A stretch of DNA of 64,000 nt, taken from contig NZ_CP120678.1 of the NCBI RefSeq assembly GCF_030273445.1, forward strand, positions 1,837,501 through 1,901,500. Reading direction: 5' to 3'. Origin of the DNA: Selenobaculum gibii (GTDB taxonomy: Bacteria; Bacillota; Negativicutes; ICN-92133). The notes under the pieces were generated by a model. That model worked only from the letters and a program-made list of their open reading frames with translations, was not told the DNA's origin and made no database searches. Every line of letters starts with the position of its first letter. Position 1 is the stretch's first letter. This document shows, one piece after another, positions 1 through 64,000 of this stretch. A program made the translations under genes and the position numbers.

Positions 1-159
1 CCTATAAGTAGAAATACTATATAAAAGTGGATTTTCCTTGTCGTTTTAGTAGAAATTATTAAATATCTTACAAATCCCAAGGATTTAACACTTGAAAAAA
101 TTTTTTATAAGTGAACTTTATCAACAGTTCGTCTCATAACTAAAGTCTTTAACTAGATT

Positions 160-208
160 AAATATATGAAAAGATATGCACCCTTAATGCATATCTTTTC
201 ATATATTT
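160..208 (-). terminator. Terminator hairpin after cbiK
   Basis: A perfect stem of about 20 bp (arms 160-180 and 188-208, loop cccttaa) lies just past the stop of the first cbiK. The flanks are A/T-rich on both sides, so it could work in both directions. Positions 1-159 hold no gene I can recognise. Confidence 0.7.
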
Positions 209-218
209 TAATATTTTA

Positions 219-1100
219 TTATTTCAAAGCTTCAAGAGCATGTTCTACATAAATTGCTTGAATTGCCACGTTACGTCCAATTCCACCAAATTGAACTTTA
301 GTTTTATAACCATCCTTTTCAATCATAGATTTCCAAGAATCTTCTTCATCACCAGCCATATCATTATTGGCATGATCACCAGACACTACCATCAATGGCA
401 TAAATACTGCAGATTTATATCCACGTTCTTTAAACATCGCATACATGTCTTCAAAATTTGGATGGTCAACTTCTTCAACAACACCAATTAAAACAGACAT
501 TTTTTCAGCATCAAATGCAGCTTGTAATGTTTTATAAGTGTTGCCAAATGACTTGTTATTATCACGCGGCGAGCCATGCCCCATGAAAATGACAGCTTCA
601 TCTTTTTCTAAAGCTGGGAATTGTGTTGCTAAAGCAGTAGCCACAATTGCATAATCTTTTTCGTCAGTCATCAAAGGTTTTCCCACGGAAACTTTAGCAA
701 ACTCCTTTTCAAATTTGCTAACTGTTCCTAAAACTTTTCCTTCGTATTCTTCTCCATGAATCAAATGCGTTGGCTGAATTAAAATATCTTCATAGCCTTC
801 TGCTTTTAATTCTTTTAATGTTGTTTCTAAATCATTTACTTTAATTCCTTGGTTTTCTAACATACGTTTCATTACTATTTTAGATGTAAACGCTCTTCTA
901 AACTCACGATCAGGGAAAGCCTTCTTTAATGCATTTTCAATCCCTTCAATATCATTTTGTCTAGCTTCCTCAAAAGTAGTACCAAAACTTACAACAACTA
1001 AAGCTTTTTTACTATTTGCCTGTGCAACAGAAGCTCCCGTCATAAATACCGCTGAAACAGAAAAAACAACTGCCATTACTCCACATAATAAAGTTTTCAT
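219..1100 (-). CDS. cbiK: Exported sirohydrochlorin cobaltochelatase (CbiK family)
   Basis: CbiK inserts Co2+ into sirohydrochlorin in anaerobic cobalamin synthesis; periplasmic versions (CbiK-P) may instead act in metal or haem handling. The 293-residue product has a signal peptide (basic start, hydrophobic stretch, cleavage near AQA-N at about residue 28). Family motifs are visible: SFGTTFEEAR after the leader, PTHLIHGEEYE, FMGHGSP (catalytic His) and SGDHANNDMAGD...SWK (second His). The start chosen is the ATG at 1100, preceded by GGAGGATTTT; an ATG 21 bases upstream lies before this ribosome site. It sits downstream of a cobalamin riboswitch with terminator, so it should be switched off by B12. 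A second CbiK lies upstream. Export is inferred from the leader. Confidence 0.9.
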   Translation of the reverse strand: MKTLLCGVMAVVFSVSAVFMTGASVAQANSKKALVVVSFGTTFEEARQNDIEGIENALKKAFPDREFRRAFTSKIVMKRMLENQGIKVNDLETTLKELKAEGYEDILIQPTHLIHGEEYEGKVLGTVSKFEKEFAKVSVGKPLMTDEKDYAIVATALATQFPALEKDEAVIFMGHGSPRDNNKSFGNTYKTLQAAFDAEKMSVLIGVVEEVDHPNFEDMYAMFKERGYKSAVFMPLMVVSGDHANNDMAGDEEDSWKSMIEKDGYKTKVQFGGIGRNVAIQAIYVEHALEALK

Positions 1101-1126
1101 AAAATCCTCCCATATTTTCATCTTTA

Positions 1127-1165
1127 GAAAAATAAAAACCTTTTCTACTTCGCATAGAAAAGGTT
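1127..1165 (-). terminator. Riboswitch-controlled terminator upstream of cbiK
   Basis: An 11-bp perfect stem (1137-1147 with 1155-1165, loop cttcgca) is followed on the minus strand by a T-rich run. It lies between the cobalamin aptamer and the cbiK start, as expected for a transcription-terminating expression platform. Confidence 0.8.
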
Positions 1166-1204
1166 CATCATATTCAGTAATAAATATAAGACTGACGAAT
1201 CCCC

Positions 1205-1390
1205 CTCCCTATCGCTCGTAGGTATAACGGTGATGTTAAACAGGCAGTTCTCCTGGCTCTAGTTCATCGCTCACTCAGCCTTCCCAGAATTATTTCCAGT
1301 GACATTTTTGAGTTTGCTCCCTATTACAGTGGCGGGACCGCGTTGGCATTCAACCAACTTCCCTATTAAGTCCTTGCGGACACCTGTTTC
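1205..1390 (-). promoter_or_regulatory. Cobalamin (B12) riboswitch
   Basis: On the minus strand the conserved B12-box core is clear: GGGAAG, then AATGCCAACGCGGTCCCGC and CACTG, then the downstream stem region with GCCAGGAGAACTGCCTG. Only the exported cbiK lies downstream with the terminator at 1127-1165. Established knowledge: such elements repress B12 synthesis and uptake genes when adenosylcobalamin is abundant. The boundaries are approximate. Confidence 0.92.
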
Positions 1391-1462
1391 TTTTATTTAA
1401 TTTTACAATTGAATCGATTCGTGTCCAATAATACCATTAATGAATACCACTGTCAATAAAGA

Positions 1463-2254
1463 CTATAACAATTTCTTAATTTTTCCTATGTAAATCTCTT
1501 GTACCTCTTTATTTTCACAAATTCCATGCGGATAAACTTCCACCTCATACCCCGCCTGTTTTAATCTATTTTTCCATGAACTTTTATCATCAGTCAGCAA
1601 TTCCTGTTCTACATGTCCACCCGCAATAAATAATAATGGCATGAGAATAATTCTCCTGCCTTTAGACTTTACCGCCAAACGCTCTACTATATGCTCAAGA
1701 CTAAAACATTCCTCCATTAACCCAATAAATACAGGAAGCTTGATTTTATTAAATGTTGATTGCAATAATTTATATTCTTGTAAGCACCGATTTTTTACAC
1801 CATGCCCCATGAAAACAAATTCACAATCATCGAAATTCTTAAACTGCTTTTGTAGTGCACGGGCTAATAAAGTATAATTCACTTCATTTTCGCTTGCAGT
1901 TCCAACATACATTAATGGTTTTCCAATTTTTAAACTATTAAAAATCTGCCTCATTTTTTCTGCAACTTTAACAATTTTCTCTTCATACTCTTTTCCTGTC
2001 GCCAAATTTGTTGGCTGTATAACAACATCTAAAATACCTGCTTGTGCAAAGTCTTCTAAACATTCCTGAACACTTTTAACAGTAATTCCTTTGTTGTTAA
2101 GGTTTTTAGAAATAAATACTGAAGTAAAAGCGTTTTTGACAACTGCATCTGAAAAATTCAATTCTACTTGTTTAACAAAATCATTCAATAATGAATGTGC
2201 GTTTAAATTTGCAGATCCAAAACTTGTAATTAAAATTCCTTTTTTCTTTTCCAT
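1463..2254 (-). CDS. Cytoplasmic CbiK-like chelatase, divergent paralogue
   Basis: This 263-residue protein is of the CbiK anaerobic cobaltochelatase family but has no signal peptide, so it should be cytosolic. It shows SFGSANLN at the N-terminus, FMGHG (the catalytic His region) and a GGH corresponding to the second His. The motif that reads PTHLIHG in its neighbour is PTNLATG here, so one conserved His is Asn, and the acidic ND after the second His is also lost. Start ATG at 2254 has AAGGAA at good spacing. It lies upstream of the B12 riboswitch, so it is not under that element. It may use another tetrapyrrole or metal. Confidence 0.8.
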   Translation of the reverse strand: MEKKKGILITSFGSANLNAHSLLNDFVKQVELNFSDAVVKNAFTSVFISKNLNNKGITVKSVQECLEDFAQAGILDVVIQPTNLATGKEYEEKIVKVAEKMRQIFNSLKIGKPLMYVGTASENEVNYTLLARALQKQFKNFDDCEFVFMGHGVKNRCLQEYKLLQSTFNKIKLPVFIGLMEECFSLEHIVERLAVKSKGRRIILMPLLFIAGGHVEQELLTDDKSSWKNRLKQAGYEVEVYPHGICENKEVQEIYIGKIKKLL

Positions 2255-2283
2255 TTCAAATTCCTTTATGATAATAAAATAAC

Positions 2284-2314
2284 AAAAAGCCCTCTAACCT
2301 ATGTGTTAAAGGAC
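2284..2314 (-). terminator. Terminator of the four-tRNA cluster
   Basis: A 10-bp stem (2289-2298 with 2305-2314, including G-T pairs) with loop ctatgt is followed on the minus strand by TTTTTG. It lies between tRNA-Lys and the cbiK paralogue. Confidence 0.75.
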
Positions 2315-2328
2315 TTCTATCTCATAAA

Positions 2329-2404
2329 TGGTGATCCACCCGCGACTCGAACGCGGGACACCCTGATTAAAAGTCAGGTGCTCTACCGACTGAGCTAGTG
2401 GATC
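2329..2404 (-). tRNA. tRNA-Lys(TTT)
   Basis: Full cloverleaf with encoded CCA; acceptor GATCCAC pairs with GTGGATC, and the anticodon loop CTTTTAA gives TTT. Last gene of the cluster Arg-His-Gln-Lys. Confidence 0.97.
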
Positions 2405-2408
2405 AAAA

Positions 2409-2484
2409 TGGCTGGGGCAGCTGGACTCGAACCAACGCATGCGGGAGTCAAAGTCCCGTGCCTTACCAACTTGGCTATGCCCCA
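2409..2484 (-). tRNA. tRNA-Gln(TTG)
   Basis: Cloverleaf with encoded CCA; acceptor TGGGGCA pairs with TGCCCCA, and the anticodon loop CTTTGAC gives TTG. Confidence 0.96.
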
Positions 2485-2492
2485 GTATTTTA

Positions 2493-2569
2493 TGGGGTGA
2501 CTAGTGGGTCTCGAACCCACGAATACCGGAGCCACAATCCGGCGTGTTAACCGCTTCACCATAGCCACC
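2493..2569 (-). tRNA. tRNA-His(GTG)
   Basis: Acceptor GTGGCTA pairs with TAGTCAC, with the extra G at position -1 opposite a C discriminator as typical of tRNA-His; anticodon GTG; CCA is encoded. Confidence 0.96.
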
Positions 2570-2640
2570 ATAAAAACTGCTGTAAACCGTCATTTATTAT
2601 AACAAAGCAATAACTTTATGTCAACTTCTTTATAAATAAA

Positions 2641-2718
2641 TGGTGACCCTGGCAGGACTCGAACCTGCGACCCTTTGATTCGTAGTCAAATACTCTAATC
2701 CAACTGAGCTACAGAGTC
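2641..2718 (-). tRNA. tRNA-Arg(ACG)
   Basis: Acceptor GACTCTG pairs with CAGGGTC, anticodon loop CTACGAA gives ACG (wobble A, expected to become inosine), and CCA is encoded. First gene of the minus-strand tRNA cluster. Confidence 0.95.
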
Positions 2719-2804
2719 ACGTGCTTTACTTGTAATATTATATATATAAACAAATAGATTGTCAACATAATTTTTAAAGATATTTCAATAATTTTTAAAA
2801 TGAT

Positions 2805-3677
2805 TTATTTTGCTAAAATTTCTACACCATCATCAGTAATTAAAACAGTGTGTTCCCACTGTGCAGATAGCGAGTGATCTTTTGTATAAACAGTCCAATC
2901 ATCATTTTTATCTATATAAACAGCATATTTTCCTGTATTAATCATTGGTTCAACCGTTAATACCATACCTGGGACAAGAAGCATTCCTGTTCCAGCTTCA
3001 CCAACATGAGGTACAAATGGTTCTTCGTGGAATTTCTTTCCAATTCCATGTCCTCCTAAATCCGTTACTACTGAATAACCATGCGCATGCGCATGTAATT
3101 GTACAGCTGCACCAATATCTCCCAAAAATCCCCATGGACGAATAGCTTCAATTCCTTTTATCATACATTCACGTGCTACACGAACCAATTTTTCAGCCTC
3201 TTCACTTACATTGCCAATCATAAACATTCTCGATGCATCCGCATAATATCCATTGTAAATCGTTGTGATATCCACGTTGACAATATCACCATCTTTTAAA
3301 ATTGTATCTTTAGATGGAATTCCGTGACATACAACATCATTAATTGAAACACAAATACTCTTTGGATATCCTTCATAATTTAAGCAAGCCGGAATGCCTC
3401 CTTGTGAAACAATATATTCATGAGCCAATTGGTTTAGCATCTCTGTATCAACGCCAACTTTCATATGCTCTGCAACTAAATCTAATGCTGCATCATTAAT
3501 GACCGCACTTTTTTTTATTCCTTCAATATCGGTTGGTGTCTTTATAATTGTATGAGGTGGGCGAATTTGACCTTTATAAAAATCCAGTTTTATACTCATT
3601 ATCTTTTCATCAAATTCCAAGTGACATTTTTTGTATTTTTTCCCACTTCCACACCAACATTGCGAATTTCTATCCAT
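2805..3677 (-). CDS. map: Methionine aminopeptidase type I with SEC-C zinc motif
   Basis: Removes the initiator Met from nascent proteins. The 290-residue product begins with a SEC-C-like zinc motif (CWCGSGKKYKKCH, residues 6-18), followed by the M24 fold. Metal ligands are recognisable: NVDITTIYNGYYADASR (two Asp), GHGIGKKFHEEP (His), TVEP and the late Glu in QWEHTVLI. The ATG at 3677 is chosen because GGAAAGAGGG lies 8 bases upstream and the SEC-C motif begins directly after it; extending upstream only adds a hydrophobic unlikely leader. The SEC-C-plus-MAP arrangement is known in Firmicutes. Confidence 0.95.
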   Translation of the reverse strand: MDRNSQCWCGSGKKYKKCHLEFDEKIMSIKLDFYKGQIRPPHTIIKTPTDIEGIKKSAVINDAALDLVAEHMKVGVDTEMLNQLAHEYIVSQGGIPACLNYEGYPKSICVSINDVVCHGIPSKDTILKDGDIVNVDITTIYNGYYADASRMFMIGNVSEEAEKLVRVARECMIKGIEAIRPWGFLGDIGAAVQLHAHAHGYSVVTDLGGHGIGKKFHEEPFVPHVGEAGTGMLLVPGMVLTVEPMINTGKYAVYIDKNDDWTVYTKDHSLSAQWEHTVLITDDGVEILAK

Positions 3678-3772
3678 GTATTTATCCCTCTTTCCGTCTT
3701 TTACAATGTAATTATTATATACCGTAAGTAGAAAAAACAAAAGGCTTGCTTTTATTCTATGCAATTTAGAAT

Positions 3773-4450
3773 TTATTTTACATTTAATCTTTTTTTGAAA
3801 AATGGCAAACAAAAAATTAAATTGCCATGTTCATCAGGATAACTAAGCCTCGGTAAATAAACTCTTACCATGCTACCTACCAAAAAAGCGGAAATCACCG
3901 TACCTTCCCGAATACCACGAATTTCGCCAAAGTAAATCAAAGATAACGTAAGCGCTATAATTACAAGTGAAACATCAAAAGCGATTTTTGTATAACCAAA
4001 ATTAAACTTCCACTGCATTGCAATCGCATTTACTAAGCCTTCGCCTGACATCATAACTACATTGCCAATTACCTGCAACGTGACTCCTAATCCCAACAAA
4101 GCGCAGCCAATAAACAATAATAATAATTTAAATAAGTAATTTTCTGGCTGTATCAGAGAAAATAAAAGCATCGCCAGATCTATAAAACAACTAAAAATTA
4201 GCGTCATTGGAATCTGCAAAAATTGAATGTACTGAAACTGCCGTCGTAAAATAAATATTTGCCCTATAATAAAAAGCATATTAACAATGAATGTAAAACC
4301 ACCTAAAGTAATCGGATAACGAAAGCTTAAGATATAAGGTACACTTGAAATCGGCGATGTTCCCAAGAAACTTTGAATAATTAAAGCAATGCCTAATGCC
4401 ATAAAGAAAATTCCACATATAAACAAACAATATCGTTTTAAAACGGTCAC
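3773..4450 (-). CDS. YczE/YyaS-like integral membrane protein
   Basis: A 225-residue protein with about five hydrophobic helices. It resembles the YczE/YyaS group of membrane proteins of unknown transport role (N-terminal GTSPISSVPY, central GLGVTLQVIGNVVMMSGEGL). It starts with GTG at 4450 behind GAAGGTG. It lies 95 bp upstream of map and directly downstream of tRNA-Val with a terminator between. No substrate can be assigned. Confidence 0.75.
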   Translation of the reverse strand: MTVLKRYCLFICGIFFMALGIALIIQSFLGTSPISSVPYILSFRYPITLGGFTFIVNMLFIIGQIFILRRQFQYIQFLQIPMTLIFSCFIDLAMLLFSLIQPENYLFKLLLLFIGCALLGLGVTLQVIGNVVMMSGEGLVNAIAMQWKFNFGYTKIAFDVSLVIIALTLSLIYFGEIRGIREGTVISAFLVGSMVRVYLPRLSYPDEHGNLIFCLPFFKKRLNVK

Positions 4451-4483
4451 TTTGTTTCACCTTCTTTAATTTCTAAACTATAT

Positions 4484-4512
4484 AAAAACAAAACCCTCAT
4501 CAAAGATGAGGG
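4484..4512 (-). terminator. Terminator after tRNA Asn-Glu-Val cluster
   Basis: Stem CCCTCATC/GATGAGGG (4494-4501 with 4505-4512) is followed on the minus strand by TTTTGTTTTTA. Confidence 0.8.
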
Positions 4513-4527
4513 TAATATTTCTTAGTA

Positions 4528-4603
4528 TGGTGGGCGATAACAGGATCGAACTGCTGACATCCTGCTTGTAAGGCAGGCGCTCTCCCAGCTGAGCTAATCG
4601 CCC
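4528..4603 (-). tRNA. tRNA-Val(TAC)
   Basis: Acceptor GGGCGAT pairs with ATCGCCC, anticodon loop CTTACAA gives TAC, CCA encoded. Confidence 0.96.
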
Positions 4604-4612
4604 ATATAAAAT

Positions 4613-4687
4613 TGGTGACGCGTACGGGATTCGAACCCGTGAAGCCGCCGTGAAAGGGCGGTGTCTTAACCACTTGACCAACGCGCC
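4613..4687 (-). tRNA. tRNA-Glu(TTC)
   Basis: Acceptor GGCGCGT pairs with ACGCGTC, anticodon loop CTTTCAC gives TTC, CCA encoded. Confidence 0.96.
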
Positions 4688-4688
4688 A

Positions 4689-4764
4689 TGGCTCCTTGAG
4701 TAGGACTCGAACCTACGACCGATCGGTTAACAGCCGATTGCTCTACCAACTGAGCTATCAAGGA
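4689..4764 (-). tRNA. tRNA-Asn(GTT)
   Basis: Acceptor TCCTTGA pairs with TCAAGGA, anticodon loop CTGTTAA gives GTT, CCA encoded. Confidence 0.96.
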
Positions 4765-4907
4765 AGGAACATTTATTATTATAGCGGATTATTTTAAATA
4801 ATGCAAGTACTTTTTTTATTTTTTTTGCAGGTTTTATAAATTTTTTTCCGAATTCTATCTAATACTAGCTTTAAACGCTAAATAACATCTAAAGGAGTCT
4901 TTATTTC

Positions 4908-6020
4908 ATGGATCCAAGAATAGAAAAATTGGCTCATCAATTAATTCACTACTCAACAAGATTGCAAAAAGGTGAAAAAATCCTCATTGAAGTATTCGAC
5001 GATGCACATCCACTTGCAAAAGCATTGATTAAAGAAGTATACAAAGTAGGTGCACTTCCTTTCCTAACCGTCAAAAGCAATGTCTTACAAAGAGAACTAT
5101 TGCTAGGTGCAAGCAGAGAGCAACTCGACTTTATCGCCTCTTATGAATCTATACGTATGCGTGACATGAATGCCTATCTCGGTATACGCGCAAGTCAAAA
5201 TGTCAGTGAACTCTCCGATGTACCAAGTGAAAAAATGAGTTTATATCAGCAGTATTGGCAACATCCAGTCCACAGTAATATCCGTGTTCCTCATACGAAA
5301 TGGTGCGTTATGCGCTACCCTAATGGTGCAATGGCACAACTTGCTAATATGAGCAGTGAACAGTTTGAAGATTTCTATTTCAACGTATGTAACCTCGATT
5401 ATGCAAGAATGGCTGAATCAATGACACCACTTATTCAGCTAATGAATCATACAGACAAAGTAAAAATCGTGGGTCCTAATACCGATTTGACTTTTTCGAT
5501 CAAAGATATTCCCGCAGTAAAATGTTGCGGTCTCCGCAATATTCCCGATGGTGAAGTTTATACCGCACCAGTTAAGACTTCTGTAAACGGAAAACTATCC
5601 TATAATACACCTGCCGTTTATCAGGGGGTATCTTACGAAAATATTTCTTTAGAATTCAAAAACGGAAAAATTGTAAATGCAACAGCAAATCATACAGAGC
5701 AAATCAATAAGGTATTTGATACTGATGACGGATCTCGTTTTATCGGTGAATTCGCACTTGGTGTAAACCCATATATCACAAAGCCGATGAAAGATACTTT
5801 ATTTGATGAAAAAATTTCCGGAAGTTTTCATTTTACCCCAGGTATGGCTTATAAAGAAGCGAATAATGGAAACTCCTCCTCCATTCATTGGGATTTAGTT
5901 TGTATTCAAACTTCTGAATATGGCGGTGGTGAAATCTATTTTGATGATGTATTAATCAGAAAAGATGGACTCTTCACCATACCAGAACTTCAAGGACTCA
6001 ATCCTGAAAATTTAAAATAG
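4908..6020 (+). CDS. M29-family metallo-aminopeptidase
   Basis: A cytosolic aminopeptidase of the PepS/AmpS (M29) family that trims N-terminal residues from peptides using two metal ions. Its 370 residues match the usual length. Ligand-bearing motifs are present in order: PDGEVYTAP (Glu, near residue 217), GEFALGVNP (Glu), SGSFHFTPGMAY (His and Tyr) and SSIHWDLV (His and Asp). The ATG at 4908 has AAGGAGT upstream. Single gene with an own promoter region and a stem-loop after it. Substrate preference cannot be read from sequence. Confidence 0.92.
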   Translation: MDPRIEKLAHQLIHYSTRLQKGEKILIEVFDDAHPLAKALIKEVYKVGALPFLTVKSNVLQRELLLGASREQLDFIASYESIRMRDMNAYLGIRASQNVSELSDVPSEKMSLYQQYWQHPVHSNIRVPHTKWCVMRYPNGAMAQLANMSSEQFEDFYFNVCNLDYARMAESMTPLIQLMNHTDKVKIVGPNTDLTFSIKDIPAVKCCGLRNIPDGEVYTAPVKTSVNGKLSYNTPAVYQGVSYENISLEFKNGKIVNATANHTEQINKVFDTDDGSRFIGEFALGVNPYITKPMKDTLFDEKISGSFHFTPGMAYKEANNGNSSSIHWDLVCIQTSEYGGGEIYFDDVLIRKDGLFTIPELQGLNPENLK

Positions 6021-6036
6021 CATTCCAAACGTTTCT

Positions 6037-6074
6037 GACTGGAAATAATACTTGCTCTTCGCTTATTTCCAGTC
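6037..6074 (+). terminator. Stem-loop after the M29 peptidase gene
   Basis: A perfect 12-bp stem GACTGGAAATAA/TTATTTCCAGTC (6037-6048 with 6063-6074). The following T-tract is interrupted (aaaacttttac), so termination strength is uncertain. Confidence 0.55.
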
Positions 6075-6110
6075 AAAACTTTTACTTTACATAAAGAAAG
6101 AGGTATTTCG

Positions 6111-7109
6111 ATGATTATTATTAATCATTCTATATTACATATATTTGATTTCAATTCAGGTGTAACTGTTTTTTCTGATAAAGAATTAGCCATAGAAAAT
6201 AGTGTAGAAACATTCTTGCTAAAACACTTAGAAAAATCATTTACCGACACTAATCTTAAAACAGGTAATTTTTATGAAACCAGTCCATTTAAATCTTCCC
6301 TTAGTAGTTATTTAAATGAGGAACTTCCTTTTGTTGATTTTTCTAAAGCACTCGCCAATTATGCTTATACAATGATTCAACGGGTCGAAAATCCTGAATC
6401 TACCGATCTTTTAATCTGTGACATTGATGTAGATACTGTCCGTTATATCGCTTTATTAAAATGCAATAATCGTATGGGCTTTGTTCATCAAGTCATGCAA
6501 GATGATGGTGGTGTTAAAAATGATATTATCAACCATTACGCGATTATGCCCATGTTATCACAAAAAATTGATGAATGTGCATTTATTAATGCTGAAACAT
6601 TAGAAATTAAATTTACAGATAAAAAATACTCTATCGATGGTGATGCTGCATTTCTTCTTTCTGACTATATTTTGCAATGTAACTTTCAACTATCAAGTAA
6701 AGACTCATTAAAAGCAATGCAGACAATTGCCAAAAAAATAGCTGAAGATCATGGGCAGAATAGCGTCGACGCCATAGTAAAAACTAAAAACTACATTGTA
6801 GATAATATTGAATACTCTGAATCTGTAAATCCCGAAACATTAGGTAGGCAAGTCTTTGCCTCCTCCCCTATGCTGCAAGAGGAATATATTAAAGAGATTC
6901 GAACTGCTGGAATCAGCTCTCAAGTGAATCTTGATCGTGAATTTGCCATCAAAAAAACAAAAACGCACAGAATTAAAACTGACACAGGTATTGAATTAAT
7001 TATCCCTGTTGAATACTTTGAAAATCAAGACTACGTTGAATTTATCAATAATCAAAATGGTACCGTCTCTATCAACTTGAAAAATATTGCAAAACTCATC
7101 AATAAGTAA
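6111..7109 (+). CDS. Nucleoid-associated protein NA37/YejK family
   Basis: A 332-residue protein of the 37-kDa nucleoid-associated family (NdpA/YejK, PF04245). Family members bind DNA and localise to the nucleoid, though their role is poorly known. Features match the family: N-terminal INHSILHIFDFNSG, the ALLKCNNRMGFVHQV strand pair, and a C-terminal RIKTDTGIELIIPVEYF. RBS AAAGAGG lies before the ATG. It is a single gene ending in a strong bidirectional hairpin. Calling it nucleoid-associated is by family resemblance. Confidence 0.85.
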   Translation: MIIINHSILHIFDFNSGVTVFSDKELAIENSVETFLLKHLEKSFTDTNLKTGNFYETSPFKSSLSSYLNEELPFVDFSKALANYAYTMIQRVENPESTDLLICDIDVDTVRYIALLKCNNRMGFVHQVMQDDGGVKNDIINHYAIMPMLSQKIDECAFINAETLEIKFTDKKYSIDGDAAFLLSDYILQCNFQLSSKDSLKAMQTIAKKIAEDHGQNSVDAIVKTKNYIVDNIEYSESVNPETLGRQVFASSPMLQEEYIKEIRTAGISSQVNLDREFAIKKTKTHRIKTDTGIELIIPVEYFENQDYVEFINNQNGTVSINLKNIAKLINK

Positions 7110-7112
7110 AAG

Positions 7113-7153
7113 GAAATCCATATGTATGCATCACTTCCATACATATGGATTTC
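7113..7153. terminator. Bidirectional terminator between convergent genes
   Basis: A long inverted repeat (arms about 7113-7128 and 7138-7152, AAATCCATATGTATG) sits between the stops of the NA37 gene and the convergent ElyC-like gene. Confidence 0.75.
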
Positions 7154-7155
7154 TT

Positions 7156-7908
7156 TCATTTCATTACCCTTCCACCTAATATTCCTAACCATTCATGAAA
7201 AAATATACAGGAAGTTTGTAAAGCGAAACTTGATGGAACCATTTTATTTACATAAAAGTCATTTTTACCACTTACTAAATAATCCGTTGGAACGGGCAAA
7301 GCATCAATGCCTTCTTTCTTAAAATTCATCATAGAACGCTCCATATGAAATGCAGATGTAACTAAGATTGCTTTTTCATATCCATTTTGCTTCATAATTT
7401 CGTGTACCAATTGCGCATTCTGCCGCGTATTTAAACTATTGTCTTCAATGATGATTTTTTCTTCTGCGACACCAATCCCCATTAGCATTCTCTTTGCAAC
7501 TAAAGCCTCTCTGCCTGAATCAGAAAAAACCTTTCCACCAGACACAACAATCGGAATCTTTAGTTGATGTTGTAACCTCGCTGCCATCAATAAACGATTT
7601 GCTGCACTGCCAGATAAGTTTCCCTCTCCATCAATATCCGGAGTTTCCGCTGTAGCACCTCCGCCCAGCATAATGATAACATCCCCATGAATCGTTTCTG
7701 GAACCGTATATCGACTTTCTAAAGAATGAACTAAATAAGAACTAACATAGGAAGTAGAAAAAATATAAAAAAATAATGTAATTCCCATCAAAATTTTTGA
7801 CCAAAACCGATTCGTTCGCCAAATTAAAATACTTACGAAAAAGAAAAGAAGAATAAAAATACCCGGTGGTAATAAAAAAGCAGCTATATTTTTTAAAGCA
7901 TAAATCAA
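7156..7908 (-). CDS. ElyC/SanA/YdcF-type DUF218 membrane protein
   Basis: A 250-residue protein with two N-terminal membrane helices (about residues 9-30 and 38-60) and a DUF218 domain. Motifs are DVIIMLGGGA, GSAANRLLMAARL, IVVSGG, SLNTRQNA and the VTSAFHMERSM segment. ElyC/YdcF relatives act at the cell envelope in Gram-negative bacteria, but a biochemical activity is not established. Start TTG at 7908 with GGGAGG upstream; no better ATG is in frame. Confidence 0.82.
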   Translation of the reverse strand: MIYALKNIAAFLLPPGIFILLFFFVSILIWRTNRFWSKILMGITLFFYIFSTSYVSSYLVHSLESRYTVPETIHGDVIIMLGGGATAETPDIDGEGNLSGSAANRLLMAARLQHQLKIPIVVSGGKVFSDSGREALVAKRMLMGIGVAEEKIIIEDNSLNTRQNAQLVHEIMKQNGYEKAILVTSAFHMERSMMNFKKEGIDALPVPTDYLVSGKNDFYVNKMVPSSFALQTSCIFFHEWLGILGGRVMK

Positions 7909-8052
7909 TATGATTTACCTCCCCTCTATTTTTTTATTAATTTTATCAAAACTATATCTAACATGCAAAAATTTCCCCAAACTATGAGATTGAAAAATTA
8001 TCTATTTATATATCAAATTAAATTCTTGCTTAAAATCAATTTAATATATAAA

Positions 8053-8078
8053 TAGACAGGTTCTCCCGAACCTGTCTA
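8053..8078 (-). terminator. Terminator of the GDPD gene
   Basis: Stem AGACAGGTTC/GAACCTGTCT (8054-8063 with 8068-8077, loop tccc) lies 17 bases past the stop. Confidence 0.7.
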
Positions 8079-8094
8079 AAGCGTTATTTATTGT

Positions 8095-9246
8095 TTATTC
8101 TGCGGAATCCCCACCGCCAGCCATTTTTTTCGTTTTTACGTCTACATAATCTACGCCCGTATGATATTTACTATTAGGATTTATCATTGGTTCATGCAAT
8201 TTAATTCCACGTTTTTCTAATACACTGCGTAAAACCCAAGGCTTATCTGAAATCATACCATCCACACCCATATCAATCATCATATTGATATCAGTTACAC
8301 TGTTTACTGTCCAAGGAACTACCTTCATTCCAAGCTCGTGTGCCAAATCCACATCTTGCTTAGAAATTTCCGGATAATAAGGTGATACAATATCTACGCC
8401 AATTGCTTTTGCCGCTAAAATTGGATTGCCTTGATAATCATCAATATCCAATCCACCAAGCCAAGGCGATTTTCCTTTCTGATATGCTCTTAGTGATACT
8501 GCATCGGGACCCCAAGAAGGCTGCTCCTGCCACAAAGCCACCAAGGAAATATTCGGATTCAATTTTTTCATTTCGATTAAAGTTCTCCAGTCAAACGACT
8601 GTAATAAAACGCGATCTTCCATACCATATTTTTTAACAACATCATTAAATGCCTTTACAAAACGAACAGGATCTACACTATTTTTATAAGCATCCCCAGA
8701 TAATGGGTCAGGATAAGATTTTGTTTCTGCATTGACAATAACTTTTTTGTCTCCATATTCCTGAATTAATTCAAACAATTCATCTAACGTCGGTATCTGT
8801 GCACCTGGTACTGTTATCTGAGTCTTCCCATGCCCTTCATAGTACTCTCCACAATTAGGATCCATAACGCCCACATCAAATTTTCTAATTTCATCTAATG
8901 TCATTAATCGAATATCGTATTTTCCATCTTCCACATAATTTCCATTTTTATCTCTTGTGATCTTGTGATTTAAAATTGGATTATGACTCATCACAATACG
9001 ATTATCTTTTGTCAATTGCATATCACATTCAATTGATGTAGCTCCCATTTCCATTGCATATGCATAAGAGTATAACGTATTCTCTGGACGCGCATCACGT
9101 CCACCACGATGTGGCTCAAAATCAAATACATCAAAACTTGCTTTTGCATAAGCTTGCTGTTGACTGACAAAACTTCCACCTAACCCAATCACGGCAGCTG
9201 TTAGACCTGCAATCACCATACGTCTCATTACCTTGCTTCTCTGCAT
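8095..9246 (-). CDS. Exported glycerophosphodiester phosphodiesterase
   Basis: Hydrolyses glycerophosphodiesters to sn-glycerol-3-phosphate and an alcohol, a way to use deacylated phospholipid or teichoic material. The 383-residue protein has a basic, hydrophobic signal peptide ending near AYA (about residue 34). The GDPD core shows HRGGRDARPENT (His/Arg/Glu), IECDMQLTKD (metal Glu and Asp), SHNP (catalytic His), NAETK and a C-terminal WTVN. It resembles periplasmic GlpQ-like enzymes. No glycerol-phosphate transporter is adjacent. ATG at 9246 follows GGGGATG. Confidence 0.93.
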   Translation of the reverse strand: MQRSKVMRRMVIAGLTAAVIGLGGSFVSQQQAYAKASFDVFDFEPHRGGRDARPENTLYSYAYAMEMGATSIECDMQLTKDNRIVMSHNPILNHKITRDKNGNYVEDGKYDIRLMTLDEIRKFDVGVMDPNCGEYYEGHGKTQITVPGAQIPTLDELFELIQEYGDKKVIVNAETKSYPDPLSGDAYKNSVDPVRFVKAFNDVVKKYGMEDRVLLQSFDWRTLIEMKKLNPNISLVALWQEQPSWGPDAVSLRAYQKGKSPWLGGLDIDDYQGNPILAAKAIGVDIVSPYYPEISKQDVDLAHELGMKVVPWTVNSVTDINMMIDMGVDGMISDKPWVLRSVLEKRGIKLHEPMINPNSKYHTGVDYVDVKTKKMAGGGDSAE

Positions 9247-9396
9247 CTCTTATCATCCCCTATATAATTATAAATAAAATTTTCCATTTATATTATATCT
9301 TTAATTTTTTAAAGATACAGTCAGATAAATTCTGATTTTTATTACAGAATATTTTAGGAGTAACTCAATTTAATTATATTATAAGGATAAATTTAT

Positions 9397-9427
9397 GGCT
9401 GTCTTAAATTTTTATCTTAAGACAGCC
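9397..9427 (-). terminator. Stem-loop after speE
   Basis: Perfect stem GGCTGTCTTA/TAAGACAGCC (9397-9406 with 9418-9427) directly past the speE stop. The better T-run (GTTTTT) is on the plus strand, so direction is uncertain. Confidence 0.5.
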
Positions 9428-9437
9428 GTTTTTATCC

Positions 9438-10271
9438 TTATTTAATTAACTCTTGTACAAATTGAGGCAATGCGAAACATGCTTTTTGTATTGCTGCTGT
9501 GTGATAACGGGTTTCTAATTTTTGACGATTCGTTAAATCTGTATCCATTGGTTTATGCTTTTTAGAACCAATAGTAAAACAATGCATTCCACCTGGATAA
9601 ATAGGAATATATGCTAAATACATATCATGAATCGGGAAAATGCCTTTTACATCTTTCGTAATTTTTTTAATTAATTCTTGATGATAAAAAGGCGATTCTG
9701 TCTGCTGGACAAATAAACCATCCTCTTTGAGTGCTTTATGTACATTCTTATAAAATTCTTTTGTGAATAGCCCTTCCCCTGGGCCAATTGGATCAGAACA
9801 GTCTACAATAATTACATCATACGCATTTTCTGCAGCCGCCATATGAGCAATTCCATCACCAATTTTCAACTCTAGCTTAGGATGGTTTTCACGCATTGCC
9901 ACGCTGATTTCCGGCAAATACTTCTTAGCAGCTTCAACTACCATACCGTCAATTTCCACCATTTCAACTTTTTCTACACTATCGTGGCGTACAACTTCAC
10001 GTACAGCTCCGCCATCACCACCGCCAATGACCAAAACGCGTTTAGGATTAGGATGCATGTAAAGCGGAACATGCGCAATCATCTCATGATAAACAAATTC
10101 TTCTGCAATACTCGTTTGAAAAACTCCATCTAAAACAAGCATTCTGCCAAATTGATATGAATCTACTACTGCAACATCCTGAAACTCAGATTTTCCAGTA
10201 AAAAGGGTTTCTTTTACCCTTGTTGTTAAACCAAGATATTCAGTTTGATTTTCTGTGCACCATAACTGCAT
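9438..10271 (-). CDS. speE: Spermidine synthase (polyamine aminopropyltransferase)
   Basis: Transfers the aminopropyl group from decarboxylated SAM to putrescine. The 277-residue protein shows the family's VIGGGDGGAVREV SAM-binding loop, MVEIDGMVVEAAKKYL, the catalytic DCSDPIGP and a PIYPGGMHCFTIGSK tail segment. The ATG at 10271 is chosen because TTGGAGG sits 8 bases upstream; an in-frame TTG 15 bases earlier falls inside that ribosome site. No SAM decarboxylase gene is in the window, so the aminopropyl donor pathway must be encoded elsewhere. Confidence 0.95.
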   Translation of the reverse strand: MQLWCTENQTEYLGLTTRVKETLFTGKSEFQDVAVVDSYQFGRMLVLDGVFQTSIAEEFVYHEMIAHVPLYMHPNPKRVLVIGGGDGGAVREVVRHDSVEKVEMVEIDGMVVEAAKKYLPEISVAMRENHPKLELKIGDGIAHMAAAENAYDVIIVDCSDPIGPGEGLFTKEFYKNVHKALKEDGLFVQQTESPFYHQELIKKITKDVKGIFPIHDMYLAYIPIYPGGMHCFTIGSKKHKPMDTDLTNRQKLETRYHTAAIQKACFALPQFVQELIK

Positions 10272-10411
10272 AACGATTACCTCCAATAGACAAAAATTCT
10301 CTGATAATAGAATTACTTTATCTTAAAAAAACAAATTAGTCAAATCTAGTTTCTTTAAGAATAATAAATGAGAATAAATCCATACCATTAAAAAGTTAAT
10401 AATAACAAAAA

Positions 10412-10438
10412 GCTCCATGATATAAAATACCATGGAGC
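10412..10438 (-). terminator. Terminator after tRNA-Arg(CCG)
   Basis: Stem GCTCCATG/CATGGAGC (10412-10419 with 10431-10438) followed on the minus strand by CTTTTTG. Confidence 0.75.
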
Positions 10439-10452
10439 CAATAAAAATCAAC

Positions 10453-10527
10453 TGGTGCGCCTGGTAGGAATCGAACCTACGCACCTGCCTCCGGAGGGCA
10501 GCGCTCTATCCACTGAGCTACAGGCGC
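10453..10527 (-). tRNA. tRNA-Arg(CCG)
   Basis: Acceptor GCGCCTG pairs with CAGGCGC, anticodon loop CTCCGGA gives CCG, CCA encoded. Own terminator downstream. Confidence 0.96.
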
Positions 10528-10584
10528 AAATCATAACGAATAATATTATACCATATATAAAGCAGTAAGTCGAGTAAAATTAAT

Positions 10585-10653
10585 TTACTTTACAAACCAA
10601 ATGCTTTCTGTAGTAGTTTTATCTTCTACTGAAACCAACCGCCCATTAGCCAT
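10585..10653 (-). pseudogene. Possible C-terminal gene remnant or micro-ORF
   Basis: Downstream of the FIST-GGDEF gene an open stretch of 22 codons with a protein-like composition (MANGRLVSVEDK..., ending in SIWFVK) runs to a TAA. The frame is open for about ten codons before the Met but begins after a stop, and no ribosome site precedes the ATG. It may be the tail of a decayed gene or a very small protein; I cannot assign a family. Confidence 0.25.
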
Positions 10654-10692
10654 CGGATAAAAATTTTTTAATAAGTTTTTATATTATCCCTA

Positions 10693-12882
10693 TCATACTC
10701 TATGCATTTTCTTTTTATTCAAGATTTTGTTTCTACTTTTATGTTGATACATTCTTGCATCTAAAATTTGCATAATTTCATCGAAAGTCAGTTCATTTCT
10801 ATAGGTATATTCTAAAACGCCAAAAGCAAAAGATCGTCGGTAACCATCTTTTGCTGTTTTATTTAAAGAATTCAAATTTTTATTAATGCGCTCTAATAAA
10901 GTTATAACTTTTTTCTCTCTAAGGTTAGAAAAAACAATAATAAATTCATCTCCACCGTATCTACAAATAATATCCTGTGGCTGAGCTTTTTCCTTTAAGA
11001 GACCAACAACTGTGCGTAAATATTCATCGCCTTCTTCATGCCCATAATAATCATTTGCAATTTTTAAATTATCTAAATCAATAAAAGCAAAGGTTAATAT
11101 CGCCTCTTGACTTATAGGGTTGTTTAATAATTGATGAATAATCTCGTAACCTGATCTTCTTGTATATACATCCGTCAACTCATCTTTTGTATATCTCGAC
11201 ATAGATTCTTCCATAATCTGCACTTTCTCTTCTAACCGCTTTCGTTGAGAAGATAATTTATCTAATGCCATTTGCATATAAGAAATCAGCGTTCCGATCT
11301 CGCCATAACTCACTTTTTTCCCTTCATCTGAAGCTTTACCGAACGTATCAAGAATTACTTTTCGATTATCTTGATACTGTTTTTCCAATACTTTATCATA
11401 ATTAAAATCCGTGATTAATGAAGAAAAAATCATATCAATATTCATTTGATTTTTATTCGGTTCGCCCTTTTCACCGTTTTTAGCTCGACGATATTCATTT
11501 AAAATTTCAAGGACTTTCTTTTCTAAATCATTAACAATCTGCATTTGCTTCAAGCGTCTTAATAGAAAGTACCCTTTAAATTCCGCGTAATAAATAGGGA
11601 AATAATCATAATATTTATCTTCATATGAAGCATTTTTATCCACTCTAAAAAAGAAAACCGACGTTAAAGTATCATTTAACGGAATCCCCATAAACTCACC
11701 AAAGCATGAAAATCCTCCAATTGTAATATCTTTAAAAAGATTCATTTTATGAAGTTCTTCACTATTGACTACTCGCCTAGTAATACAATCATTCAATATT
11801 CCGGCAAAAGGTTTTGGTTTGTTCTTCATAAAAGCATCCCAATCGCATTGTAATGTCTCTAAAAAAGATGCCCGATGAATAACTAAAAGTTTTTCTCCAA
11901 TGCCAATATCACAATAAAAATAAACTCTATTTTGTGTCTCGTCAATTTTTAAAATTGTTCGCGCAAAAATCTCTCCATTGACATCTATTGCAAAACTGTA
12001 ATTATAAATAATCTTTTCTAACTCTTCTACTGTTTTACAAGAAAATTTGAACTTTAGCGCATCAATAAAATCTACAAAGCGTCCCTGCTCATCCAAAACT
12101 TTTGAAACATATCTCAGTGAAGGATTTGCATCCGCAATAATAAAGGAATTCCCAGTGCGACAAAATCCCTGACTTTTAAACACACCAAATTTATATCCCG
12201 AGTTTATTTTTAGCAGGCAAACCATTAGATGATTTTCTATTACTCGTTCCCCATTATACAAGTACGCACTTCCCAAGGCTTCATCATTTCCCGATGATCC
12301 TCCAACGAAAATACAAGGAAACTTTTGACTATCGTATACAGCTTGCATAACAAACGTTTCACATTTTGCCATTCCATCTATATAGGCAAGTGCAACCGTA
12401 TCTTGCGCATTAATTGCCATACTAACATTCTGATTTTTTAACTTTTCTACAATAATGTCAGTTCTTTCTTTAGGCGTCATTATGCTCTCATTTTTTAATA
12501 AGTCATCATTCGGTAAATCTATAGTGAAAATTTGGCAATCGTTAATCATTCTATTTGAAAATGCCTGCAAAACTATTTTCTTTCTGCCAATTTGATTTGG
12601 CGGATAAATAGAATTTTTCCCTTCAAAATGGCAGAGTTCTCCCGCTGTAGAAATCATCATAAATTTTGTATTAACTGGTAAACATGCCTTTATAAACGCC
12701 CCTACTTTTGACATGTTACAAGCAGAGGATATAAATGCAATAAGCAATGCTACACCATCTGCTAAATTACATACATTAGCAACAGATTTTTGATTCAACT
12801 CAGACTGGTCAAGATATTCTACTCTTACATCATCTAAAGTTTGTCTTTCTAAACTTGTCTCATCAAATTGATTTTTCAGCAT
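10693..12882 (-). CDS. FIST-domain sensor diguanylate cyclase
   Basis: A 729-residue protein without membrane helices. The N-terminal half is a FIST_N plus FIST_C sensory module (about residues 30-420; note STAGELCH, FVGGSSGNDEALG and TIGGFSCFGEFMG), thought to bind small ligands such as amino acids. A coiled-coil linker (about 430-560, ending KLSSQRKRLEEKVQIMEES) leads to a GGDEF domain (about 565-715). The catalytic signature RYGGDEF is intact, so it should make c-di-GMP. The residues where an inhibitory I-site RxxD would lie read QPQD, so product feedback is probably absent. Single gene with AT-rich flanks. Confidence 0.88.
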   Translation of the reverse strand: MLKNQFDETSLERQTLDDVRVEYLDQSELNQKSVANVCNLADGVALLIAFISSACNMSKVGAFIKACLPVNTKFMMISTAGELCHFEGKNSIYPPNQIGRKKIVLQAFSNRMINDCQIFTIDLPNDDLLKNESIMTPKERTDIIVEKLKNQNVSMAINAQDTVALAYIDGMAKCETFVMQAVYDSQKFPCIFVGGSSGNDEALGSAYLYNGERVIENHLMVCLLKINSGYKFGVFKSQGFCRTGNSFIIADANPSLRYVSKVLDEQGRFVDFIDALKFKFSCKTVEELEKIIYNYSFAIDVNGEIFARTILKIDETQNRVYFYCDIGIGEKLLVIHRASFLETLQCDWDAFMKNKPKPFAGILNDCITRRVVNSEELHKMNLFKDITIGGFSCFGEFMGIPLNDTLTSVFFFRVDKNASYEDKYYDYFPIYYAEFKGYFLLRRLKQMQIVNDLEKKVLEILNEYRRAKNGEKGEPNKNQMNIDMIFSSLITDFNYDKVLEKQYQDNRKVILDTFGKASDEGKKVSYGEIGTLISYMQMALDKLSSQRKRLEEKVQIMEESMSRYTKDELTDVYTRRSGYEIIHQLLNNPISQEAILTFAFIDLDNLKIANDYYGHEEGDEYLRTVVGLLKEKAQPQDIICRYGGDEFIIVFSNLREKKVITLLERINKNLNSLNKTAKDGYRRSFAFGVLEYTYRNELTFDEIMQILDARMYQHKSRNKILNKKKMHRV

Positions 12883-13087
12883 AGAACTCTACTCTCTTTC
12901 GTATCTCAGCCTTTTGTCCTACTACCATTTTATTTTCTATTTTACTATAAAATCTTACAAAAATCAGCATATTTTCATTTAAAGTAAATATTTTTTACAT
13001 ATTATAAAAAAATTAGATAAATTATTTCTTTATTTTAGTTTTTCTTCAATTATTTCTACTATAAATCTCAATACATTTTCTAGGCAA

Positions 13088-13114
13088 ATAAAAAAGCTCG
13101 GAATACTCCGAGCT
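13088..13114 (-). terminator. Terminator of tRNA-Leu
   Basis: Stem AGCTCGGA/TCCGAGCT (13095-13102 with 13107-13114) followed on the minus strand by a run of T. The rest of 12883-13087 is AT-rich and holds the promoter region of the FIST-GGDEF gene. Confidence 0.8.
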
Positions 13115-13156
13115 AGAATTGATTATTATTTAAAGCTAATTATTTAATTTAATAAA

Positions 13157-13240
13157 TGGTGCGGGAGAAGGGACTTGAACCCCCACGCCAAAGGCGCCAG
13201 ATCCTAAGTCTGGTGCGTCTGCCAATTCCGCCACTCCCGC
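13157..13240 (-). tRNA. tRNA-Leu(TAG)
   Basis: Type II cloverleaf with long variable arm; acceptor GCGGGAG pairs with CTCCCGC, anticodon TAG, CCA encoded. Confidence 0.96.
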
Positions 13241-13262
13241 ATCAGTTAGCTTTTATATATTA

Positions 13263-13529
13263 TCATTGATTAATCCTCTTGTCAATATTTTTATTATTTT
13301 TTAATAAATTTTCAATCAATACATCCATTTTTTCCTCTAAACCATCAATTCGAGATTTTATATCATTTATTTCATTCTGTAGCATAACTCCCTCTCGAGC
13401 TACTTTTTCTTCTGCTTCTTTATCCACTCTTCTTTGGTCATAATATACCATAACAGCTATAATCGCACTGAGTAAATCTACATAGACAAAAATTTCCTCC
13501 AAATCATTTAACGATTCTTCATCGAACAC
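13263..13529 (-). CDS. Small membrane-anchored coiled-coil protein
   Basis: About 88 residues if GTG at 13529 (behind GGGGTGA) is the start; a TTG at 13553 would give 96. An acidic N-terminus is followed by one hydrophobic helix (VDLLSAIIAVMVYY) and a long heptad-like charged helix (residues 35-80). No known family recognised. It lies 43 bp downstream of znuB and may be the last gene of the zinc cluster, but its composition gives no metal-binding clue. The length and helix pattern support a real gene, with moderate certainty. Confidence 0.55.
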   Translation of the reverse strand: MFDEESLNDLEEIFVYVDLLSAIIAVMVYYDQRRVDKEAEEKVAREGVMLQNEINDIKSRIDGLEEKMDVLIENLLKNNKNIDKRINQ

Positions 13530-13572
13530 AACGTCACCCCATATAAAAGCCAATCTTCATCTAAGATTTTTA

Positions 13573-14415
13573 TCATTTCACAGCGTAAGGTTTCATCACT
13601 AAAGTAACAAAAAATAGTATTGAAGAAATTAAGACAATGGTTGCCCCTGTAGCTGTATTAAAATAATATGAAGCAACAAGTCCAAAGATACCTGATAGCA
13701 AAGCAAATGTAATAGATATGCAGTGGTAACTCTGAACGCTATTCGTAATATTTCTAGCAGCCGCTGCAGGCAGGACAAGCATCGAATTAATAATCAATAA
13801 GCCTACCCATTGAATGCTAATTGCAACGACTATTGCTAACATAGCCGCAAAAATCATTTCAATAGCCATAGTATGAATACCTCTGCTTGATGCAAGCGAT
13901 GTATTAATACTGATTAAAAGCAATTTATTAAATATAATCATCCAAACAATGAGTACTGCAATAAAAACGAAAAAAAGGACAACTAAGTCACTATCTGAAA
14001 TACTCAATAAATCTCCAATCAAATAGGAAGAAAATTTATTAAAACTTCCTCCATATGACATAAGCATAAGCCCAATAGCAATCGCTGTTGAAGAAAAAAC
14101 ACCAATAATCGTATCCGTCGATGCACTGCTCTTTCCCTTAATATAAGTAATAATCCCTGCAAAAAGAACGGAGAAAAGAACAATTGATAAAAGTGGCTCT
14201 ATACTTCCAAGGAGTGCACCTATCGCAACGCCAGTAAATGCACCATGCCCTAATGAGTCAGAAAAAAAAGCCATCCGATTGCTGACAACCATCGTTCCTA
14301 ATAAGCCAAATAGGGGAGTAATCAAAATTATTGCTAGAAAAGCATTTTTCATAAAAGTATAAGACAGCCATTCAAAAGGCAAAGCCATATCGATAACTTG
14401 ATAAATGAACTCCAT
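13573..14415 (-). CDS. znuB: Zinc/manganese-type ABC transporter permease
   Basis: Integral membrane subunit of a metal ABC importer (ABC-3 family: ZnuB, TroC). The 280 residues hold about eight helices; typical segments are MVVSNRMAFFSDSLGHGAFTG early and WVGLLIINSMLVLPAAAARN late. ATG at 14415 has GGGGGG upstream and begins 1 base past the ATPase stop, so the genes are translationally coupled; an upstream in-frame start would overlap that gene. The zur gene in the same operon points to zinc. No binding protein (ZnuA) is in the window. Confidence 0.92.
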   Translation of the reverse strand: MEFIYQVIDMALPFEWLSYTFMKNAFLAIILITPLFGLLGTMVVSNRMAFFSDSLGHGAFTGVAIGALLGSIEPLLSIVLFSVLFAGIITYIKGKSSASTDTIIGVFSSTAIAIGLMLMSYGGSFNKFSSYLIGDLLSISDSDLVVLFFVFIAVLIVWMIIFNKLLLISINTSLASSRGIHTMAIEMIFAAMLAIVVAISIQWVGLLIINSMLVLPAAAARNITNSVQSYHCISITFALLSGIFGLVASYYFNTATGATIVLISSILFFVTLVMKPYAVK

Positions 14416-14416
14416 T

Positions 14417-15205
14417 TTATTCCCCCCGTTCTCCATGATTTACTAACATCCCAAAAATCTTATGTGTCCGTGCATCCCTAAATACCTCTTTAGGTACTCC
14501 ATTGCAAACTACTGTCTTATCTAATAACACGACTCTATCTGCATGTTTTGCTACTAAATTAAAATCATGAGAAATTAAAATAATTGCTAAATCATGACTT
14601 TTTCTCAACTCCGAAACAATTTCATAAAATATTTCTAATCCATTTTGGTCTACACCCGATACAGGCTCATCTAATAAGAGTAAGTCAGGCAGTGGGTTAA
14701 GTGCCAAAGCTAATAACACCCGTTGCAATTCTCCTCCAGAAAGTGCGCCTAATCGCCTATCTATTAAATGTTCTGCTTTTACCTTTTTCAATGTATGTAA
14801 TACACTTTCCCGTTCTTTCGCTTTACTTTGAAACCAAGCTGGTCGATTGCTTAATGACACTCTAAACAAGTCCAATACACTCGTAGGGGTACTTAAATCG
14901 AAATTCAAATATTGTGGAACATAGCCAATCACTGGATTTCCGGTATGTTTTCCTTTAGCATCAAAATAATAGAGATTCCCTTGATGATCAATCTCACCTA
15001 AAATAGCTTTTAGTAAAGTACTTTTACCTGCACCATTCGGTCCAATTAAAGCGGTTAACTCCCCGCAATGAATATGAATATTCACATCATGAAAAACATC
15101 ATTTTTCCCAAACGTAACAGAAAAACCATCTATTTTCGTACAGCATAATTTATTGCACTTATCGTCCGCTTTTCCTGTATGATGATGAAAAAACTTTCTT
15201 AACAC
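14417..15205 (-). CDS. znuC: Zinc ABC transporter ATPase with His/Cys-rich N-terminus
   Basis: ATPase of a metal importer. Walker A GPNGAGKST, signature LSGGELQRV, Walker B LLLLDEP and switch His in LISHD are complete. The start chosen is GTG at 15205, seven bases after AGGAGG, giving 262 residues; longer forms would run into zur. Residues 5-25 are unusual: FFHHHTGKADDKCNKLCC has three His and three Cys before the ABC domain, a plausible zinc-sensing or zinc-buffering patch (inference). Lies 16 bp after zur and is coupled to znuB. Confidence 0.92.
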   Translation of the reverse strand: MLRKFFHHHTGKADDKCNKLCCTKIDGFSVTFGKNDVFHDVNIHIHCGELTALIGPNGAGKSTLLKAILGEIDHQGNLYYFDAKGKHTGNPVIGYVPQYLNFDLSTPTSVLDLFRVSLSNRPAWFQSKAKERESVLHTLKKVKAEHLIDRRLGALSGGELQRVLLALALNPLPDLLLLDEPVSGVDQNGLEIFYEIVSELRKSHDLAIILISHDFNLVAKHADRVVLLDKTVVCNGVPKEVFRDARTHKIFGMLVNHGERGE

Positions 15206-15221
15206 CTTAAATCCTCCTAAA

Positions 15222-15647
15222 TTACTCTTTAAACTCTTTACAATTTTTACAGTAACCATACACTTCAAAGATATGCCTTTTTACTGCAAATCCTTTTTTC
15301 TCCGCTTCTTCAAAATATCTATCATTGACAGGGCAATTTTCCATGCATTCCATCTCACCACATTTTAAACAAACCAAATGATGATGATGACCTGAGATCA
15401 TCAATTCAAAAACATTTCCCTCTCTATTATTTGTATGAATCTCATGTACCAACCCTAACTGAACAAATATATCCAAATTGCGATATACTGTGTCTAGGCT
15501 AACATCTGGATTAGATTGCTTTACAAAGTCTAGAATCTGCTGCACAGTTAGAAATTTATCACATTTTAATAATGCTAAAATAACCGCACGCCTTTGTGGT
15601 GTAATTTTATAACCATTTTCTCTAAGTACCTTTATTATTTTTTCCAT
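15222..15647 (-). CDS. zur: Fur-family regulator, probably Zur
   Basis: A 141-residue Fur-fold repressor. The winged helix (about residues 1-80) contains TPQRRAVILALL and SLDTVYRNLDIF. The metal region has GHHHHLVCLKCGEMECMENCP and a C-terminal CKNC pair, giving two CxxC structural zinc pairs. It is first in an operon with znuC and znuB, so zinc-responsive repression of uptake is the most likely role; a PerR or Fur function is less likely from context. A Zur-box-like operator lies directly upstream. Confidence 0.9.
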   Translation of the reverse strand: MEKIIKVLRENGYKITPQRRAVILALLKCDKFLTVQQILDFVKQSNPDVSLDTVYRNLDIFVQLGLVHEIHTNNREGNVFELMISGHHHHLVCLKCGEMECMENCPVNDRYFEEAEKKGFAVKRHIFEVYGYCKNCKEFKE

Positions 15648-15660
15648 TTCATCAACTTCC

Positions 15661-15682
15661 TAAATAGTAAAATTCTTATTTA
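15661..15682 (-). promoter_or_regulatory. Zur-box-like operator before zur-znuCB
   Basis: A 22-bp imperfect palindrome with outer arms TAAATA/TATTTA. The half-site TAAATAGTAA differs at one position from the half-site TAAATCGTAA of the known Bacillus Zur box. It lies between the probable promoter and the zur ribosome site, fitting autoregulation. Confidence 0.55.
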
Positions 15683-15713
15683 GTTTATCACAAATTTATT
15701 TTATTGCAAACAA

Positions 15714-15750
15714 AATTCCGGTAGTAATATTATTTACTACCGGAATTTTT
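15714..15750. terminator. Hairpin overlapping the end of the Spo0E-like gene
   Basis: Perfect 14-bp stem AATTCCGGTAGTAA/TTACTACCGGAATT (15714-15727 with 15734-15747), with a T-run on the plus strand and a weaker one on the minus strand. The stop of the small minus-strand gene lies inside it. Confidence 0.65.
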
Positions 15751-15900
15751 CTGTATAATTCGGTTTAAATCTCGAATCTGATGCAATAAATGTTCATATT
15801 CCAAATCGTTGCTGACGTGAATAATCTGCTTGCGCAACATTTCTACTTGATTCTTTAATTTAGATATTGTTACTTCATTTAAGCCTTTCTTCTCTGTCAT
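15730..15900 (-). CDS. Spo0E-like micro-protein (possible aspartyl-phosphate phosphatase)
   Basis: A 56-residue protein beginning MTEKKGLNEVTI at the ATG at 15900, with GGGG seven bases upstream. It is a two-helix sequence: ISKLKNQVEMLRKQIIHVS, then a short turn, then HLLHQIRDLNRIIQ. This resembles the Spo0E family (two helices with an SQELD-type motif), which dephosphorylates Spo0A~P and lowers sporulation or c-di-GMP control. Here the second-helix motif is IRDLN, so the catalytic assignment is uncertain. It follows the NlpC/P60 gene by 13 bp. Confidence 0.6.
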   Translation of the reverse strand: MTEKKGLNEVTISKLKNQVEMLRKQIIHVSNDLEYEHLLHQIRDLNRIIQKNSGSK

Positions 15901-15913
15901 TTGAAAACCCCAT

Positions 15914-17281
15914 TTAAAATTGATATGTTATTGTACCTGTTAGTGCATCTAAAAAAGAAATTCCACTATATCTTTTTAAAGACAAGTCACTAACTACAAC
16001 TTTCATTACTCTAACTTTTTCTTTTATGCCATTTTGATGGAGTGTATGGCTTCCTAATGAATGAATAATATAAGGTGTATCATTTGTCATACCTAGATAA
16101 AGCATTACGTGCCCGTCAAAAAAAATTACATCACCAGCATTTAGTTGCTTTAAAGTATCCATTCTCTCTTCACTTGACATAGAGGACATCGGGATATACT
16201 TTCCTGCTGTCAATTCCTGTTCATCTGCATTACGTGGCAAATCAATGCCAAAAGAACGATAAATATCAGCAATAAAACTTGAACAATCCACACTATTTTT
16301 TAACCCACCCCATCCGTATGGTTCTTGCAGAAACTTAAAGGATTGTTGAATAATGTTATTTTTCGTATAGGGTAAGTTTCCTTCTATTAACTCAATGGTT
16401 TTCGCTATGTTTTGAGAAATCTCTATTAAATTCCCGTCTGCATTACGTGTCGGTAAAATTACTTGATAAAAACTTTCAGCACTTTCTGCTAATTTTATCT
16501 TACTCCCCATTTGATAAATTACAGCTTCATTTGCCCCTTGCAGTGCTATCTTATCTGTTAAGACAGTAAGAAAACGATTTGGCTGTACATAGGTGAGCCA
16601 CATTTCGCGATTCGCTAATGCAATATCCTTTTTTAATACCCAGCCATAGTAATTGCGCATTTGAACAAAATAAAATTCTTTGGACTTGCTTTCATGTAAA
16701 ATAACGACTGGTTCAGATGGATCAACTGCAGTTTCTTGCAAGTAATCAAACTCTTTATCTTCGGCTGATTCAAATATCCCTTCCACTGTCGGTAACGTCC
16801 GTAAATTACTTCTTCTTACAACAACGCCATACTGAACTTTATTATCTTCAAAAATCTCAGTCAAATTTCTTTCACTTAGTAATCTTTCTTTTTCTGCCTT
16901 AGACATAAGGTGCGATCCGATAAAAACAGATTCATCTAACACCTCTGTTTCTAACATTTTTTTCAATTGAGTTCCTGAAATTAATGTTGGATATTTGCTT
17001 AAATCATATACGCTGTTACTTCTATCTATTATTTCTTGATTAAATCTTGCTACTTCTTCATCATTTAGTATAAGTTCATCGCCATCTTTCTCTATTCCTT
17101 GCCAAAACTCTGCTGTATTTAGACGTGGATAATTTGTTATTCCAGAAGCAAAACATGCTTCTGTCATAACCCCCATAAAAACGAATACAAGAAAAATGTA
17201 TAGCATAAAGCTCCCCCTCATTACGGTTAATAAGCTTTTTTTATTTAAAGTATATGTAAAGAGTTGAAAAAATTTGTTCAT
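15914..17281 (-). CDS. Exported SH3-domain NlpC/P60 peptidoglycan hydrolase
   Basis: A 455-residue cell-wall endopeptidase. It has an N-terminal hydrophobic leader (about residues 26-46, ending CFASG), tandem SH3-like regions (about 150-290; VVVRRSNLRTLPT, MRNYYGWVLKKDIA) and a C-terminal NlpC/P60 domain. The catalytic triad is visible: Cys in SVDCSSFIADIYR, His in FFDGHVMLYLG, and third residue His in YIIHSLG. It resembles the DUF-SH3/NlpC spore-cortex or envelope hydrolases of Firmicutes. The start at 17281 (AAGGAAG upstream) gives a long n-region; an internal ATG at about residue 26 also has GAGGGGGAG before it. Confidence 0.88.
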   Translation of the reverse strand: MNKFFQLFTYTLNKKSLLTVMRGSFMLYIFLVFVFMGVMTEACFASGITNYPRLNTAEFWQGIEKDGDELILNDEEVARFNQEIIDRSNSVYDLSKYPTLISGTQLKKMLETEVLDESVFIGSHLMSKAEKERLLSERNLTEIFEDNKVQYGVVVRRSNLRTLPTVEGIFESAEDKEFDYLQETAVDPSEPVVILHESKSKEFYFVQMRNYYGWVLKKDIALANREMWLTYVQPNRFLTVLTDKIALQGANEAVIYQMGSKIKLAESAESFYQVILPTRNADGNLIEISQNIAKTIELIEGNLPYTKNNIIQQSFKFLQEPYGWGGLKNSVDCSSFIADIYRSFGIDLPRNADEQELTAGKYIPMSSMSSEERMDTLKQLNAGDVIFFDGHVMLYLGMTNDTPYIIHSLGSHTLHQNGIKEKVRVMKVVVSDLSLKRYSGISFLDALTGTITYQF

Positions 17282-17349
17282 ACTTTTGTTTCTTCCTTAA
17301 AATTTTATTCTAAACTCTATTACTTTAACACTTAAAAAGAAAATTGTAA

Positions 17350-17379
17350 ATAAAAAGCCCTGCGCTTTAGCGCAGGGCT
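17350..17379 (-). terminator. Terminator of the fumarase/fumarate reductase operon
   Basis: Stem AGCCCTGCGCT/AGCGCAGGGCT (17356-17366 with 17369-17379) followed on the minus strand by TTTTTATTTA, just after sdhB. Confidence 0.9.
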
Positions 17380-17393
17380 TTAACAAACATTTC

Positions 17394-18152
17394 TTATTTA
17401 TTAAATAAGTTTTTTAACGCTTGCTTATTTGTATCTCTGTTTAATTGTGCCAGATATTCAGTAAGTTTGATATCTTTTGGACATGCTTGTACACAGTTTT
17501 GGCTGTTACCACAGCTACTAATGCCACCTTTGTCCATTAAAGCATTCAAGCGTTCTTCTTTAGAATACGCTCCAATTGGATGTAAGTTGAATAAATGCGC
17601 TTGAACTGTAGGTGCAGGACCAATGAAATCAGAACCTGCATTTACGTTAGGACAAGCTTCCATACAACAACCGCAAGTCATGCAACGAGAAATTTCGTAT
17701 GCAGTTTCAGCAGTTTTAGGGTTTTGACGCGGAGCGTCATTATGAACTTCCCAAGTACCGTCAACTTTCACCCATGCTTGTACACGTTTTAAGCTTTCAA
17801 ACATTACAGAGCGGTCAATCGCAAGGTCGCGGATTACAGGGAAAGTACGAGCTGGTGCTAAACGAATTGGTTGTTCCAAATGATCAATCAAAGCTGCACA
17901 AGCTTGGCGAGCTTTGCCATTGATAACCATCATGCAGGCACCGCATACTTTTTCCAGACAGTTACATTCCCAAACAACAGCAGTTGTTTTTTTACCATCT
18001 TTTGTTACAGGGTTCTTTTGAATTTCCATAAGAGCCGCAACTACGTTAAGAGCTGGACGATAGTCAACTTCAAATTCTTCTGTGTAAGGAGCACTTGTAG
18101 GGCTATCTTGTCTTTCAATAATAAAATGTACTTTTTTCTTAGTTTCTGCCAT
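17394..18152 (-). CDS. sdhB: Fumarate reductase/succinate dehydrogenase iron-sulfur subunit
   Basis: Passes electrons between the membrane cytochrome and the flavoprotein. The 252 residues contain the 2Fe-2S ligands (CNCLEKVCGACM and a later Cys in RQAC), then two ferredoxin-like clusters (CMTCGCCMEACPN and CGNSQNCVQACP). Last gene of fumA-fumB-sdhC-sdhA-sdhB; it begins 2 bases past sdhA. In an anaerobe with fumarase alongside, the enzyme most likely works as a fumarate reductase. Confidence 0.96.
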   Translation of the reverse strand: MAETKKKVHFIIERQDSPTSAPYTEEFEVDYRPALNVVAALMEIQKNPVTKDGKKTTAVVWECNCLEKVCGACMMVINGKARQACAALIDHLEQPIRLAPARTFPVIRDLAIDRSVMFESLKRVQAWVKVDGTWEVHNDAPRQNPKTAETAYEISRCMTCGCCMEACPNVNAGSDFIGPAPTVQAHLFNLHPIGAYSKEERLNALMDKGGISSCGNSQNCVQACPKDIKLTEYLAQLNRDTNKQALKNLFNK

Positions 18153-18154
18153 GA

Positions 18155-19912
18155 TTATTTAGCCTCCTTCTTAGCAACAGCATAGTTACGAGGACGAGGT
18201 TTTACTAAAGAATGATCAAAATCTTCATAACTGATTACAGGTTCTTCAGTAGCTGGATCATAAGCAGCAACAGTAATCTTCATGAAACGCTCGTCATCAC
18301 GTTGAGGGAATTCGCGTTTGAAGTGAGCACCGCGACTTTCATCACGCAAACGTGCAGCTTTTGTTACAACTAAAGCATAAAGAATCATATTGCGAAGTTG
18401 TCTTACAAACATAGCTTCTTGGTTTGCCCAGTTTCCTTTATCCGTTAAACCAATATTTTCCCAACGTTTAAGAATCTTTTTCACTTCTGCAAAACAGTAG
18501 TCAAGATCTTTATTTACACGTTCAATTGTTACATATTTGTTCATCAAATCGCCAAGTTCATGGTGAAGTTGATGCGCATTTTCAGAGCCATCCATTTTCA
18601 AGATCGCTTGATATTCGTCAAGACATTCTTTTTCTGCTTGTGCTAATTCAGCATCTGTAAGTTCAGACCCTTTTTCGCCTTCTTTAGCCCAACGCATAGC
18701 TTCTGGACCAGAAACTGTTCCCGAATATGCAGCGGAAAGAAGAGAGTTAGCACCAAGACGGTTTGCACCATGATATTGGTAATCACACTCACCTGATGCC
18801 ATAAGTCCAGGAATATTTGTGTTATGTTTTCTGTCAACCCAAATACCGCCCATAGAATAATGAACTGAAGGATAAATTTGCATTGGAACTTTACGAGGAT
18901 CATCACCAACAAATTCTGTATAAATTTCAATGATACCGCCCAATTTATGTTCCAAATAATCAGCTGGAATATGAGAGAGATCAAGATATACTCTGTTTTC
19001 GCCGTTAATACCAAGTTTTTGATTCATGCAAACATCATAAATTGCACGAGATGCTACGTCACGAGGTACAAGGTTACCATATGCAGGGTACATTTCTTCA
19101 AGGAAGTACCAAGGTTTACCATCTTTATATACCCAAACACGTCCACCTTCACCACGACAAGCTTCGGACATTAAACGATTTTTATCTGTACCAGGAATAG
19201 CAGTTGGATGAATTTGAATAAATTCAGGATTACCGATATGTGCACCTTGTTGATATACTGCGGATACTGCTGAACCGTTACAGATTGTAGAAGCAGTACA
19301 TCTACCAAATACCATACCAGGACCGCCAGTAGCTAAGATAACTGTATCAGCACGGAAAGCTCTGATTTCCATAGAATTCATGCTTTGTGCTACGATACCA
19401 CGGCAAACGCCTTCTTTATTTTTAATGATTTTAATGAATTCCCAGAATTCATATTTTTTAACTGTGCCTTTTACTTCCCATGCACGCACTTGTTCGTCTA
19501 GTGCATAAAGAAGTTGTTGACCTGTTGTGGAACCAGAGAAACAAGTACGTTTATTTTTCTGACCACCAAAGTTACGAAGGTCAAGTAAACCTTCATCTGT
19601 ACGAGTGAATGTTACGCCCATACGGTCAAACATTTTAATTAATTTTGGCGCTGCTTCACACATACCTTTTACTGCCGTTTGGTCAGCTAGGAAGTCGCCA
19701 CCATATACAGTATCATCAAAATGTTCATATGTGCTATCATTTTCACCTTTCGTATCCATACATGCGTTAATACCGCCTTGTGCGCAAAGGGAATGAGAGC
19801 GTTTTACTGGGCAATAGGAGAATAATTCTACTTCGCCGCCAGCTTCACAAATCTTTAAGGTAGCCATCAAACCAGATAAACCGCCACCTACAACTATAAT
19901 TTTACTTTTCAC
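18155..19912 (-). CDS. sdhA: Fumarate reductase/succinate dehydrogenase flavoprotein
   Basis: Catalytic subunit interconverting fumarate and succinate. Its 585 residues show the FAD-binding VGGGLSGLMATL, the His for covalent FAD in RSHSLCAQGG, substrate-site HPTAIPGT and RGEGG, HYSMGG, and the SGECDYQYHGANRLGANSL segment. GTG start at 19912 with AAGGAG upstream. With a single diheme-type SdhC it forms a B. subtilis/Wolinella-like three-subunit complex on the cytoplasmic face of the membrane. Confidence 0.97.
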   Translation of the reverse strand: MKSKIIVVGGGLSGLMATLKICEAGGEVELFSYCPVKRSHSLCAQGGINACMDTKGENDSTYEHFDDTVYGGDFLADQTAVKGMCEAAPKLIKMFDRMGVTFTRTDEGLLDLRNFGGQKNKRTCFSGSTTGQQLLYALDEQVRAWEVKGTVKKYEFWEFIKIIKNKEGVCRGIVAQSMNSMEIRAFRADTVILATGGPGMVFGRCTASTICNGSAVSAVYQQGAHIGNPEFIQIHPTAIPGTDKNRLMSEACRGEGGRVWVYKDGKPWYFLEEMYPAYGNLVPRDVASRAIYDVCMNQKLGINGENRVYLDLSHIPADYLEHKLGGIIEIYTEFVGDDPRKVPMQIYPSVHYSMGGIWVDRKHNTNIPGLMASGECDYQYHGANRLGANSLLSAAYSGTVSGPEAMRWAKEGEKGSELTDAELAQAEKECLDEYQAILKMDGSENAHQLHHELGDLMNKYVTIERVNKDLDYCFAEVKKILKRWENIGLTDKGNWANQEAMFVRQLRNMILYALVVTKAARLRDESRGAHFKREFPQRDDERFMKITVAAYDPATEEPVISYEDFDHSLVKPRPRNYAVAKKEAK

Positions 19913-19968
19913 GCAGGTTCTCTCCTTAATCTAGATTATATAGAATCGTCATCTCTATATCGATGTTA

Positions 19969-20589
19969 TTAAGCAATAAAACGAGTAAGTGATACTACAC
20001 CTAATACGGATAAAATCACGCATAAAGCCCATGCACATTTATTAACTACAGATTGAATGCGAGGACCTTTTGCGATACCCCAAGTGATAGTAAATGTGAA
20101 TAAACCATTTGTGAAATGGAATACCGCTGCAACTACACCAATCGCATATAATACAAATATGATAGGATTGCTTAAATGTGCGCTCACAAGTGCAAAATCA
20201 ATTGGTACGCCTGAACCTTTCATTGCAAAACGTAAATAGCCAACATGACCAATTAAAAATAATAAAGTATACCAAGCAGTCAATCTTTGTAAATAGAATT
20301 GCCAGTTACGAGTATACCCATATCCTCCAATTGCATTGTTTCTAGCTTGTAATGCAATATATGCACCATAAAGACCATGGAATAATAGCGGAATCGCGAT
20401 AAAACAAACTTCCATAAAAATTAAAAGTTCATGAGGAATTGCTGCAAGTTTTGCTACAGCATCGTCAAAGCTTTTTGCCCCACCCATTACTGTCGAAACT
20501 GTAATCAAGTGTTCCAATAGGAAAACACCGACAGGTACTACACCTAATAATGAATGCAGACGACGTACATAAAAATCATTGTTACCCAT
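19969..20589 (-). CDS. sdhC: Cytochrome b558 membrane anchor subunit
   Basis: Five-helix anchor (206 residues) that binds haem b and menaquinone. Candidate haem-ligand His lie in VRRLHSLLG, LLEHLIT, LLFHGLYGAY, LIGHVGYLRF and VFHFTNGLF. ATG at 20589 is used because TAGGAGG precedes it; the longer frame begins inside the intergenic leader. It lies between fumarase and sdhA, so quinol oxidation feeds fumarate reduction. Confidence 0.93.
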   Translation of the reverse strand: MGNNDFYVRRLHSLLGVVPVGVFLLEHLITVSTVMGGAKSFDDAVAKLAAIPHELLIFMEVCFIAIPLLFHGLYGAYIALQARNNAIGGYGYTRNWQFYLQRLTAWYTLLFLIGHVGYLRFAMKGSGVPIDFALVSAHLSNPIIFVLYAIGVVAAVFHFTNGLFTFTITWGIAKGPRIQSVVNKCAWALCVILSVLGVVSLTRFIA

Positions 20590-20631
20590 GTTAAACCTCC
20601 TATATTTTTTGCGACCCTCACGAGTCAAATA

Positions 20632-21189
20632 TTATAACTTACGATAAGGTGCTTGACCCTGTTCGTAGAAGTTATTACCTTCTGAATCAATTACTACGAT
20701 AGCCGGAAAATCTTCAACTGTTAAAGCAGCAACTGCTTCTGGACCAAGTTCTGGATAAGCAAGCACTTCATATTTTTTAACCGATTTTGCAATAAGTGCT
20801 GCTGCGCCACCAACAGCGGCAAAATAAGTAACACCATGTTTTTTCATTGCTTCTACGACTTCTGGGCTACGGGAGCCTTTACCAATCATCCCTTTAATAC
20901 CTTGATCAAGCATTGTAGGTGTATAAGCATCCATACGACCAGCTGTAGTAGGACCAGCAGAACCAATTGGATCACCAGGTTTTGCAGGTGTTGGTCCTAA
21001 ATAGTAAACGATTTGATTTGTCCAGTCCACTGGCAATTTTTCACCACGCGCTAATGCTTCTGTCATCGCTTTATGAGCAGCATCACGTGCACTGAAAATC
21101 GTTCCGCTGATAAGTACACTATCACCAGCTTTTAAGCTGCGAGAGACTTCTTCTGTTAACGGCGTTGTAATACGAATTTTTTCACTCAT
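20632..21189 (-). CDS. Class I fumarase beta subunit
   Basis: The 185-residue C-terminal-type subunit of iron-sulfur fumarate hydratase or the closely related L(+)-tartrate dehydratase. Motifs are GDSVLISGTIFSARDAAHK, GPTTAGRMD and MIGKGSRSPEV. It directly follows the alpha subunit and precedes sdhC, so fumarase (malate to fumarate) is favoured over tartrate dehydratase. ATG behind TAGGAGG. Confidence 0.93.
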   Translation of the reverse strand: MSEKIRITTPLTEEVSRSLKAGDSVLISGTIFSARDAAHKAMTEALARGEKLPVDWTNQIVYYLGPTPAKPGDPIGSAGPTTAGRMDAYTPTMLDQGIKGMIGKGSRSPEVVEAMKKHGVTYFAAVGGAAALIAKSVKKYEVLAYPELGPEAVAALTVEDFPAIVVIDSEGNNFYEQGQAPYRKL

Positions 21190-21203
21190 TTTACATTCCC
21201 CTC

Positions 21204-22046
21204 CTATAACACAACTTCAGCATGACGCATTGCATGACAGCAGATCGTTACACAAACAGGTAAACCGGCAATATGCGTAGGATACCATTCAATGTTAACT
21301 GCAAGAGCTGTTGTCGTACCGCCAAGTTGAGGCCCGATACCAGTTTTGTTAATCATTTCTAAGAGTTCATTTTCTAATTTTGCATATTCAGGATGTGCAT
21401 TACGAACATTAATGGAGCGAACAAGTGCTTCTTTAGAAAGAAGAGCTGCTCTATCCATAGTACCACCAATACCTACACCAACAACCATTGGTGGGCAAGG
21501 GTTAGGACCAGCATGTTTGATAATATCAAGGACAGCTTTTTTCACGCCTTCTACACCATCAGCAGGAACAAGCATTTTCAATCCGCTCTTGTTTTCACTG
21601 CCAAAACCTTTTGGTGCAAGTTTAATTTTTAATTTGTCACCTGGTACGATGGAAGTATAAATAACCGCAGGTGTATTATTTGTTGTATTCTTACGATCAA
21701 ATAACGGTTCCGCCACAACAGATTTACGTAAGTAACCACTTATGTAACCATCAGCTACACCAGCATTTACTGCTTCAACCAAATCACCACCAACTAAATG
21801 AACATCTTGTCCAACTTCTAAGAAGATGATAGCCATACCCGTATCCTGACAAATTGGTCTATCTTCAGCCTTTGCAATTTCAGCATTTTTAATGATTTGA
21901 TCTAAAACGTCTCTACCTACTGGAGATTCTTCAGTCCTACGACCTTCTACCAAAGCTGCATAAACATCATCCGGTAAATAATAAGCTGCTTCTTTACACA
22001 TTTTTGAAACAACTTCAGTAACTTGTTTCACATCAATTTCGCGCAA
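21204..22046 (-). CDS. Class I fumarase alpha subunit
   Basis: A 280-residue subunit carrying the 4Fe-4S cluster. Cys-bearing motifs are DRPICQDTGMAI, HAGPNPCPPMVVGVGIGG and the C-terminal VTICCHAMRH. The TTG at 22046 is taken as start because GGGAGGG lies just upstream and LREIDVKQ matches the usual N-terminus; the longer frame begins in the leader. First gene of the five-gene operon. Confidence 0.93.
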   Translation of the reverse strand: MREIDVKQVTEVVSKMCKEAAYYLPDDVYAALVEGRRTEESPVGRDVLDQIIKNAEIAKAEDRPICQDTGMAIIFLEVGQDVHLVGGDLVEAVNAGVADGYISGYLRKSVVAEPLFDRKNTTNNTPAVIYTSIVPGDKLKIKLAPKGFGSENKSGLKMLVPADGVEGVKKAVLDIIKHAGPNPCPPMVVGVGIGGTMDRAALLSKEALVRSINVRNAHPEYAKLENELLEMINKTGIGPQLGGTTTALAVNIEWYPTHIAGLPVCVTICCHAMRHAEVVL

Positions 22047-22253
22047 TTCAGACCCTCCCAATAATAAATTTTTTATATACTCAACAGCAACATGATAGCA
22101 CATTTACTATGCCATTTCAACAATTTTTCAAAAGACTTTTAAACATATAATTGCCTTCCAAGCTAGATTATTCGTGCCTTTATGAGCTGTATAAGCCAAA
22201 GAACCCCAAACAATAAACTTTCATTATAATATAATAAATATATTTTACGATAA

Positions 22254-22733
22254 TTATACCAATTCTATGATTTCAGGTTTAATATTTCCCCAATCATCAA
22301 TTTCAATAATGGCAAATGTCGGATTTTTAAATCTAGGACGCGATACACTTCCAGGGTTTAAAATTAATAATTCATCCTCCCAATGCATCTCTGGAATATG
22401 TGAATGTCCGTAAATGGCAATATCAACCTCATATGTTTTAGCCATCCATTCTAATTCGCGAGTACTGGATTTAACCCCATACCGATGCCCATGACAAATC
22501 CATATTTCTTTCCCTGCACATTGAACAAACTCTTCTTCTGGACACTTTATTCCAATCCCATCACAGTTTCCTGCTACAGAAACAATTTTTGTTATATGAT
22601 TTTTGCGAATAAAGTTAACATCATGATAATAATCCCCTGCATGTAACCAAACATCGACGTTACCTGCACTTTGGACAGCTTTTTTTACCGCATCTTCATC
22701 ACCATGGCTATCACTCATTACACCTATTCTCAT
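22254..22733 (-). CDS. MJ0936/YfcE-type metallophosphoesterase
   Basis: A 159-residue calcineurin-like phosphodiesterase. Metal-ligand motifs are complete: SDSHGD, HAGDYYHD, VAGNCD, CHGHRYG and YGHSH. It overlaps rdgB by 4 bases (ATGA), forming rph-rdgB-yfcE, an arrangement common in Firmicutes. Physiological substrate unknown. Confidence 0.93.
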   Translation of the reverse strand: MRIGVMSDSHGDEDAVKKAVQSAGNVDVWLHAGDYYHDVNFIRKNHITKIVSVAGNCDGIGIKCPEEEFVQCAGKEIWICHGHRYGVKSSTRELEWMAKTYEVDIAIYGHSHIPEMHWEDELLILNPGSVSRPRFKNPTFAIIEIDDWGNIKPEIIELV

Positions 22734-23326
22734 CTTAAGTACCCTGCTAATTTTTCAGCCATTTTTTTTAAAGCCTTGCCGCGATGACTAATTTTATTTT
22801 TTTCTTCCATTGATAATTGTGCCATAGATTTATTTAATTCAGGTAGATAAAACAAAGGATCGTACCCAAATCCACCATCACCAGAAGGCGCAAAAGCAAT
22901 TTCTCCCTCGCAACTTCCATCGCAAGTAATTACAGTACCATCCGTATCTAAAAATGTTAACGCACAACGAAATCTTGCTTGCCGTTTATTTTTTGAAATA
23001 TTCTCTAATGAAACTAATAATTTTTGGTTATTTTCCGCGTCAGTAGCATGTTCTCCCGCAAATCTAGCCGAATACACTCCTGGAGCATAATTTAAAGCAT
23101 CTACTTCTAGCCCAGAATCATCGGCTAAACAAGCTTTCCCCGTATGCAAAGCATAATAACTTGCCTTAATGAGAGAGTTTTTTTCAAAAGTATCTCCATC
23201 TTCAATTGGCTCATCAACCTCAGGAAATTCAGCCAATGAAATTACTTTTACCGATAAGGTAGCAAAATACTTTTCAATTTCTGCAATTTTTCCTTTGTTT
23301 TTGCTCGCAATTACAATTTCTTTCAC
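22730..23326 (-). CDS. rdgB: XTP/dITP diphosphatase
   Basis: Hydrolyses non-canonical purine triphosphates (XTP, ITP) to protect nucleic acids. Of 198 residues, signature segments are [37 protein letters not shown] and [14 protein letters not shown] at 23326 overlaps the rph stop (GTGA), giving the normal family N-terminus; a longer frame would lie inside rph. Confidence 0.95.
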
Positions 23327-24066
23327 GGTTCGCGCCCTACTTTCCAAACCAATTGTCCAAGTACATCCTTTTGGTAATCAATGAGCTCTTGTATCCCCTT
23401 TTCGGCTTTTTCAAGCATAGCATTCATTTCTATCCGAGAAAAAGGGCGCTCTTCCCCAGTTCCTTGAACTTCAACAAAATTACCTTCTCCTGTCATAATC
23501 ACATTCATATCTACAGCAGCATTTGAATCTTCTTCGTAACATAAGTCAAGGATAGATGTGCCGTCTTTTAATAAGCCAACACTAATTGCCGCAACAAAGT
23601 CTTTTACCGGAAATGGTTTCTCCGGATGATAAATTGTAGCTACAGCATCCACCAATGCCACAAACGCTCCTGTAATCGAAGCAGTTCTTGTCCCACCATC
23701 CGCTTGAATAACGTCACAGTCAATCATAATGGTTCGTTCACCTAATGCTTTTAAATCAATTACACTGCGAAGTGACCGACCAATTAATCTTTGAATTTCA
23801 TGTGTCCTTCCCGACACCTTTCCACGCATTGATTCACGTGCATTACGTGTTTGCGTAGAACTTGGAAGCAAAGAATATTCTGCCGTAATCCAACCTTCTC
23901 CACTTCCTTTTAAAAATGAAGGAACTCTTTCTTCAATTGTCGCGGCACAAATTACCTTTGTATTTCCAAACTCAATTAAAACCGAGCCTGCTGGGTATTT
24001 TAAATAGTTCCTAGTTATTTTTACTTTTCTCATTTCATCGACTTGTCGTCCATCTACTCTAATCAC
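23323..24066 (-). CDS. rph: Ribonuclease PH
   Basis: Phosphorolytic 3-prime exoribonuclease that matures tRNA ends. The 247-residue product contains [27 protein letters not shown], the [14 protein letters not shown] phosphate-binding region, [15 protein letters not shown] and [15 protein letters not shown] at 24066 is preferred (AGGTGA just upstream, RVDGR near the N-terminus as usual); an ATG 51 bases upstream adds residues foreign to the family. Coupled to rdgB. Confidence 0.95.
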
Positions 24067-24216
24067 AATTTCACCTACTATCAATTTGTTAACGTCATTT
24101 AAGCGAATTTTATACAAATCCTCTACTATTTTTAGCTACCTCTTATTTTATAACTACTTTGTGAAAACAGCAACTTAGTTAATCAATTTTTTCTTAAAAT
24201 CTATCAAAACACAAGG

Positions 24217-24246
24217 AAAGAGGATAGATTATAGTCTATCCTCTTT
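24217..24246 (-). terminator. Stem-loop after the CofE-like gene
   Basis: Perfect 12-bp stem AAAGAGGATAGA/TCTATCCTCTTT (24217-24228 with 24235-24246); the T-run is weak. Confidence 0.55.
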
Positions 24247-24268
24247 CGCCGTGGTTTCATACTCTGCA

Positions 24269-24919
24269 CTAGCCATTATATTTTGTAAAATTTTTTATAA
24301 TTACAATCGGTGTTTTTTGTGACGCATTTCCAAACGGATTATCAATAAGTAAATGTGCAACTACTGCGCCATCTGTACCTTCGGTTACGCCGACGATACG
24401 AGAACGTTTCAAATCGTTAACATCAGCAATAACTACACCGTGACAACCTAACCGCTCTTTTATTTCATTCACTACATTTTGTGGATTTGCTGGTCCATAC
24501 ACAATATGTTTATCAAACGGAGGCATCGTACCTGTAACATCATCAATTAAAGCTGTTTGTTCACCACCCAATTGATAAAAAACGCCACGTTTACCAACTG
24601 CCATTGCAAGCATGCCAACAATAAAAGCAAAAAAGACACGCCACATACCTTCTACGTTCATTAACGCCTGCATTCCATAAGGGCTTGCTAAACTCCCATC
24701 CTGATGAATAAATCTGCATAAAACCCGTGCCAAAAAACAAGGCTGTATTTCTTCTGGTCTAACAATTCTTCCTTGTGTAATCGCCACTACACTCTCAGCC
24801 ACAGATACTACATCATTCGGACCTATTTTATCTTTCACGTATTTATCCATTACATCTAATATATTATCTTTATCTGTTAAAATCCGTGTTGGTACCGGTA
24901 TAATTTCTACATTCGCCAT
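24269..24919 (-). CDS. CofE-like (F420-0:glutamyl ligase superfamily) protein
   Basis: A 216-residue protein resembling the coenzyme F420-0:L-glutamate ligase fold (PF01996, COG1478). Segments are [15 protein letters not shown], a [13 protein letters not shown] stretch, [13 protein letters not shown] and [15 protein letters not shown]. CofE adds glutamates to F420 precursors, but Negativicutes are not known F420 producers and no other cof gene is nearby, so the real substrate is probably different. ATG at 24919 with AGGGAGATG upstream. Confidence 0.75.
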
Positions 24920-25005
24920 CTTTACATCTCCCTATTTATATAAAAACACTTCGAAGGAAGTCTAGACCTGCTTATCTCCCCAGCATAAACTTTCATTCAC
25001 TGAAA

Positions 25006-25539
25006 TTATGCCAAAGTAATTCCCACAGCTTGAGCTACCTCACTCGCTTTTAACTCAATTCTAGATTTCTCAATATGCCAATCCTTACGTGTTACCATTT
25101 GGTAGACAATATCAATTGGCATGTCCACCATATTAACTAAAGTATCTTTAATTGACTCATCTTTACGCGCAATAAGTTCTACTTCAACGATTAAGATAGC
25201 TTTGCTTCGTTGATAAATAATAAACGATTCAAAATAGTCATCCTCACGCAATGCATCCTTACGCTGAATCCGCGAATCCACTTCAACACCATCAAAATAT
25301 TCATAAGGCATTAGATGACGGCTATAACAATCCATAATTGTGCCACATTGTTTACCTTCATTTGCAATTTCAACTTCACATTGCAGAGTAATACTCTTTT
25401 GAGACTGAGCGACTAATTTAAATTCGCTGCGCTCAGTATTTTTCACTACGAATTGAGCATTCCCCTTATTTTCAATATACAACCATGTCGCTAAAACAAC
25501 GATGACTGCTATCCCTACTAAACCATATAAAACTACCAA
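25006..25539 (-). CDS. Membrane-anchored protein of unknown function
   Basis: A 177-residue protein with one N-terminal helix (about residues 3-21, VLYGLVGIAVIVVLATWLYI) and a soluble domain with alternating beta-strand pattern (FKLVAQSQKSITLQCEVEI, SKAILIVEVELIARKD). No family recognised. TTG start at 25539 behind GGGGG. It lies between murI and the CofE-like gene on the same strand and could be in an operon with murI (77-bp gap). Confidence 0.6.
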   Translation of the reverse strand: MVVLYGLVGIAVIVVLATWLYIENKGNAQFVVKNTERSEFKLVAQSQKSITLQCEVEIANEGKQCGTIMDCYSRHLMPYEYFDGVEVDSRIQRKDALREDDYFESFIIYQRSKAILIVEVELIARKDESIKDTLVNMVDMPIDIVYQMVTRKDWHIEKSRIELKASEVAQAVGITLA

Positions 25540-25616
25540 AACTTACGCCCCCAATTATACTAATCTATACAATATTAGTATTATATCAAAAATTTGGTCA
25601 AATCTACATAAAAACA

Positions 25617-26426
25617 TCAATAATCTGCTAAATTTATTAAATTAAATTTAGCTTTGTCAGTATTTAATATTAAATGGGTCATTTGCTTAGCTTTTTCGAT
25701 ATCAGCCGAAAAACACATTGTCAAATCTCCCATACTCTCATTCGCTGTTAATAGCTGTTCGCTTTGCAAGAGATTCATTGCATCCATCGCCGTAGATTTC
25801 GCCGGGTTGATTAAATGAATCTGACTTCCAACATATTTTTGCAAAATATCACAGATCAAAGGATAATGTGTACAGCCTAAAATTAATGAATCAATTCCAC
25901 TCCCTCTAAATTCATTCATATACTCAGAAGTAACCTGTTCAAGCTCATTTCCTCTTATTTTTCCTCCTTCAATTAATGGAACAAAACTCGGACAAGCCAT
26001 CGCATAAATTTCTACCTCAGCATCAATTTTTTCAGCCGCTCTGCTATGCATTTGATTCATGATTGTCCCTTGGGTAGCAATTACGCCAATTTTTTTTGTT
26101 GGACTTACTTCAATAGCGTCTTTAACAGCACTATTCATTGGCACAAGCAAAAATTGGTACATTGATGCAGCCTCTGAAAATCCACAAGCTGTCATCGTAT
26201 TACAGGCAAATACCACCATCTTCACTTTTTGTTTTGCAAAAAATCGCAAAGTCTGATGCATAAAACATTTTACTTCCTCTGTCGCTCGGGATCCATACGG
26301 AACTCTTGCTGTATCTCCTACATAAATAATATCTTCATGTGGTAATAAAGCACGCACTTCCTTTACCACCGTTAAGCCACCGATTCCCGAATCAAATATA
26401 CCGATTGGTGCATTCTTATTAATCAT
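25617..26426 (-). CDS. murI: Glutamate racemase
   Basis: Makes D-glutamate for peptidoglycan. The 269 residues include FDSGIGGLTVVKEV, VGDTARVPYGSR, VVFACNTMTACGF (first catalytic Cys) and LILGCTHYPLI (second catalytic Cys). ATG behind AAGGAGGGGG. Downstream of a thioesterase gene on the same strand. Confidence 0.96.
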   Translation of the reverse strand: MINKNAPIGIFDSGIGGLTVVKEVRALLPHEDIIYVGDTARVPYGSRATEEVKCFMHQTLRFFAKQKVKMVVFACNTMTACGFSEAASMYQFLLVPMNSAVKDAIEVSPTKKIGVIATQGTIMNQMHSRAAEKIDAEVEIYAMACPSFVPLIEGGKIRGNELEQVTSEYMNEFRGSGIDSLILGCTHYPLICDILQKYVGSQIHLINPAKSTAMDAMNLLQSEQLLTANESMGDLTMCFSADIEKAKQMTHLILNTDKAKFNLINLADY

Positions 26427-26485
26427 TGCACCCCCTCCTTAGCCCATGGATTACTTCAATATAAAAATAAAACACAGAATAAATC

Positions 26486-26890
26486 TTACAATTCTGCTAT
26501 TTTCTTTAATTTTTCTACATACTCAGCCTCTAAACGAATAATTTTCCCTTCCATGTTTGTAAATAGATTTTGTGTTTTCCCCTCGGCTAACAAAGTATGA
26601 TCTGCTTCACGAAACACTTGATAGGTAAAAGCCATTTTCACAGGAGTTAAAGCCGTCGGCGTCACTTCAATCACAATCCAATCATCAAATTTAGCAGAAG
26701 CCTTATACTTACATGAAACCTCCGTAATCGGAAAAACAATTCCCTTTGCCATTAATTCATTCAATGTAATTCCAGCTTTACGCAAAAATTCAACCCGTCC
26801 CATTTCAAACCAACGAAAATAATTTGCGTGATGAACCACAGCCATAGCATCCGTTTCATAAAAGTTAACTTTTGTTCTTACACTAAACAT
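26486..26890 (-). CDS. YbgC/FadM-type acyl-CoA thioesterase
   Basis: A 134-residue hotdog-fold thioesterase of the 4-hydroxybenzoyl-CoA thioesterase/YbgC group. The signature VNFYETDAMAVVHHANYFRWFE contains the catalytic Asp; a C-terminal LLAEGKTQN strand is typical. ATG at 26890 is chosen for the GGAGGATATT before it and the family N-terminus; the in-frame extension upstream is hydrophobic and unlikely. Acyl substrate not predictable. Confidence 0.9.
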   Translation of the reverse strand: MFSVRTKVNFYETDAMAVVHHANYFRWFEMGRVEFLRKAGITLNELMAKGIVFPITEVSCKYKASAKFDDWIVIEVTPTALTPVKMAFTYQVFREADHTLLAEGKTQNLFTNMEGKIIRLEAEYVEKLKKIAEL

Positions 26891-27278
26891 AATATCCTCC
26901 GCTCTAGTATTGTGATATTCAAAACAGCAAGATAAATGGAGACTTAACCATTTGGATAAAACACAATATTGTTTTACTCTTTGCAATAGTACATAAACTA
27001 CAGAGTAAATCAAAAAATTCATATTGTCAATATAAATAAGTCTTGTTTAAGAACTAGATTTAAATTCTAAATTACATCCTATCTTAAATCATTAAAACTA
27101 CAACCTAAGAGTAACCATTCTATCCTATAAAAATATACTATAAGAGAACGTATACTCACATTAGAATTAAACTCCTTTTTTTATACTTAATATCTATAAA
27201 TTCATCGAAAAAATTAAAAATACCATGTTAACATTATTTGGATTCAGCCTTATATTTAATATAGTATTTAACTAAATA
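26891..27278. other. AT-rich intergenic region before the M-box
   Basis: Divergent promoter region between the thioesterase (minus) and the M-box transporter operon (plus). I see no gene, tRNA or clear repeat here; a candidate promoter with TATAGT-like -10 lies near 27260. Confidence 0.5.
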
Positions 27279-27437
27279 GTGCTTCCTCGTTAGGTGAGGC
27301 TCCTATATAAACATAGGCCACTGCCCGGAAATGTCGAGAGACGCCAATGGGTAGAACAGATATTATCAACATAAGGTTTTACTTAAAATGGCAGAGTTTT
27401 AACTTTACTCTACGCTAAACTCAAACGAGTGGTGAGG
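27279..27437 (+). promoter_or_regulatory. M-box (ykoK) magnesium riboswitch
   Basis: The M-box consensus is recognisable along its length: CGTTAGGTGAGGCTCCTATA, then a P2/P3 region with CCACTGCCCGGAAATGTCG, AGAGACGCCAATGGGT, AACAGATATTATCAACATAA and GGTTTTACTTAAAATGGCAG, closed by AAACGAGTGGTGAGG pairing back to CTTCCTCGTT. Established knowledge: M-boxes fold on Mg2+ and stop expression of Mg2+ transporters (mgtE, mgtA, corA). A terminator follows at 27482, then the ABC transporter. Confidence 0.9.
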
Positions 27438-27481
27438 TCATTTACTGCTGTTTTGTTATGCATTTTTCTCGACTTTAGAGA

Positions 27482-27506
27482 CCTTCCTGTTAGGAAGTTT
27501 TTTTTA
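27482..27506 (+). terminator. M-box expression-platform terminator
   Basis: Short stem CTTCCT/AGGAAG (27483-27488 with 27492-27497) directly followed by eight T. Its position between aptamer and coding region fits Mg2+-dependent premature termination. Confidence 0.75.
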
Positions 27507-27623
27507 TTTGTAAAGGAAATGAGTATAGAGTGAGTGCAAATAGTTCTGATCCTAAAAGTCTTGTACCAGATGTGCTGACCAGCTATTTACACACAAACAC
27601 AATTAAATTAGGAAGTGATTTAT

Positions 27624-29366
27624 ATGTCTGTATTTAGTAGTCACATACCCACCCGTCGGTTTTGTTTCGCCGACATACTGGTTATCGGATTTGTATTTGC
27701 AATCTTGTATTCCCTCCTACATCTGGGAGTAGGAATGACCGTTCCATTTTCAACAGAAGTCCAAATGGAAATTTCCACTGATCCTTCTGATTTACCTTAT
27801 TATGCTGGACGGTCACTTCTTAGAATGTTTTTAGCTTATGGTGCATCTCTAATTTTCACTTTGATTTACGGTAGTATTGCCGCTAAAACTCGTATAGCGC
27901 AAAAGGTTCTCATTCCACTATTGGATATTTTACAATCTGTGCCGGTACTTGGATTTCTGTCTATTACTATTACCATGTTTATGGGACTATTTCCCGGTAG
28001 CTTGCTAGGTGTTGAACTTGCTTCCATCTTTGCTATTTTTACCGGACAGTGTTGGAATATGACTTTTAGTTTTTATCATTCGCTGATTACAATTCCTAAA
28101 GAACTTCATGAAGCGGCGGCAGTACTTCGCTTGAATTGGTGGCAACGATTTATTCACTTGGAAGTACCTTTTTCCATGATTGGCTTAGTATGGAACAGCA
28201 TGATGTCCTTTGGCGGCGGTTGGTTTTTTCTGGCGGCTAGTGAGGCTATTACCGTTCTCAATGAAAGTATCCGGTTGCCTGGTGTTGGATCTTTCATGGC
28301 TACTGCCGTAGAAGAAGGCAATATGAAAGCACTCGTTTATGCTATTTTAACGATGGTTATTATGATTGTGCTGATTGACCAACTTTTTTGGCGTCCACTT
28401 GTAGTATGGTCGCAAAAATTTAAAATGGAACGAACAGAAGCTCTTGAAGTTCCAACCTCATTTGTATACGACATTTGTAAACAATCGATATTTTTAGTAT
28501 GGTTACAAAAATATGCATTAATTCCTCTGTGGAAAATATTTTATAATATATTTAATTTTATCGCCCATGTTACTAATCGAACATCAGCTAAAATTCAAAG
28601 TATCACTTCCTGTTCTTATTTATCTTTCACTATAAAATGGACCTTGTTTTCTATAACGCTGTACTACACAGCACAACAAGCTTATGAAGGCTATCATATG
28701 ATGGCCTCTATGGGATTTGAAAAGCTGGTAAATATTATCCAAGCTGGGTTCTACACTCTTGGGCGAGTAATGGCGTCCAGCCTAATCGGGCTACTATGGA
28801 CAGTGCCTGTTGGAGTTTGGATCGGAACCAGTCCTAAGTTAAGTAAAATTTGTCAACCCATTGTGCAAGTAGCGGCTTCTTTTCCGGCAAATATGATCTA
28901 TCCTTTCCTTGCTATATTCTATATAAAATACGCTGTTAACTTTGAATTTGGTGCCATTCCCCTAATGATGCTTGGTACTCAATGGTATATTTTATTTAAT
29001 GTAATCGCCGGCGCTATGGCAATTCCTAACGACTTAAAAGAGGTTGCTACAGTCTTTAATCTTTCCAAATGGCAAAGATGGCGTAAACTGATTTTGCCAT
29101 CCATCTTTCCCTACCTCATTACCGGTTGTCTCACTGCTTCTGGTGGCGCCTGGAATGCTAGTATTGTATCCGAACTGGTAATTTGGAAATCTAATCAACT
29201 CAGCGCTACAGGTCTAGGAAGCTTCATTAACCAAGTTACAGCTACGGGCGATTGGCCAGGGATTATTAGCGGTATTACCGTCATGTGTGCTTTTGTCGTC
29301 CTGATTAACCACTTGTTTTGGCGCAAACTTTATCAACTAGCTGAAACTAAATACCATTTGAATTAA
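27624..29366 (+). CDS. Duplicated ABC permease (COG4986-like) under M-box control
   Basis: A 580-residue permease made of two fused binding-protein-dependent transport domains (about residues 60-270 and 350-575), each with an EAA loop: EAAAVLRLNWWQRF and EVATVFNLSKWQRW. This matches the duplicated permeases of the nitrate/sulfonate/bicarbonate-type (NitT/TauT) ABC group. About 11-12 hydrophobic helices. ATG at 27624 has AGGAAGTG upstream. Followed after 14 bp by the ATPase. No substrate-binding protein gene is next to it. The riboswitch suggests a Mg2+-related substrate (inference). Confidence 0.9.
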   Translation: MSVFSSHIPTRRFCFADILVIGFVFAILYSLLHLGVGMTVPFSTEVQMEISTDPSDLPYYAGRSLLRMFLAYGASLIFTLIYGSIAAKTRIAQKVLIPLLDILQSVPVLGFLSITITMFMGLFPGSLLGVELASIFAIFTGQCWNMTFSFYHSLITIPKELHEAAAVLRLNWWQRFIHLEVPFSMIGLVWNSMMSFGGGWFFLAASEAITVLNESIRLPGVGSFMATAVEEGNMKALVYAILTMVIMIVLIDQLFWRPLVVWSQKFKMERTEALEVPTSFVYDICKQSIFLVWLQKYALIPLWKIFYNIFNFIAHVTNRTSAKIQSITSCSYLSFTIKWTLFSITLYYTAQQAYEGYHMMASMGFEKLVNIIQAGFYTLGRVMASSLIGLLWTVPVGVWIGTSPKLSKICQPIVQVAASFPANMIYPFLAIFYIKYAVNFEFGAIPLMMLGTQWYILFNVIAGAMAIPNDLKEVATVFNLSKWQRWRKLILPSIFPYLITGCLTASGGAWNASIVSELVIWKSNQLSATGLGSFINQVTATGDWPGIISGITVMCAFVVLINHLFWRKLYQLAETKYHLN

Positions 29367-29380
29367 AGGGGAAAAGCATT

Positions 29381-30676
29381 ATGAGTAAACATGCTCTGAT
29401 AGAATTAAAAAATGTCCAGAAAAAATGGGATATGGGTGGTAATGCTACTATTCCAGTTTTGACTAACATAAACCTCACCATTCGCGCTGGGGAGTTTCTT
29501 GCAATATTGGGCCCATCCGGCTCAGGAAAATCTACTCTTCTCCGCATTATCGCTGGGCTAACGCCAGTCAGTTCTGGGGAAATAATTTATTTAGGGAAGG
29601 AATATCACGGTGTAAACCCTGGTGCTGCTATGGTATTTCAGTCCTTCGCTCTATTCCCTTGGTTAACAGTATTAGAGAATGTAACGCTTGGTTTGGAATC
29701 TAAGCCCATTGCTGATGATGAAAAGAAAGAAAAAGCATTGCACATTATCGATGTAATTGGCCTTGATGGTTTTGAAAATGCATACCCCAAGGAGTTATCA
29801 GGTGGTATGCAGCAACGTGTTGGACTTGGGCGCGCTTTAGTAAGTGACCCCGATGTACTCCTGATGGATGAACCTTTTTCTGCCTTGGATGTATTAACAG
29901 CAGAGAATCTCCGGCGAGATTTATTAAAACTTTGGCGAGATAAAAAGATTCCCACCAAGACGATCATCATGGTAACCCATGGCATTGAAGAAGCTGTCTA
30001 TATGGCTGACCGTATAATCGTAGTATCTGGTAACCCGGCACGCATTAATTACGATATGCAAGTTACTTTACCTCATTGTCGAGATAAAAAGGACCCATTG
30101 TTTACCAATTTCGTTGATAAACTATATTCTCTTATGATGAAGAAAGAACATATTGAGACGCATAGAGTCATTACTGTGAAAAACCGCGAAATAGCCATGA
30201 TTCCTCAGGTATCAGCAGGTGCACTTACTGGTTTTTTGGAGTTTCTAAAGGATCTGAACAAAAAAACCGACTTATATAAATTAGCTGATCGTTTTATGAT
30301 GGACAGTGAAGACTTTTTTCCTATTGTCGAAGGTACTACACTTCTCAAGTTTACTAAAGTCACAGACGGAGATATTGAACTTACACCGGAAGGTATTCTT
30401 TTCGCTCAAGCTTCCGTACTAGAGCGGAAGAAATTATTCCGCTCTCAACTTATACAACATGTACCTTTTATTAATAAAATTATAGCCATACTACAATCAA
30501 AATCTAATAAACGCATGAGCATTGAATTTTTTGAAGATATTTTGACCAATTCATTTTCCCCAACAGAAGTCCAAAAGCACATGAATATTCTAATCACTTG
30601 GGGACGCTACGCCGAATTGTTTGCATACGATGAAAAAAGCAAACAACTGTATCTAGAGGATACTACAAATTCCTAA
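29381..30676 (+). CDS. ABC ATPase with C-terminal AAA-associated domain
   Basis: The 431-residue partner of the duplicated permease. The N-terminal ABC domain (1-240) resembles SsuB/TauB ATPases: Walker A GPSGSGKST, signature LSGGMQQRV, Walker B VLLMDEP, His switch in MVTHG. The C-terminal part (about 270-425) matches the AAA-associated domain found on some NitT/TauT-like ATPases (COG4754/PF09821), probably a helical regulatory domain. RBS AAAGGGG before ATG. Ends before a strong hairpin. No binding protein follows. Confidence 0.9.
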   Translation: MSKHALIELKNVQKKWDMGGNATIPVLTNINLTIRAGEFLAILGPSGSGKSTLLRIIAGLTPVSSGEIIYLGKEYHGVNPGAAMVFQSFALFPWLTVLENVTLGLESKPIADDEKKEKALHIIDVIGLDGFENAYPKELSGGMQQRVGLGRALVSDPDVLLMDEPFSALDVLTAENLRRDLLKLWRDKKIPTKTIIMVTHGIEEAVYMADRIIVVSGNPARINYDMQVTLPHCRDKKDPLFTNFVDKLYSLMMKKEHIETHRVITVKNREIAMIPQVSAGALTGFLEFLKDLNKKTDLYKLADRFMMDSEDFFPIVEGTTLLKFTKVTDGDIELTPEGILFAQASVLERKKLFRSQLIQHVPFINKIIAILQSKSNKRMSIEFFEDILTNSFSPTEVQKHMNILITWGRYAELFAYDEKSKQLYLEDTTNS

Positions 30677-30700
30677 ATTACTATAACCTACTTATAATTA

Positions 30701-30760
30701 AAACCCCCAGCTGAGCTGGGGGTTTTATCATGCCTGTTCGGCGTCATTAATTTTATTCAT
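30701..30760 (+). mobile_element. Hairpin and possible relic of an IS605-type 3-prime end
   Basis: A perfect stem AAACCCCCAGC/GCTGGGGGTTT (30701-30711 with 30715-30725) followed by TTTTATCATGCCTGTTCGGC. It can terminate the ABC operon. The same layout (CCAGC-hairpin, then CAT, then a GCCTGnnnGGC stem) recurs at 63770-63815, so this may be a remnant of the same kind of element end. The terminator role is safe; the mobile origin is inference. Confidence 0.4.
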
Positions 30761-30855
30761 TATTTAACTAAACAATTAACGACGGTCAAGAGAATAAATA
30801 ACAAAAAACTTTATTATACTTTTAATAAAAAATCTAACATTAAAATAAAACTATA

Positions 30856-31806
30856 TTAAAAAGCATAATTCAAGGTGGCTTCAAATGATTTATTTTTCAT
30901 ATCTTCACTTATCGTCTTTTGATCTTTATAAACTAAATTTACATTCGCATTATCATTCAATTTATGTGTAAGACTATAATGTATGCCGCGATTATCAAAG
31001 TCAAAATCACTTTGTTGCCCCATAGAAGCAAATTCCTCTACTCTAAATCCAGTAATAGAAATATCATTTTTGTCATCAAATTCGTAATTCAGTGCGATTG
31101 CATACGCTTTATTATCTGAATCACTATTGGATTTTGCGAACTCAGCAGTTAAGCTGCTCTTACCATATGTATAAGTTACATCTGCTGCCCAATGATTTGT
31201 ACTAGCATCCCCTTGATAGCGTCCCAAAGTAACTCCATAACTAAAATCTTCGCTAGGGCTATAACCCGCTCTCATTGCATAAATTTTATTTTTAGATTCA
31301 TTATCAGAATTATCTTCACGAGCAATTACCCCAGATAATTCAAAACTCTCATTTTCCTGCGCAAAAGAAATTCCATCTACAAAAGCCTTTTTCCCAATAT
31401 TAGAATCCGGACGACTATATAATAAAGCAGTCTTGCCGATCGTTATATCCTGACGTCCAATCTTTAATGCTAATTCATCAGATTGATAATTAAATCCAAA
31501 TTGATCTAACGTAGCAACTGTTTTTTTATTTTCTCCATATACTTCAGGAGAAATATTATAATCTGCTAATAGTGGATTCGTTGTCGTCTGAGCACCCAAT
31601 CGTCCATATAACGACCAATTTGACCCCAGCTCAATTTCTCCCATGAGCTTTATGCTAGTAATCGTTCCAGAGATTGTATCTTCTCCTTCAGCAGTATCTC
31701 TTTGGTATTTTATACTTGCATCTCCTGTTACTTCAAGAGGTGCAGCGTACACCGGTATAGTTGTCATAATAACCCCTGCAACCATCATTGACATTATCTT
31801 TTTCAT
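30856..31806 (-). CDS. Outer-membrane beta-barrel porin
   Basis: A 316-residue exported protein with an N-terminal signal peptide (cleavage near VYA-AP at residue 21). The rest alternates polar and aromatic residues in strand-sized blocks (SLYGRLGAQTT, FSYGVTLGRYQGD, YAIALNYEFDD) and ends in NYAF, an aromatic C-terminus typical of barrels inserted by Bam. It resembles the porin-like proteins of Negativicutes without an SLH domain. A Fur-box-like site lies 220 bp upstream. Substrate unknown. Confidence 0.8.
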   Translation of the reverse strand: MKKIMSMMVAGVIMTTIPVYAAPLEVTGDASIKYQRDTAEGEDTISGTITSIKLMGEIELGSNWSLYGRLGAQTTTNPLLADYNISPEVYGENKKTVATLDQFGFNYQSDELALKIGRQDITIGKTALLYSRPDSNIGKKAFVDGISFAQENESFELSGVIAREDNSDNESKNKIYAMRAGYSPSEDFSYGVTLGRYQGDASTNHWAADVTYTYGKSSLTAEFAKSNSDSDNKAYAIALNYEFDDKNDISITGFRVEEFASMGQQSDFDFDNRGIHYSLTHKLNDNANVNLVYKDQKTISEDMKNKSFEATLNYAF

Positions 31807-32025
31807 AAAATCATCCCCTACTACAATTTTTATTTAATCTAATAAATTCATTCCATACATTTACCATTACTGTAATATTTCGATTGTAACTGCACTAATT
31901 TTAACTCTGTCATTTTCTCTTTTATTCACCTAAAATCAAGAGAAAGTAAATTAATAATGTTTCTTTCCTCCTTACTCTTTTTATAAAATTAGAATTTAAA
32001 TAGATTTAAAACTATATTTGATTTT
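31807..32025 (-). other. Porin leader region
   Basis: AT-rich stretch upstream of the porin gene with no recognisable gene. A strong ribosome-site-like AAGGAGG occurs at about 31968 on the minus strand with no ATG after it. Confidence 0.4.
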
Positions 32026-32044
32026 GATATTGATAATTATTCTC
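32026..32044 (-). promoter_or_regulatory. Fur-box-like sequence upstream of the porin
   Basis: GATATTGATAATTATTCTC matches 16 of 19 positions of the classic Fur box GATAATGATAATCATTATC. It lies about 220 bp upstream of the porin and past the 3-prime end of glmS, so it can serve only the porin on the minus strand. No Fur gene other than the Zur-like one is in the window. Confidence 0.5.
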
Positions 32045-32088
32045 ATATTATAGTAAAAGAAATATCTTTTTTTGTCAAGAGAATATAT

Positions 32089-32120
32089 AAGACCTCTTGA
32101 GCTTGAACTCAAGAGGTCTT
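32089..32120 (-). terminator. Terminator of the cda-glm operon
   Basis: 13-bp stem AAGACCTCTTGAG/CTCAAGAGGTCTT directly past glmS. Confidence 0.75.
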
Positions 32121-32132
32121 ATAACTTAATTT

Positions 32133-33962
32133 TTATTCAACTGTAACCGATTTTGCAAGGTTACGAGGTTTATCAACGTCACAGCCTCTTGTAATTGCTG
32201 CATAATAAGCAAGCAATTGAAGTGGAACAACAGCTAAAAGCGGTGCCAATAATTCATCTGTCGTTGGTACTTTAATAATATGATCCACATATTTTTCAAT
32301 TTGATCATCATTTGCAAGTGCTATCCCAATAACGACTGCATCACGCGCTTTTACTTCTTTAATATTACTCAAAGTTTTTTCATAAACACTTTCTTGCGTA
32401 GCAAGTGCAATCACTGGTACACCTTCAATAATAAGTGCTAACGTACCGTGTTTTAATTCTCCTGCCGCATACGCTTCCGCATGAATATAGGAAATTTCTT
32501 TTAATTTCAATGAACCTTCTAACGCTACAGCATAGTCTAAGGAACGTCCAATAAAGAACACATCTTCATTAAATCCATATTTTTGCGCAAACGTTTTAAT
32601 TGGTTCGACATCTTCAAGAATTTCATGAATCTGACTTGGCACTTGACGAAGTGCACCAATGAGATGTTTTGTATAATCTTTTTCAATCGTTTTCTTAATC
32701 TCAGACATATAAAGAGATAACATAAACATCATGATCAATTGTGTTGTATAAGCTTTTGTAGAAGCAACCGCAATTTCAGGTCCAGCCCAAGTATAAACTA
32801 CTTGATCTGCTTCACGAGCAATAGATGAACCAACTACATTCGTTACCGCTAACGTTTTAGAACCAAGGCGTTTCGCTTCTTTTAGTGCAGCTAAAGTATC
32901 ACTTGTTTCTCCTGATTGACTGATTACGATAGTTAACGTACGATCATCAATAATCGGGGAACGATATCTAAATTCAGATGCAATGTCCACTTCAACTGGG
33001 ATACGAGCCAATTTTTCAATATAATACTTGCCAACAAAGCCTGCATGATATGCCGTACCACAAGCAACGATGAAAATTTTGCGAATAGAATTTAAAAACT
33101 CTTTATTCCATTTTAATTCATCCATTACGATAGCACTATCATCTTTTGCAATACGTGCAGACATTGTTTCACGAACCGCTTTGGATTGTTCATAGATTTC
33201 TTTTATCATGAAATGTTCATAGCCGCCCTTTTCCGCAGCTTCTGCATCCCAATTTACTTCAAATACTTTCTTCGTAATTGGCACACCTTCACGATTTGTA
33301 ATCCAAACAGAATCCGATTTTACAACAGCAATTTCTCCATCACTTACAATATATGTTTTACGCGTTCTGGCAATAATTGCAGGAATATCAGAAGCGATAA
33401 AGTTTTCTCCTTCACCAAGGCCAATCACTAATGGATTGTCTTGTTTCGTACAAATTAATCTATCCGAGTCATGGCGAGACATAAATACAAGAGAATAAGA
33501 TCCTTCAATTTTCTTTAATACTTTACGAACAGTTTCTTCAAAGTTACCATCATATAATTCTTCCATTAAATGCGCAACAACTTCTGTATCTGTTTCTGAA
33601 GTAAATACATGACCTTTTTCAATTAAATCTTCTTTTAGGTGCAAGTAATTTTCAATAATTCCATTATGAACGACAACAAAATCACCTGTACAATCTGTAT
33701 GTGGATGAGAATTGCGATCAGATGGGCGACCATGTGTTGCCCATCTTGTATGCCCAATACCAACCGTACCAGTTGGAAGATTATTTTTAATTTTTTCTTC
33801 TAAAGCATTTAAACGTCCTACGCTTTTTTCTACATTTATTTTTTCACCATCAAATACCGCGATACCAGCCGAATCATAACCGCGATACTCAAGTTTTGTT
33901 AAACCTTCAATCAAAAACGGCGTTGCTTGCGCTGCGCCTACATAACCAACAATACCACACAT
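32133..33962 (-). CDS. glmS: Glucosamine-6-phosphate synthase
   Basis: Makes glucosamine-6-phosphate from fructose-6-phosphate and glutamine, the first step to UDP-GlcNAc. The 609-residue protein begins MCGIVGYVG (Cys2 nucleophile of the glutaminase half), has two SIS isomerase domains (SQSGETSDT, CGTAYHAG, VASTKAYTTQ) and ends KSVTVE. A glmS ribozyme in its leader provides product feedback. Confidence 0.98.
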   Translation of the reverse strand: MCGIVGYVGAAQATPFLIEGLTKLEYRGYDSAGIAVFDGEKINVEKSVGRLNALEEKIKNNLPTGTVGIGHTRWATHGRPSDRNSHPHTDCTGDFVVVHNGIIENYLHLKEDLIEKGHVFTSETDTEVVAHLMEELYDGNFEETVRKVLKKIEGSYSLVFMSRHDSDRLICTKQDNPLVIGLGEGENFIASDIPAIIARTRKTYIVSDGEIAVVKSDSVWITNREGVPITKKVFEVNWDAEAAEKGGYEHFMIKEIYEQSKAVRETMSARIAKDDSAIVMDELKWNKEFLNSIRKIFIVACGTAYHAGFVGKYYIEKLARIPVEVDIASEFRYRSPIIDDRTLTIVISQSGETSDTLAALKEAKRLGSKTLAVTNVVGSSIAREADQVVYTWAGPEIAVASTKAYTTQLIMMFMLSLYMSEIKKTIEKDYTKHLIGALRQVPSQIHEILEDVEPIKTFAQKYGFNEDVFFIGRSLDYAVALEGSLKLKEISYIHAEAYAAGELKHGTLALIIEGVPVIALATQESVYEKTLSNIKEVKARDAVVIGIALANDDQIEKYVDHIIKVPTTDELLAPLLAVVPLQLLAYYAAITRGCDVDKPRNLAKSVTVE

Positions 33963-34019
33963 AAAAGGATTCCTCCAATAAATTAAAATTCACATGATTA
34001 TATTTTTTACTATATTACT

Positions 34020-34151
34020 GATTAAACTGCTTTGTCATACAAATCACTTTGTATTTTTCTCAGTTATTCACGACCTCAGTCAGCCGAGAGGCATCCGCCG
34101 ACAATTCGATAAACCTCTCCCTCGTCATCTCATCAAATGAGAGCTAGCGCT
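34020..34151 (-). promoter_or_regulatory. glmS self-cleaving ribozyme
   Basis: On the minus strand the ribozyme core is complete: A|GCGC cleavage site at 34151/34150, then ACGAGG-GAGAGGTTTATCGA, TGTCGGCGGATGCCTCTCGG and CTGA, followed by P3/P4-like pairing (AATACAAAGTG/ATTTGTAT). It lies about 60-190 bases upstream of the glmS start. Established knowledge: cleavage needs glucosamine-6-phosphate as cofactor and destabilises the mRNA. The 3-prime limit is approximate. Confidence 0.95.
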
Positions 34152-34218
34152 ATAATTATTTTATGATATTCTCTTTACAAATATTCTATCCGCCTCCTTT
34201 TTGTCCTTTACATAGAAC

Positions 34219-34240
34219 AGAGGAGCTTAATTGCTCCTCT
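34219..34240 (-). terminator. Stem-loop between glmM and glmS
   Basis: Stem AGAGGAGC/GCTCCTCT (34219-34226 with 34233-34240). No clear T-run follows, so it may be a processing or attenuation hairpin instead of a full terminator. Confidence 0.35.
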
Positions 34241-34286
34241 GCATGTACACATTTTAATATAATATTTCTATTTGGTCAATCATTAT

Positions 34287-35636
34287 TTAACCTTGTTCTT
34301 TTTTGACTACATCGGCAATTTCATGACAAATTCGATCAAGCTGTGGTTGGTCAGGTCCCTCTGCCATTACGCGAATTAAAGGTTCTGTACCAGATGCACG
34401 GACTAAAATACGTCCGGATTCACCAAGTTCTTCATCACCAGCCATTATCGCCGCTTTAATTTTTTCATTTGCTTCCCATCCAGCTTTATCTCCTACACGT
34501 ACATTTACCAACAATTGCGGATACCGTGTCATTACTCCGGCAAGCTCGGCAGATGTTTTGCCACTTCTTTTTACAGCTGAAACAAGCTGTAATGCCGTAA
34601 TAAGTCCATCACCAGTCGTAGAAAATTCACTAAAAATAATATGCCCAGATTGTTCTCCACCTAAATTGTAACCATTTTCCAACATATTCTCTAATACATA
34701 ACGATCACCAACTGCAGTGATTTCCAATTTACCACCATTTGCTTTAATCACTTGGTGCAATCCAATATTACTCATCACCGTTGTAACTAAAGTATTATCT
34801 TTTAGTGTACCCTGTTTTATTTTCTCTAAAGTACAAATTACCATGATCTGATCGCCATCAATCAATTGTCCTTTGTTATCTATAGCTAAACACCGATCGG
34901 CATCACCATCATGTGCAATTCCAATATCTGCTTTATGATCCAGTACCGCCTTTTGCAAACTTTCAATATGCGTTGAACCACAATTGTCATTGATATTCGT
35001 ACCATTCGGGCGGTCATGAATCACGATAACTTCCGCACCAAGTTGTCTAAATACAATGGGTGAAGTTTCATAAGACGCACCATTGGAACAGTCCATAACA
35101 ATTTTCATTCCGGCAAAACTATCTTTCACTGTATCAATCGCATAATCAATATATTCATTGATATACTCATGATGATACTCTACTTTTCCCACTTTATCCG
35201 CCAATGGGCGATAGTATGTATCATTTGTTTCCATCGTCCGTACAATTTCTTCTAATTCATCTTCTACAGCATCCGGTAATTTATAACCGCTTGCACCAAA
35301 AAACTTAATTCCATTATCATAATATGGATTATGTGATGCAGAAATCACGACACCTGCTTGCGCTTCCATTTTTCGAGTTAAAAAAGCTACTGCCGGCGTT
35401 GGCACTACACCAACAAGCACAGCTCTACCACCAGCACTACAAATACCTGCCGCTAATGCAGATTCAAACATTTTTCCTGAAATACGCGTATCACGCCCAA
35501 TAATAATTACTGGTTGCTTGTGCGTATGTTCACCGAAATAAACTGTAGCAGCTCGTCCTAAACGAAATGCTAATTCTGGCGTAAGCTCACGATTCGCTTC
35601 ACCACGTACCCCATCTGTTCCAAAAAGTCTAGCCAA
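34287..35636 (-). CDS. glmM: Phosphoglucosamine mutase
   Basis: Converts glucosamine-6-phosphate to glucosamine-1-phosphate. The 449 residues contain the phosphoserine loop VISASHNPYYDNGIK, metal loop HDGDADRC, GGEQSGH and the C-terminal VRASGTEPLIRV. TTG start at 35636 with GGGAG upstream. Product of the neighbouring CdaA-CdaR-GlmM complex: in Firmicutes GlmM binds and inhibits CdaA. Confidence 0.97.
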   Translation of the reverse strand: MARLFGTDGVRGEANRELTPELAFRLGRAATVYFGEHTHKQPVIIIGRDTRISGKMFESALAAGICSAGGRAVLVGVVPTPAVAFLTRKMEAQAGVVISASHNPYYDNGIKFFGASGYKLPDAVEDELEEIVRTMETNDTYYRPLADKVGKVEYHHEYINEYIDYAIDTVKDSFAGMKIVMDCSNGASYETSPIVFRQLGAEVIVIHDRPNGTNINDNCGSTHIESLQKAVLDHKADIGIAHDGDADRCLAIDNKGQLIDGDQIMVICTLEKIKQGTLKDNTLVTTVMSNIGLHQVIKANGGKLEITAVGDRYVLENMLENGYNLGGEQSGHIIFSEFSTTGDGLITALQLVSAVKRSGKTSAELAGVMTRYPQLLVNVRVGDKAGWEANEKIKAAIMAGDEELGESGRILVRASGTEPLIRVMAEGPDQPQLDRICHEIADVVKKEQG

Positions 35637-35689
35637 ATTTGTTTGCTCCCTTCAAATCACTCTATTCAATCTATTAAAATTATCTTGAT

Positions 35690-37294
35690 TTAAAACGACT
35701 TATATTTGCGAATTACAGCTAAAGCAGCATTTAATCCATCTAATGCTGCGCTCATAATTCCCCCTGCATACCCTGCACCCTCACCAATCGGATATAATCC
35801 CTCAGTACTAATAGATACATACTCTTTATCACGAATAATCCTGCATGGCGCTGACGAACGAGATTCAATGCCTGTCATTACTGCTGATGGATGATCAAAG
35901 CCTTTAATTTTCCGTCCAAAATCAGCCAATGCATGTTTTAATGTATCCGTAATAAAATTAGGCAAACACTCTCTTAAATCCACTGGAGTTACACCCGGAC
36001 AATAGGTTGGCTGAACAAGAAAATCTTTACTGCCACTTTTACCATTTAGAAAATCTCCAACTGTTTGCACTGGTGCAAAATAATTACTACCGGCACATTC
36101 AAACGCCAACTTCTCATATTTGCGTTGAAAAGCAATTCCATCTAAAACATCACTGCCAAAATCCTCTGGTCCAACGGTCACAAGTAACGCACTATTTGCC
36201 ACACCTGAATCACGTCTAAAGTTACTCATTCCATTCGTTACTACCTGATTGAATTCAGATGTCGCCGCTACAACTTCACCACCTGGACACATGCAAAAAG
36301 AATATGCACCACGATTTGTTTCTTTATCTTGATAAGTCAATGCATAATCTGCAACCGGTAGCCGCTCGTGTCCAGCTTCTTTTCCATACTGTACAGCATC
36401 AATAAAGTTTTGCGGATGCTCAATGCGCACACCTACAGCAAAAGGTTTTGCCTGCATCGCAACCCCTTTTTGATAAAGCATTTCATAAGTATCCCGTGCA
36501 CTATGACCGATTCCCAACATAAGCAGAGAACATTTTATCTGTGCATCCTGATTTACAACAACGCCACATACTCTACCTTCTTTGATTTCAACATCGGTAA
36601 CTTGTGCTTCAAATAACACTTCGCCGCCCAATTGGATAATCTTTTTTCTCAAGTTTTTTACCATGATTTTCAGCTTATCCGTTCCAATATGCGGTTTATG
36701 TAAATATTTAATCTCCGCTGGTGCGCCCGCTTCCACAAATAAGTTTAACACATCACGCATTTTACTATCATTTACGCGTGTCGTCAACTTACCGTCAGAA
36801 AAAGTCCCCGCACCACCTTCACCAAATTGCACATTCGATTGCTCCGATAGTTTTCCAGTTTGCCAAAACAGCTCAATATCGTCATTACGACGATCAACAT
36901 CTTTTCCCCGCTCCAATACCAACGGCTTATACCCATGCTGCGCTAAAGTAATCGCTGCTAAAAGTCCTGCTGGCCCAAGCCCCACAATGACAGGTCGCTC
37001 TTTTAAGCCAATATCACCATAATGAAGAACTTCTCTTTCTTTAGGTTCTACAATCGCGATATTTTTATCATTTTTTAATCTAGCTAAAACTTTTCTTTCC
37101 TCTACATCAACTTTTACATCCAATAAATACACAAAATAAATTGGACTGTTCTTTCTCCGCCGTGCATCAATAGCTTTACGCACAACAACCACCTCAAGTA
37201 CGACTTGAGGTGGTATTTTTAAACGTTTTGCTACTAATTCTTTTAAAGGAGAAACATCGTCAAACGGCACATTAAAATTATTTATGCGTAACAA
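35690..37294 (-). CDS. FAD-dependent dehydrogenase-like protein (COG2509)
   Basis: A 534-residue flavoprotein of unknown role. The N-terminal part (1-90) is a small basic domain. A Rossmann motif PVIVGLGPAGLLAAITLA follows at about residue 100, then ERGKDVDRRNDD, FGEGGAGTFSDGKL, CPGGEVVAA and a C-terminal PIGEGAGYAGGIMSAA. It matches COG2509 proteins common in Firmicutes. TTG start at 37294 (AAGGAGA upstream). It sits between cdaR and glmM, interrupting the usual cdaAR-glmM string. Confidence 0.85.
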   Translation of the reverse strand: MLRINNFNVPFDDVSPLKELVAKRLKIPPQVVLEVVVVRKAIDARRRKNSPIYFVYLLDVKVDVEERKVLARLKNDKNIAIVEPKEREVLHYGDIGLKERPVIVGLGPAGLLAAITLAQHGYKPLVLERGKDVDRRNDDIELFWQTGKLSEQSNVQFGEGGAGTFSDGKLTTRVNDSKMRDVLNLFVEAGAPAEIKYLHKPHIGTDKLKIMVKNLRKKIIQLGGEVLFEAQVTDVEIKEGRVCGVVVNQDAQIKCSLLMLGIGHSARDTYEMLYQKGVAMQAKPFAVGVRIEHPQNFIDAVQYGKEAGHERLPVADYALTYQDKETNRGAYSFCMCPGGEVVAATSEFNQVVTNGMSNFRRDSGVANSALLVTVGPEDFGSDVLDGIAFQRKYEKLAFECAGSNYFAPVQTVGDFLNGKSGSKDFLVQPTYCPGVTPVDLRECLPNFITDTLKHALADFGRKIKGFDHPSAVMTGIESRSSAPCRIIRDKEYVSISTEGLYPIGEGAGYAGGIMSAALDGLNAALAVIRKYKSF

Positions 37295-37315
37295 TAATCT
37301 AAATCTCCTTGTGCT

Positions 37316-38236
37316 TTATTTCTTTTCTGCAACATCAATCTCAACCTGAATTACATCATTTATTACGGTAATACCAATCGGCAGCTGTAATTTGATCTGC
37401 TTTTTCGTCAAGCCTTTGACATCTGCTAAACTAATTGGTTCTGTATATACAACTTCTAATGTATCAACCACACGTTGATCCCCATAGATATCAATCTTTA
37501 CTGGATTTAAGCGAACACCATGTAATACATAATTTGCCGCTAAATCATCTTTTACATTTGGCTTAATATCTACATATTTTTTATACAATCCTTTGACAAC
37601 AGATACATCGACTTTGACCACTGCTGGCGTTATTTGTACATCTGAGACTTCTTTTCCATCATTATTCACTGCAACCACTGGAACAGCAACGTTAAAGTCG
37701 CTGTCTCTACCAGATAAATTTAAATACCCAACAACCTTTGCTACTTCATGTATGGCATTACTTGGTCCTTCAATTCGAACCTTTTCAAATGCAGGAACTA
37801 CTTTTCCTATGGTCGCCCCAGATTCTAATGCTCCGGAAAAAGCAATTTCAACTGATACATCTTTCTGCACGATTTTGTCAATTTCAAAAATTGCACTTTC
37901 TGGCGATACAGTAACAACTTCAAATCCTTGTGGCAATGAAGTCTGTATTTTCATTGAATGCTTTCCTTCTGTAGCACCATTTAAATCAACATAAGCTTTA
38001 AAATCACGCTCTGTAGCCATAGCAAATAAACTTCGTGGACCTCTTATCTTTAACTTTACAGTCTCAACGGTTCGATTCACCACATAGCCATCAGCAGCAT
38101 TTTGTACTTCTAATGGCACAGTTATATTGCTATCAATCGCGGGATTCTGTTCATTCATCACAAAAAACCATAAAATAATAGCTACAATTAAAGCGATAAT
38201 TTTCGCAGCAACATTTCTATTTAACATATCCATCAT
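37316..38236 (-). CDS. cdaR: YbbR-repeat regulator of diadenylate cyclase
   Basis: A 306-residue membrane protein with one N-terminal helix (about residues 10-27, KIIALIVAIILWFFVM) and an extracytoplasmic chain of YbbR repeats (repeating motifs KIRGPRSLFA, VRIEGPSNAI, KIDIYGDQRV). CdaR modulates CdaA. The ATG at 38236 overlaps the cdaA stop by 4 bases with GGAGG upstream; the longer frame starts in cdaA. Confidence 0.92.
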   Translation of the reverse strand: MMDMLNRNVAAKIIALIVAIILWFFVMNEQNPAIDSNITVPLEVQNAADGYVVNRTVETVKLKIRGPRSLFAMATERDFKAYVDLNGATEGKHSMKIQTSLPQGFEVVTVSPESAIFEIDKIVQKDVSVEIAFSGALESGATIGKVVPAFEKVRIEGPSNAIHEVAKVVGYLNLSGRDSDFNVAVPVVAVNNDGKEVSDVQITPAVVKVDVSVVKGLYKKYVDIKPNVKDDLAANYVLHGVRLNPVKIDIYGDQRVVDTLEVVYTEPISLADVKGLTKKQIKLQLPIGITVINDVIQVEIDVAEKK

Positions 38237-39051
38237 TTCGAGTGCCTCCAATTAAACCAATCCATGATACTGGTTGGACGAGTCGTAAATAATGGTTTAA
38301 GATTTTGTTTCAGTTTTTCCGAATCAAGATGACGAGTCAATCTCCCACCTCTTGCAATAGAAATCGTTCCGGTTTCTTCACTTACAACTAACACAATTGC
38401 ATCCGATTGTTCCGTAATCCCAATCGCCGCCCGATGCCGAGTTCCGAGTTCCTTACTAAGTGTCCGATCATCTGTTAACGGCAACAAACAGCCTGCTGAT
38501 ATCATTCGATTGCCGCGAATAATTGCCGCGCCATCATGCAATGGTGTATTCGGAATAAAAACATTAATTAAAAATTCAGATGATACCAATCCATCAATTT
38601 GAATACCCGTTGCAATATAATCACTCAATATATTTTCGCGCTCTAAAACAATCAATGCACCAATTTTATTTTGCGCCAGCACCATGACCGCCTTATCCAA
38701 TTCGTTAACCAAAGATTTAGCTTCTTCTATATTTAAGAATACAGATTTACCAAATAATTTCCCCTGCCCTAAATGTTCCAAAGTTCGTCTAAGCTCTGGT
38801 TGAAAAACCAGCGGCAAAGCAACGAATACAAGCGTAACCGTTTTTTGCATTAACCAATAGATTACATTAAGACCTAGCCAATTGCTGACCATTGTAAGCA
38901 CCAAAAGAACTAAAAGCCCTTTCACTAAAGTGATTGCCCTAGTATCTTTTAGTAGCATATAAAGTTTATATAAAATAAACGCTACAATCAGAATATCAAC
39001 TATGTCAAGGAAGCTAATGGTTGAAATTAATCCTTTTAATTGTATTGGCAT
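38233..39051 (-). CDS. cdaA: Diadenylate cyclase CdaA
   Basis: Makes c-di-AMP from two ATP. The 272-residue protein has three N-terminal membrane helices (about 15-85) and a DisA_N catalytic domain with DGA in TPLHDGAAIIRG and GTRHRAAIG. ATG at 39051 with GAGGGG upstream. First gene of cdaA-cdaR-COG2509-glmM-glmS, linking c-di-AMP to cell-wall precursor supply. No c-di-AMP riboswitch is visible in its leader. Confidence 0.96.
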   Translation of the reverse strand: MPIQLKGLISTISFLDIVDILIVAFILYKLYMLLKDTRAITLVKGLLVLLVLTMVSNWLGLNVIYWLMQKTVTLVFVALPLVFQPELRRTLEHLGQGKLFGKSVFLNIEEAKSLVNELDKAVMVLAQNKIGALIVLERENILSDYIATGIQIDGLVSSEFLINVFIPNTPLHDGAAIIRGNRMISAGCLLPLTDDRTLSKELGTRHRAAIGITEQSDAIVLVVSEETGTISIARGGRLTRHLDSEKLKQNLKPLFTTRPTSIMDWFNWRHSK

Positions 39052-39260
39052 ATACAAAACCCCTCAACTTAGTGTTCATAAAAAGCTATTCTCTTTTTTA
39101 AGGGTAAAAACCTTTTTTGTTTTGCGATGTTTTTAGATAAATAAGAAAAATAAACCTTAATGCCTATAACACCCTATATATTCTACACCGAAAATATGTC
39201 AAATACAAACATTATGACTGCATTTTTCTAATATATCTTATTGTATCTAATTATTCATAA

Positions 39261-39299
39261 AAAATCCCCGAATCATGATTTTTTCAGTCATCGGGGATT
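39261..39299 (-). terminator. Terminator of ilvE
   Basis: Stem AATCCCCG/CGGGGATT (39263-39270 with 39292-39299) with an internal TGA/TCA extension, followed on the minus strand by TTTTTTAT. Confidence 0.85.
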
Positions 39300-39313
39300 C
39301 TCTTTCATCCTTA

Positions 39314-40387
39314 TTATAATTTTATAATTTCTTCAACAAAACCTAATGTATCTTTAACTTCACCGCTATGCAATCCCGTAATATGATCATACATCTTTTG
39401 CGTAAATGGACCTATTTTCCCATCATTGATAACCATCTTTTCGCCTTTATAATAAAGCTCACCTACAGGAGAAATTACAGCTGCTGTTCCTGATCCAAAT
39501 ACTTCTTCCAACTCGCCATTTTGATAAGCTTCATGTACTTCATCTATCGTAATACGACGTTCTGAGGTAGGTACACCCCACTCTTTTGCAACGGCTAAAA
39601 CAGTTTTGCGCGTAATACCTGAAAGGATACTGCCACAAAGTGCAGGTGTAACAATTTCACCTTTTATTTTAAATAGGATGTTCATTGATCCGACTTCCTC
39701 AATATACTTACGATGTACACCATCTAGCCATAACGTTTGATCATAGCCTTTTTCATGTGCAACAAGACCAGCATGTAAACTTGCCGCATAATTTGCCGGT
39801 GTTTTTGCCTCGCCTAATCCACCCGGAACAGCGCGTACATAAGTATCTTCAACCATAATTTTTACTGGATTAAATCCAGCAGCGTAATAAGCTGCTACCG
39901 GGGATAAAATAATCATCATTTTGTATGTAGCACTTACACTAACACCTAAATAAGGATCTGTTGCAAAAATAAATGGACGAATATATAAACTTGTTCCTTT
40001 TTTCGCTGGAACCCACTCTTTTTCAATTTCAATTAATTTTCTTAATCCTTGATGAACCGTTTCGACATCCACTTCTGGAATATCAAGAATACGTGCTGAA
40101 TTATTTAAACGATTAATATGGTCAAGCGGTCTAAAAATAACAATCCGATTGTCATGAGTACGAAAAGCTTTCATTCCTTCAAAAATTGCCTGCCCATAAT
40201 GAAGCGTACAATTTGCTGGGCTGACAGATATATCACGATATGGAACAATTCTTGGATCATGCCAACCTTGTTTTGGGTTATAATCCATTTCGAACATGTA
40301 GTCCGAAAACTCTTTGCCAAATCCAATTTTGGATACATCAGGTTTCTCTTTTAATGCAGCAGCCTGCTCAAATCTAATTTCAGCCAT
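39314..40387 (-). CDS. ilvE: Branched-chain amino acid aminotransferase
   Basis: Transfers amino groups between glutamate and branched-chain keto acids; PLP-dependent fold type IV. The 357 residues show HYGQAIFEGMKAFR, YIRPFIFATD, the PLP-Lys region GGLGEAKTPANYA, EVGSMNILF and SGITRKTVL. Single gene with its own terminator. ATG behind AAGGGG. Confidence 0.96.
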   Translation of the reverse strand: MAEIRFEQAAALKEKPDVSKIGFGKEFSDYMFEMDYNPKQGWHDPRIVPYRDISVSPANCTLHYGQAIFEGMKAFRTHDNRIVIFRPLDHINRLNNSARILDIPEVDVETVHQGLRKLIEIEKEWVPAKKGTSLYIRPFIFATDPYLGVSVSATYKMMIILSPVAAYYAAGFNPVKIMVEDTYVRAVPGGLGEAKTPANYAASLHAGLVAHEKGYDQTLWLDGVHRKYIEEVGSMNILFKIKGEIVTPALCGSILSGITRKTVLAVAKEWGVPTSERRITIDEVHEAYQNGELEEVFGSGTAAVISPVGELYYKGEKMVINDGKIGPFTQKMYDHITGLHSGEVKDTLGFVEEIIKL

Positions 40388-40817
40388 AAAAACATCCCCT
40401 TAACGCTAATTCAAAAGCTATCTCCGAATCCGTTTCAACTCTAGAAAATCCAGAAATATACTTAAATCTATAATTACTTATTATATTGCTCTAATTGTAT
40501 ACATGTCAAGCTTACAGTCAGTGTTTTCTGATTTATTTCTCTATTCTGTATCTTTAGTATTTAATATATAAACAAAGTTTTCCTCCCAGTGGATTTATTC
40601 GTAAGATTTTTTCCTACATTATCTAAATTTAGGAAGGATTTTTTGCTATTTTTGTAGAATAACCAATGATAAAGTCAATGATTTATTAAATAGCCCAAAG
40701 AAAAATGCAAATATTTGATTATTTTTATTTATTATGTAATCACATATCTTTTTGATTATTTTAAGTTCAAGTTATTATATCATTATTTAGATATGTGAAT
40801 TCTTTTTGTTTTCCCAA
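40388..40817. other. Divergent promoter region between ilvE and the prepilin operon
   Basis: Very AT-rich, about 430 bp. I find no coding region or RNA gene; ilvE and pilin promoters must lie here. Confidence 0.5.
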
Positions 40818-40833
40818 GAATGACCGGTCATTC
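40818..40833 (+). promoter_or_regulatory. 16-bp perfect palindrome, probable TetR-type operator
   Basis: GAATGACCGGTCATTC is a perfect palindrome 33 bases before the first prepilin gene. Its TGACCGGTCA centre is typical of TetR-family operators and stands out in the AT-rich flank. No TetR gene is in the window, so the regulator is elsewhere. Confidence 0.6.
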
Positions 40834-40865
40834 AAATTAATTTAATCCACTAGGAGGTAAATTCT

Positions 40866-41480
40866 TTGAATCAAATTAGTAAAAATCATGGTTTCATTTT
40901 AGTAGATGTACTAACAGCTGTTATTGTCATTAGTATTGCATTCATTTCTGTTCTTGGACTTTATATTATGGTTAGTAAAACAAATATTATGAATGACGAT
41001 GAAAAAACAGCGGTAATATTAGCACGTACGCAAATAAATTATTTAAAACAATATGAATATAGAGGTTTTGACCGATTAAATCTAAACTGGTGGAACATTT
41101 GTCCAGAAGTTTATAACCATCCTAGCAATCGAGCAAATGGGCAAGGAGAACATAAATACACTATAGAATGTACGGTTTTACCCGGATACGACTATATTAA
41201 TGAAACAACAAAATCTCAAATAATAGATAATAATGGCTATCCAATAAAAAGCGGCAATAAATCCTTAATTGAGTTAGCAGAGCAAAACAATCAAATTATA
41301 AGTATAAAAAATGTTGATGATACGCTTCCAACTTGTGAAATACCTAATGAAATTCTTTCTAAATTCGATATTGTTCCAATAAAAATCACGGTTACTTGGC
41401 AAGAAAATATTAACGGAAATTCGATAGATAGAAGTTATGAAGTCATAAAATATTTTCTCAGCAAGCCTCAAAATTTATAG
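40866..41480 (+). CDS. PilV-like minor prepilin
   Basis: A 204-residue protein with a class III prepilin leader: short basic N-terminus, then G|FILVDVLTAVIVISIAFISV as the membrane/polymerisation helix. The residue at +5 is Asp, not the usual Glu. The C-terminal domain is unassigned. TTG start at 40866 behind TAGGAGG. First of three coupled genes resembling PilV-PilW-PilX (or GspI-J-K) tip components, with no ATPase, platform or prepilin peptidase in the window. Confidence 0.75.
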   Translation: MNQISKNHGFILVDVLTAVIVISIAFISVLGLYIMVSKTNIMNDDEKTAVILARTQINYLKQYEYRGFDRLNLNWWNICPEVYNHPSNRANGQGEHKYTIECTVLPGYDYINETTKSQIIDNNGYPIKSGNKSLIELAEQNNQIISIKNVDDTLPTCEIPNEILSKFDIVPIKITVTWQENINGNSIDRSYEVIKYFLSKPQNL

Positions 41481-41492
41481 GAGGTCAACACT

Positions 41493-42032
41493 ATGCAGAA
41501 ACAAAAAGGATTTACCTTAATTGAATTGATGATTGGCATTTCTATTCTCACCATTATTCTTTCAATACTATTTTCAGTTTTTTCTTATTCGTATGCAACT
41601 AGTAGAAATCAACTCTCAAAACAATTTATTGAGACACAAGAAAAATTAATTCATCAAATATTGCAAGAAGAATTTAGAAATATGACTACAATTCAATTAC
41701 CCGCAAAAGGAATAAAAGATATAAATAAAAATGATGATGATCCTTTCCAAGACACTACTAATCAAACAACTTGTCAATATAGTACATCATCTGGAACTCA
41801 TCACATGCGCGAAGTCAATGCTTGCTTTATGGTCACAGATGCAAATGGTAATGAAATTCGTCGCACTCCAGAATGCATTGATATTACTCGCTCAACTCTG
41901 TTTACTGCCAGCTTTGAAGATCGTCGGTATATCCGCGTTCGAATGTTTCTCTTCGATCCTGATAATCCCAATTATCCAGCAGTCGAATATCAAGAAACTT
42001 TCTTCGCACCAAATGTGACAAGGGAGCCATAA
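41493..42032 (+). CDS. PilW/GspJ-like minor prepilin
   Basis: A 179-residue protein with a canonical prepilin leader, KG|FTLIELMIGISILTII (Glu at +5), and a globular domain containing two Cys-bearing stretches (TTCQYSTS, NACFMV, ECIDIT). It should be processed by PilD and join a pilus or secretion pseudopilus tip. ATG behind AGGAGG, 12 bp after the previous gene. Confidence 0.82.
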   Translation: MQKQKGFTLIELMIGISILTIILSILFSVFSYSYATSRNQLSKQFIETQEKLIHQILQEEFRNMTTIQLPAKGIKDINKNDDDPFQDTTNQTTCQYSTSSGTHHMREVNACFMVTDANGNEIRRTPECIDITRSTLFTASFEDRRYIRVRMFLFDPDNPNYPAVEYQETFFAPNVTREP

Positions 42033-42034
42033 TT

Positions 42035-43297
42035 ATGCTTAATAATAAAGGTTTTTCTACCGCCATTGCTTTAATTATTACAGCAATAATCCTTGCTGTA
42101 ATAGCAGGATTATTGCCAGCAGCAACAAATATGCTACATATGACAAAAATAGATCAAAACGGAGAAATCGCTCAAGCAGTAGCTGAAGCTGGTGCAAAAA
42201 GAGTTCTTGCCGAATTTTATGAAGACATTAATGATGACTTAACAATCCATGATTATAATATCCCGCAACGAGTTACAACTGATTCCGATTCTCCTATTTA
42301 TACTGCTACTTATACAACTACACATACCCATGCTTCCGGCACTAATAATTACACAATAATTTCTACAGGTAGATACAACAATAGTGAAAGAACCGTACGA
42401 GTAGATGTGCAAGCAAAAACAAAAGAAACTGCGGACTCATGGAATAGTTTTATGTATGATAAATTCTTTTTTGCTTTTGCTGAGGGTAAGATAGATTTAT
42501 TTGCCGGATTATGGGGAGGAAATATATATTCTAAATCCCATATTGATTTATTAATTTGTATTGCTTGGGAAGCTATGCCTATCTATGCTTGTCCAGAAAA
42601 TAATGTGCGAACAATATTAGGGCTGAGATCTCTAGATCCACAATCTAACCTTCTAATTAAAACCTATAATTATGTTAATAATGATGCAGGAATTTATAAC
42701 CTTCCTGATAGATACATTGAAAACGCTCGTAAATTAGCACCTGAATGGGCTAAGGATAGCAATGTATCGGTATCAACAGCTAACGGGAAAAAAACTTACA
42801 AATTATTGCGAGATAAAGTATATCCCCCTGGTGAACGACTTTATATTGATGGAAATTTAATCATTGATGGCGATATCTCCCGCGAATTTCTCTATTTAAC
42901 TTTGAAATTATCCCGCCCAGGTCAATTGGAAATTTTTGTAGACGGAGACCTTACAATACAAAATTCGGCTTGTATTGGCGATTATATAGAACAAAATCCA
43001 AATAAACAGATTCTATTAATTGTTCGAGGTAACGTTTTCGTTAATAAAAATGCTGGTCTTGATTATGTCACTTTGATTTCTTTTGGCAATATTACTTTTA
43101 AAAGTAGCGATGTTAATTTTTTTGGTGCTATGCAAGCTAAAGGAAATATTATTGCTGAACCTGTGCTTGGAAAGGTTGGCTCTATCTTAAAATATAAACG
43201 AAGTGCAATCAAACCATTTCGAGATATTGTAACGATAATTAACTCACCTCCAGGTAATGTCACACCTGCTGAATTTAAAATTTTAAGATGGCACTAA
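42035..43297 (+). CDS. PilX/GspK-like large prepilin with C-terminal beta domain
   Basis: A 420-residue protein beginning NNKG|FSTAIALIITAII: a prepilin-like helix without the +5 Glu, as in GspK/PilX tip subunits. The C-terminal half (about 260-400) has repeated hydrophobic-polar strands (YIDGNLIIDGDI, EIFVDGDLTIQ, LLIVRGNVFV, ISFGNITF), resembling a beta-helix or bactofilin-like fold. It starts 2 bp past the previous gene. Function inferred only from class and context. Confidence 0.75.
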   Translation: MLNNKGFSTAIALIITAIILAVIAGLLPAATNMLHMTKIDQNGEIAQAVAEAGAKRVLAEFYEDINDDLTIHDYNIPQRVTTDSDSPIYTATYTTTHTHASGTNNYTIISTGRYNNSERTVRVDVQAKTKETADSWNSFMYDKFFFAFAEGKIDLFAGLWGGNIYSKSHIDLLICIAWEAMPIYACPENNVRTILGLRSLDPQSNLLIKTYNYVNNDAGIYNLPDRYIENARKLAPEWAKDSNVSVSTANGKKTYKLLRDKVYPPGERLYIDGNLIIDGDISREFLYLTLKLSRPGQLEIFVDGDLTIQNSACIGDYIEQNPNKQILLIVRGNVFVNKNAGLDYVTLISFGNITFKSSDVNFFGAMQAKGNIIAEPVLGKVGSILKYKRSAIKPFRDIVTIINSPPGNVTPAEFKILRWH

Positions 43298-43304
43298 AAA
43301 GAAG

Positions 43305-43337
43305 CAGGCAGTCAAATCATTGACTGCCTGTTACTTT
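43305..43337. terminator. Bidirectional terminator after the prepilin operon
   Basis: Stem CAGGCAGTCAA/TTGACTGCCTG (43305-43315 with 43320-43330), T-runs on both strands, between convergent genes. Confidence 0.8.
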
Positions 43338-43982
43338 TTATTTCGTCGCTAATATATCACTATGAATTTTTAATATCTTTTGACCATACCCATTCCCAGG
43401 GATTGCCCATCTTCCATTTAAATCCGACCATGTTTTTGCTTTACCAAAATTGCGCGTAGTTTTTACCACATCATAACGTGGATCAACGATTGTTGCTTGT
43501 GGTTTTTTCGTTGTTGCATATGCCATAATATGTTGAATATGCGCTCTAACGCCAATTTGTGCCGATTTAAACCATGCACCTTTTACTCCACCGCCTATAG
43601 TACCTAATCCACAGTAATTATTTTGACCTGCCACCACTGATCCACCATAGCGGAAATAGCCAGTTTCTTGTAATGCTTGCGCAAAAGCAATATCCGGTCT
43701 GATTCCCTCGCGGTTTCCCTCTTCATAATAGTAATCTACTAATTGTTTAGGACTAACGGTAAGAGACGGTCTTGGATTAGATTTTAACAAGTATTTCAAA
43801 CATTGCTCTTTTGTTGCAATTGCATCCCCCATAATGGAATATTCCTTGCTATTATTGCCATAGTCTTTTGGCTTATCTACCCATACAAACGGTTTTGCAT
43901 TTGCAATCATACTAAATCCAGCAAAAACAAAAACAAAGGTCAAACAAACAATAGAAAATTTTTGTATGATCTTATTCTTCAT
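43338..43982 (-). CDS. Exported glucosaminidase-domain protein
   Basis: A 214-residue secreted protein with signal peptide (cleavage near ANA-KP). The glucosaminidase (GH73/PF01832) domain spans about 70-205: LVDYYYEEGNREGIRPDIAFAQALQETGYF carries the catalytic Glu in QETGYF, followed by NNYCGLG and RAHIQHIMAYA. It should cleave glycan strands of peptidoglycan. No wall-binding domain. Confidence 0.88.
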   Translation of the reverse strand: MKNKIIQKFSIVCLTFVFVFAGFSMIANAKPFVWVDKPKDYGNNSKEYSIMGDAIATKEQCLKYLLKSNPRPSLTVSPKQLVDYYYEEGNREGIRPDIAFAQALQETGYFRYGGSVVAGQNNYCGLGTIGGGVKGAWFKSAQIGVRAHIQHIMAYATTKKPQATIVDPRYDVVKTTRNFGKAKTWSDLNGRWAIPGNGYGQKILKIHSDILATK

Positions 43983-44012
43983 ATACTACCTCTACAACTT
44001 AAAATTCAAAAA

Positions 44013-45311
44013 TTAGTGATGTAAAAAACCTAGTTGAATAATGAAAAGAACCATAAATACATACATCAATGGATGTACTGTTGATCCTTTACCACGTAAC
44101 ACTTTAATTAGCGGATATACGATAAATCCTACACCAATACCAGTCGCAATACTATAGCTGATTGGCATTAAGAACAATACTAGGAATGCAGGAAAAGCTT
44201 CCTCCATATCAGACCAATCAATTTTGCGAAGTCCGCCCATCATTAAGAAACCAACAACAATCAAAGATGGAGCTGTAACAGCTGGAACTGAAGCAAGCAT
44301 CTGTGCAATTGGTGCACAAAATAGTGTAAGTGCAAATAAAATTGCAACAACAACCGCAGTAAATCCTGTACGTCCGCCTGCGGCTACGCCTGCGCCAGAT
44401 TCAACATAAGAAGATGTTGGACTTGTACCAAGCATAGCACCGACTGTACTACCAATTGCATCAGCAAGTAAAGCGCCTCTTACTTTTGGGAATTTACCAT
44501 CTTTAAGTAAGCCAGCTTGCTCAGCAACACCAAGCATTGTTCCAGTAGTATCAAATAAAGTAACAATTAAAAATGTAAATACAATTGCATATAAACCACC
44601 ACTAAACACACTTTCAACATCCATTTGCATCATTGTGTGCTCAAGACCTGTTGGCATTGAAAAGAAACTTTCTGGAATAACAACTAAACCTTCAAAATAT
44701 GCAATAACAGCTGTAACAATCATCCCAATAAATAAAGAACCTTTTACATTATAAACCATTAATACAGCTGTAACAATAAGTCCAATAATTGAAAGAAAAG
44801 TCATTGGCTCAGCTAAATTCCCCATAGTAACCAAAGTGGCTGGTGAATCTACAATAATTTTTGAATTTTGCAAACCAATAAATGTAATAAAAAGTCCAAT
44901 TCCTGCTGTAATCCCTTGTTTTAAACTCATAGGAATTGCGTCAATTAAAGTATTACGAAATTTTGTCAATGATAATAAAACAAATATAACTGCTGATACA
45001 AATACTGCACCTAAAGCACCTTGCCATGCAATTCCACCTGCAATAACCACACCAAAGGCAAAATACGCATTCATTCCCATACCAGGTGCAAGAGCGATAG
45101 GATAATTCGCAAAAATCCCCATAATTAAAGTAGCAACAATCGTTGCCCCAATCGTCGCAACAAATACACCATTAAAGTCCATACCTGCTTGACTAAGAAT
45201 TGCCGGATTTACGATTACTATGTAAATCATAGTAACAAAAGTAGTAAGACCCGCTAATATTTCCGTAGAAATATTCGTCCCACGTTCCGAAAACTTAAAC
45301 CAGTTATTCAC
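44013..45311 (-). CDS. NCS2-family purine permease (AzgA/PbuG-like)
   Basis: A 432-residue transporter with 13-14 helices, resembling adenine/guanine/hypoxanthine permeases. N-terminal ILAGLTTFVTMIYIVIVNPAILSQAG, the LAPGMGMNAYFAFG loop and TSPTSSYVESGAG are family hallmarks. GTG at 45311 behind GGGGGAG gives the usual N-terminus. Transcript leader contains a hairpin and a palindrome upstream; no purine riboswitch core was found. Confidence 0.92.
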   Translation of the reverse strand: MNNWFKFSERGTNISTEILAGLTTFVTMIYIVIVNPAILSQAGMDFNGVFVATIGATIVATLIMGIFANYPIALAPGMGMNAYFAFGVVIAGGIAWQGALGAVFVSAVIFVLLSLTKFRNTLIDAIPMSLKQGITAGIGLFITFIGLQNSKIIVDSPATLVTMGNLAEPMTFLSIIGLIVTAVLMVYNVKGSLFIGMIVTAVIAYFEGLVVIPESFFSMPTGLEHTMMQMDVESVFSGGLYAIVFTFLIVTLFDTTGTMLGVAEQAGLLKDGKFPKVRGALLADAIGSTVGAMLGTSPTSSYVESGAGVAAGGRTGFTAVVVAILFALTLFCAPIAQMLASVPAVTAPSLIVVGFLMMGGLRKIDWSDMEEAFPAFLVLFLMPISYSIATGIGVGFIVYPLIKVLRGKGSTVHPLMYVFMVLFIIQLGFLHH

Positions 45312-45371
45312 GATTTCTCCCCCTATAAAATCTCTCAAAAAATATTTATGGTACATATTAAAAACAGAAAA

Positions 45372-45397
45372 AGCTCATAACCCAATAGTCATAAGCT
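45372..45397 (-). terminator. Attenuator-like hairpin in the purine permease leader
   Basis: 10-bp stem (45372-45381 with 45388-45397) followed on the minus strand by TTTTTC, upstream of the permease gene. Could end transcription early; what controls it is unknown. Confidence 0.5.
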
Positions 45398-45420
45398 ACT
45401 TAAAAATATATACCACTTTA

Positions 45421-45448
45421 GTATTTTATCATATTTATGATAAAATAC
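45421..45448. repeat. Perfect 12-bp inverted repeat before the purine permease
   Basis: GTATTTTATCAT and ATGATAAAATAC separated by ATTT. It lies in the promoter region of the permease on the minus strand and may be an operator; a hairpin role is also possible. Confidence 0.5.
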
Positions 45449-45466
45449 CAGCTTTTTTGTAAAAAT

Positions 45467-45499
45467 AAACGAGATATTGCCAAAAGCAATATCTCGTTT
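45467..45499 (-). terminator. Terminator of the arg operon
   Basis: Stem AAACGAGATATTGC/GCAATATCTCGTTT followed on the minus strand by ATTTTTAC, right after argH. Confidence 0.9.
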
Positions 45500-45503
45500 A
45501 TTT

Positions 45504-46922
45504 TTACAACTTAATTTTTTTATCGTATTCATCAACAATTGCTTGCTGATTTTTCATGATTTCTTTTGCCGTTTTAATTTGTAATTCTACTTGTTGATAA
45601 GAAGTACCCCCAAAGGAATTACGGTTTGCAACACAAGTTTCTGGTTTGATTTCTTCTAAAATATCTTCTTCAAATAATGGCGAGAATTGTTTAAACTCTT
45701 CTAAAGTTAAATCCATCAGCCATTTCTTTTGTTCAATACAATAGTGTACACTCTTTCCGGAAACTTCATGTGCTTGTCTAAACGGTAAGCCTTTTTTTAC
45801 AAGGTAATCTGCTAAATCCGTTGCGTTGGAAAAATCCTCACGGACAGCTTTTAGCATCAGTTCTTGGTTGACACGCATCGCACGAATCATTGCACTATAT
45901 ACGCTTAAACTAAATTTAACCGTATCAATTGTATCAAATAAACCTTCTTTATCCTCCTGCAAATCTTTATTATATGCAAGCGGCAACCCTTTTGCCGTTG
46001 TCAGCATCGCCATTAAATGACCGATCACTCTGCCTGTTTTCCCGCGTACAAGCTCAGATACATCAGGATTTTTCTTTTGCGGCATCATACTTGAACCAGT
46101 ACAATGTGCATCGTCTAATTCAATAAATGAAAATTCACGTGAACACCAAAGAATAATTTCCTCACTGATGCGGCTTAAATGCATCATCATAATTGATGCA
46201 AAAGATAAAAATTCTAAGATATAATCACGATCACTAACAGCATCTAAACTGTTATTGTAGACTGCACCAAAATTTAATTGCTCAGCTACAAGTTGGCGAT
46301 CAATCGGGAACGTCGTTCCCGCTAATGCACCTGCACCAAGCGGCATAATATCTGCCCGCTCATATACGCCTTTCAAACGGGAAAAATCACGATTTAACAT
46401 TGAAAAATACGCTAACATATGATGTGCAAAAAGAATCGGTTGTGCCCGTTGTAAATGCGTATATCCAGGCATAATCGCATCTGAATATTTTTCCGCAACT
46501 TCAACGAGTGCTTTTTCCATATCAAGCACCAATTTTGCAATATTGGCAGTTTCTTTGCGTACATACATATGCGTATCTAAGGCAACCTGATCATTACGAC
46601 TACGCGCCGTATGTAGTCTGCCACCCGCTTCACCGATACGATCAGTCAGCCTTTTTTCTATATTCATATGAATATCTTCAAGTGCGACATCAAAAGAAAA
46701 ATTACCAGCTTCAATATCAGCTAAAATTCCTTGCAATCCATCAATAATTGCTTTTGTATCACTTTCTGGTATAATCCCGCATTTTGCAAGCATAGTTGCG
46801 TGAGCAATACTGCCTGCGATATCTTCTTGATACATTCGTTTATCGAATTGAATTGACGCTTGAAATTCATTAATCATTTCATCTGTAGTTTTTGAAAATC
46901 TTCCGCCCCAAAGTTTGCCCAT
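45504..46922 (-). CDS. argH: Argininosuccinate lyase
   Basis: Last step of arginine synthesis, cleaving argininosuccinate to arginine and fumarate. The 472 residues show [18 protein letters not shown], and the fumarase-superfamily signature [12 protein letters not shown]. It overlaps the argG stop by 3 bases (TAATG). Last gene of argCJBDFGH. Confidence 0.97.
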
Positions 46923-48133
46923 TATTTACCTTCTTTTTGTTGCATTAAAGCTCTAACTTTTAACGGTAAACCGAATAAGTTGATAAAGCCTTCTGCATCC
47001 GCTTGATTATAAACTTCATCACGACCAAATGTAACAAATTCTTCACTGTACAAGGAATAAGGAGATTTGGAACCAGCTGAAATGATGTTACCTTTATAAA
47101 GTTTTAAACGAACTGTACCTGTTACAGTTTCTTGTGTCTGATTTACAAATGCATCTAATGCTTCACGCAATTGACTGAACCACATTCCATCATAGACAAG
47201 TTCTCCATAACGAATTGCTACAGTTTCTTTATAATGGAAAGTTGCGCGGTCTAAAGTTAAGTATTCTAATTCACGATGTGCATAATAAAGAATTGCCCCA
47301 CCTGGATTTTCATAAACACCACGAGATTTCATCCCGACAAGACGGTTTTCAACAATATCAGTAATACCAACGCCATTTGCCGCACCAATTTCATTTAACT
47401 TTGTCAATAATTCTACTGCACCAAGCTTTTCACCATCTACAGCTACTGGAATCCCTTTTTCAAATTCAATTTCTACATAAGCAGGTTCATCTGGTGCTTG
47501 TTCTGGTGATTTTGTTACAAGATATACATTATCTTTTGGTGCATTCCATGGATCTTCAAGATCAGAACCTTCATGGCTTAGATGCCAGATGTTCCTATCC
47601 ATACTGTATGTTTTATTGCTCGTTGCAACTGGAACGTTGTGTTTCGCAGCATAGGCAAGTGCATCTTCACGGGAACGAATATCCCAAATACGCCATGGAG
47701 CAACGATTTGTAAATCTGGTGCTAGCGCTTTTACCGTAAGTTCAAAACGAACTTGGTCATTGCCCTTACCTGTTGCACCATGCGCAATTGCATCTGCGCC
47801 TTCTTGACGAGCAATCTCAACTAGTGCTTTCGCAATAATTGGGCGTGCGAAAGAAGTGCCTAATAAATATTTTCCTTCGTATACAGCTCCTGCTTTTAAT
47901 GTTTGCCATACGTATTCTTCAAGGAAAGGTTTTGTTAAATCTACGATAAACACTTTGCTCGCACCGGATGCTAATGCTTTATCATGAACAACGTCTAATT
48001 CGTCGCCTTGCCCAATATCTGCACAAACTGCAATAACTTCACAACCATTATAATTTTCTTTTAACCAAGGGATAATTACGGATGTATCTAACCCTCCGGA
48101 ATATGCCAATACTACTTTTTTAATATCGCTCAT
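46922..48133 (-). CDS. argG: Argininosuccinate synthase
   Basis: Condenses citrulline with aspartate using ATP. The 403 residues begin [14 protein letters not shown] (PP-loop) and include [26 protein letters not shown] and [15 protein letters not shown] at 48133 chosen for GGAG upstream; a TTG 9 bases earlier is less likely. Confidence 0.97.
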
Positions 48134-48167
48134 TGTTTCCACTCCTCAACTCTAATTACTTTATGTA

Positions 48168-49097
48168 TTAATCACACATCGTTAATGCCATAATGGCTTT
48201 TTGCACATGCAGACGATTTTCAGCTTCATCAAAAATTTCATCAGCATGTTTTTCTAAAATCTCTTCACTGATTTCTTCGCCGCGATGTGCTGGCAGACAA
48301 TGCATTACCATCGCATCTGCTTTCGCATGTTGCATCAATTCTGTATTGATTTGATAATCCTGAAAGATTTTTACCCGTGCATCATGCTCAGCTTCTTGCC
48401 CCATGCTTGCCCATACATCAGTATAAACGATATCGGCATCTTTTACTGCCTCAATTCTATCGTTTGTTACTAAAATTGAACCACCCGTTACTTTTGCATC
48501 TTCGATTGCTTTTGCCGTAACCTCTGGGTTTGGTTCATAACCCTTTGGCGTAGCAACAGCAAAATGCATACCAACTTTTGCACAGCCGTACATCAAAGAA
48601 TGCACCATGTTATTGCCATCACCGACATACGCTAATTTCAGACCTTTTAAGTTTTGTCCTTTATATTCTTGAATGGTCAATAAATCCGTTAATACTTGAC
48701 ATGGATGAAGTAGGTCAGTCAGCCCATTAATTACAGGAATGTCAGCATATTTAGCAAACTCTTCGACATCATCATGATTAAATGTACGAATCATAATCCC
48801 ATCTAAATATCTTGACATTACTCTAGCAGTATCTTTAATCGGTTCACCGCGACCAATTTGCAAGTCATTCCCCGATAAAAATAATGCACTGCCGCCCAAT
48901 TGATACATCCCAACTTCAAAAGACACACGTGTTCTCGTCGATGATTTTTGAAAAATCATGCCTAGCGTTTTTCCTTTTAATAAATGATGCTCAATTCCGG
49001 CTTTTTGTTTTGCTTTTAGCTCTTTTGCCAAGTTAAGAATTTGCTTTACTTCTTCACTTGTTAACTCGTGGATCGATAATAAATCTTTCCCTTTCAT
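48168..49097 (-). CDS. argF: Ornithine carbamoyltransferase
   Basis: Makes citrulline from ornithine and carbamoyl phosphate. The 309 residues have the carbamoyl phosphate loop SSTRTRVSFE, HPCQ, DGNNMVHS and HCLPAHRG. The biosynthetic (argF) role is given by its place in argCJBDFGH. Confidence 0.96.
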   Translation of the reverse strand: MKGKDLLSIHELTSEEVKQILNLAKELKAKQKAGIEHHLLKGKTLGMIFQKSSTRTRVSFEVGMYQLGGSALFLSGNDLQIGRGEPIKDTARVMSRYLDGIMIRTFNHDDVEEFAKYADIPVINGLTDLLHPCQVLTDLLTIQEYKGQNLKGLKLAYVGDGNNMVHSLMYGCAKVGMHFAVATPKGYEPNPEVTAKAIEDAKVTGGSILVTNDRIEAVKDADIVYTDVWASMGQEAEHDARVKIFQDYQINTELMQHAKADAMVMHCLPAHRGEEISEEILEKHADEIFDEAENRLHVQKAIMALTMCD

Positions 49098-49167
49098 TCT
49101 ATAAAACCCCCATACCGTACTATTATAGCACGCAACAAGAAAATATTTAATACTTTTACCGTTTCAT

Positions 49168-50361
49168 TTATTGATGTTTTGCCAACACTTTATCCAAAAT
49201 CACAATTAATTCATCGACATTTGCTTCCGTAATGATTAATGGTGGCACAAAACGTAGGACATTGCCTGCTGTACAATTGATAATTGCACCGTTTTTCAAG
49301 CATTCATCCACGATTTCACGACCTGGTTTTGTAAGCTCTACACCGAGAATAAAGCCTTTTCCACGCACAGTTTTGATGAGCCTGCTATATTTTACTTTTA
49401 ACTTTTGAAGTTCACTTATAAAATACGCCCCTACTGTTTTTACATTGTCCAGTAAATTTTCTTCATCAATTGTATCCAATACCGTATTTGCCGCCGCACA
49501 GGCTAACGGATTGCCGCCAAAAGTTGAGCCATGATCGCCCGCATGAAAAGCAGCTGCATATTTGTCAGTAGCAATAAACGCCCCAATCGGTACACCACCG
49601 GCTAATCCTTTTGCCAAAGTTACAATATCCGGTTTTACCCCAAATTGTTCATAGGCAAACATCGTTCCACTGCGTCCAATGCCTGTTTGAATTTCATCGA
49701 AAATTAGCGCCGCATGGTATTTATCACATAATGCACGAACCTTTTGCAGATAATCCGCATCAGGAACATTTACGCCACCTTCGCCTTGAATCGGCTCAAG
49801 CATTACAGCACATGTTTTTTCGCTTATTATTGCTTCTAACGCTTTGATATCGTTGTACTCTACATAACGAAAACACTCTGGCAATGGACCTACACCCTGT
49901 TGGTATTTCGGCTGTGCTGTTGCTGTAAGCGTAGCTAAAGTACGCCCATGGAAGCAATGATTCGCCGTAATAATCTCTGATTTATCCGCATCGAATTGAT
50001 GTGCATACTTACGCGCAAGTTTCATTGCCCCTTCATTTGCTTCCGCACCGCTATTTGCTAAAAATACTTTGCCAAGGCCGCTTAACTTTACTAACTTTTC
50101 CGCTAAAACTACTTGCGTCTGCGTATAATACAAATTCGAACAATGAATCATCTTTGCTGCTTGGTCACTAATCGCTTTGACGAGTTTTGGATGTGCATGA
50201 CCAAGAACATTTACGGCAATCCCAGCCAAATAATCTAAGTACTGTTTTCCATCGGTATCATATGCATACACGCCTTTTCCATACGATAAAACGAGCTGAT
50301 AGCGTGCAAACACCGGCATATAATAATCTTTATCCTTTTGAAAAATTTCTTCATTTGTCAT
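49168..50361 (-). CDS. argD: Acetylornithine aminotransferase
   Basis: PLP enzyme transferring an amino group to N-acetylglutamate semialdehyde. The 397 residues include NSGAEANEGAMKLAR, HGRTLATL, LIFDEIQTGIGRSG and the PLP Lys in VTLAKGLAGG. ATG at 50361 behind AGGGAG. Confidence 0.96.
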   Translation of the reverse strand: MTNEEIFQKDKDYYMPVFARYQLVLSYGKGVYAYDTDGKQYLDYLAGIAVNVLGHAHPKLVKAISDQAAKMIHCSNLYYTQTQVVLAEKLVKLSGLGKVFLANSGAEANEGAMKLARKYAHQFDADKSEIITANHCFHGRTLATLTATAQPKYQQGVGPLPECFRYVEYNDIKALEAIISEKTCAVMLEPIQGEGGVNVPDADYLQKVRALCDKYHAALIFDEIQTGIGRSGTMFAYEQFGVKPDIVTLAKGLAGGVPIGAFIATDKYAAAFHAGDHGSTFGGNPLACAAANTVLDTIDEENLLDNVKTVGAYFISELQKLKVKYSRLIKTVRGKGFILGVELTKPGREIVDECLKNGAIINCTAGNVLRFVPPLIITEANVDELIVILDKVLAKHQ

Positions 50362-50377
50362 CTAAGGTTCACTCTCC

Positions 50378-51265
50378 CTATTTTACAACTTCAGTTCCAA
50401 TCCCCTGTGGAGTGAATACTTCTAGAATTAAGGAATGTGGCTGACGTCCATCAATAATATGTGTCTTGCCTGCCCCAGCTTCTAAAGAACGTAGACAAGC
50501 TTCTACCTTCGGAATCATCCCACCTGCAATCGTACCGTCATGAATCATATTCCGTGCTTCTTGTTGCGTAAGCGTCGAGATAAATGTACTCTTATCATGA
50601 TAATCACGATAAATCCCTTCAATATCTGTTAGTAGTAACAGCTTTTCAGCTTCCAACGCACCTGCGACCTCTGCCGCTACATAATCTGCGTTGATATTAT
50701 AACTTTCATTACCCTCACCAACGCCGATTGGCGCAATGACTGGAATATAATCTTGATCTAATAAGTCATTTAATATCTCCGTATTGATTTTCTTCACATC
50801 ACCAACAAAACCAATATCAACTTTACGCAGTATTCCATTTTCATGTACAACTGCCAAATGCTTTTGCGCTTTGATTAACTCCGCATCTTTTCCACTAAGA
50901 CCAACTGCTTTTACGCCATTATGATTTAATAAACTTACGATTTCCGTGTTAATTTTACCGACAAGAACCATTTCCGCAATCTGCACCGTTTCTTCATCCG
51001 TTACACGCAATCCACTGACAAATTCCGTCTCTTTGCCGACTTTTTTCAAAAATTCAGTAATATCAGGCCCGCCCCCATGCACGATCACTGGGCGCATTCC
51101 CACAAACTTCATTAAAACAATATCTTGGATAACTTTCGCTTTTAACTCATCATTAATCATCGCATTCCCGCCATACTTAATGACAATCGTCTTCCCATAA
51201 AAATGCTTGATATAAGGCAAAGCCTCCACCAAGACAGAAGCCTTATCTTCCGCTAAAAAACTCAT
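50378..51265 (-). CDS. argB: Acetylglutamate kinase
   Basis: Phosphorylates N-acetylglutamate. The 295 residues show IKYGGNAMIND, VHGGGPDI, NINADYVAAEVAGA and GGMIPKVEACL. ATG at 51265 with GGGGAGG 9 bases upstream. A GC-rich structured element separates it from argJ. Feedback by arginine is usual but not provable here. Confidence 0.96.
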   Translation of the reverse strand: MSFLAEDKASVLVEALPYIKHFYGKTIVIKYGGNAMINDELKAKVIQDIVLMKFVGMRPVIVHGGGPDITEFLKKVGKETEFVSGLRVTDEETVQIAEMVLVGKINTEIVSLLNHNGVKAVGLSGKDAELIKAQKHLAVVHENGILRKVDIGFVGDVKKINTEILNDLLDQDYIPVIAPIGVGEGNESYNINADYVAAEVAGALEAEKLLLLTDIEGIYRDYHDKSTFISTLTQQEARNMIHDGTIAGGMIPKVEACLRSLEAGAGKTHIIDGRQPHSLILEVFTPQGIGTEVVK

Positions 51266-51299
51266 CCTCCAAAACCTCCCCAAAACAAAACCTTTTAAA

Positions 51300-51455
51300 C
51301 TAGCACTAAGAACGATTGCCGGCAGACGAGAAGTGCTTAGATGCTAGGTGCGCACCACAGCGATGTGAGAAAGTCGTACTTCACATACGTCGACCGAACC
51401 TGCGAGGAACAACGACGCAGCTATGTGCTTATCGGCTGCCCACCATCGTTCTGTC
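51300..51455. repeat. GC-rich structured element between argJ and argB
   Basis: About 150 bp, clearly richer in G+C than its AT-rich surroundings and non-coding. Outer ends AGAACGAT (51309-51316) and ATCGTTCT (51445-51452) are inverted; inside are TGCCGGCA, ATGTGA...TCACAT and other short pairs, so a branched fold is likely. It may be a dispersed REP-like or mobile element, or a structured RNA inside the arg transcript. I cannot name it. Confidence 0.55.
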
Positions 51456-51468
51456 CCTATAATTTAAC

Positions 51469-52674
51469 TCAGGTATGGTATTCTCCGTTTATCTTTACAT
51501 ATTCATAGGAGAAATCACACGTCCAAACCGTTGCGTTTTCTTCTCCTAAATGTAAATCAAGATTGATTGTGATATCATGCTCCGCCATAACATCACGAAG
51601 TGCATCTTCATCAAACTCTGCACCAAGACCTTGATCGTATACGACAATATCGCCAAGCGAAACAACTGTCTTTTCTGGTACCATTTTTGCTCCTGCATAA
51701 CCGGCGGCACAAATAATTCTGCCCCAGTTTGGATCTTGACCGAAGCACGCTGTTTTTACTAATGGCGATTTTGCAATACTCATTGCAATTTTTTTCGCAT
51801 CTTCAAAACTTTCGGCACCCTTTACATTGACTTCAAGGAATTTCGTTGCGCCTTCACCATCGCGGGCAACTAATTTTGCAAGCTCTGTACATACCGTATT
51901 TAATGCCGCTAAGAATGCATCATAATCTGCATCTTCCGTAGTAATCATCACATTTTCTGCCATGCCATTTGCCATAACAAGAACCATATCATTTGTACTT
52001 GTATCACCATCGACTGAAACCATATTAAAAGAAGTCGTTACAACTTTAGCTAATGCTTGTTGTAACAAGTCATGGCTGATTGCTACATCCGTTGTCACAA
52101 AACAAAGCATTGTTGCCATATTCGGATGAATCATCCCTGAACCTTTTGCAATACCGCCAATGTTTACTTTTTTCCCACCAATTTCAAAAGTAAAGGAACA
52201 TGCTTTTGGATAAGTATCCGTTGTCATAATTGCTTTTCCCGCTGCAATACTACCATTATCATCCAGAGCTGTTGCAGCTTTTTTTATGCCAGATTCGACT
52301 TTATCCATTGGTAAATTCACACCGATAACGCCTGTAGACGCTACAAATACTTCTTCAGCGTTTACATTCAATTCCTTTGCTGTAAGTTCAGCCATTTTTT
52401 TAGCGTTTGCAAACCCAATTTCTCCAGTACAGGCATTTGCACAACCTGCATTGGCAACAATCGCTTGCCCTACACCATTTTGTGCAACTGCTTTCGAAAC
52501 CCATACCGGCGCAGCAGCAACAAGGTTTTGTGTAAACACACCAGCTACAGTCGCAGGTACTTCACTATAAATGATTGCTAAATCATCTTTACCACTCTTT
52601 TTAATTCCGGCTTTGATTCCGGATGCTTTAAAACCTTTCGCAAGTGTAACACCTGCGTTATTTTCTCTTAACAT
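51469..52674 (-). CDS. argJ: Bifunctional ornithine acetyltransferase/N-acetylglutamate synthase
   Basis: Recycles the acetyl group from acetylornithine to glutamate. The 401 residues contain the autoprocessing site around MIHPNMATMLCF, where the Thr in ATML becomes the new N-terminal nucleophile, plus VNGDTSTNDMV-type segment (here VDGDTSTNDMV). The presence of argJ explains why no argE is needed. Confidence 0.96.
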   Translation of the reverse strand: MLRENNAGVTLAKGFKASGIKAGIKKSGKDDLAIIYSEVPATVAGVFTQNLVAAAPVWVSKAVAQNGVGQAIVANAGCANACTGEIGFANAKKMAELTAKELNVNAEEVFVASTGVIGVNLPMDKVESGIKKAATALDDNGSIAAGKAIMTTDTYPKACSFTFEIGGKKVNIGGIAKGSGMIHPNMATMLCFVTTDVAISHDLLQQALAKVVTTSFNMVSVDGDTSTNDMVLVMANGMAENVMITTEDADYDAFLAALNTVCTELAKLVARDGEGATKFLEVNVKGAESFEDAKKIAMSIAKSPLVKTACFGQDPNWGRIICAAGYAGAKMVPEKTVVSLGDIVVYDQGLGAEFDEDALRDVMAEHDITINLDLHLGEENATVWTCDFSYEYVKINGEYHT

Positions 52675-52716
52675 AATAAAACCCCCCTAATATTTCTTTT
52701 TTATCTTTTATCAAAA

Positions 52717-53751
52717 TCACGGATATAAAGGTACACCCTCTAATCCCATCTTTTCTTCAAAACCACACATAATATTAAAATTCTGCACAGCCTGCCCAGC
52801 CGCACCCTTAACTAAATTATCAATCACCGATAAGACGATGACTCTGCCCACACGTTCATCCACATGCCAGCCAATATCACAGAAGTTTGAACCACGAACA
52901 TTTTTCGTTGCTGGATAGCCCCCCTGGCCAAGTAAACGAATAAAATATTCATCCTTATAAAGCTTTTCAAATGCTTCATTAACCATCTGCGTTGTAACAC
53001 CCGGTTTTAAATTTGCATAACAAGTGCTTAATATTCCGCGTGACATCGGAATCAAATGTGGCGTAAAACTAAGTACAACCTCTTCACCTGAAAATTCAGA
53101 CAGAGCCTGCTCAATTTCTGGAGTATGTCGATGCCCCCCAACGTTATATGCTTTCAAATTATCATACAGCTCGGTAAACAAATTCTCTACTTTCGCTGAA
53201 CGACCCGCACCCGATACTCCAGATTTTGCATCAATCACTACAGTATGTAAATCGACTAATCCTTCTTTTGCCAATGGTGCTAAGGCAAGAATGCTTGCTG
53301 TTGTATAACAGCCTGCATTACCGACAATTGTCGCATTTTTGATTTGGCTACGATATAATTCTGCTAATCCATACACGCGTTTCGCATCTTTATGCGTATG
53401 ATCAACTTTATACCACTTCTCATAAATGCTCGTATCTTTAAAACGATAATCCGCCCCCAAATCAATCAGCTTTACATTTTTCCCTTCAAAAGCTTTTCCT
53501 ACCGCCATTGCATGACCATGTGGCAAAGCAATAAATACAACCTCACTATCTTTAGCAATCAAATCAATATCTTTCATACTAATTAATTTTTTTGTATAAA
53601 CATTGTTTAAATGTGTGTATATATTTTCAATTCCCGTTCCAGTTTGACTTTCGGATGTAATATGAACAACTTCTACTTTCGGATGATTTTTTAATAATCT
53701 TAATAACTCTACTCCTGCATATCCTGTAGCTCCGATAACACTTACTTTCAT
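52717..53751 (-). CDS. argC: N-acetyl-gamma-glutamyl-phosphate reductase
   Basis: NADPH reduction of acetylglutamyl phosphate. The 344 residues have VIGATGYAGVELLRLL, the catalytic Cys in VGNAGCYTTA, KSGVSGAGR and LIPMSRGIL. ATG at 53751 has AAGGAGGAATTCG upstream. First gene of the operon, directly after an ARG-box promoter. Confidence 0.96.
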   Translation of the reverse strand: MKVSVIGATGYAGVELLRLLKNHPKVEVVHITSESQTGTGIENIYTHLNNVYTKKLISMKDIDLIAKDSEVVFIALPHGHAMAVGKAFEGKNVKLIDLGADYRFKDTSIYEKWYKVDHTHKDAKRVYGLAELYRSQIKNATIVGNAGCYTTASILALAPLAKEGLVDLHTVVIDAKSGVSGAGRSAKVENLFTELYDNLKAYNVGGHRHTPEIEQALSEFSGEEVVLSFTPHLIPMSRGILSTCYANLKPGVTTQMVNEAFEKLYKDEYFIRLLGQGGYPATKNVRGSNFCDIGWHVDERVGRVIVLSVIDNLVKGAAGQAVQNFNIMCGFEEKMGLEGVPLYP

Positions 53752-53784
53752 CGAATTCCTCCTTACCAAGCAACTCTGTTAATT

Positions 53785-53814
53785 ATTATACACCTTTTAT
53801 GAATAATAATTCAA
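53785..53814 (-). promoter_or_regulatory. arg operon promoter with ARG box
   Basis: On the minus strand a -35 TTGAAT (53809-53814) and -10 TATAAT (53785-53790) are separated by 18 bases. The perfect palindrome TGAATTATTATTCA (53800-53813) matches the ARG-box consensus and covers the -35, so ArgR bound with arginine should block the promoter. No argR is in the window. Confidence 0.8.
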
Positions 53815-53881
53815 TACTTTTTGCAAATTTATTCACATATATTCTATAAATATTTATTTATTTTTCTTAACTATATAAAAC

Positions 53882-53926
53882 AAAACCTCTGAATATACAC
53901 TTTCACTTTGTATATTCAAAGGTTTT
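53882..53926 (-). terminator. Terminator after the LigB-like gene
   Basis: Long stem AAAACCT-TGAATATACA/TGTATATTCAAAGGTTTT (53882-53899 with 53909-53926) just past the stop. Confidence 0.75.
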
Positions 53927-53928
53927 AT

Positions 53929-54714
53929 TCAGTCTTTATTATGCAATAAAAATATACACTGCTTCTCTTCGATAAATCCTTGGGTAAACATTTGTGGTGT
54001 TACCTCTTTTCCACCTACTACCCCAAGAAGTAAAAATAACTTACTAAAAGCTTCTTCATCTTCTAATGGTATAACTGATTTATCCATATTCAAAAGTGTC
54101 TTTATCTCTGCTTTCTCTATCGCTACACCAACATCCTGAATAATTTTCTTATCATCAGCTTGTCCAAATTTATTGAATTCTCCGACGGTCAGTACTATAA
54201 CCCTTTTATTTACCTTATCAATTGCCTTCTGTAAACTCTTCCCAAAAGTATACATTTCTTCATATGGAAGCTGATTACAAGCGATACTGACAACTTGCCC
54301 TTTAAAGCCAGCTTTATACAAATAATAAAGTGGAATAAAACTTTGATGATCCATATCTCTTGATAGATGATTATCTTCCGCCTGCTGTGATAATTCTTCC
54401 AATTCAATACCTACACGCTTGCTCTGATTCATAATGCTTCGCATGAGTAAACTATCAGTTTCAAATCCAAGCACCATATCCGTTAAACCGAATTTACCCA
54501 TATCACCTTTTATTCTTGGCTGTACATCGATCGTAATCGCTGATGGAAATAAATTTTGCTTTGTTACTATAACAATCGTTTGCGGTTTATACTGACAAAT
54601 CATTTGCGATATTTTTTCCATATAATCTACTATTTTTTGTGTTTGCTTTTCTTTTGTCTCATGCAGCAGTTCAATCATACAGGACAAAAATGCTCCTCCA
54701 ATTAATTTAGCCAA
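53929..54714 (-). CDS. LigB-superfamily protein, metal site not evident
   Basis: A 261-residue protein with the overall pattern of class III extradiol dioxygenase/LigB domains as found in AmmeMemoRadiSam proteins: N-terminal LIGGAFLS, VIVTKQN, a central DHQSFIPLYYLY segment and a conserved order of strands. The PHPP motif that carries metal His in active relatives reads LSCMIEL here, so dioxygenase chemistry is doubtful. TTG start at 54714 behind GGAGG. It is 12 bp downstream of cwlD and probably co-transcribed. Confidence 0.6.
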   Translation of the reverse strand: MAKLIGGAFLSCMIELLHETKEKQTQKIVDYMEKISQMICQYKPQTIVIVTKQNLFPSAITIDVQPRIKGDMGKFGLTDMVLGFETDSLLMRSIMNQSKRVGIELEELSQQAEDNHLSRDMDHQSFIPLYYLYKAGFKGQVVSIACNQLPYEEMYTFGKSLQKAIDKVNKRVIVLTVGEFNKFGQADDKKIIQDVGVAIEKAEIKTLLNMDKSVIPLEDEEAFSKLFLLLGVVGGKEVTPQMFTQGFIEEKQCIFLLHNKD

Positions 54715-54726
54715 CTCGATACCTCC

Positions 54727-55443
54727 TCAGCCTCCAGAATTTTGATGAAAATGATAGGATAATGCTTTTGCAATTTGATTTACCATATTTTCCTGATAAT
54801 TTTTATCAGATAACAATTCAGATTCTTTTCGATTACTTAAATATCCTGTTTCAAGCAAAACTCCTGGAATATTGCTGGATTTTAAAATTAATATACTATT
54901 ATCCAATTTTTCCGCTCTTTTATTATTAGGCGGATATTTTCTTAATAGCTCTTGCATAGTATGAGCTAAAATTTTATTTTCCATTAGTTTATCTGAATAA
55001 AAAACTTGTGCACCCGACCATCTTGTTGCTTTATCCGCATTACAATGAATACTCACAAATGCATTTGCACCTGAATTGTTAATCATATCCACTCTTGTTA
55101 ACAAGTCATTCCTTTTCCCGCCCTTTCCCCGTGTATAATAATCAACATCACTTTCTCTTGTATAAATCACTTCTACACCATTCTCTGTTAAAATCTTTCC
55201 AAGCAATAAACTAATTTCCAAAGTAAGATCTTTTTCCTTCAAACCATAATAAGTTGCTCCGCTATCTATGCCACCATGACCAGCATCAATAATCACTTTT
55301 GTTCCTTGTAAATAATCTAACGAGACCATTTCCAGCTCATTATCGGCCAGATATTTTATCATTAAACTATGTGCTAAGAAAATAGTAATACTAAATAATA
55401 CTACGCGCTTTAGCAGTGGAATCGAAATAAAATACGCTCGCAT
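54727..55443 (-). CDS. cwlD: N-acetylmuramoyl-L-alanine amidase CwlD
   Basis: Zinc amidase (Amidase_3) that helps make muramic-delta-lactam in spore cortex. The 238 residues have an N-terminal membrane anchor (about 10-28) and ligands in DAGHGGIDSG (His), LTLEISL (Glu), VSIHCNA (His) and catalytic Glu in LLETGYLSN. Family CwlD assignment rests on length and single anchor. Its presence suggests a spore-forming lineage. Confidence 0.88.
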   Translation of the reverse strand: MRAYFISIPLLKRVVLFSITIFLAHSLMIKYLADNELEMVSLDYLQGTKVIIDAGHGGIDSGATYYGLKEKDLTLEISLLLGKILTENGVEVIYTRESDVDYYTRGKGGKRNDLLTRVDMINNSGANAFVSIHCNADKATRWSGAQVFYSDKLMENKILAHTMQELLRKYPPNNKRAEKLDNSILILKSSNIPGVLLETGYLSNRKESELLSDKNYQENMVNQIAKALSYHFHQNSGG

Positions 55444-55469
55444 ACTATGTGCCTCCTTAGCAAAACAAT

Positions 55470-55560
55470 AAAATAGATTTAATTCAGAGACTTAGAGGCT
55501 CACCTATGCCTCATGGGTATAACTTCCACTTATAAAAGATAGAGTCTTAACACAGGTTAG
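55470..55560 (-). other. Structured stretch upstream of cwlD
   Basis: Between cwlD and the divergent transglycosylase gene a GC-richer block contains GAGGC/GCCTC pairing and an outer AGACT/AGTCT pair. It would be in the cwlD leader on the minus strand. I cannot identify a known RNA family. Confidence 0.3.
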
Positions 55561-55709
55561 TCATTGAATAAAAATTTTTAGAAAAAGAATTTATTTTTAA
55601 AATATGCGGCAAAATTCATTTATATGAAATGAATTTTACGTTTGAAAAGTTTAATATTTAGGGTAAAATATAATGAGATTTTAACTTGTATTATTATTGG
55701 AGGTTAGAT

Positions 55710-56534
55710 ATGCAACGTTTTCGTTTTGGACGTTTTTTTCTATATTTATTCATTTTGTTTTTTCTTTGTTTTTGGTTTTCGGGCGGTAATACTATTCTCA
55801 ATTTTTTCGATCCTGCTTTAAAAACTACAATAAAGCAAGCTTTAGATGCAAATCAAATATCCTCTTTGACAAATGTGACAAATGAAACGAAAAATGATTT
55901 AACGTCTACTTATGACCGCATCTACCGTTTAATTGCACTTAAATCATCAGTAGATAGCAAAATTGCCAAACAAAATTATGTAAAGCTCGAAAATATTAGT
56001 TTATCTTTACAACAAGCAATCATCGCTACTGAAGATAACCGTTTTTATACGCATCCAGGTTTTGATGTTGAGGGAATTATGCGTGCGAGTCTAGTAAATC
56101 TACAATATGGAGAAGTTACCGAAGGCGGCAGCACAATCACTCAACAGCTTGTTAAAAATCTTTTTCTTTCACAAGATCGCTCCTTAAATCGCAAGATGGA
56201 AGAGTTTGCTTTAGCTGTCGATATGGAAATGCGCTATTCCAAAGAAGAAATTTTAGAATTATATTTAAATACCATTTACTTTGGTTCTGGTTTTTATGGC
56301 ATCAGTGAAGCATCTATGGGGTATTTTGCAAAAATGCCAAATGAATTAACGCTTGCTGAAGCTGCAATGCTAGCGGGACTTCCTAATGCACCATCAGTTT
56401 ATTCTCCTTATGTCGATTTTAATGCTGCAAAAAAACGTCAATCCGTCGTTCTAAGTCGTATGGCAGACACAGGCTATATCACACCTACAATTGCAAATGA
56501 AACAAAATCAGCACCTATCTACTTAGCAGAATAA
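55710..56534 (+). CDS. Monofunctional peptidoglycan glycosyltransferase (GT51)
   Basis: Polymerises lipid II into glycan. The 274-residue protein has one N-terminal membrane helix (about 8-27) and a GT51 domain: TEDNRFYTHPGFDVEG (catalytic Glu), GGSTITQQLVKNL, the KMEEFALAVDMEMRYSKEEILELYLN block and LAGLPNAPS. No transpeptidase follows, so it is MtgA-like. ATG at 55710 behind GGAGG. Confidence 0.93.
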   Translation: MQRFRFGRFFLYLFILFFLCFWFSGGNTILNFFDPALKTTIKQALDANQISSLTNVTNETKNDLTSTYDRIYRLIALKSSVDSKIAKQNYVKLENISLSLQQAIIATEDNRFYTHPGFDVEGIMRASLVNLQYGEVTEGGSTITQQLVKNLFLSQDRSLNRKMEEFALAVDMEMRYSKEEILELYLNTIYFGSGFYGISEASMGYFAKMPNELTLAEAAMLAGLPNAPSVYSPYVDFNAAKKRQSVVLSRMADTGYITPTIANETKSAPIYLAE

Positions 56535-56575
56535 AAAATGAGCATTTGACTGAAAATCAAATGCTCATTTTTTTA
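56535..56575. terminator. Bidirectional terminator
   Basis: 15-bp stem around AATGAGCATTTGA/TCAAATGCTCATT with T-runs both ways, between convergent genes. Confidence 0.85.
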
Positions 56576-57253
56576 TTTTATTTTCTTGCCGAACCCTGCA
56601 TAAAAATCTTTCACGATCCGTTTATACATATCAATTAAATCTTTTTCAGCTTCACGGTAATCTACATAGCTATAAATTAAAGTATTATCTGCCGTCGTGA
56701 AAACCTCAAATTTCACCCTGATATGTGCAATGTATAGATATTTACCCTCAACGTAGTGTTCTACAGTCTCAGGAACTTTCACTTCATACTTCTTTCCGTC
56801 AACCCAATAGCTATAATCTCTATACTCAGTCGTTGTATAGTAATAAGGGTCTTTCCAAACCTTATCTATCCAATATTCTTGAATAGTTTCTTTAATCCAA
56901 ACATCAGAAAATTCTTTAATCGCATCTTGCCATACTTGATCTCGTTCACTTTCATCAGTAATTGCATCTAAGTCAACAAGTTTATAACGAAGCAATTTAC
57001 TCTTGATATCACGTGCAGTAAAAAAATTTCCATTCTTTACTTTTGAACTTCCATCATAAAAAGCATCACAAAGCAATCTCTGTGTTATCTCTTCATCAAT
57101 ATCATCAGAATAAGTAGGCTCCTCCATATATACATTTTGAATACCGCTAAAATTAAAATTACGATCTGCCCAAGTTTGATTTTCTGCAAAAACCATAGAA
57201 GTAGTTAAACTTAATAGAAAAATAACTAGAAAAAAAATCTTAAATCGTTTCAT
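56573..57253 (-). CDS. Exported protein of unknown function
   Basis: A 226-residue secreted protein (signal peptide with cleavage near VFA-EN). The mature part is rich in Asp, Tyr and Trp (YSDDIDEEIT, VWKDPYYYTTTEYRDYSYWV) and has a C-terminal strand-rich part (ADNTLIYSYVDYRE). I recognise no family. ATG at 57253 has GAGGTG upstream. Monocistronic. It could be one of the small periplasmic proteins frequent in Negativicutes, but function is unknown. Confidence 0.6.
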   Translation of the reverse strand: MKRFKIFFLVIFLLSLTTSMVFAENQTWADRNFNFSGIQNVYMEEPTYSDDIDEEITQRLLCDAFYDGSSKVKNGNFFTARDIKSKLLRYKLVDLDAITDESERDQVWQDAIKEFSDVWIKETIQEYWIDKVWKDPYYYTTTEYRDYSYWVDGKKYEVKVPETVEHYVEGKYLYIAHIRVKFEVFTTADNTLIYSYVDYREAEKDLIDMYKRIVKDFYAGFGKKIK

Positions 57254-57499
57254 TAGCCTCACCTCTTTAAAATTAAATTTAGACTTTCTGACTAAAAGGA
57301 TTATGATAATCCTAAAAACGAATTCATAAACGCAAGATCAATTCTACTATATTTTTTATTTTATTCGCTAAATTACTTTCTTTTCCCTTGTTTCTTTATT
57401 TTTAAAAATCTATTAGTCTTCATCTAGCCAAAATCTATTTTTTAATTTTTCGCAAAATATTACTTCTTTATTCACTACTATTATCATCGAATAAAAATA
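57254..57499. other. AT-rich intergenic region
   Basis: Promoter region of the exported protein (minus strand) and 3-prime flank of the next minus-strand operon. No gene seen. Confidence 0.4.
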
Positions 57500-57525
57500 C
57501 AGCTTATCTTAAAAAAGATAAGCTG
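57500..57525 (-). terminator. Terminator of the ridA/alanine-racemase-like operon
   Basis: Stem CAGCTTATCTT/AAGATAAGCTG (57500-57510 with 57515-57525) followed on the minus strand by TATTTTTATT. Confidence 0.8.
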
Positions 57526-57598
57526 CTATAAAGTAAGACTTGATTTTAGCGTAATTTTAACTTCGTCTAAATCATCAAATAAAGATCGAAATATTTAA

Positions 57599-58726
57599 TT
57601 ATTGTGATTTTCCTCTACAAAGCACTGGAATTTCTTTTATTACTTTACCATCAGTGACAAGATAAGCTTTTTCATATAAATTGCATGTTGGACAAATATG
57701 ATTTGGAATTACTTCTACTTTGTCACCGACAGCAATTGCTTCACGAAATCCTCTATTGTAAAGTACAGCATGCTCATCAAATACGCCACTTAATCGTACA
57801 TTATTTGAATTTTTAATCAGTCCATAGCCATAAGTAGTGCATATTCCTTCCGTGCGATTTTGTGAAGTCAATGCTTTTGCACCGGCATCGAGAACGACAC
57901 GTTCAGCAGTAGGTCGACTAATTACACTAGACAAAACTGTTGCCGCACATTTACTAAAATCAGAAATTGCACTACCTTGTCCTACATCCATTAAAATGAA
58001 AGTTCCGGGACGAATTTCAGTAACACCTTCCGCAATTCCACCATGCATCAAAGATGGTGTTGAACCAATACTTACAATATCAATTTTATGTCCCATTGTT
58101 CGTAAAAGTTCGGCAGCTGCAACAGTACGTCTGTGCGCAATTCGTGCTAATCTAATGCATTCTTCCGCGCAGCTTGCTTTATAACAGTGTCCTTCGTGAG
58201 AAAATACACCTTTAAGCACTACATTTTTTTTAGAAAGAATATATTGACCTAATTCAAATAAAGCCTCATCTTCAATAACCCCCGAACGATTTTCCCCAAC
58301 TTCAATTTCAATTAATACTTCTAAAGGTTTCGATGTATTTACAAATACCTTTTCGATTTGATCAATTTGTTCTTTGCCATCAACGCCGATGCGAATTTCA
58401 ATTTTATCATGTAAAGCTTTTAATCTATTATATTTTATTTCACCAATGATTTCATTTGCAATAAAAATATCCTTTATCCCATTCTCTGCCATGACTTCCG
58501 CTTCACCAATCTTGGCAACAGCAATTCCTTTTGCCCCTTCATTAAGACAAAGCCTAGCAAGTTCAGGCATACGATGCGTCTTTGTATGAGGTCTTAAATT
58601 TACTTTACTTTCTTCCGCCTTATTTATCATCGACCGTAAATTCTGCATCATAATATTCTGATCAATTAACAATGCTGGAGTATCAATCATTACATATGGA
58701 CTTTTAAAAGATTTCAATATACTCAC
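57599..58726 (-). CDS. D-threonine aldolase/D-serine dehydratase-like PLP enzyme
   Basis: A 375-residue alanine-racemase-N fold PLP enzyme with a C-terminal D-serine dehydratase-like domain. The PLP Lys is in RPHTKTHRMPE; SHEGHCY and GSTPSLMHGG line the active site; the C-terminal HICPTCNLYE supplies His/Cys metal ligands. Members cleave D-threonine or dehydrate D-serine; substrate here unknown. GTG start overlaps the ridA stop (GTGA), so they are coupled. Confidence 0.85.
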   Translation of the reverse strand: MSILKSFKSPYVMIDTPALLIDQNIMMQNLRSMINKAEESKVNLRPHTKTHRMPELARLCLNEGAKGIAVAKIGEAEVMAENGIKDIFIANEIIGEIKYNRLKALHDKIEIRIGVDGKEQIDQIEKVFVNTSKPLEVLIEIEVGENRSGVIEDEALFELGQYILSKKNVVLKGVFSHEGHCYKASCAEECIRLARIAHRRTVAAAELLRTMGHKIDIVSIGSTPSLMHGGIAEGVTEIRPGTFILMDVGQGSAISDFSKCAATVLSSVISRPTAERVVLDAGAKALTSQNRTEGICTTYGYGLIKNSNNVRLSGVFDEHAVLYNRGFREAIAVGDKVEVIPNHICPTCNLYEKAYLVTDGKVIKEIPVLCRGKSQ

Positions 58727-59121
58727 CCCTTATTTTCTTCAGATTCTACTGCCGCAACCGCATCTATTTCAATAAGTGAATTAAAATGTAACCCTGCCGT
58801 CGGTACAATCGTACGAGCAGGCTTATGCTCACCAAAAAATTCGGCATAAGTTTGATTTACTTCTTCCCAACCATCAATATCCGATACATATACCGTTGTT
58901 TTTAAAACCGATTTTCTACTGCTACCACATTGAATCAAAACAGCTTCTAAGTTTGATAAAGCTTGTTTTACCTGATCTTTTAGAGACCCTTTGGGGAATT
59001 TTTCTTTTAGGTCATAATTTATTGGTAACTGCCCTGAAATATAGGCAATTCCATCATGAATAATCGCTGGACAATAATGTCCACTTGAAAATTTTGAGTG
59101 ATTCGTATGAATAAACTCCAT
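58723..59121 (-). CDS. RidA/YjgF-family enamine deaminase
   Basis: A 132-residue RidA protein that hydrolyses reactive enamine/imine intermediates formed by PLP dehydratases. Motifs: IAYISGQLP, ALSNLEAVL, VYVSDIDGW and the catalytic Arg in HKPARTIV. Its pairing with a D-amino-acid PLP enzyme makes functional sense, since such enzymes release 2-aminoacrylate-type products. ATG at 59121 with GAGG upstream. Confidence 0.9.
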   Translation of the reverse strand: MEFIHTNHSKFSSGHYCPAIIHDGIAYISGQLPINYDLKEKFPKGSLKDQVKQALSNLEAVLIQCGSSRKSVLKTTVYVSDIDGWEEVNQTYAEFFGEHKPARTIVPTAGLHFNSLIEIDAVAAVESEENKG

Positions 59122-59269
59122 ATTTCCACATCCTCTTTTCATCGAACTTGATTTTATAGAAAATTTTATATAAAATGAACTTAATTAAATTATTCTACGT
59201 CTATAATACATAATTTTTTCTATATTATCAATCTTTTCATAGAAAAATTTATATTTTAAAGGAGCTTTT

Positions 59270-59902
59270 ATGAAAAAAGAATTAAGCAAATATATTCCTA
59301 TGATAAAAATGCTTGCGCAAACTTTTGGGAAGAGCTGTGAAATTGTTCTGCATGATTTATCACAGCCTCAGTCTTCCGTCGTCTATACGATAAACAATCA
59401 TGTTACTGGACGTCAAATTGGTCAACCATTTGATCATTTAATTAAACAAGTGCTTCTAGCAAAAGATTTTACCGATGATTATAAAGCAAACTATTTAATT
59501 TGTACGCCAGATAAAAGAGAAATAAAATCTTCAACAGTATTTTTGCGTGATTCTACTGATAAAATTATTGGTGCAATCTGTATTAATTATGATTTATCAG
59601 CATTGCGTAACATCCAAAATTTTTGCAATGATATGTTAATGATAGATACTGAAACGATTCCATCTGAAATTGAACCTTTTGATCATGTAGTAGAAATCGT
59701 GGATGATTTAATTGATAAAATTATCTCTAATACAGATGTAGCAACATTAAAACGTAAAGATAAAATTGAACTCATTCATTTCATGGAGAAAAAAGGCGTA
59801 TTTTTAATTAAAGGAAGTATTGATAAAGTCGCTGAAAAAATGAACATTTCTAAAGTAACTGTCTATAGTTATCTTGATGAAATAAAAAAAATGGAAAACT
59901 AA
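59270..59902 (+). CDS. YheO-PAS/HTH transcriptional regulator (DauR-like)
   Basis: A 210-residue regulator with an N-terminal YheO-like PAS domain (about 5-115; GKSCEIVLHDLSQP, GAICINYDLSAL) and a C-terminal helix-turn-helix (about 165-208; KVAEKMNISKVTVYSYLDEI). DauR controls D-arginine catabolism in Pseudomonas. It is divergent from the ridA/PLP operon and 19 bp upstream of asparaginase, so it likely controls both (inference). TTTTATA-N10-TATAAAA at 59152-59175 is a candidate operator. Confidence 0.85.
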   Translation: MKKELSKYIPMIKMLAQTFGKSCEIVLHDLSQPQSSVVYTINNHVTGRQIGQPFDHLIKQVLLAKDFTDDYKANYLICTPDKREIKSSTVFLRDSTDKIIGAICINYDLSALRNIQNFCNDMLMIDTETIPSEIEPFDHVVEIVDDLIDKIISNTDVATLKRKDKIELIHFMEKKGVFLIKGSIDKVAEKMNISKVTVYSYLDEIKKMEN

Positions 59903-59921
59903 TAACGAAAGAGGATACACC

Positions 59922-60917
59922 ATGACAACATTACCCAAAATTAAAGTTTTAGCAACCGGTGGTACAATCGCTGGAAGTTCAGCTTCTAGCACCGAAATGA
60001 CAGGCTATCAAGCTGGCACATTAGGAGTTGACCTTTTACTATCTGCTGTACCCGGAATACAAAAAATTGTCGATATAAGCGGCGAACAAATTTCTGAAAT
60101 TGACAGTTGTAATATGACTGAAGAAATATGGTTTAAGTTAGCGAATAAACTTAATGCTTTACTCGCAGACGATGAAATTACTGGTGTCGTTATTACACAT
60201 GGTACCGATACAATGGAAGAAACTGCTTACTTTCTAAATCTCGTTTTAAATAGCAGCAAACCAGTCGTATTAGTAGGTGCAATGCGGCCAGCAACAGCCA
60301 TTAGCGCTGATGGTCCGTTAAATTTATTAAACGCTGTAAAAATCGCAATTCATCCAGATTCTATTGGACAAGGTGTTCTTGTCACGATGAATGACGAAAT
60401 TCATTCTGCCCGCGATGTAACAAAAACCAATACTTTCATGGTAAATACCTTCAAAGCAACAGAATTGGGTATTCTCGGCTATATTATTAATGGCGAAGTA
60501 AAATACTATCGTGCAACTACTCGCAAGCATACCACAAATGTAGATTTACCCTTAGAACATATAACAGAGTTGCCACAAGTAGAAATTATTTATGCACATG
60601 CCAATCAAAATCGTATTTTAATTGATGCTGCTGTAGAAAGCGGAGCTAAAGGAATTATTTATGCTGGTATGGGAAATGGCAGCATTCACTGCAACGCTGA
60701 AGCAGCTTTAATTGATGCAGCTAAACAAGGGGTAATCGTTGTACGAAGCAGCCGTGCAGGAAATGGTGTTGTCGTTACAACTAATCCGTTCTGGGATGAA
60801 AATAATTTTGTAAAATCAGATACTCTTAATCCTCAAAAAGCAAGAATTCTCCTCGCTTTAGCTTTAACCCAGACAAATAAACCCGAAGAAATCCAGAAAA
60901 TGTTTAGTGAATATTAA
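59922..60917 (+). CDS. L-asparaginase (type II-like, cytoplasmic)
   Basis: Hydrolyses asparagine to aspartate and ammonia. The 331 residues carry the two catalytic Thr motifs, ATGGTIAGS and HGTDTMEET, plus VVLVGAMRPA and SISGD-type segment AISADGPLN. No signal peptide, so it acts in the cytosol. Placed behind a YheO-PAS regulator; D- versus L-specificity cannot be read. Confidence 0.93.
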   Translation: MTTLPKIKVLATGGTIAGSSASSTEMTGYQAGTLGVDLLLSAVPGIQKIVDISGEQISEIDSCNMTEEIWFKLANKLNALLADDEITGVVITHGTDTMEETAYFLNLVLNSSKPVVLVGAMRPATAISADGPLNLLNAVKIAIHPDSIGQGVLVTMNDEIHSARDVTKTNTFMVNTFKATELGILGYIINGEVKYYRATTRKHTTNVDLPLEHITELPQVEIIYAHANQNRILIDAAVESGAKGIIYAGMGNGSIHCNAEAALIDAAKQGVIVVRSSRAGNGVVVTTNPFWDENNFVKSDTLNPQKARILLALALTQTNKPEEIQKMFSEY

Positions 60918-60944
60918 AAAATCATTTTACTATTAGGAAGTGTT

Positions 60945-61505
60945 ATTACGAAAAGAAAAGTTTTTTTTCTTCTTACATTACTATTCTTTACTACTTCCAG
61001 TTGTTTTGCTGAAACGATATCCGTACCTAAACGTATTGCGATTTTACCTACGATCAATCAAAGCGTTCCAAATTTAGAATTAGAAAACTATCTAAGAAGT
61101 GAATTGACAAAGAAATTACGTATTCCACTGAATGATATCATCCATGCCCACGAATATATTGCTGTAGAAGAAATCGAAGTCATTTTACCTGAGTTAAAAA
61201 CACAATTCAATAATCCAGAAAAATTAAAAATTGCTGCTGATAAACTTTCGGCGGATTTAATCATTGGTATTGTAATTTTGAGTGCACATGAACGTCAATA
61301 TCAAAACCTATGGAATGGCGAAACTTATTTATCAAGTAATATTTCACTGCGTTTAATTAGTTATGAGCGAGATACTGACACATTTTTTAACAAGAAAAAA
61401 AGTACTTCTTATCATGGAACATATATGTTGTTTGGACGTCTCCAACCTTTAGCTAAATCTACTATTGACAAACTATTAAACTCCTATCCCCTAAAAAAAT
61501 TTTAA
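60945..61505 (+). CDS. Exported protein of unknown function with apparent ATT start
   Basis: The frame is open from an ATT at 60945, which follows TTAGGAAG at ideal spacing, to 61505 (186 residues). Residues 1-22 form a good signal peptide (TKRKVFFLLTLLFFTTSSCFA-ET). No ATG, GTG or TTG is in frame near the ribosome site; the next one is a TTG at 61104, which would lose the leader and a conserved-looking start (KRIAILPTIN). The mature protein has alternating strands (LIIGIVILSAHE, SNISLRLISYE). No family recognised; it resembles other small periplasmic proteins of this group. Confidence 0.6.
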   Translation: MTKRKVFFLLTLLFFTTSSCFAETISVPKRIAILPTINQSVPNLELENYLRSELTKKLRIPLNDIIHAHEYIAVEEIEVILPELKTQFNNPEKLKIAADKLSADLIIGIVILSAHERQYQNLWNGETYLSSNISLRLISYERDTDTFFNKKKSTSYHGTYMLFGRLQPLAKSTIDKLLNSYPLKKF

Positions 61506-61586
61506 AATATTATTTTTTTAACATTGAATCTCTTTATTTCATTTATTCATTCTAAAAGTTCGTCTAAAAATACAATAGATTTGCAT

Positions 61587-61628
61587 TAAAATAGGCTCCA
61601 AAGATAATTTATCTTTGGAGCCTATTTT
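61587..61628. terminator. Bidirectional terminator
   Basis: Stem AAATAGGCTCCAAAGAT/ATCTTTGGAGCCTATTT (about 61589-61605 with 61611-61627), T-runs on both sides, between convergent genes. Confidence 0.85.
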
Positions 61629-61635
61629 TAATCTT

Positions 61636-63606
61636 TTAAATTTTAAATTTATTAATCATGGTTTGCATATCTTCTGCCATTTGCGCTAATGATCTTGATG
61701 ATGATGCAATCTCTTCAGTTGATGCCGATTGCTGCTGTGTCGCTGCTGAAATTGATTGTGCCTGGTCTGTTGCCTGATGACTTACTTTATTCACCTTTTC
61801 AATTGATTCCACTATTTTTTCACTGCCTGTGGAAACTTGTTTTACCGATTGAGCAACTGTACCCATATTATCCGTGATTTCCTGTACCATATTCAAAATT
61901 GCTTTAAATGCACTTCCTACTTCTCTTATTGATTCCGACCCCGCTTTTACCTCCTTACTTCCGTTATCCATAGCTTCAACGGCCTGCATCGTATCTTTTT
62001 GAATGCTTGTAATAAGATTTGTAATTTCCTGTGTTGCATTTTGAGATTGTTCTGCTAATTTTCTTACTTCTTCTGCTACAACGGCAAATCCTCTTCCCTG
62101 TTCCCCTGCTCTAGCCGCTTCAATCGCTGCATTTAATGCTAATAAATTAGTTTGTCCTGCAATTCCAGAAATCGTATCAACGATTTGTCCGATTTGTTTT
62201 GAGTTTTCTCCTAGTCTTGCTACAACTTCTGCTGAATCAACAACCGTCTTTTCAATTTGTGTCATTTGTTCAATTGCATCCGACATTAATTTTTGACCTT
62301 GTTGTGCCTCTGTTGCTGTCTTATTAGAAATTTCACTTACTTTATTTGTTTGGTCTGCTACTTGTGCAACTTCATTTGCTACACCTGCAACTTCACTTGA
62401 TGTTGCTTCTAACGTTACCATTTGATTTTGCATTCCTTCTGCCACGTTTACCACTGTTCCTGCAACATGATTTGCTGCTTCTGCAGATTGATGCGCACTT
62501 GCTGTCAATTCTTCTGATGATGCTGCAATCATTTCCGAGGAACCGGATACTTGACGAATGAGATCTCTTAGGTTGTCACTCATTGTATTAAATGCCTTAA
62601 CTAAAGTACCAATTTCATCATTTGTCGTTACTTGCAGCTTTTCTCCTTGTAAATCTCCATTCGACATCTTTTCAGCGCTATTCGTTAACATGATAATCGG
62701 TTTTGTAATCATATTAGAGAAACGTAATCCTAGTACTAACAATACGATAATACTAATAATAGTGATAATAGTATAGTTGATTTTCATCGTTGCTAAATCG
62801 CTATAAACAAAGCTTTCTTCAACCATAATACCTACAATCCAACCCATATGTTCTACTTTTGCATAGCTAAAAATCATTTTTTGTCCATTGACGTTCACTT
62901 CAAAGTTTCCTTTATCATTAGTCTGCATCTCTTGCCAATGACTTTTAAATAATTCACTTTCTTGCATGTCTTTTTCTTCAATTCCGCCTTCACCTTGCGC
63001 AATTACAACTCCAGCTTTATCTATAATAAAGCCTTTTCCATGCTTATCAATATTTATGTTCTTTGCTATCTCGTTCATAATATCAAGAGAAATATCCATT
63101 GCCAAAACGCCTTGCGTTTTCCCCATAGCATCTTTATATGGAACTGCTGCACTAATAACATTTTTTTTAGTACCAATATCCATATATACATCAGTGAATA
63201 TCAAGGTCCCTGAATTTTTTGCATTTACATACCACCCACGGGTAGTCGGATTATAGTCTGGTGGTAGAATATCTGCTTCATTCGATCTAATAAATAGACC
63301 ATTTTCTCTCCCATTATAAAAATTTTGAACATCTTTATCATTCGCTAATCCCATTACAGACCCTTTTGCATTGATGATATCTTCCGGCATATGTAAAAAA
63401 GTATCTGCAATCATTGTCATTTTATTCGCTTTCGACATCATCCAGCTGTCGACTTCATATGCTTGCTGATCGACAATCATAGCTAACCTGCTTTCAATAC
63501 TTTCTGTTAATTGCTTTTGAGAATTATAATATCCAATCCCCGATACAATAATTAAAATCGCTGCGATAACTGCAATTAACACCAAAAATTTATTTTTCAT
63601 CCCCAT
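61636..63606 (-). CDS. Methyl-accepting chemotaxis protein with dCache domain
   Basis: A 656-residue chemoreceptor. Two membrane helices (about 6-28 and 280-300) enclose a periplasmic dCache domain with [15 protein letters not shown], the amine-ligand-type motif seen in amino-acid Cache sensors. HAMP follows ([22 protein letters not shown] region), then the signalling coiled coil with hairpin [23 protein letters not shown] at 63606 (AGAAGGGA upstream) is preferred to an in-frame start 30 bases earlier. No CheA/CheW nearby. Confidence 0.93.
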
Positions 63607-63760
63607 ACATATCCCTTCTTTCAGCATATTATACATTTATTATAACAAAATTCTAAAATAAGTTCATTGTTTTTTAGCTATTATTGTTATTTTGTGAAAT
63701 AAGTCCTAGGAAAATTAAAGACTGATTCACGTTGAACTTCTCTAGAGGAAATAAGCATGC

Positions 63761-63967
63761 AAAAAAAATCCACCAGCTTAGCTGGTGGTATTTCATATGA
63801 CGCCTGAAAGGCTACTTTACCAACAACATCAACAGGCGCATATGACGTCCTACAGCCGCATAAGTTTATTACTTGCTACCCGTGAACGGGTTATAGAACT
63901 CCTTAAAACTTAATTGATCATATATTTTATCTTCATGTAACTGATTCGCTATGTACTCTACTATTTT
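63761..63967 (-). mobile_element. Probable IS200/IS605-type 3-prime end (TnpB/omega-RNA-like)
   Basis: On the minus strand a 32-codon open tail (ending ...FYNPFTGSK, stop at 63869-63871) runs into a string of hairpins: CCCGTTCACGGG, AGCCTTTCAGGC with the flanking GCGTCATATG repeat, and CCACCAGC/GCTGGTGG (63770-63777 with 63781-63788) followed by eight T. This resembles the 3-prime end of tnpB with its guide-RNA scaffold and right-end hairpin. An in-frame stop at 63968-63970 shows the tail is broken or frameshifted there. The element would continue past the window. Positions 63607-63760 hold nothing I recognise. Confidence 0.45.
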
Positions 63968-64000
63968 TTATCGTTTTTTCCTGCTGTATCTACATAAAAT

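Follow-up and report, generated by a model that had tools for sequence, protein, structure and literature searches.

In Selenobaculum gibii, an M-box riboswitch aptamer stands upstream of a two-gene operon that encodes a duplicated ABC permease and an ABC ATPase with a C-terminal AAA_assoc_C domain (PF09821). The leader has the architecture of a terminator/antiterminator switch, no cognate binding protein is encoded near the pair, and the association of the aptamer with these two genes recurs in other genomes. Because this link is found in at least two phyla and probably three, the pair is probably an undescribed route of Mg2+ uptake. We consider it likely that the operon is repressed by Mg2+ and encodes a binding-protein-independent type I ABC importer of Mg2+, or of a small Mg2+ complex, that serves when the ion is scarce. 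The window referred to below is the whole stretch of S. gibii DNA that was analysed (64,000 nt), and the coordinates of the operon and its leader are collected in Table 1.

Table 1. Features of the S. gibii operon and its leader, in window coordinates
Feature	Position	Strand	Details
Promoter-like site	27228–27256	+	TTAACA-17-TATATT; consensus match only, 10 of 12 positions; ~23 nt 5′ of the aptamer
M-box (Mg2+) riboswitch aptamer, RF00380	27279–27440	+	101.3 bits, E = 2.3e-21
Site of the missing P2 3′ strand	27408–27422	+	CTCTACG then CTAAACTC in S. gibii, CTCTACG-TTATACAGTGC-CAAAGCTC in relatives; 50-M-box alignment
Predicted antiterminator, 5′ part	27431–27445	+	overlaps P1 3′ strand GAGGTC; duplex with terminator-proximal GACCTTCC segment, −11.1 kcal/mol
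Predicted antiterminator, 3′ part	27475–27487	+	overlaps terminator 5′ arm; same −11.1 kcal/mol duplex
Predicted intrinsic terminator	27483–27505	+	6-bp stem and T8; −5.5 kcal/mol
Duplicated ABC permease, COG4986-like, 580 aa	27624–29366	+	two BPD_transp_1 stretches
ABC ATPase with C-terminal AAA_assoc_C domain, 431 aa	29381–30676	+	PF00005 and PF09821
AAA_assoc_C domain (PF09821), residues 299–417	30275–30631	+	130.9 bits; winged-helix-like elements predicted from the secondary structure of the model
Operon-end terminator	30701–30726	+	CCCCCAGCTGAGCTGGGGG stem then TTTT; read directly in the sequence

The operon and its leader in S. gibii

The covariance search matched RF00380 over its full length (model positions 1–169), far above the curated gathering cut-off of 44 bits, and this is the sole M-box in the 2.68-Mb host genome. 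The first-pass annotation, made from the letters alone, had placed a clear M-box before a two-gene operon; the M-box and its position are borne out, but the copy is not a textbook one, since it has lost the 3′ strand of P2, which had gone unnoticed. Approximately 11 nt, TTATACAGTGC in relatives, are gone after the CTCTACG at 27408–27414, so that the P2 helix is not intact. This strand is kept in all 13 other linked copies of the class, with a change on the 5′ side in one of them (genome G044), and its loss explains why the S. gibii score falls below theirs (146–164 bits in 12 of the 13). The deletion is possibly an assembly error. The window also holds, on the minus strand, a glmS ribozyme (34014–34162) upstream of glmS (32133–33962) and a Cobalamin riboswitch (1226–1402).

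In most linked leaders a terminator comes after the aptamer, and the P1 3′ strand (approximately −15 to 0 relative to the end of the aptamer) pairs with the terminator's 5′ arm; as read from the sequences, this is the standard M-box OFF-switch. The S. gibii leader has the same kind of switch, in which the P1 3′ strand takes part, albeit with a weak terminator that was located by consensus scan and direct folding after an automatic terminator finder had missed it. Together, the P2 loss and this terminator make the switching of the S. gibii copy itself uncertain, though that of its relatives looks intact, and they suggest that control of the operon is weakened in this genome. There is thus some chance, on balance against, that the S. 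gibii riboswitch is decaying and that its operon is constitutive or weakly regulated while relatives are still controlled by Mg2+, a situation compatible with Mg2+ uptake as the function of the family. Besides the lost nucleotides, the energetics point this way, as the terminator is outweighed by the antiterminator and the terminators of class relatives reach −12 to −19 kcal/mol, and in one case −29 kcal/mol. Decay sits less well with the retention of P1 and of the core segments GUCGAGAGACGCCAA, AACAG and UAAGG, with the fact that the nearest relatives are 84% identical where the sequences align, and with a score so far above the cut-off. In either case, the P2 defect leaves the inference for the family untouched.

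The permease probably starts at ATG 27624 rather than at GTG 27615, because relatives align from that methionine and an AGGAAG ribosome site precedes it. Its two BPD_transp_1 domains are those of a COG4986 permease, and the ATPase combines ABC_tran with AAA_assoc_C, which confirms the original description of a duplicated NitT/TauT-type permease and an ATPase with a C-terminal domain. Neither protein reaches the cut-off of a curated equivalog with a named substrate (best for the permease, ntrB with 82 bits versus 209; best for the ATPase, SaoA with 221 bits versus 360), and neither belongs by sequence to CorA, MgtE, MgtA or NrmT, since Pfam assigns BPD_transp_1 to the permease and ABC_tran with AAA_assoc_C to the ATPase. 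Sequence comparison puts CmpB and NrtB closest to the permease. The AlphaFold models, moderate in quality (mean pLDDT 72 and 75), place the ATPase nearest to NrtBCD and CmpBCD; for the permease, the closest fold is that of Thermus FbpB, a fused ferric-ion permease, followed by CmpB/NrtB. The Foldseek matches comprised a wide variety of NBDs and MetI-fold permeases. No acidic pore residues peculiar to the permease family were found, the obvious candidates being common to CmpB.

No gene adjacent to the S. gibii pair encodes a binding protein, and in 112 loci with complete pairs a lipobox heuristic, as distinct from a profile search, detected none that could be ascribed to the pair; both results agree with what the first reading of the locus had claimed. 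The sole clear lipoprotein binding protein near a pair, in one genome (L096 and L108), looks amino-acid-like and is followed by its own permease. In the host, the NitT/TauT-type binding proteins each lie beside their own permease and ATPase, and the pair lacks the cognate periplasmic binding protein of a NitT/TauT importer. Family searches of the host genome revealed one CorA, no MgtE, and no MgtA above the cut-off; among class genomes with the pair, MgtE above the cut-off was found in none of 20.

Recurrence of the M-box link

Our class survey covered 251 genomes, 55 of them with an M-box; downstream genes were read at 61 M-box loci, with targets assigned by Pfam on representatives. The ABC pair follows the aptamer at 14 loci, spread over 14 genomes and nine families, whereas 46 loci lead to known Mg2+ transporter genes or operons: 34 to an MgtE_N-CBS protein and/or the Nramp-like NrmT (one being CorA with MgtE), and 12 to MgtA-type P-ATPases. 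The MgtE_N-CBS representative is devoid of the MgtE membrane domain, and such genes often share operons with NrmT. The one remaining locus, the second M-box of genome G059 (L045:6809–6977, minus strand), lies upstream of an RluD-like pseudouridine synthase (L045:5717–6604, minus strand) and was set aside. A low-scoring subgroup (L032–L042; 85–110 bits), whose 5′ end is of the GGTAGGTGAGGCTACC type and whose 3′ region is shorter, occurs only before MgtA-type P-ATPases. Tandem M-boxes, approximately 250–310 nt apart, precede MgtE_N-CBS or NrmT genes in genomes of families f6 and f13 (L069, with G005:C1:483920 and 484228, as well as G024, G036, G056, G061, G071, G044 and G012).

PF09821 is present in 22 of the 251 class genomes. 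Where a genome holds both PF09821 and an M-box, the latter is directly upstream on the same strand in 14 of 16 cases, against 0.016 expected. By coordinate comparison in a phylum-wide sample, the same holds, upstream and on the same strand, for 14 of 17 further genomes with both (0.046 expected). Against a combined chance expectation of approximately 0.06, to be read with the caveat that the genomes are related and their loci are not independent events, this recurrence lends good support to the proposal of the first-pass annotation that the pair is a candidate Mg2+ uptake system. Two phylum loci with larger gaps keep the order M-box, permease, ATPase; one of these has its PF09821 gene ~10 kb further on.

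A scan of 84,980 species genomes yielded more than 570 relatives. M-boxes outside the class were sought with a covariance model built from the class M-boxes and then confirmed by Rfam RF00380; the survey of neighbourhoods thus returned linked loci in the class, in the phylum and in further phyla. The pair is closely preceded by an M-box in Paenibacillus, Alicyclobacillaceae, Clostridium sp. OS1-26 and two genomes of Bacillota family f56, as well as in one Anaerolineae and one Ktedonobacteria genome of the Chloroflexota. In Nocardia seriolae the M-box stands ~1 kb upstream, and this link is the least secure because of the long gap and because no terminator was found there. From these matches, the link holds in at least two phyla and probably in a third. 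In Streptomyces orinoci, the pair lies between two outward-facing M-boxes (L128:3311–3484, minus strand, and 7248–7421, plus strand), one of which precedes an Nramp-like gene.

Two Bacillota families (f48 and f124) have a three-gene operon with an Rfam-confirmed M-box, in which AAA_assoc_C is a separate protein of ~160 aa. The split form was seen at L226, L228, L229, L230, L231 and L278, and in L278 the AAA_assoc_C gene lies ~10 kb from the operon.

Most cyanobacterial and proteobacterial copies of the pair have no M-box, and neither do those of six class genomes, in two of which an M-box precedes MgtA instead; the pair is therefore not always under M-box control. Mapped onto the permease tree, presence of the M-box requires 10 changes, of which well-supported branches force no fewer than 8, so the link has been gained or lost repeatedly. 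Regulation by a different riboswitch elsewhere was rejected, as none was found to control the pair in 39 loci, the SAM riboswitch at L109 pointing the other way. As the RNA scores as an M-box, no other riboswitch serves the genes in these loci and no cognate binding protein was found, the proposal withstood those of its refutation tests that can be computed.

Substrate, mechanism and alternatives

Bacterial Mg2+ uptake is established for CorA, MgtE and MgtA/B and, since 2014, for NrmT. The last of these was identified via its M-box and subsequently shown to transport Mg2+ (PMC4072509), and the same reasoning leads us to infer Mg2+ as the substrate of the ABC pair. M-box regulation is in itself no proof of substrate, and several observations weigh against Mg2+ uptake: the nearest solved relatives carry anions (nitrate for NrtB, bicarbonate for CmpB), the host has its CorA, some copies of the pair are without an M-box, and the S. 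gibii leader has an incomplete P2 and a weak terminator.

The main rival explanation, in our estimate an unlikely one, is that the pair imports some other compound needed when Mg2+ is short, such as a polyamine, an anion that binds Mg2+ (citrate or phosphate, for instance) or potassium, with low Mg2+ acting as the cue. The fold shared with the anion importers NrtB and CmpB would suit this reading, and mycobacterial M-boxes also govern genes other than classical Mg2+ transporters (PMC12810186). Nearly all other M-box targets in the class, however, are Mg2+ transporter genes or their operon partners, and no conserved neighbour of the pair indicates another substrate. Moreover, in several genomes, S. 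gibii included, no M-box target other than the pair was found, so that another substrate would leave a Mg2+ switch there without a Mg2+ transporter to control.

It is improbable that Mn2+ or some other divalent ion is what these M-boxes sense and the pair imports. In the crystalline state, M-box RNA is able to bind Mn2+, according to work cited in PMC4072509, and one mycobacterial M-box group precedes genes of the manganese-transporter type (PMC12810186); yet the linked class aptamers, S. gibii and G044 excepted, align with the MgtE_N/NrmT M-boxes and have no distinct core, and the Nramp-related M-box gene of Clostridium acetobutylicum that was tested transported Mg2+ (PMC4072509).

Even less weight attaches to a reading in which the pair is a membrane sensor acting via its winged-helix-like domain, which we judge highly improbable. 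The absence of a binding protein is in keeping with a sensor, and a 2012 paper doubted whether the system still transports (PMC3688454). By contrast, the ATPases show no variation in their Walker A, signature and Walker B motifs, both permease halves have conserved EAA-type loops, and two families encode the winged-helix-like domain as a protein of its own, in or near the operon.

The C-terminal domain itself has no solved relative by sequence. Its AlphaFold model consists of helix and strand-pair units, compatible with the winged helix predicted in PMC3688454, and the domain looks like a cytoplasmic winged-helix regulator rather than a substitute for a binding protein, given that it is fused to a cytoplasmic ATPase. 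The earlier idea that it replaces a binding protein does not fit a winged-helix-like domain carried on that ATPase or, in the two families with the split form, made as a separate protein.

Returning to Mg2+ import, we envisage the following mechanism. At high Mg2+, the M-box would fold and P1 would form, allowing the terminator to arise and turn the operon off; at low Mg2+, the 3′ strand of P1 would pair with the terminator arm and the operon would be on. A single permease chain would supply the two halves of the pore, and transport, presumably inwards, would be powered by an ATPase homodimer. The winged-helix-like domain probably detects a signal in the cytoplasm and regulates the ATPase accordingly. 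This regulatory role is proposed by likeness to the importers MetN, ModC and NrtC, whose C-terminal domains control their ATPase.

Relation to known systems and significance

The gene family had already been described in 2012, when CLIBASIA_02415/02420 of the plant pathogen Candidatus Liberibacter asiaticus was reported as an Nrt/Ssu/Tau-like 'possible novel ABC system', its substrate left open (PMC3688454). The Liberibacter system shares the single permease with two membrane domains, the PF09821 ATPase and the lack of a binding protein, but that paper noted neither a riboswitch nor a link to Mg2+. In the open-access literature we found no earlier report of an M-box before an ABC transporter or of a Mg2+ link of the pair; hence, of the claim that the pairing was undescribed, the part concerning the riboswitch stands as far as could be searched, while the part concerning the genes does not.

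NrtBCD and CmpBCD, the cyanobacterial importers of nitrate and bicarbonate, offer the closest solved ATPase structures and the closest permease sequences. They differ in their anion substrates, separate single-domain permeases, dedicated binding protein and the binding-protein-like domain on NrtC, whereas the S. gibii pair has a fused permease, no binding protein and another C-terminal domain on its ATPase. NrmT is similar in its regulatory logic, being likewise a member of an unexpected transporter family revealed by an M-box; it has another fold, is not driven by ATP, and its transport has been demonstrated experimentally (PMC4072509). The M-box of Bacillus subtilis mgtE (ykoK) belongs to the same RNA family and has the same OFF-switch layout, while the S. 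gibii copy precedes another gene and is without the P2 3′ strand.

If our reading is true, an ABC importer of Mg2+ would add a class with a distinct mechanism, powered by ATP and working with no periplasmic capture protein, and a function would be assigned to a very widespread uncharacterised family. The M-box-linked loci form a directly testable list, some of them in laboratory-tractable genera. More broadly, and with the balance evenly poised, the PF09821/COG4986 pair may constitute a new class of ATP-driven, binding-protein-independent Mg2+ importers, widespread in Bacillota, Actinomycetota, Chloroflexota, cyanobacteria and Proteobacteria, in which a winged-helix-like domain would exert control from the cytoplasm.
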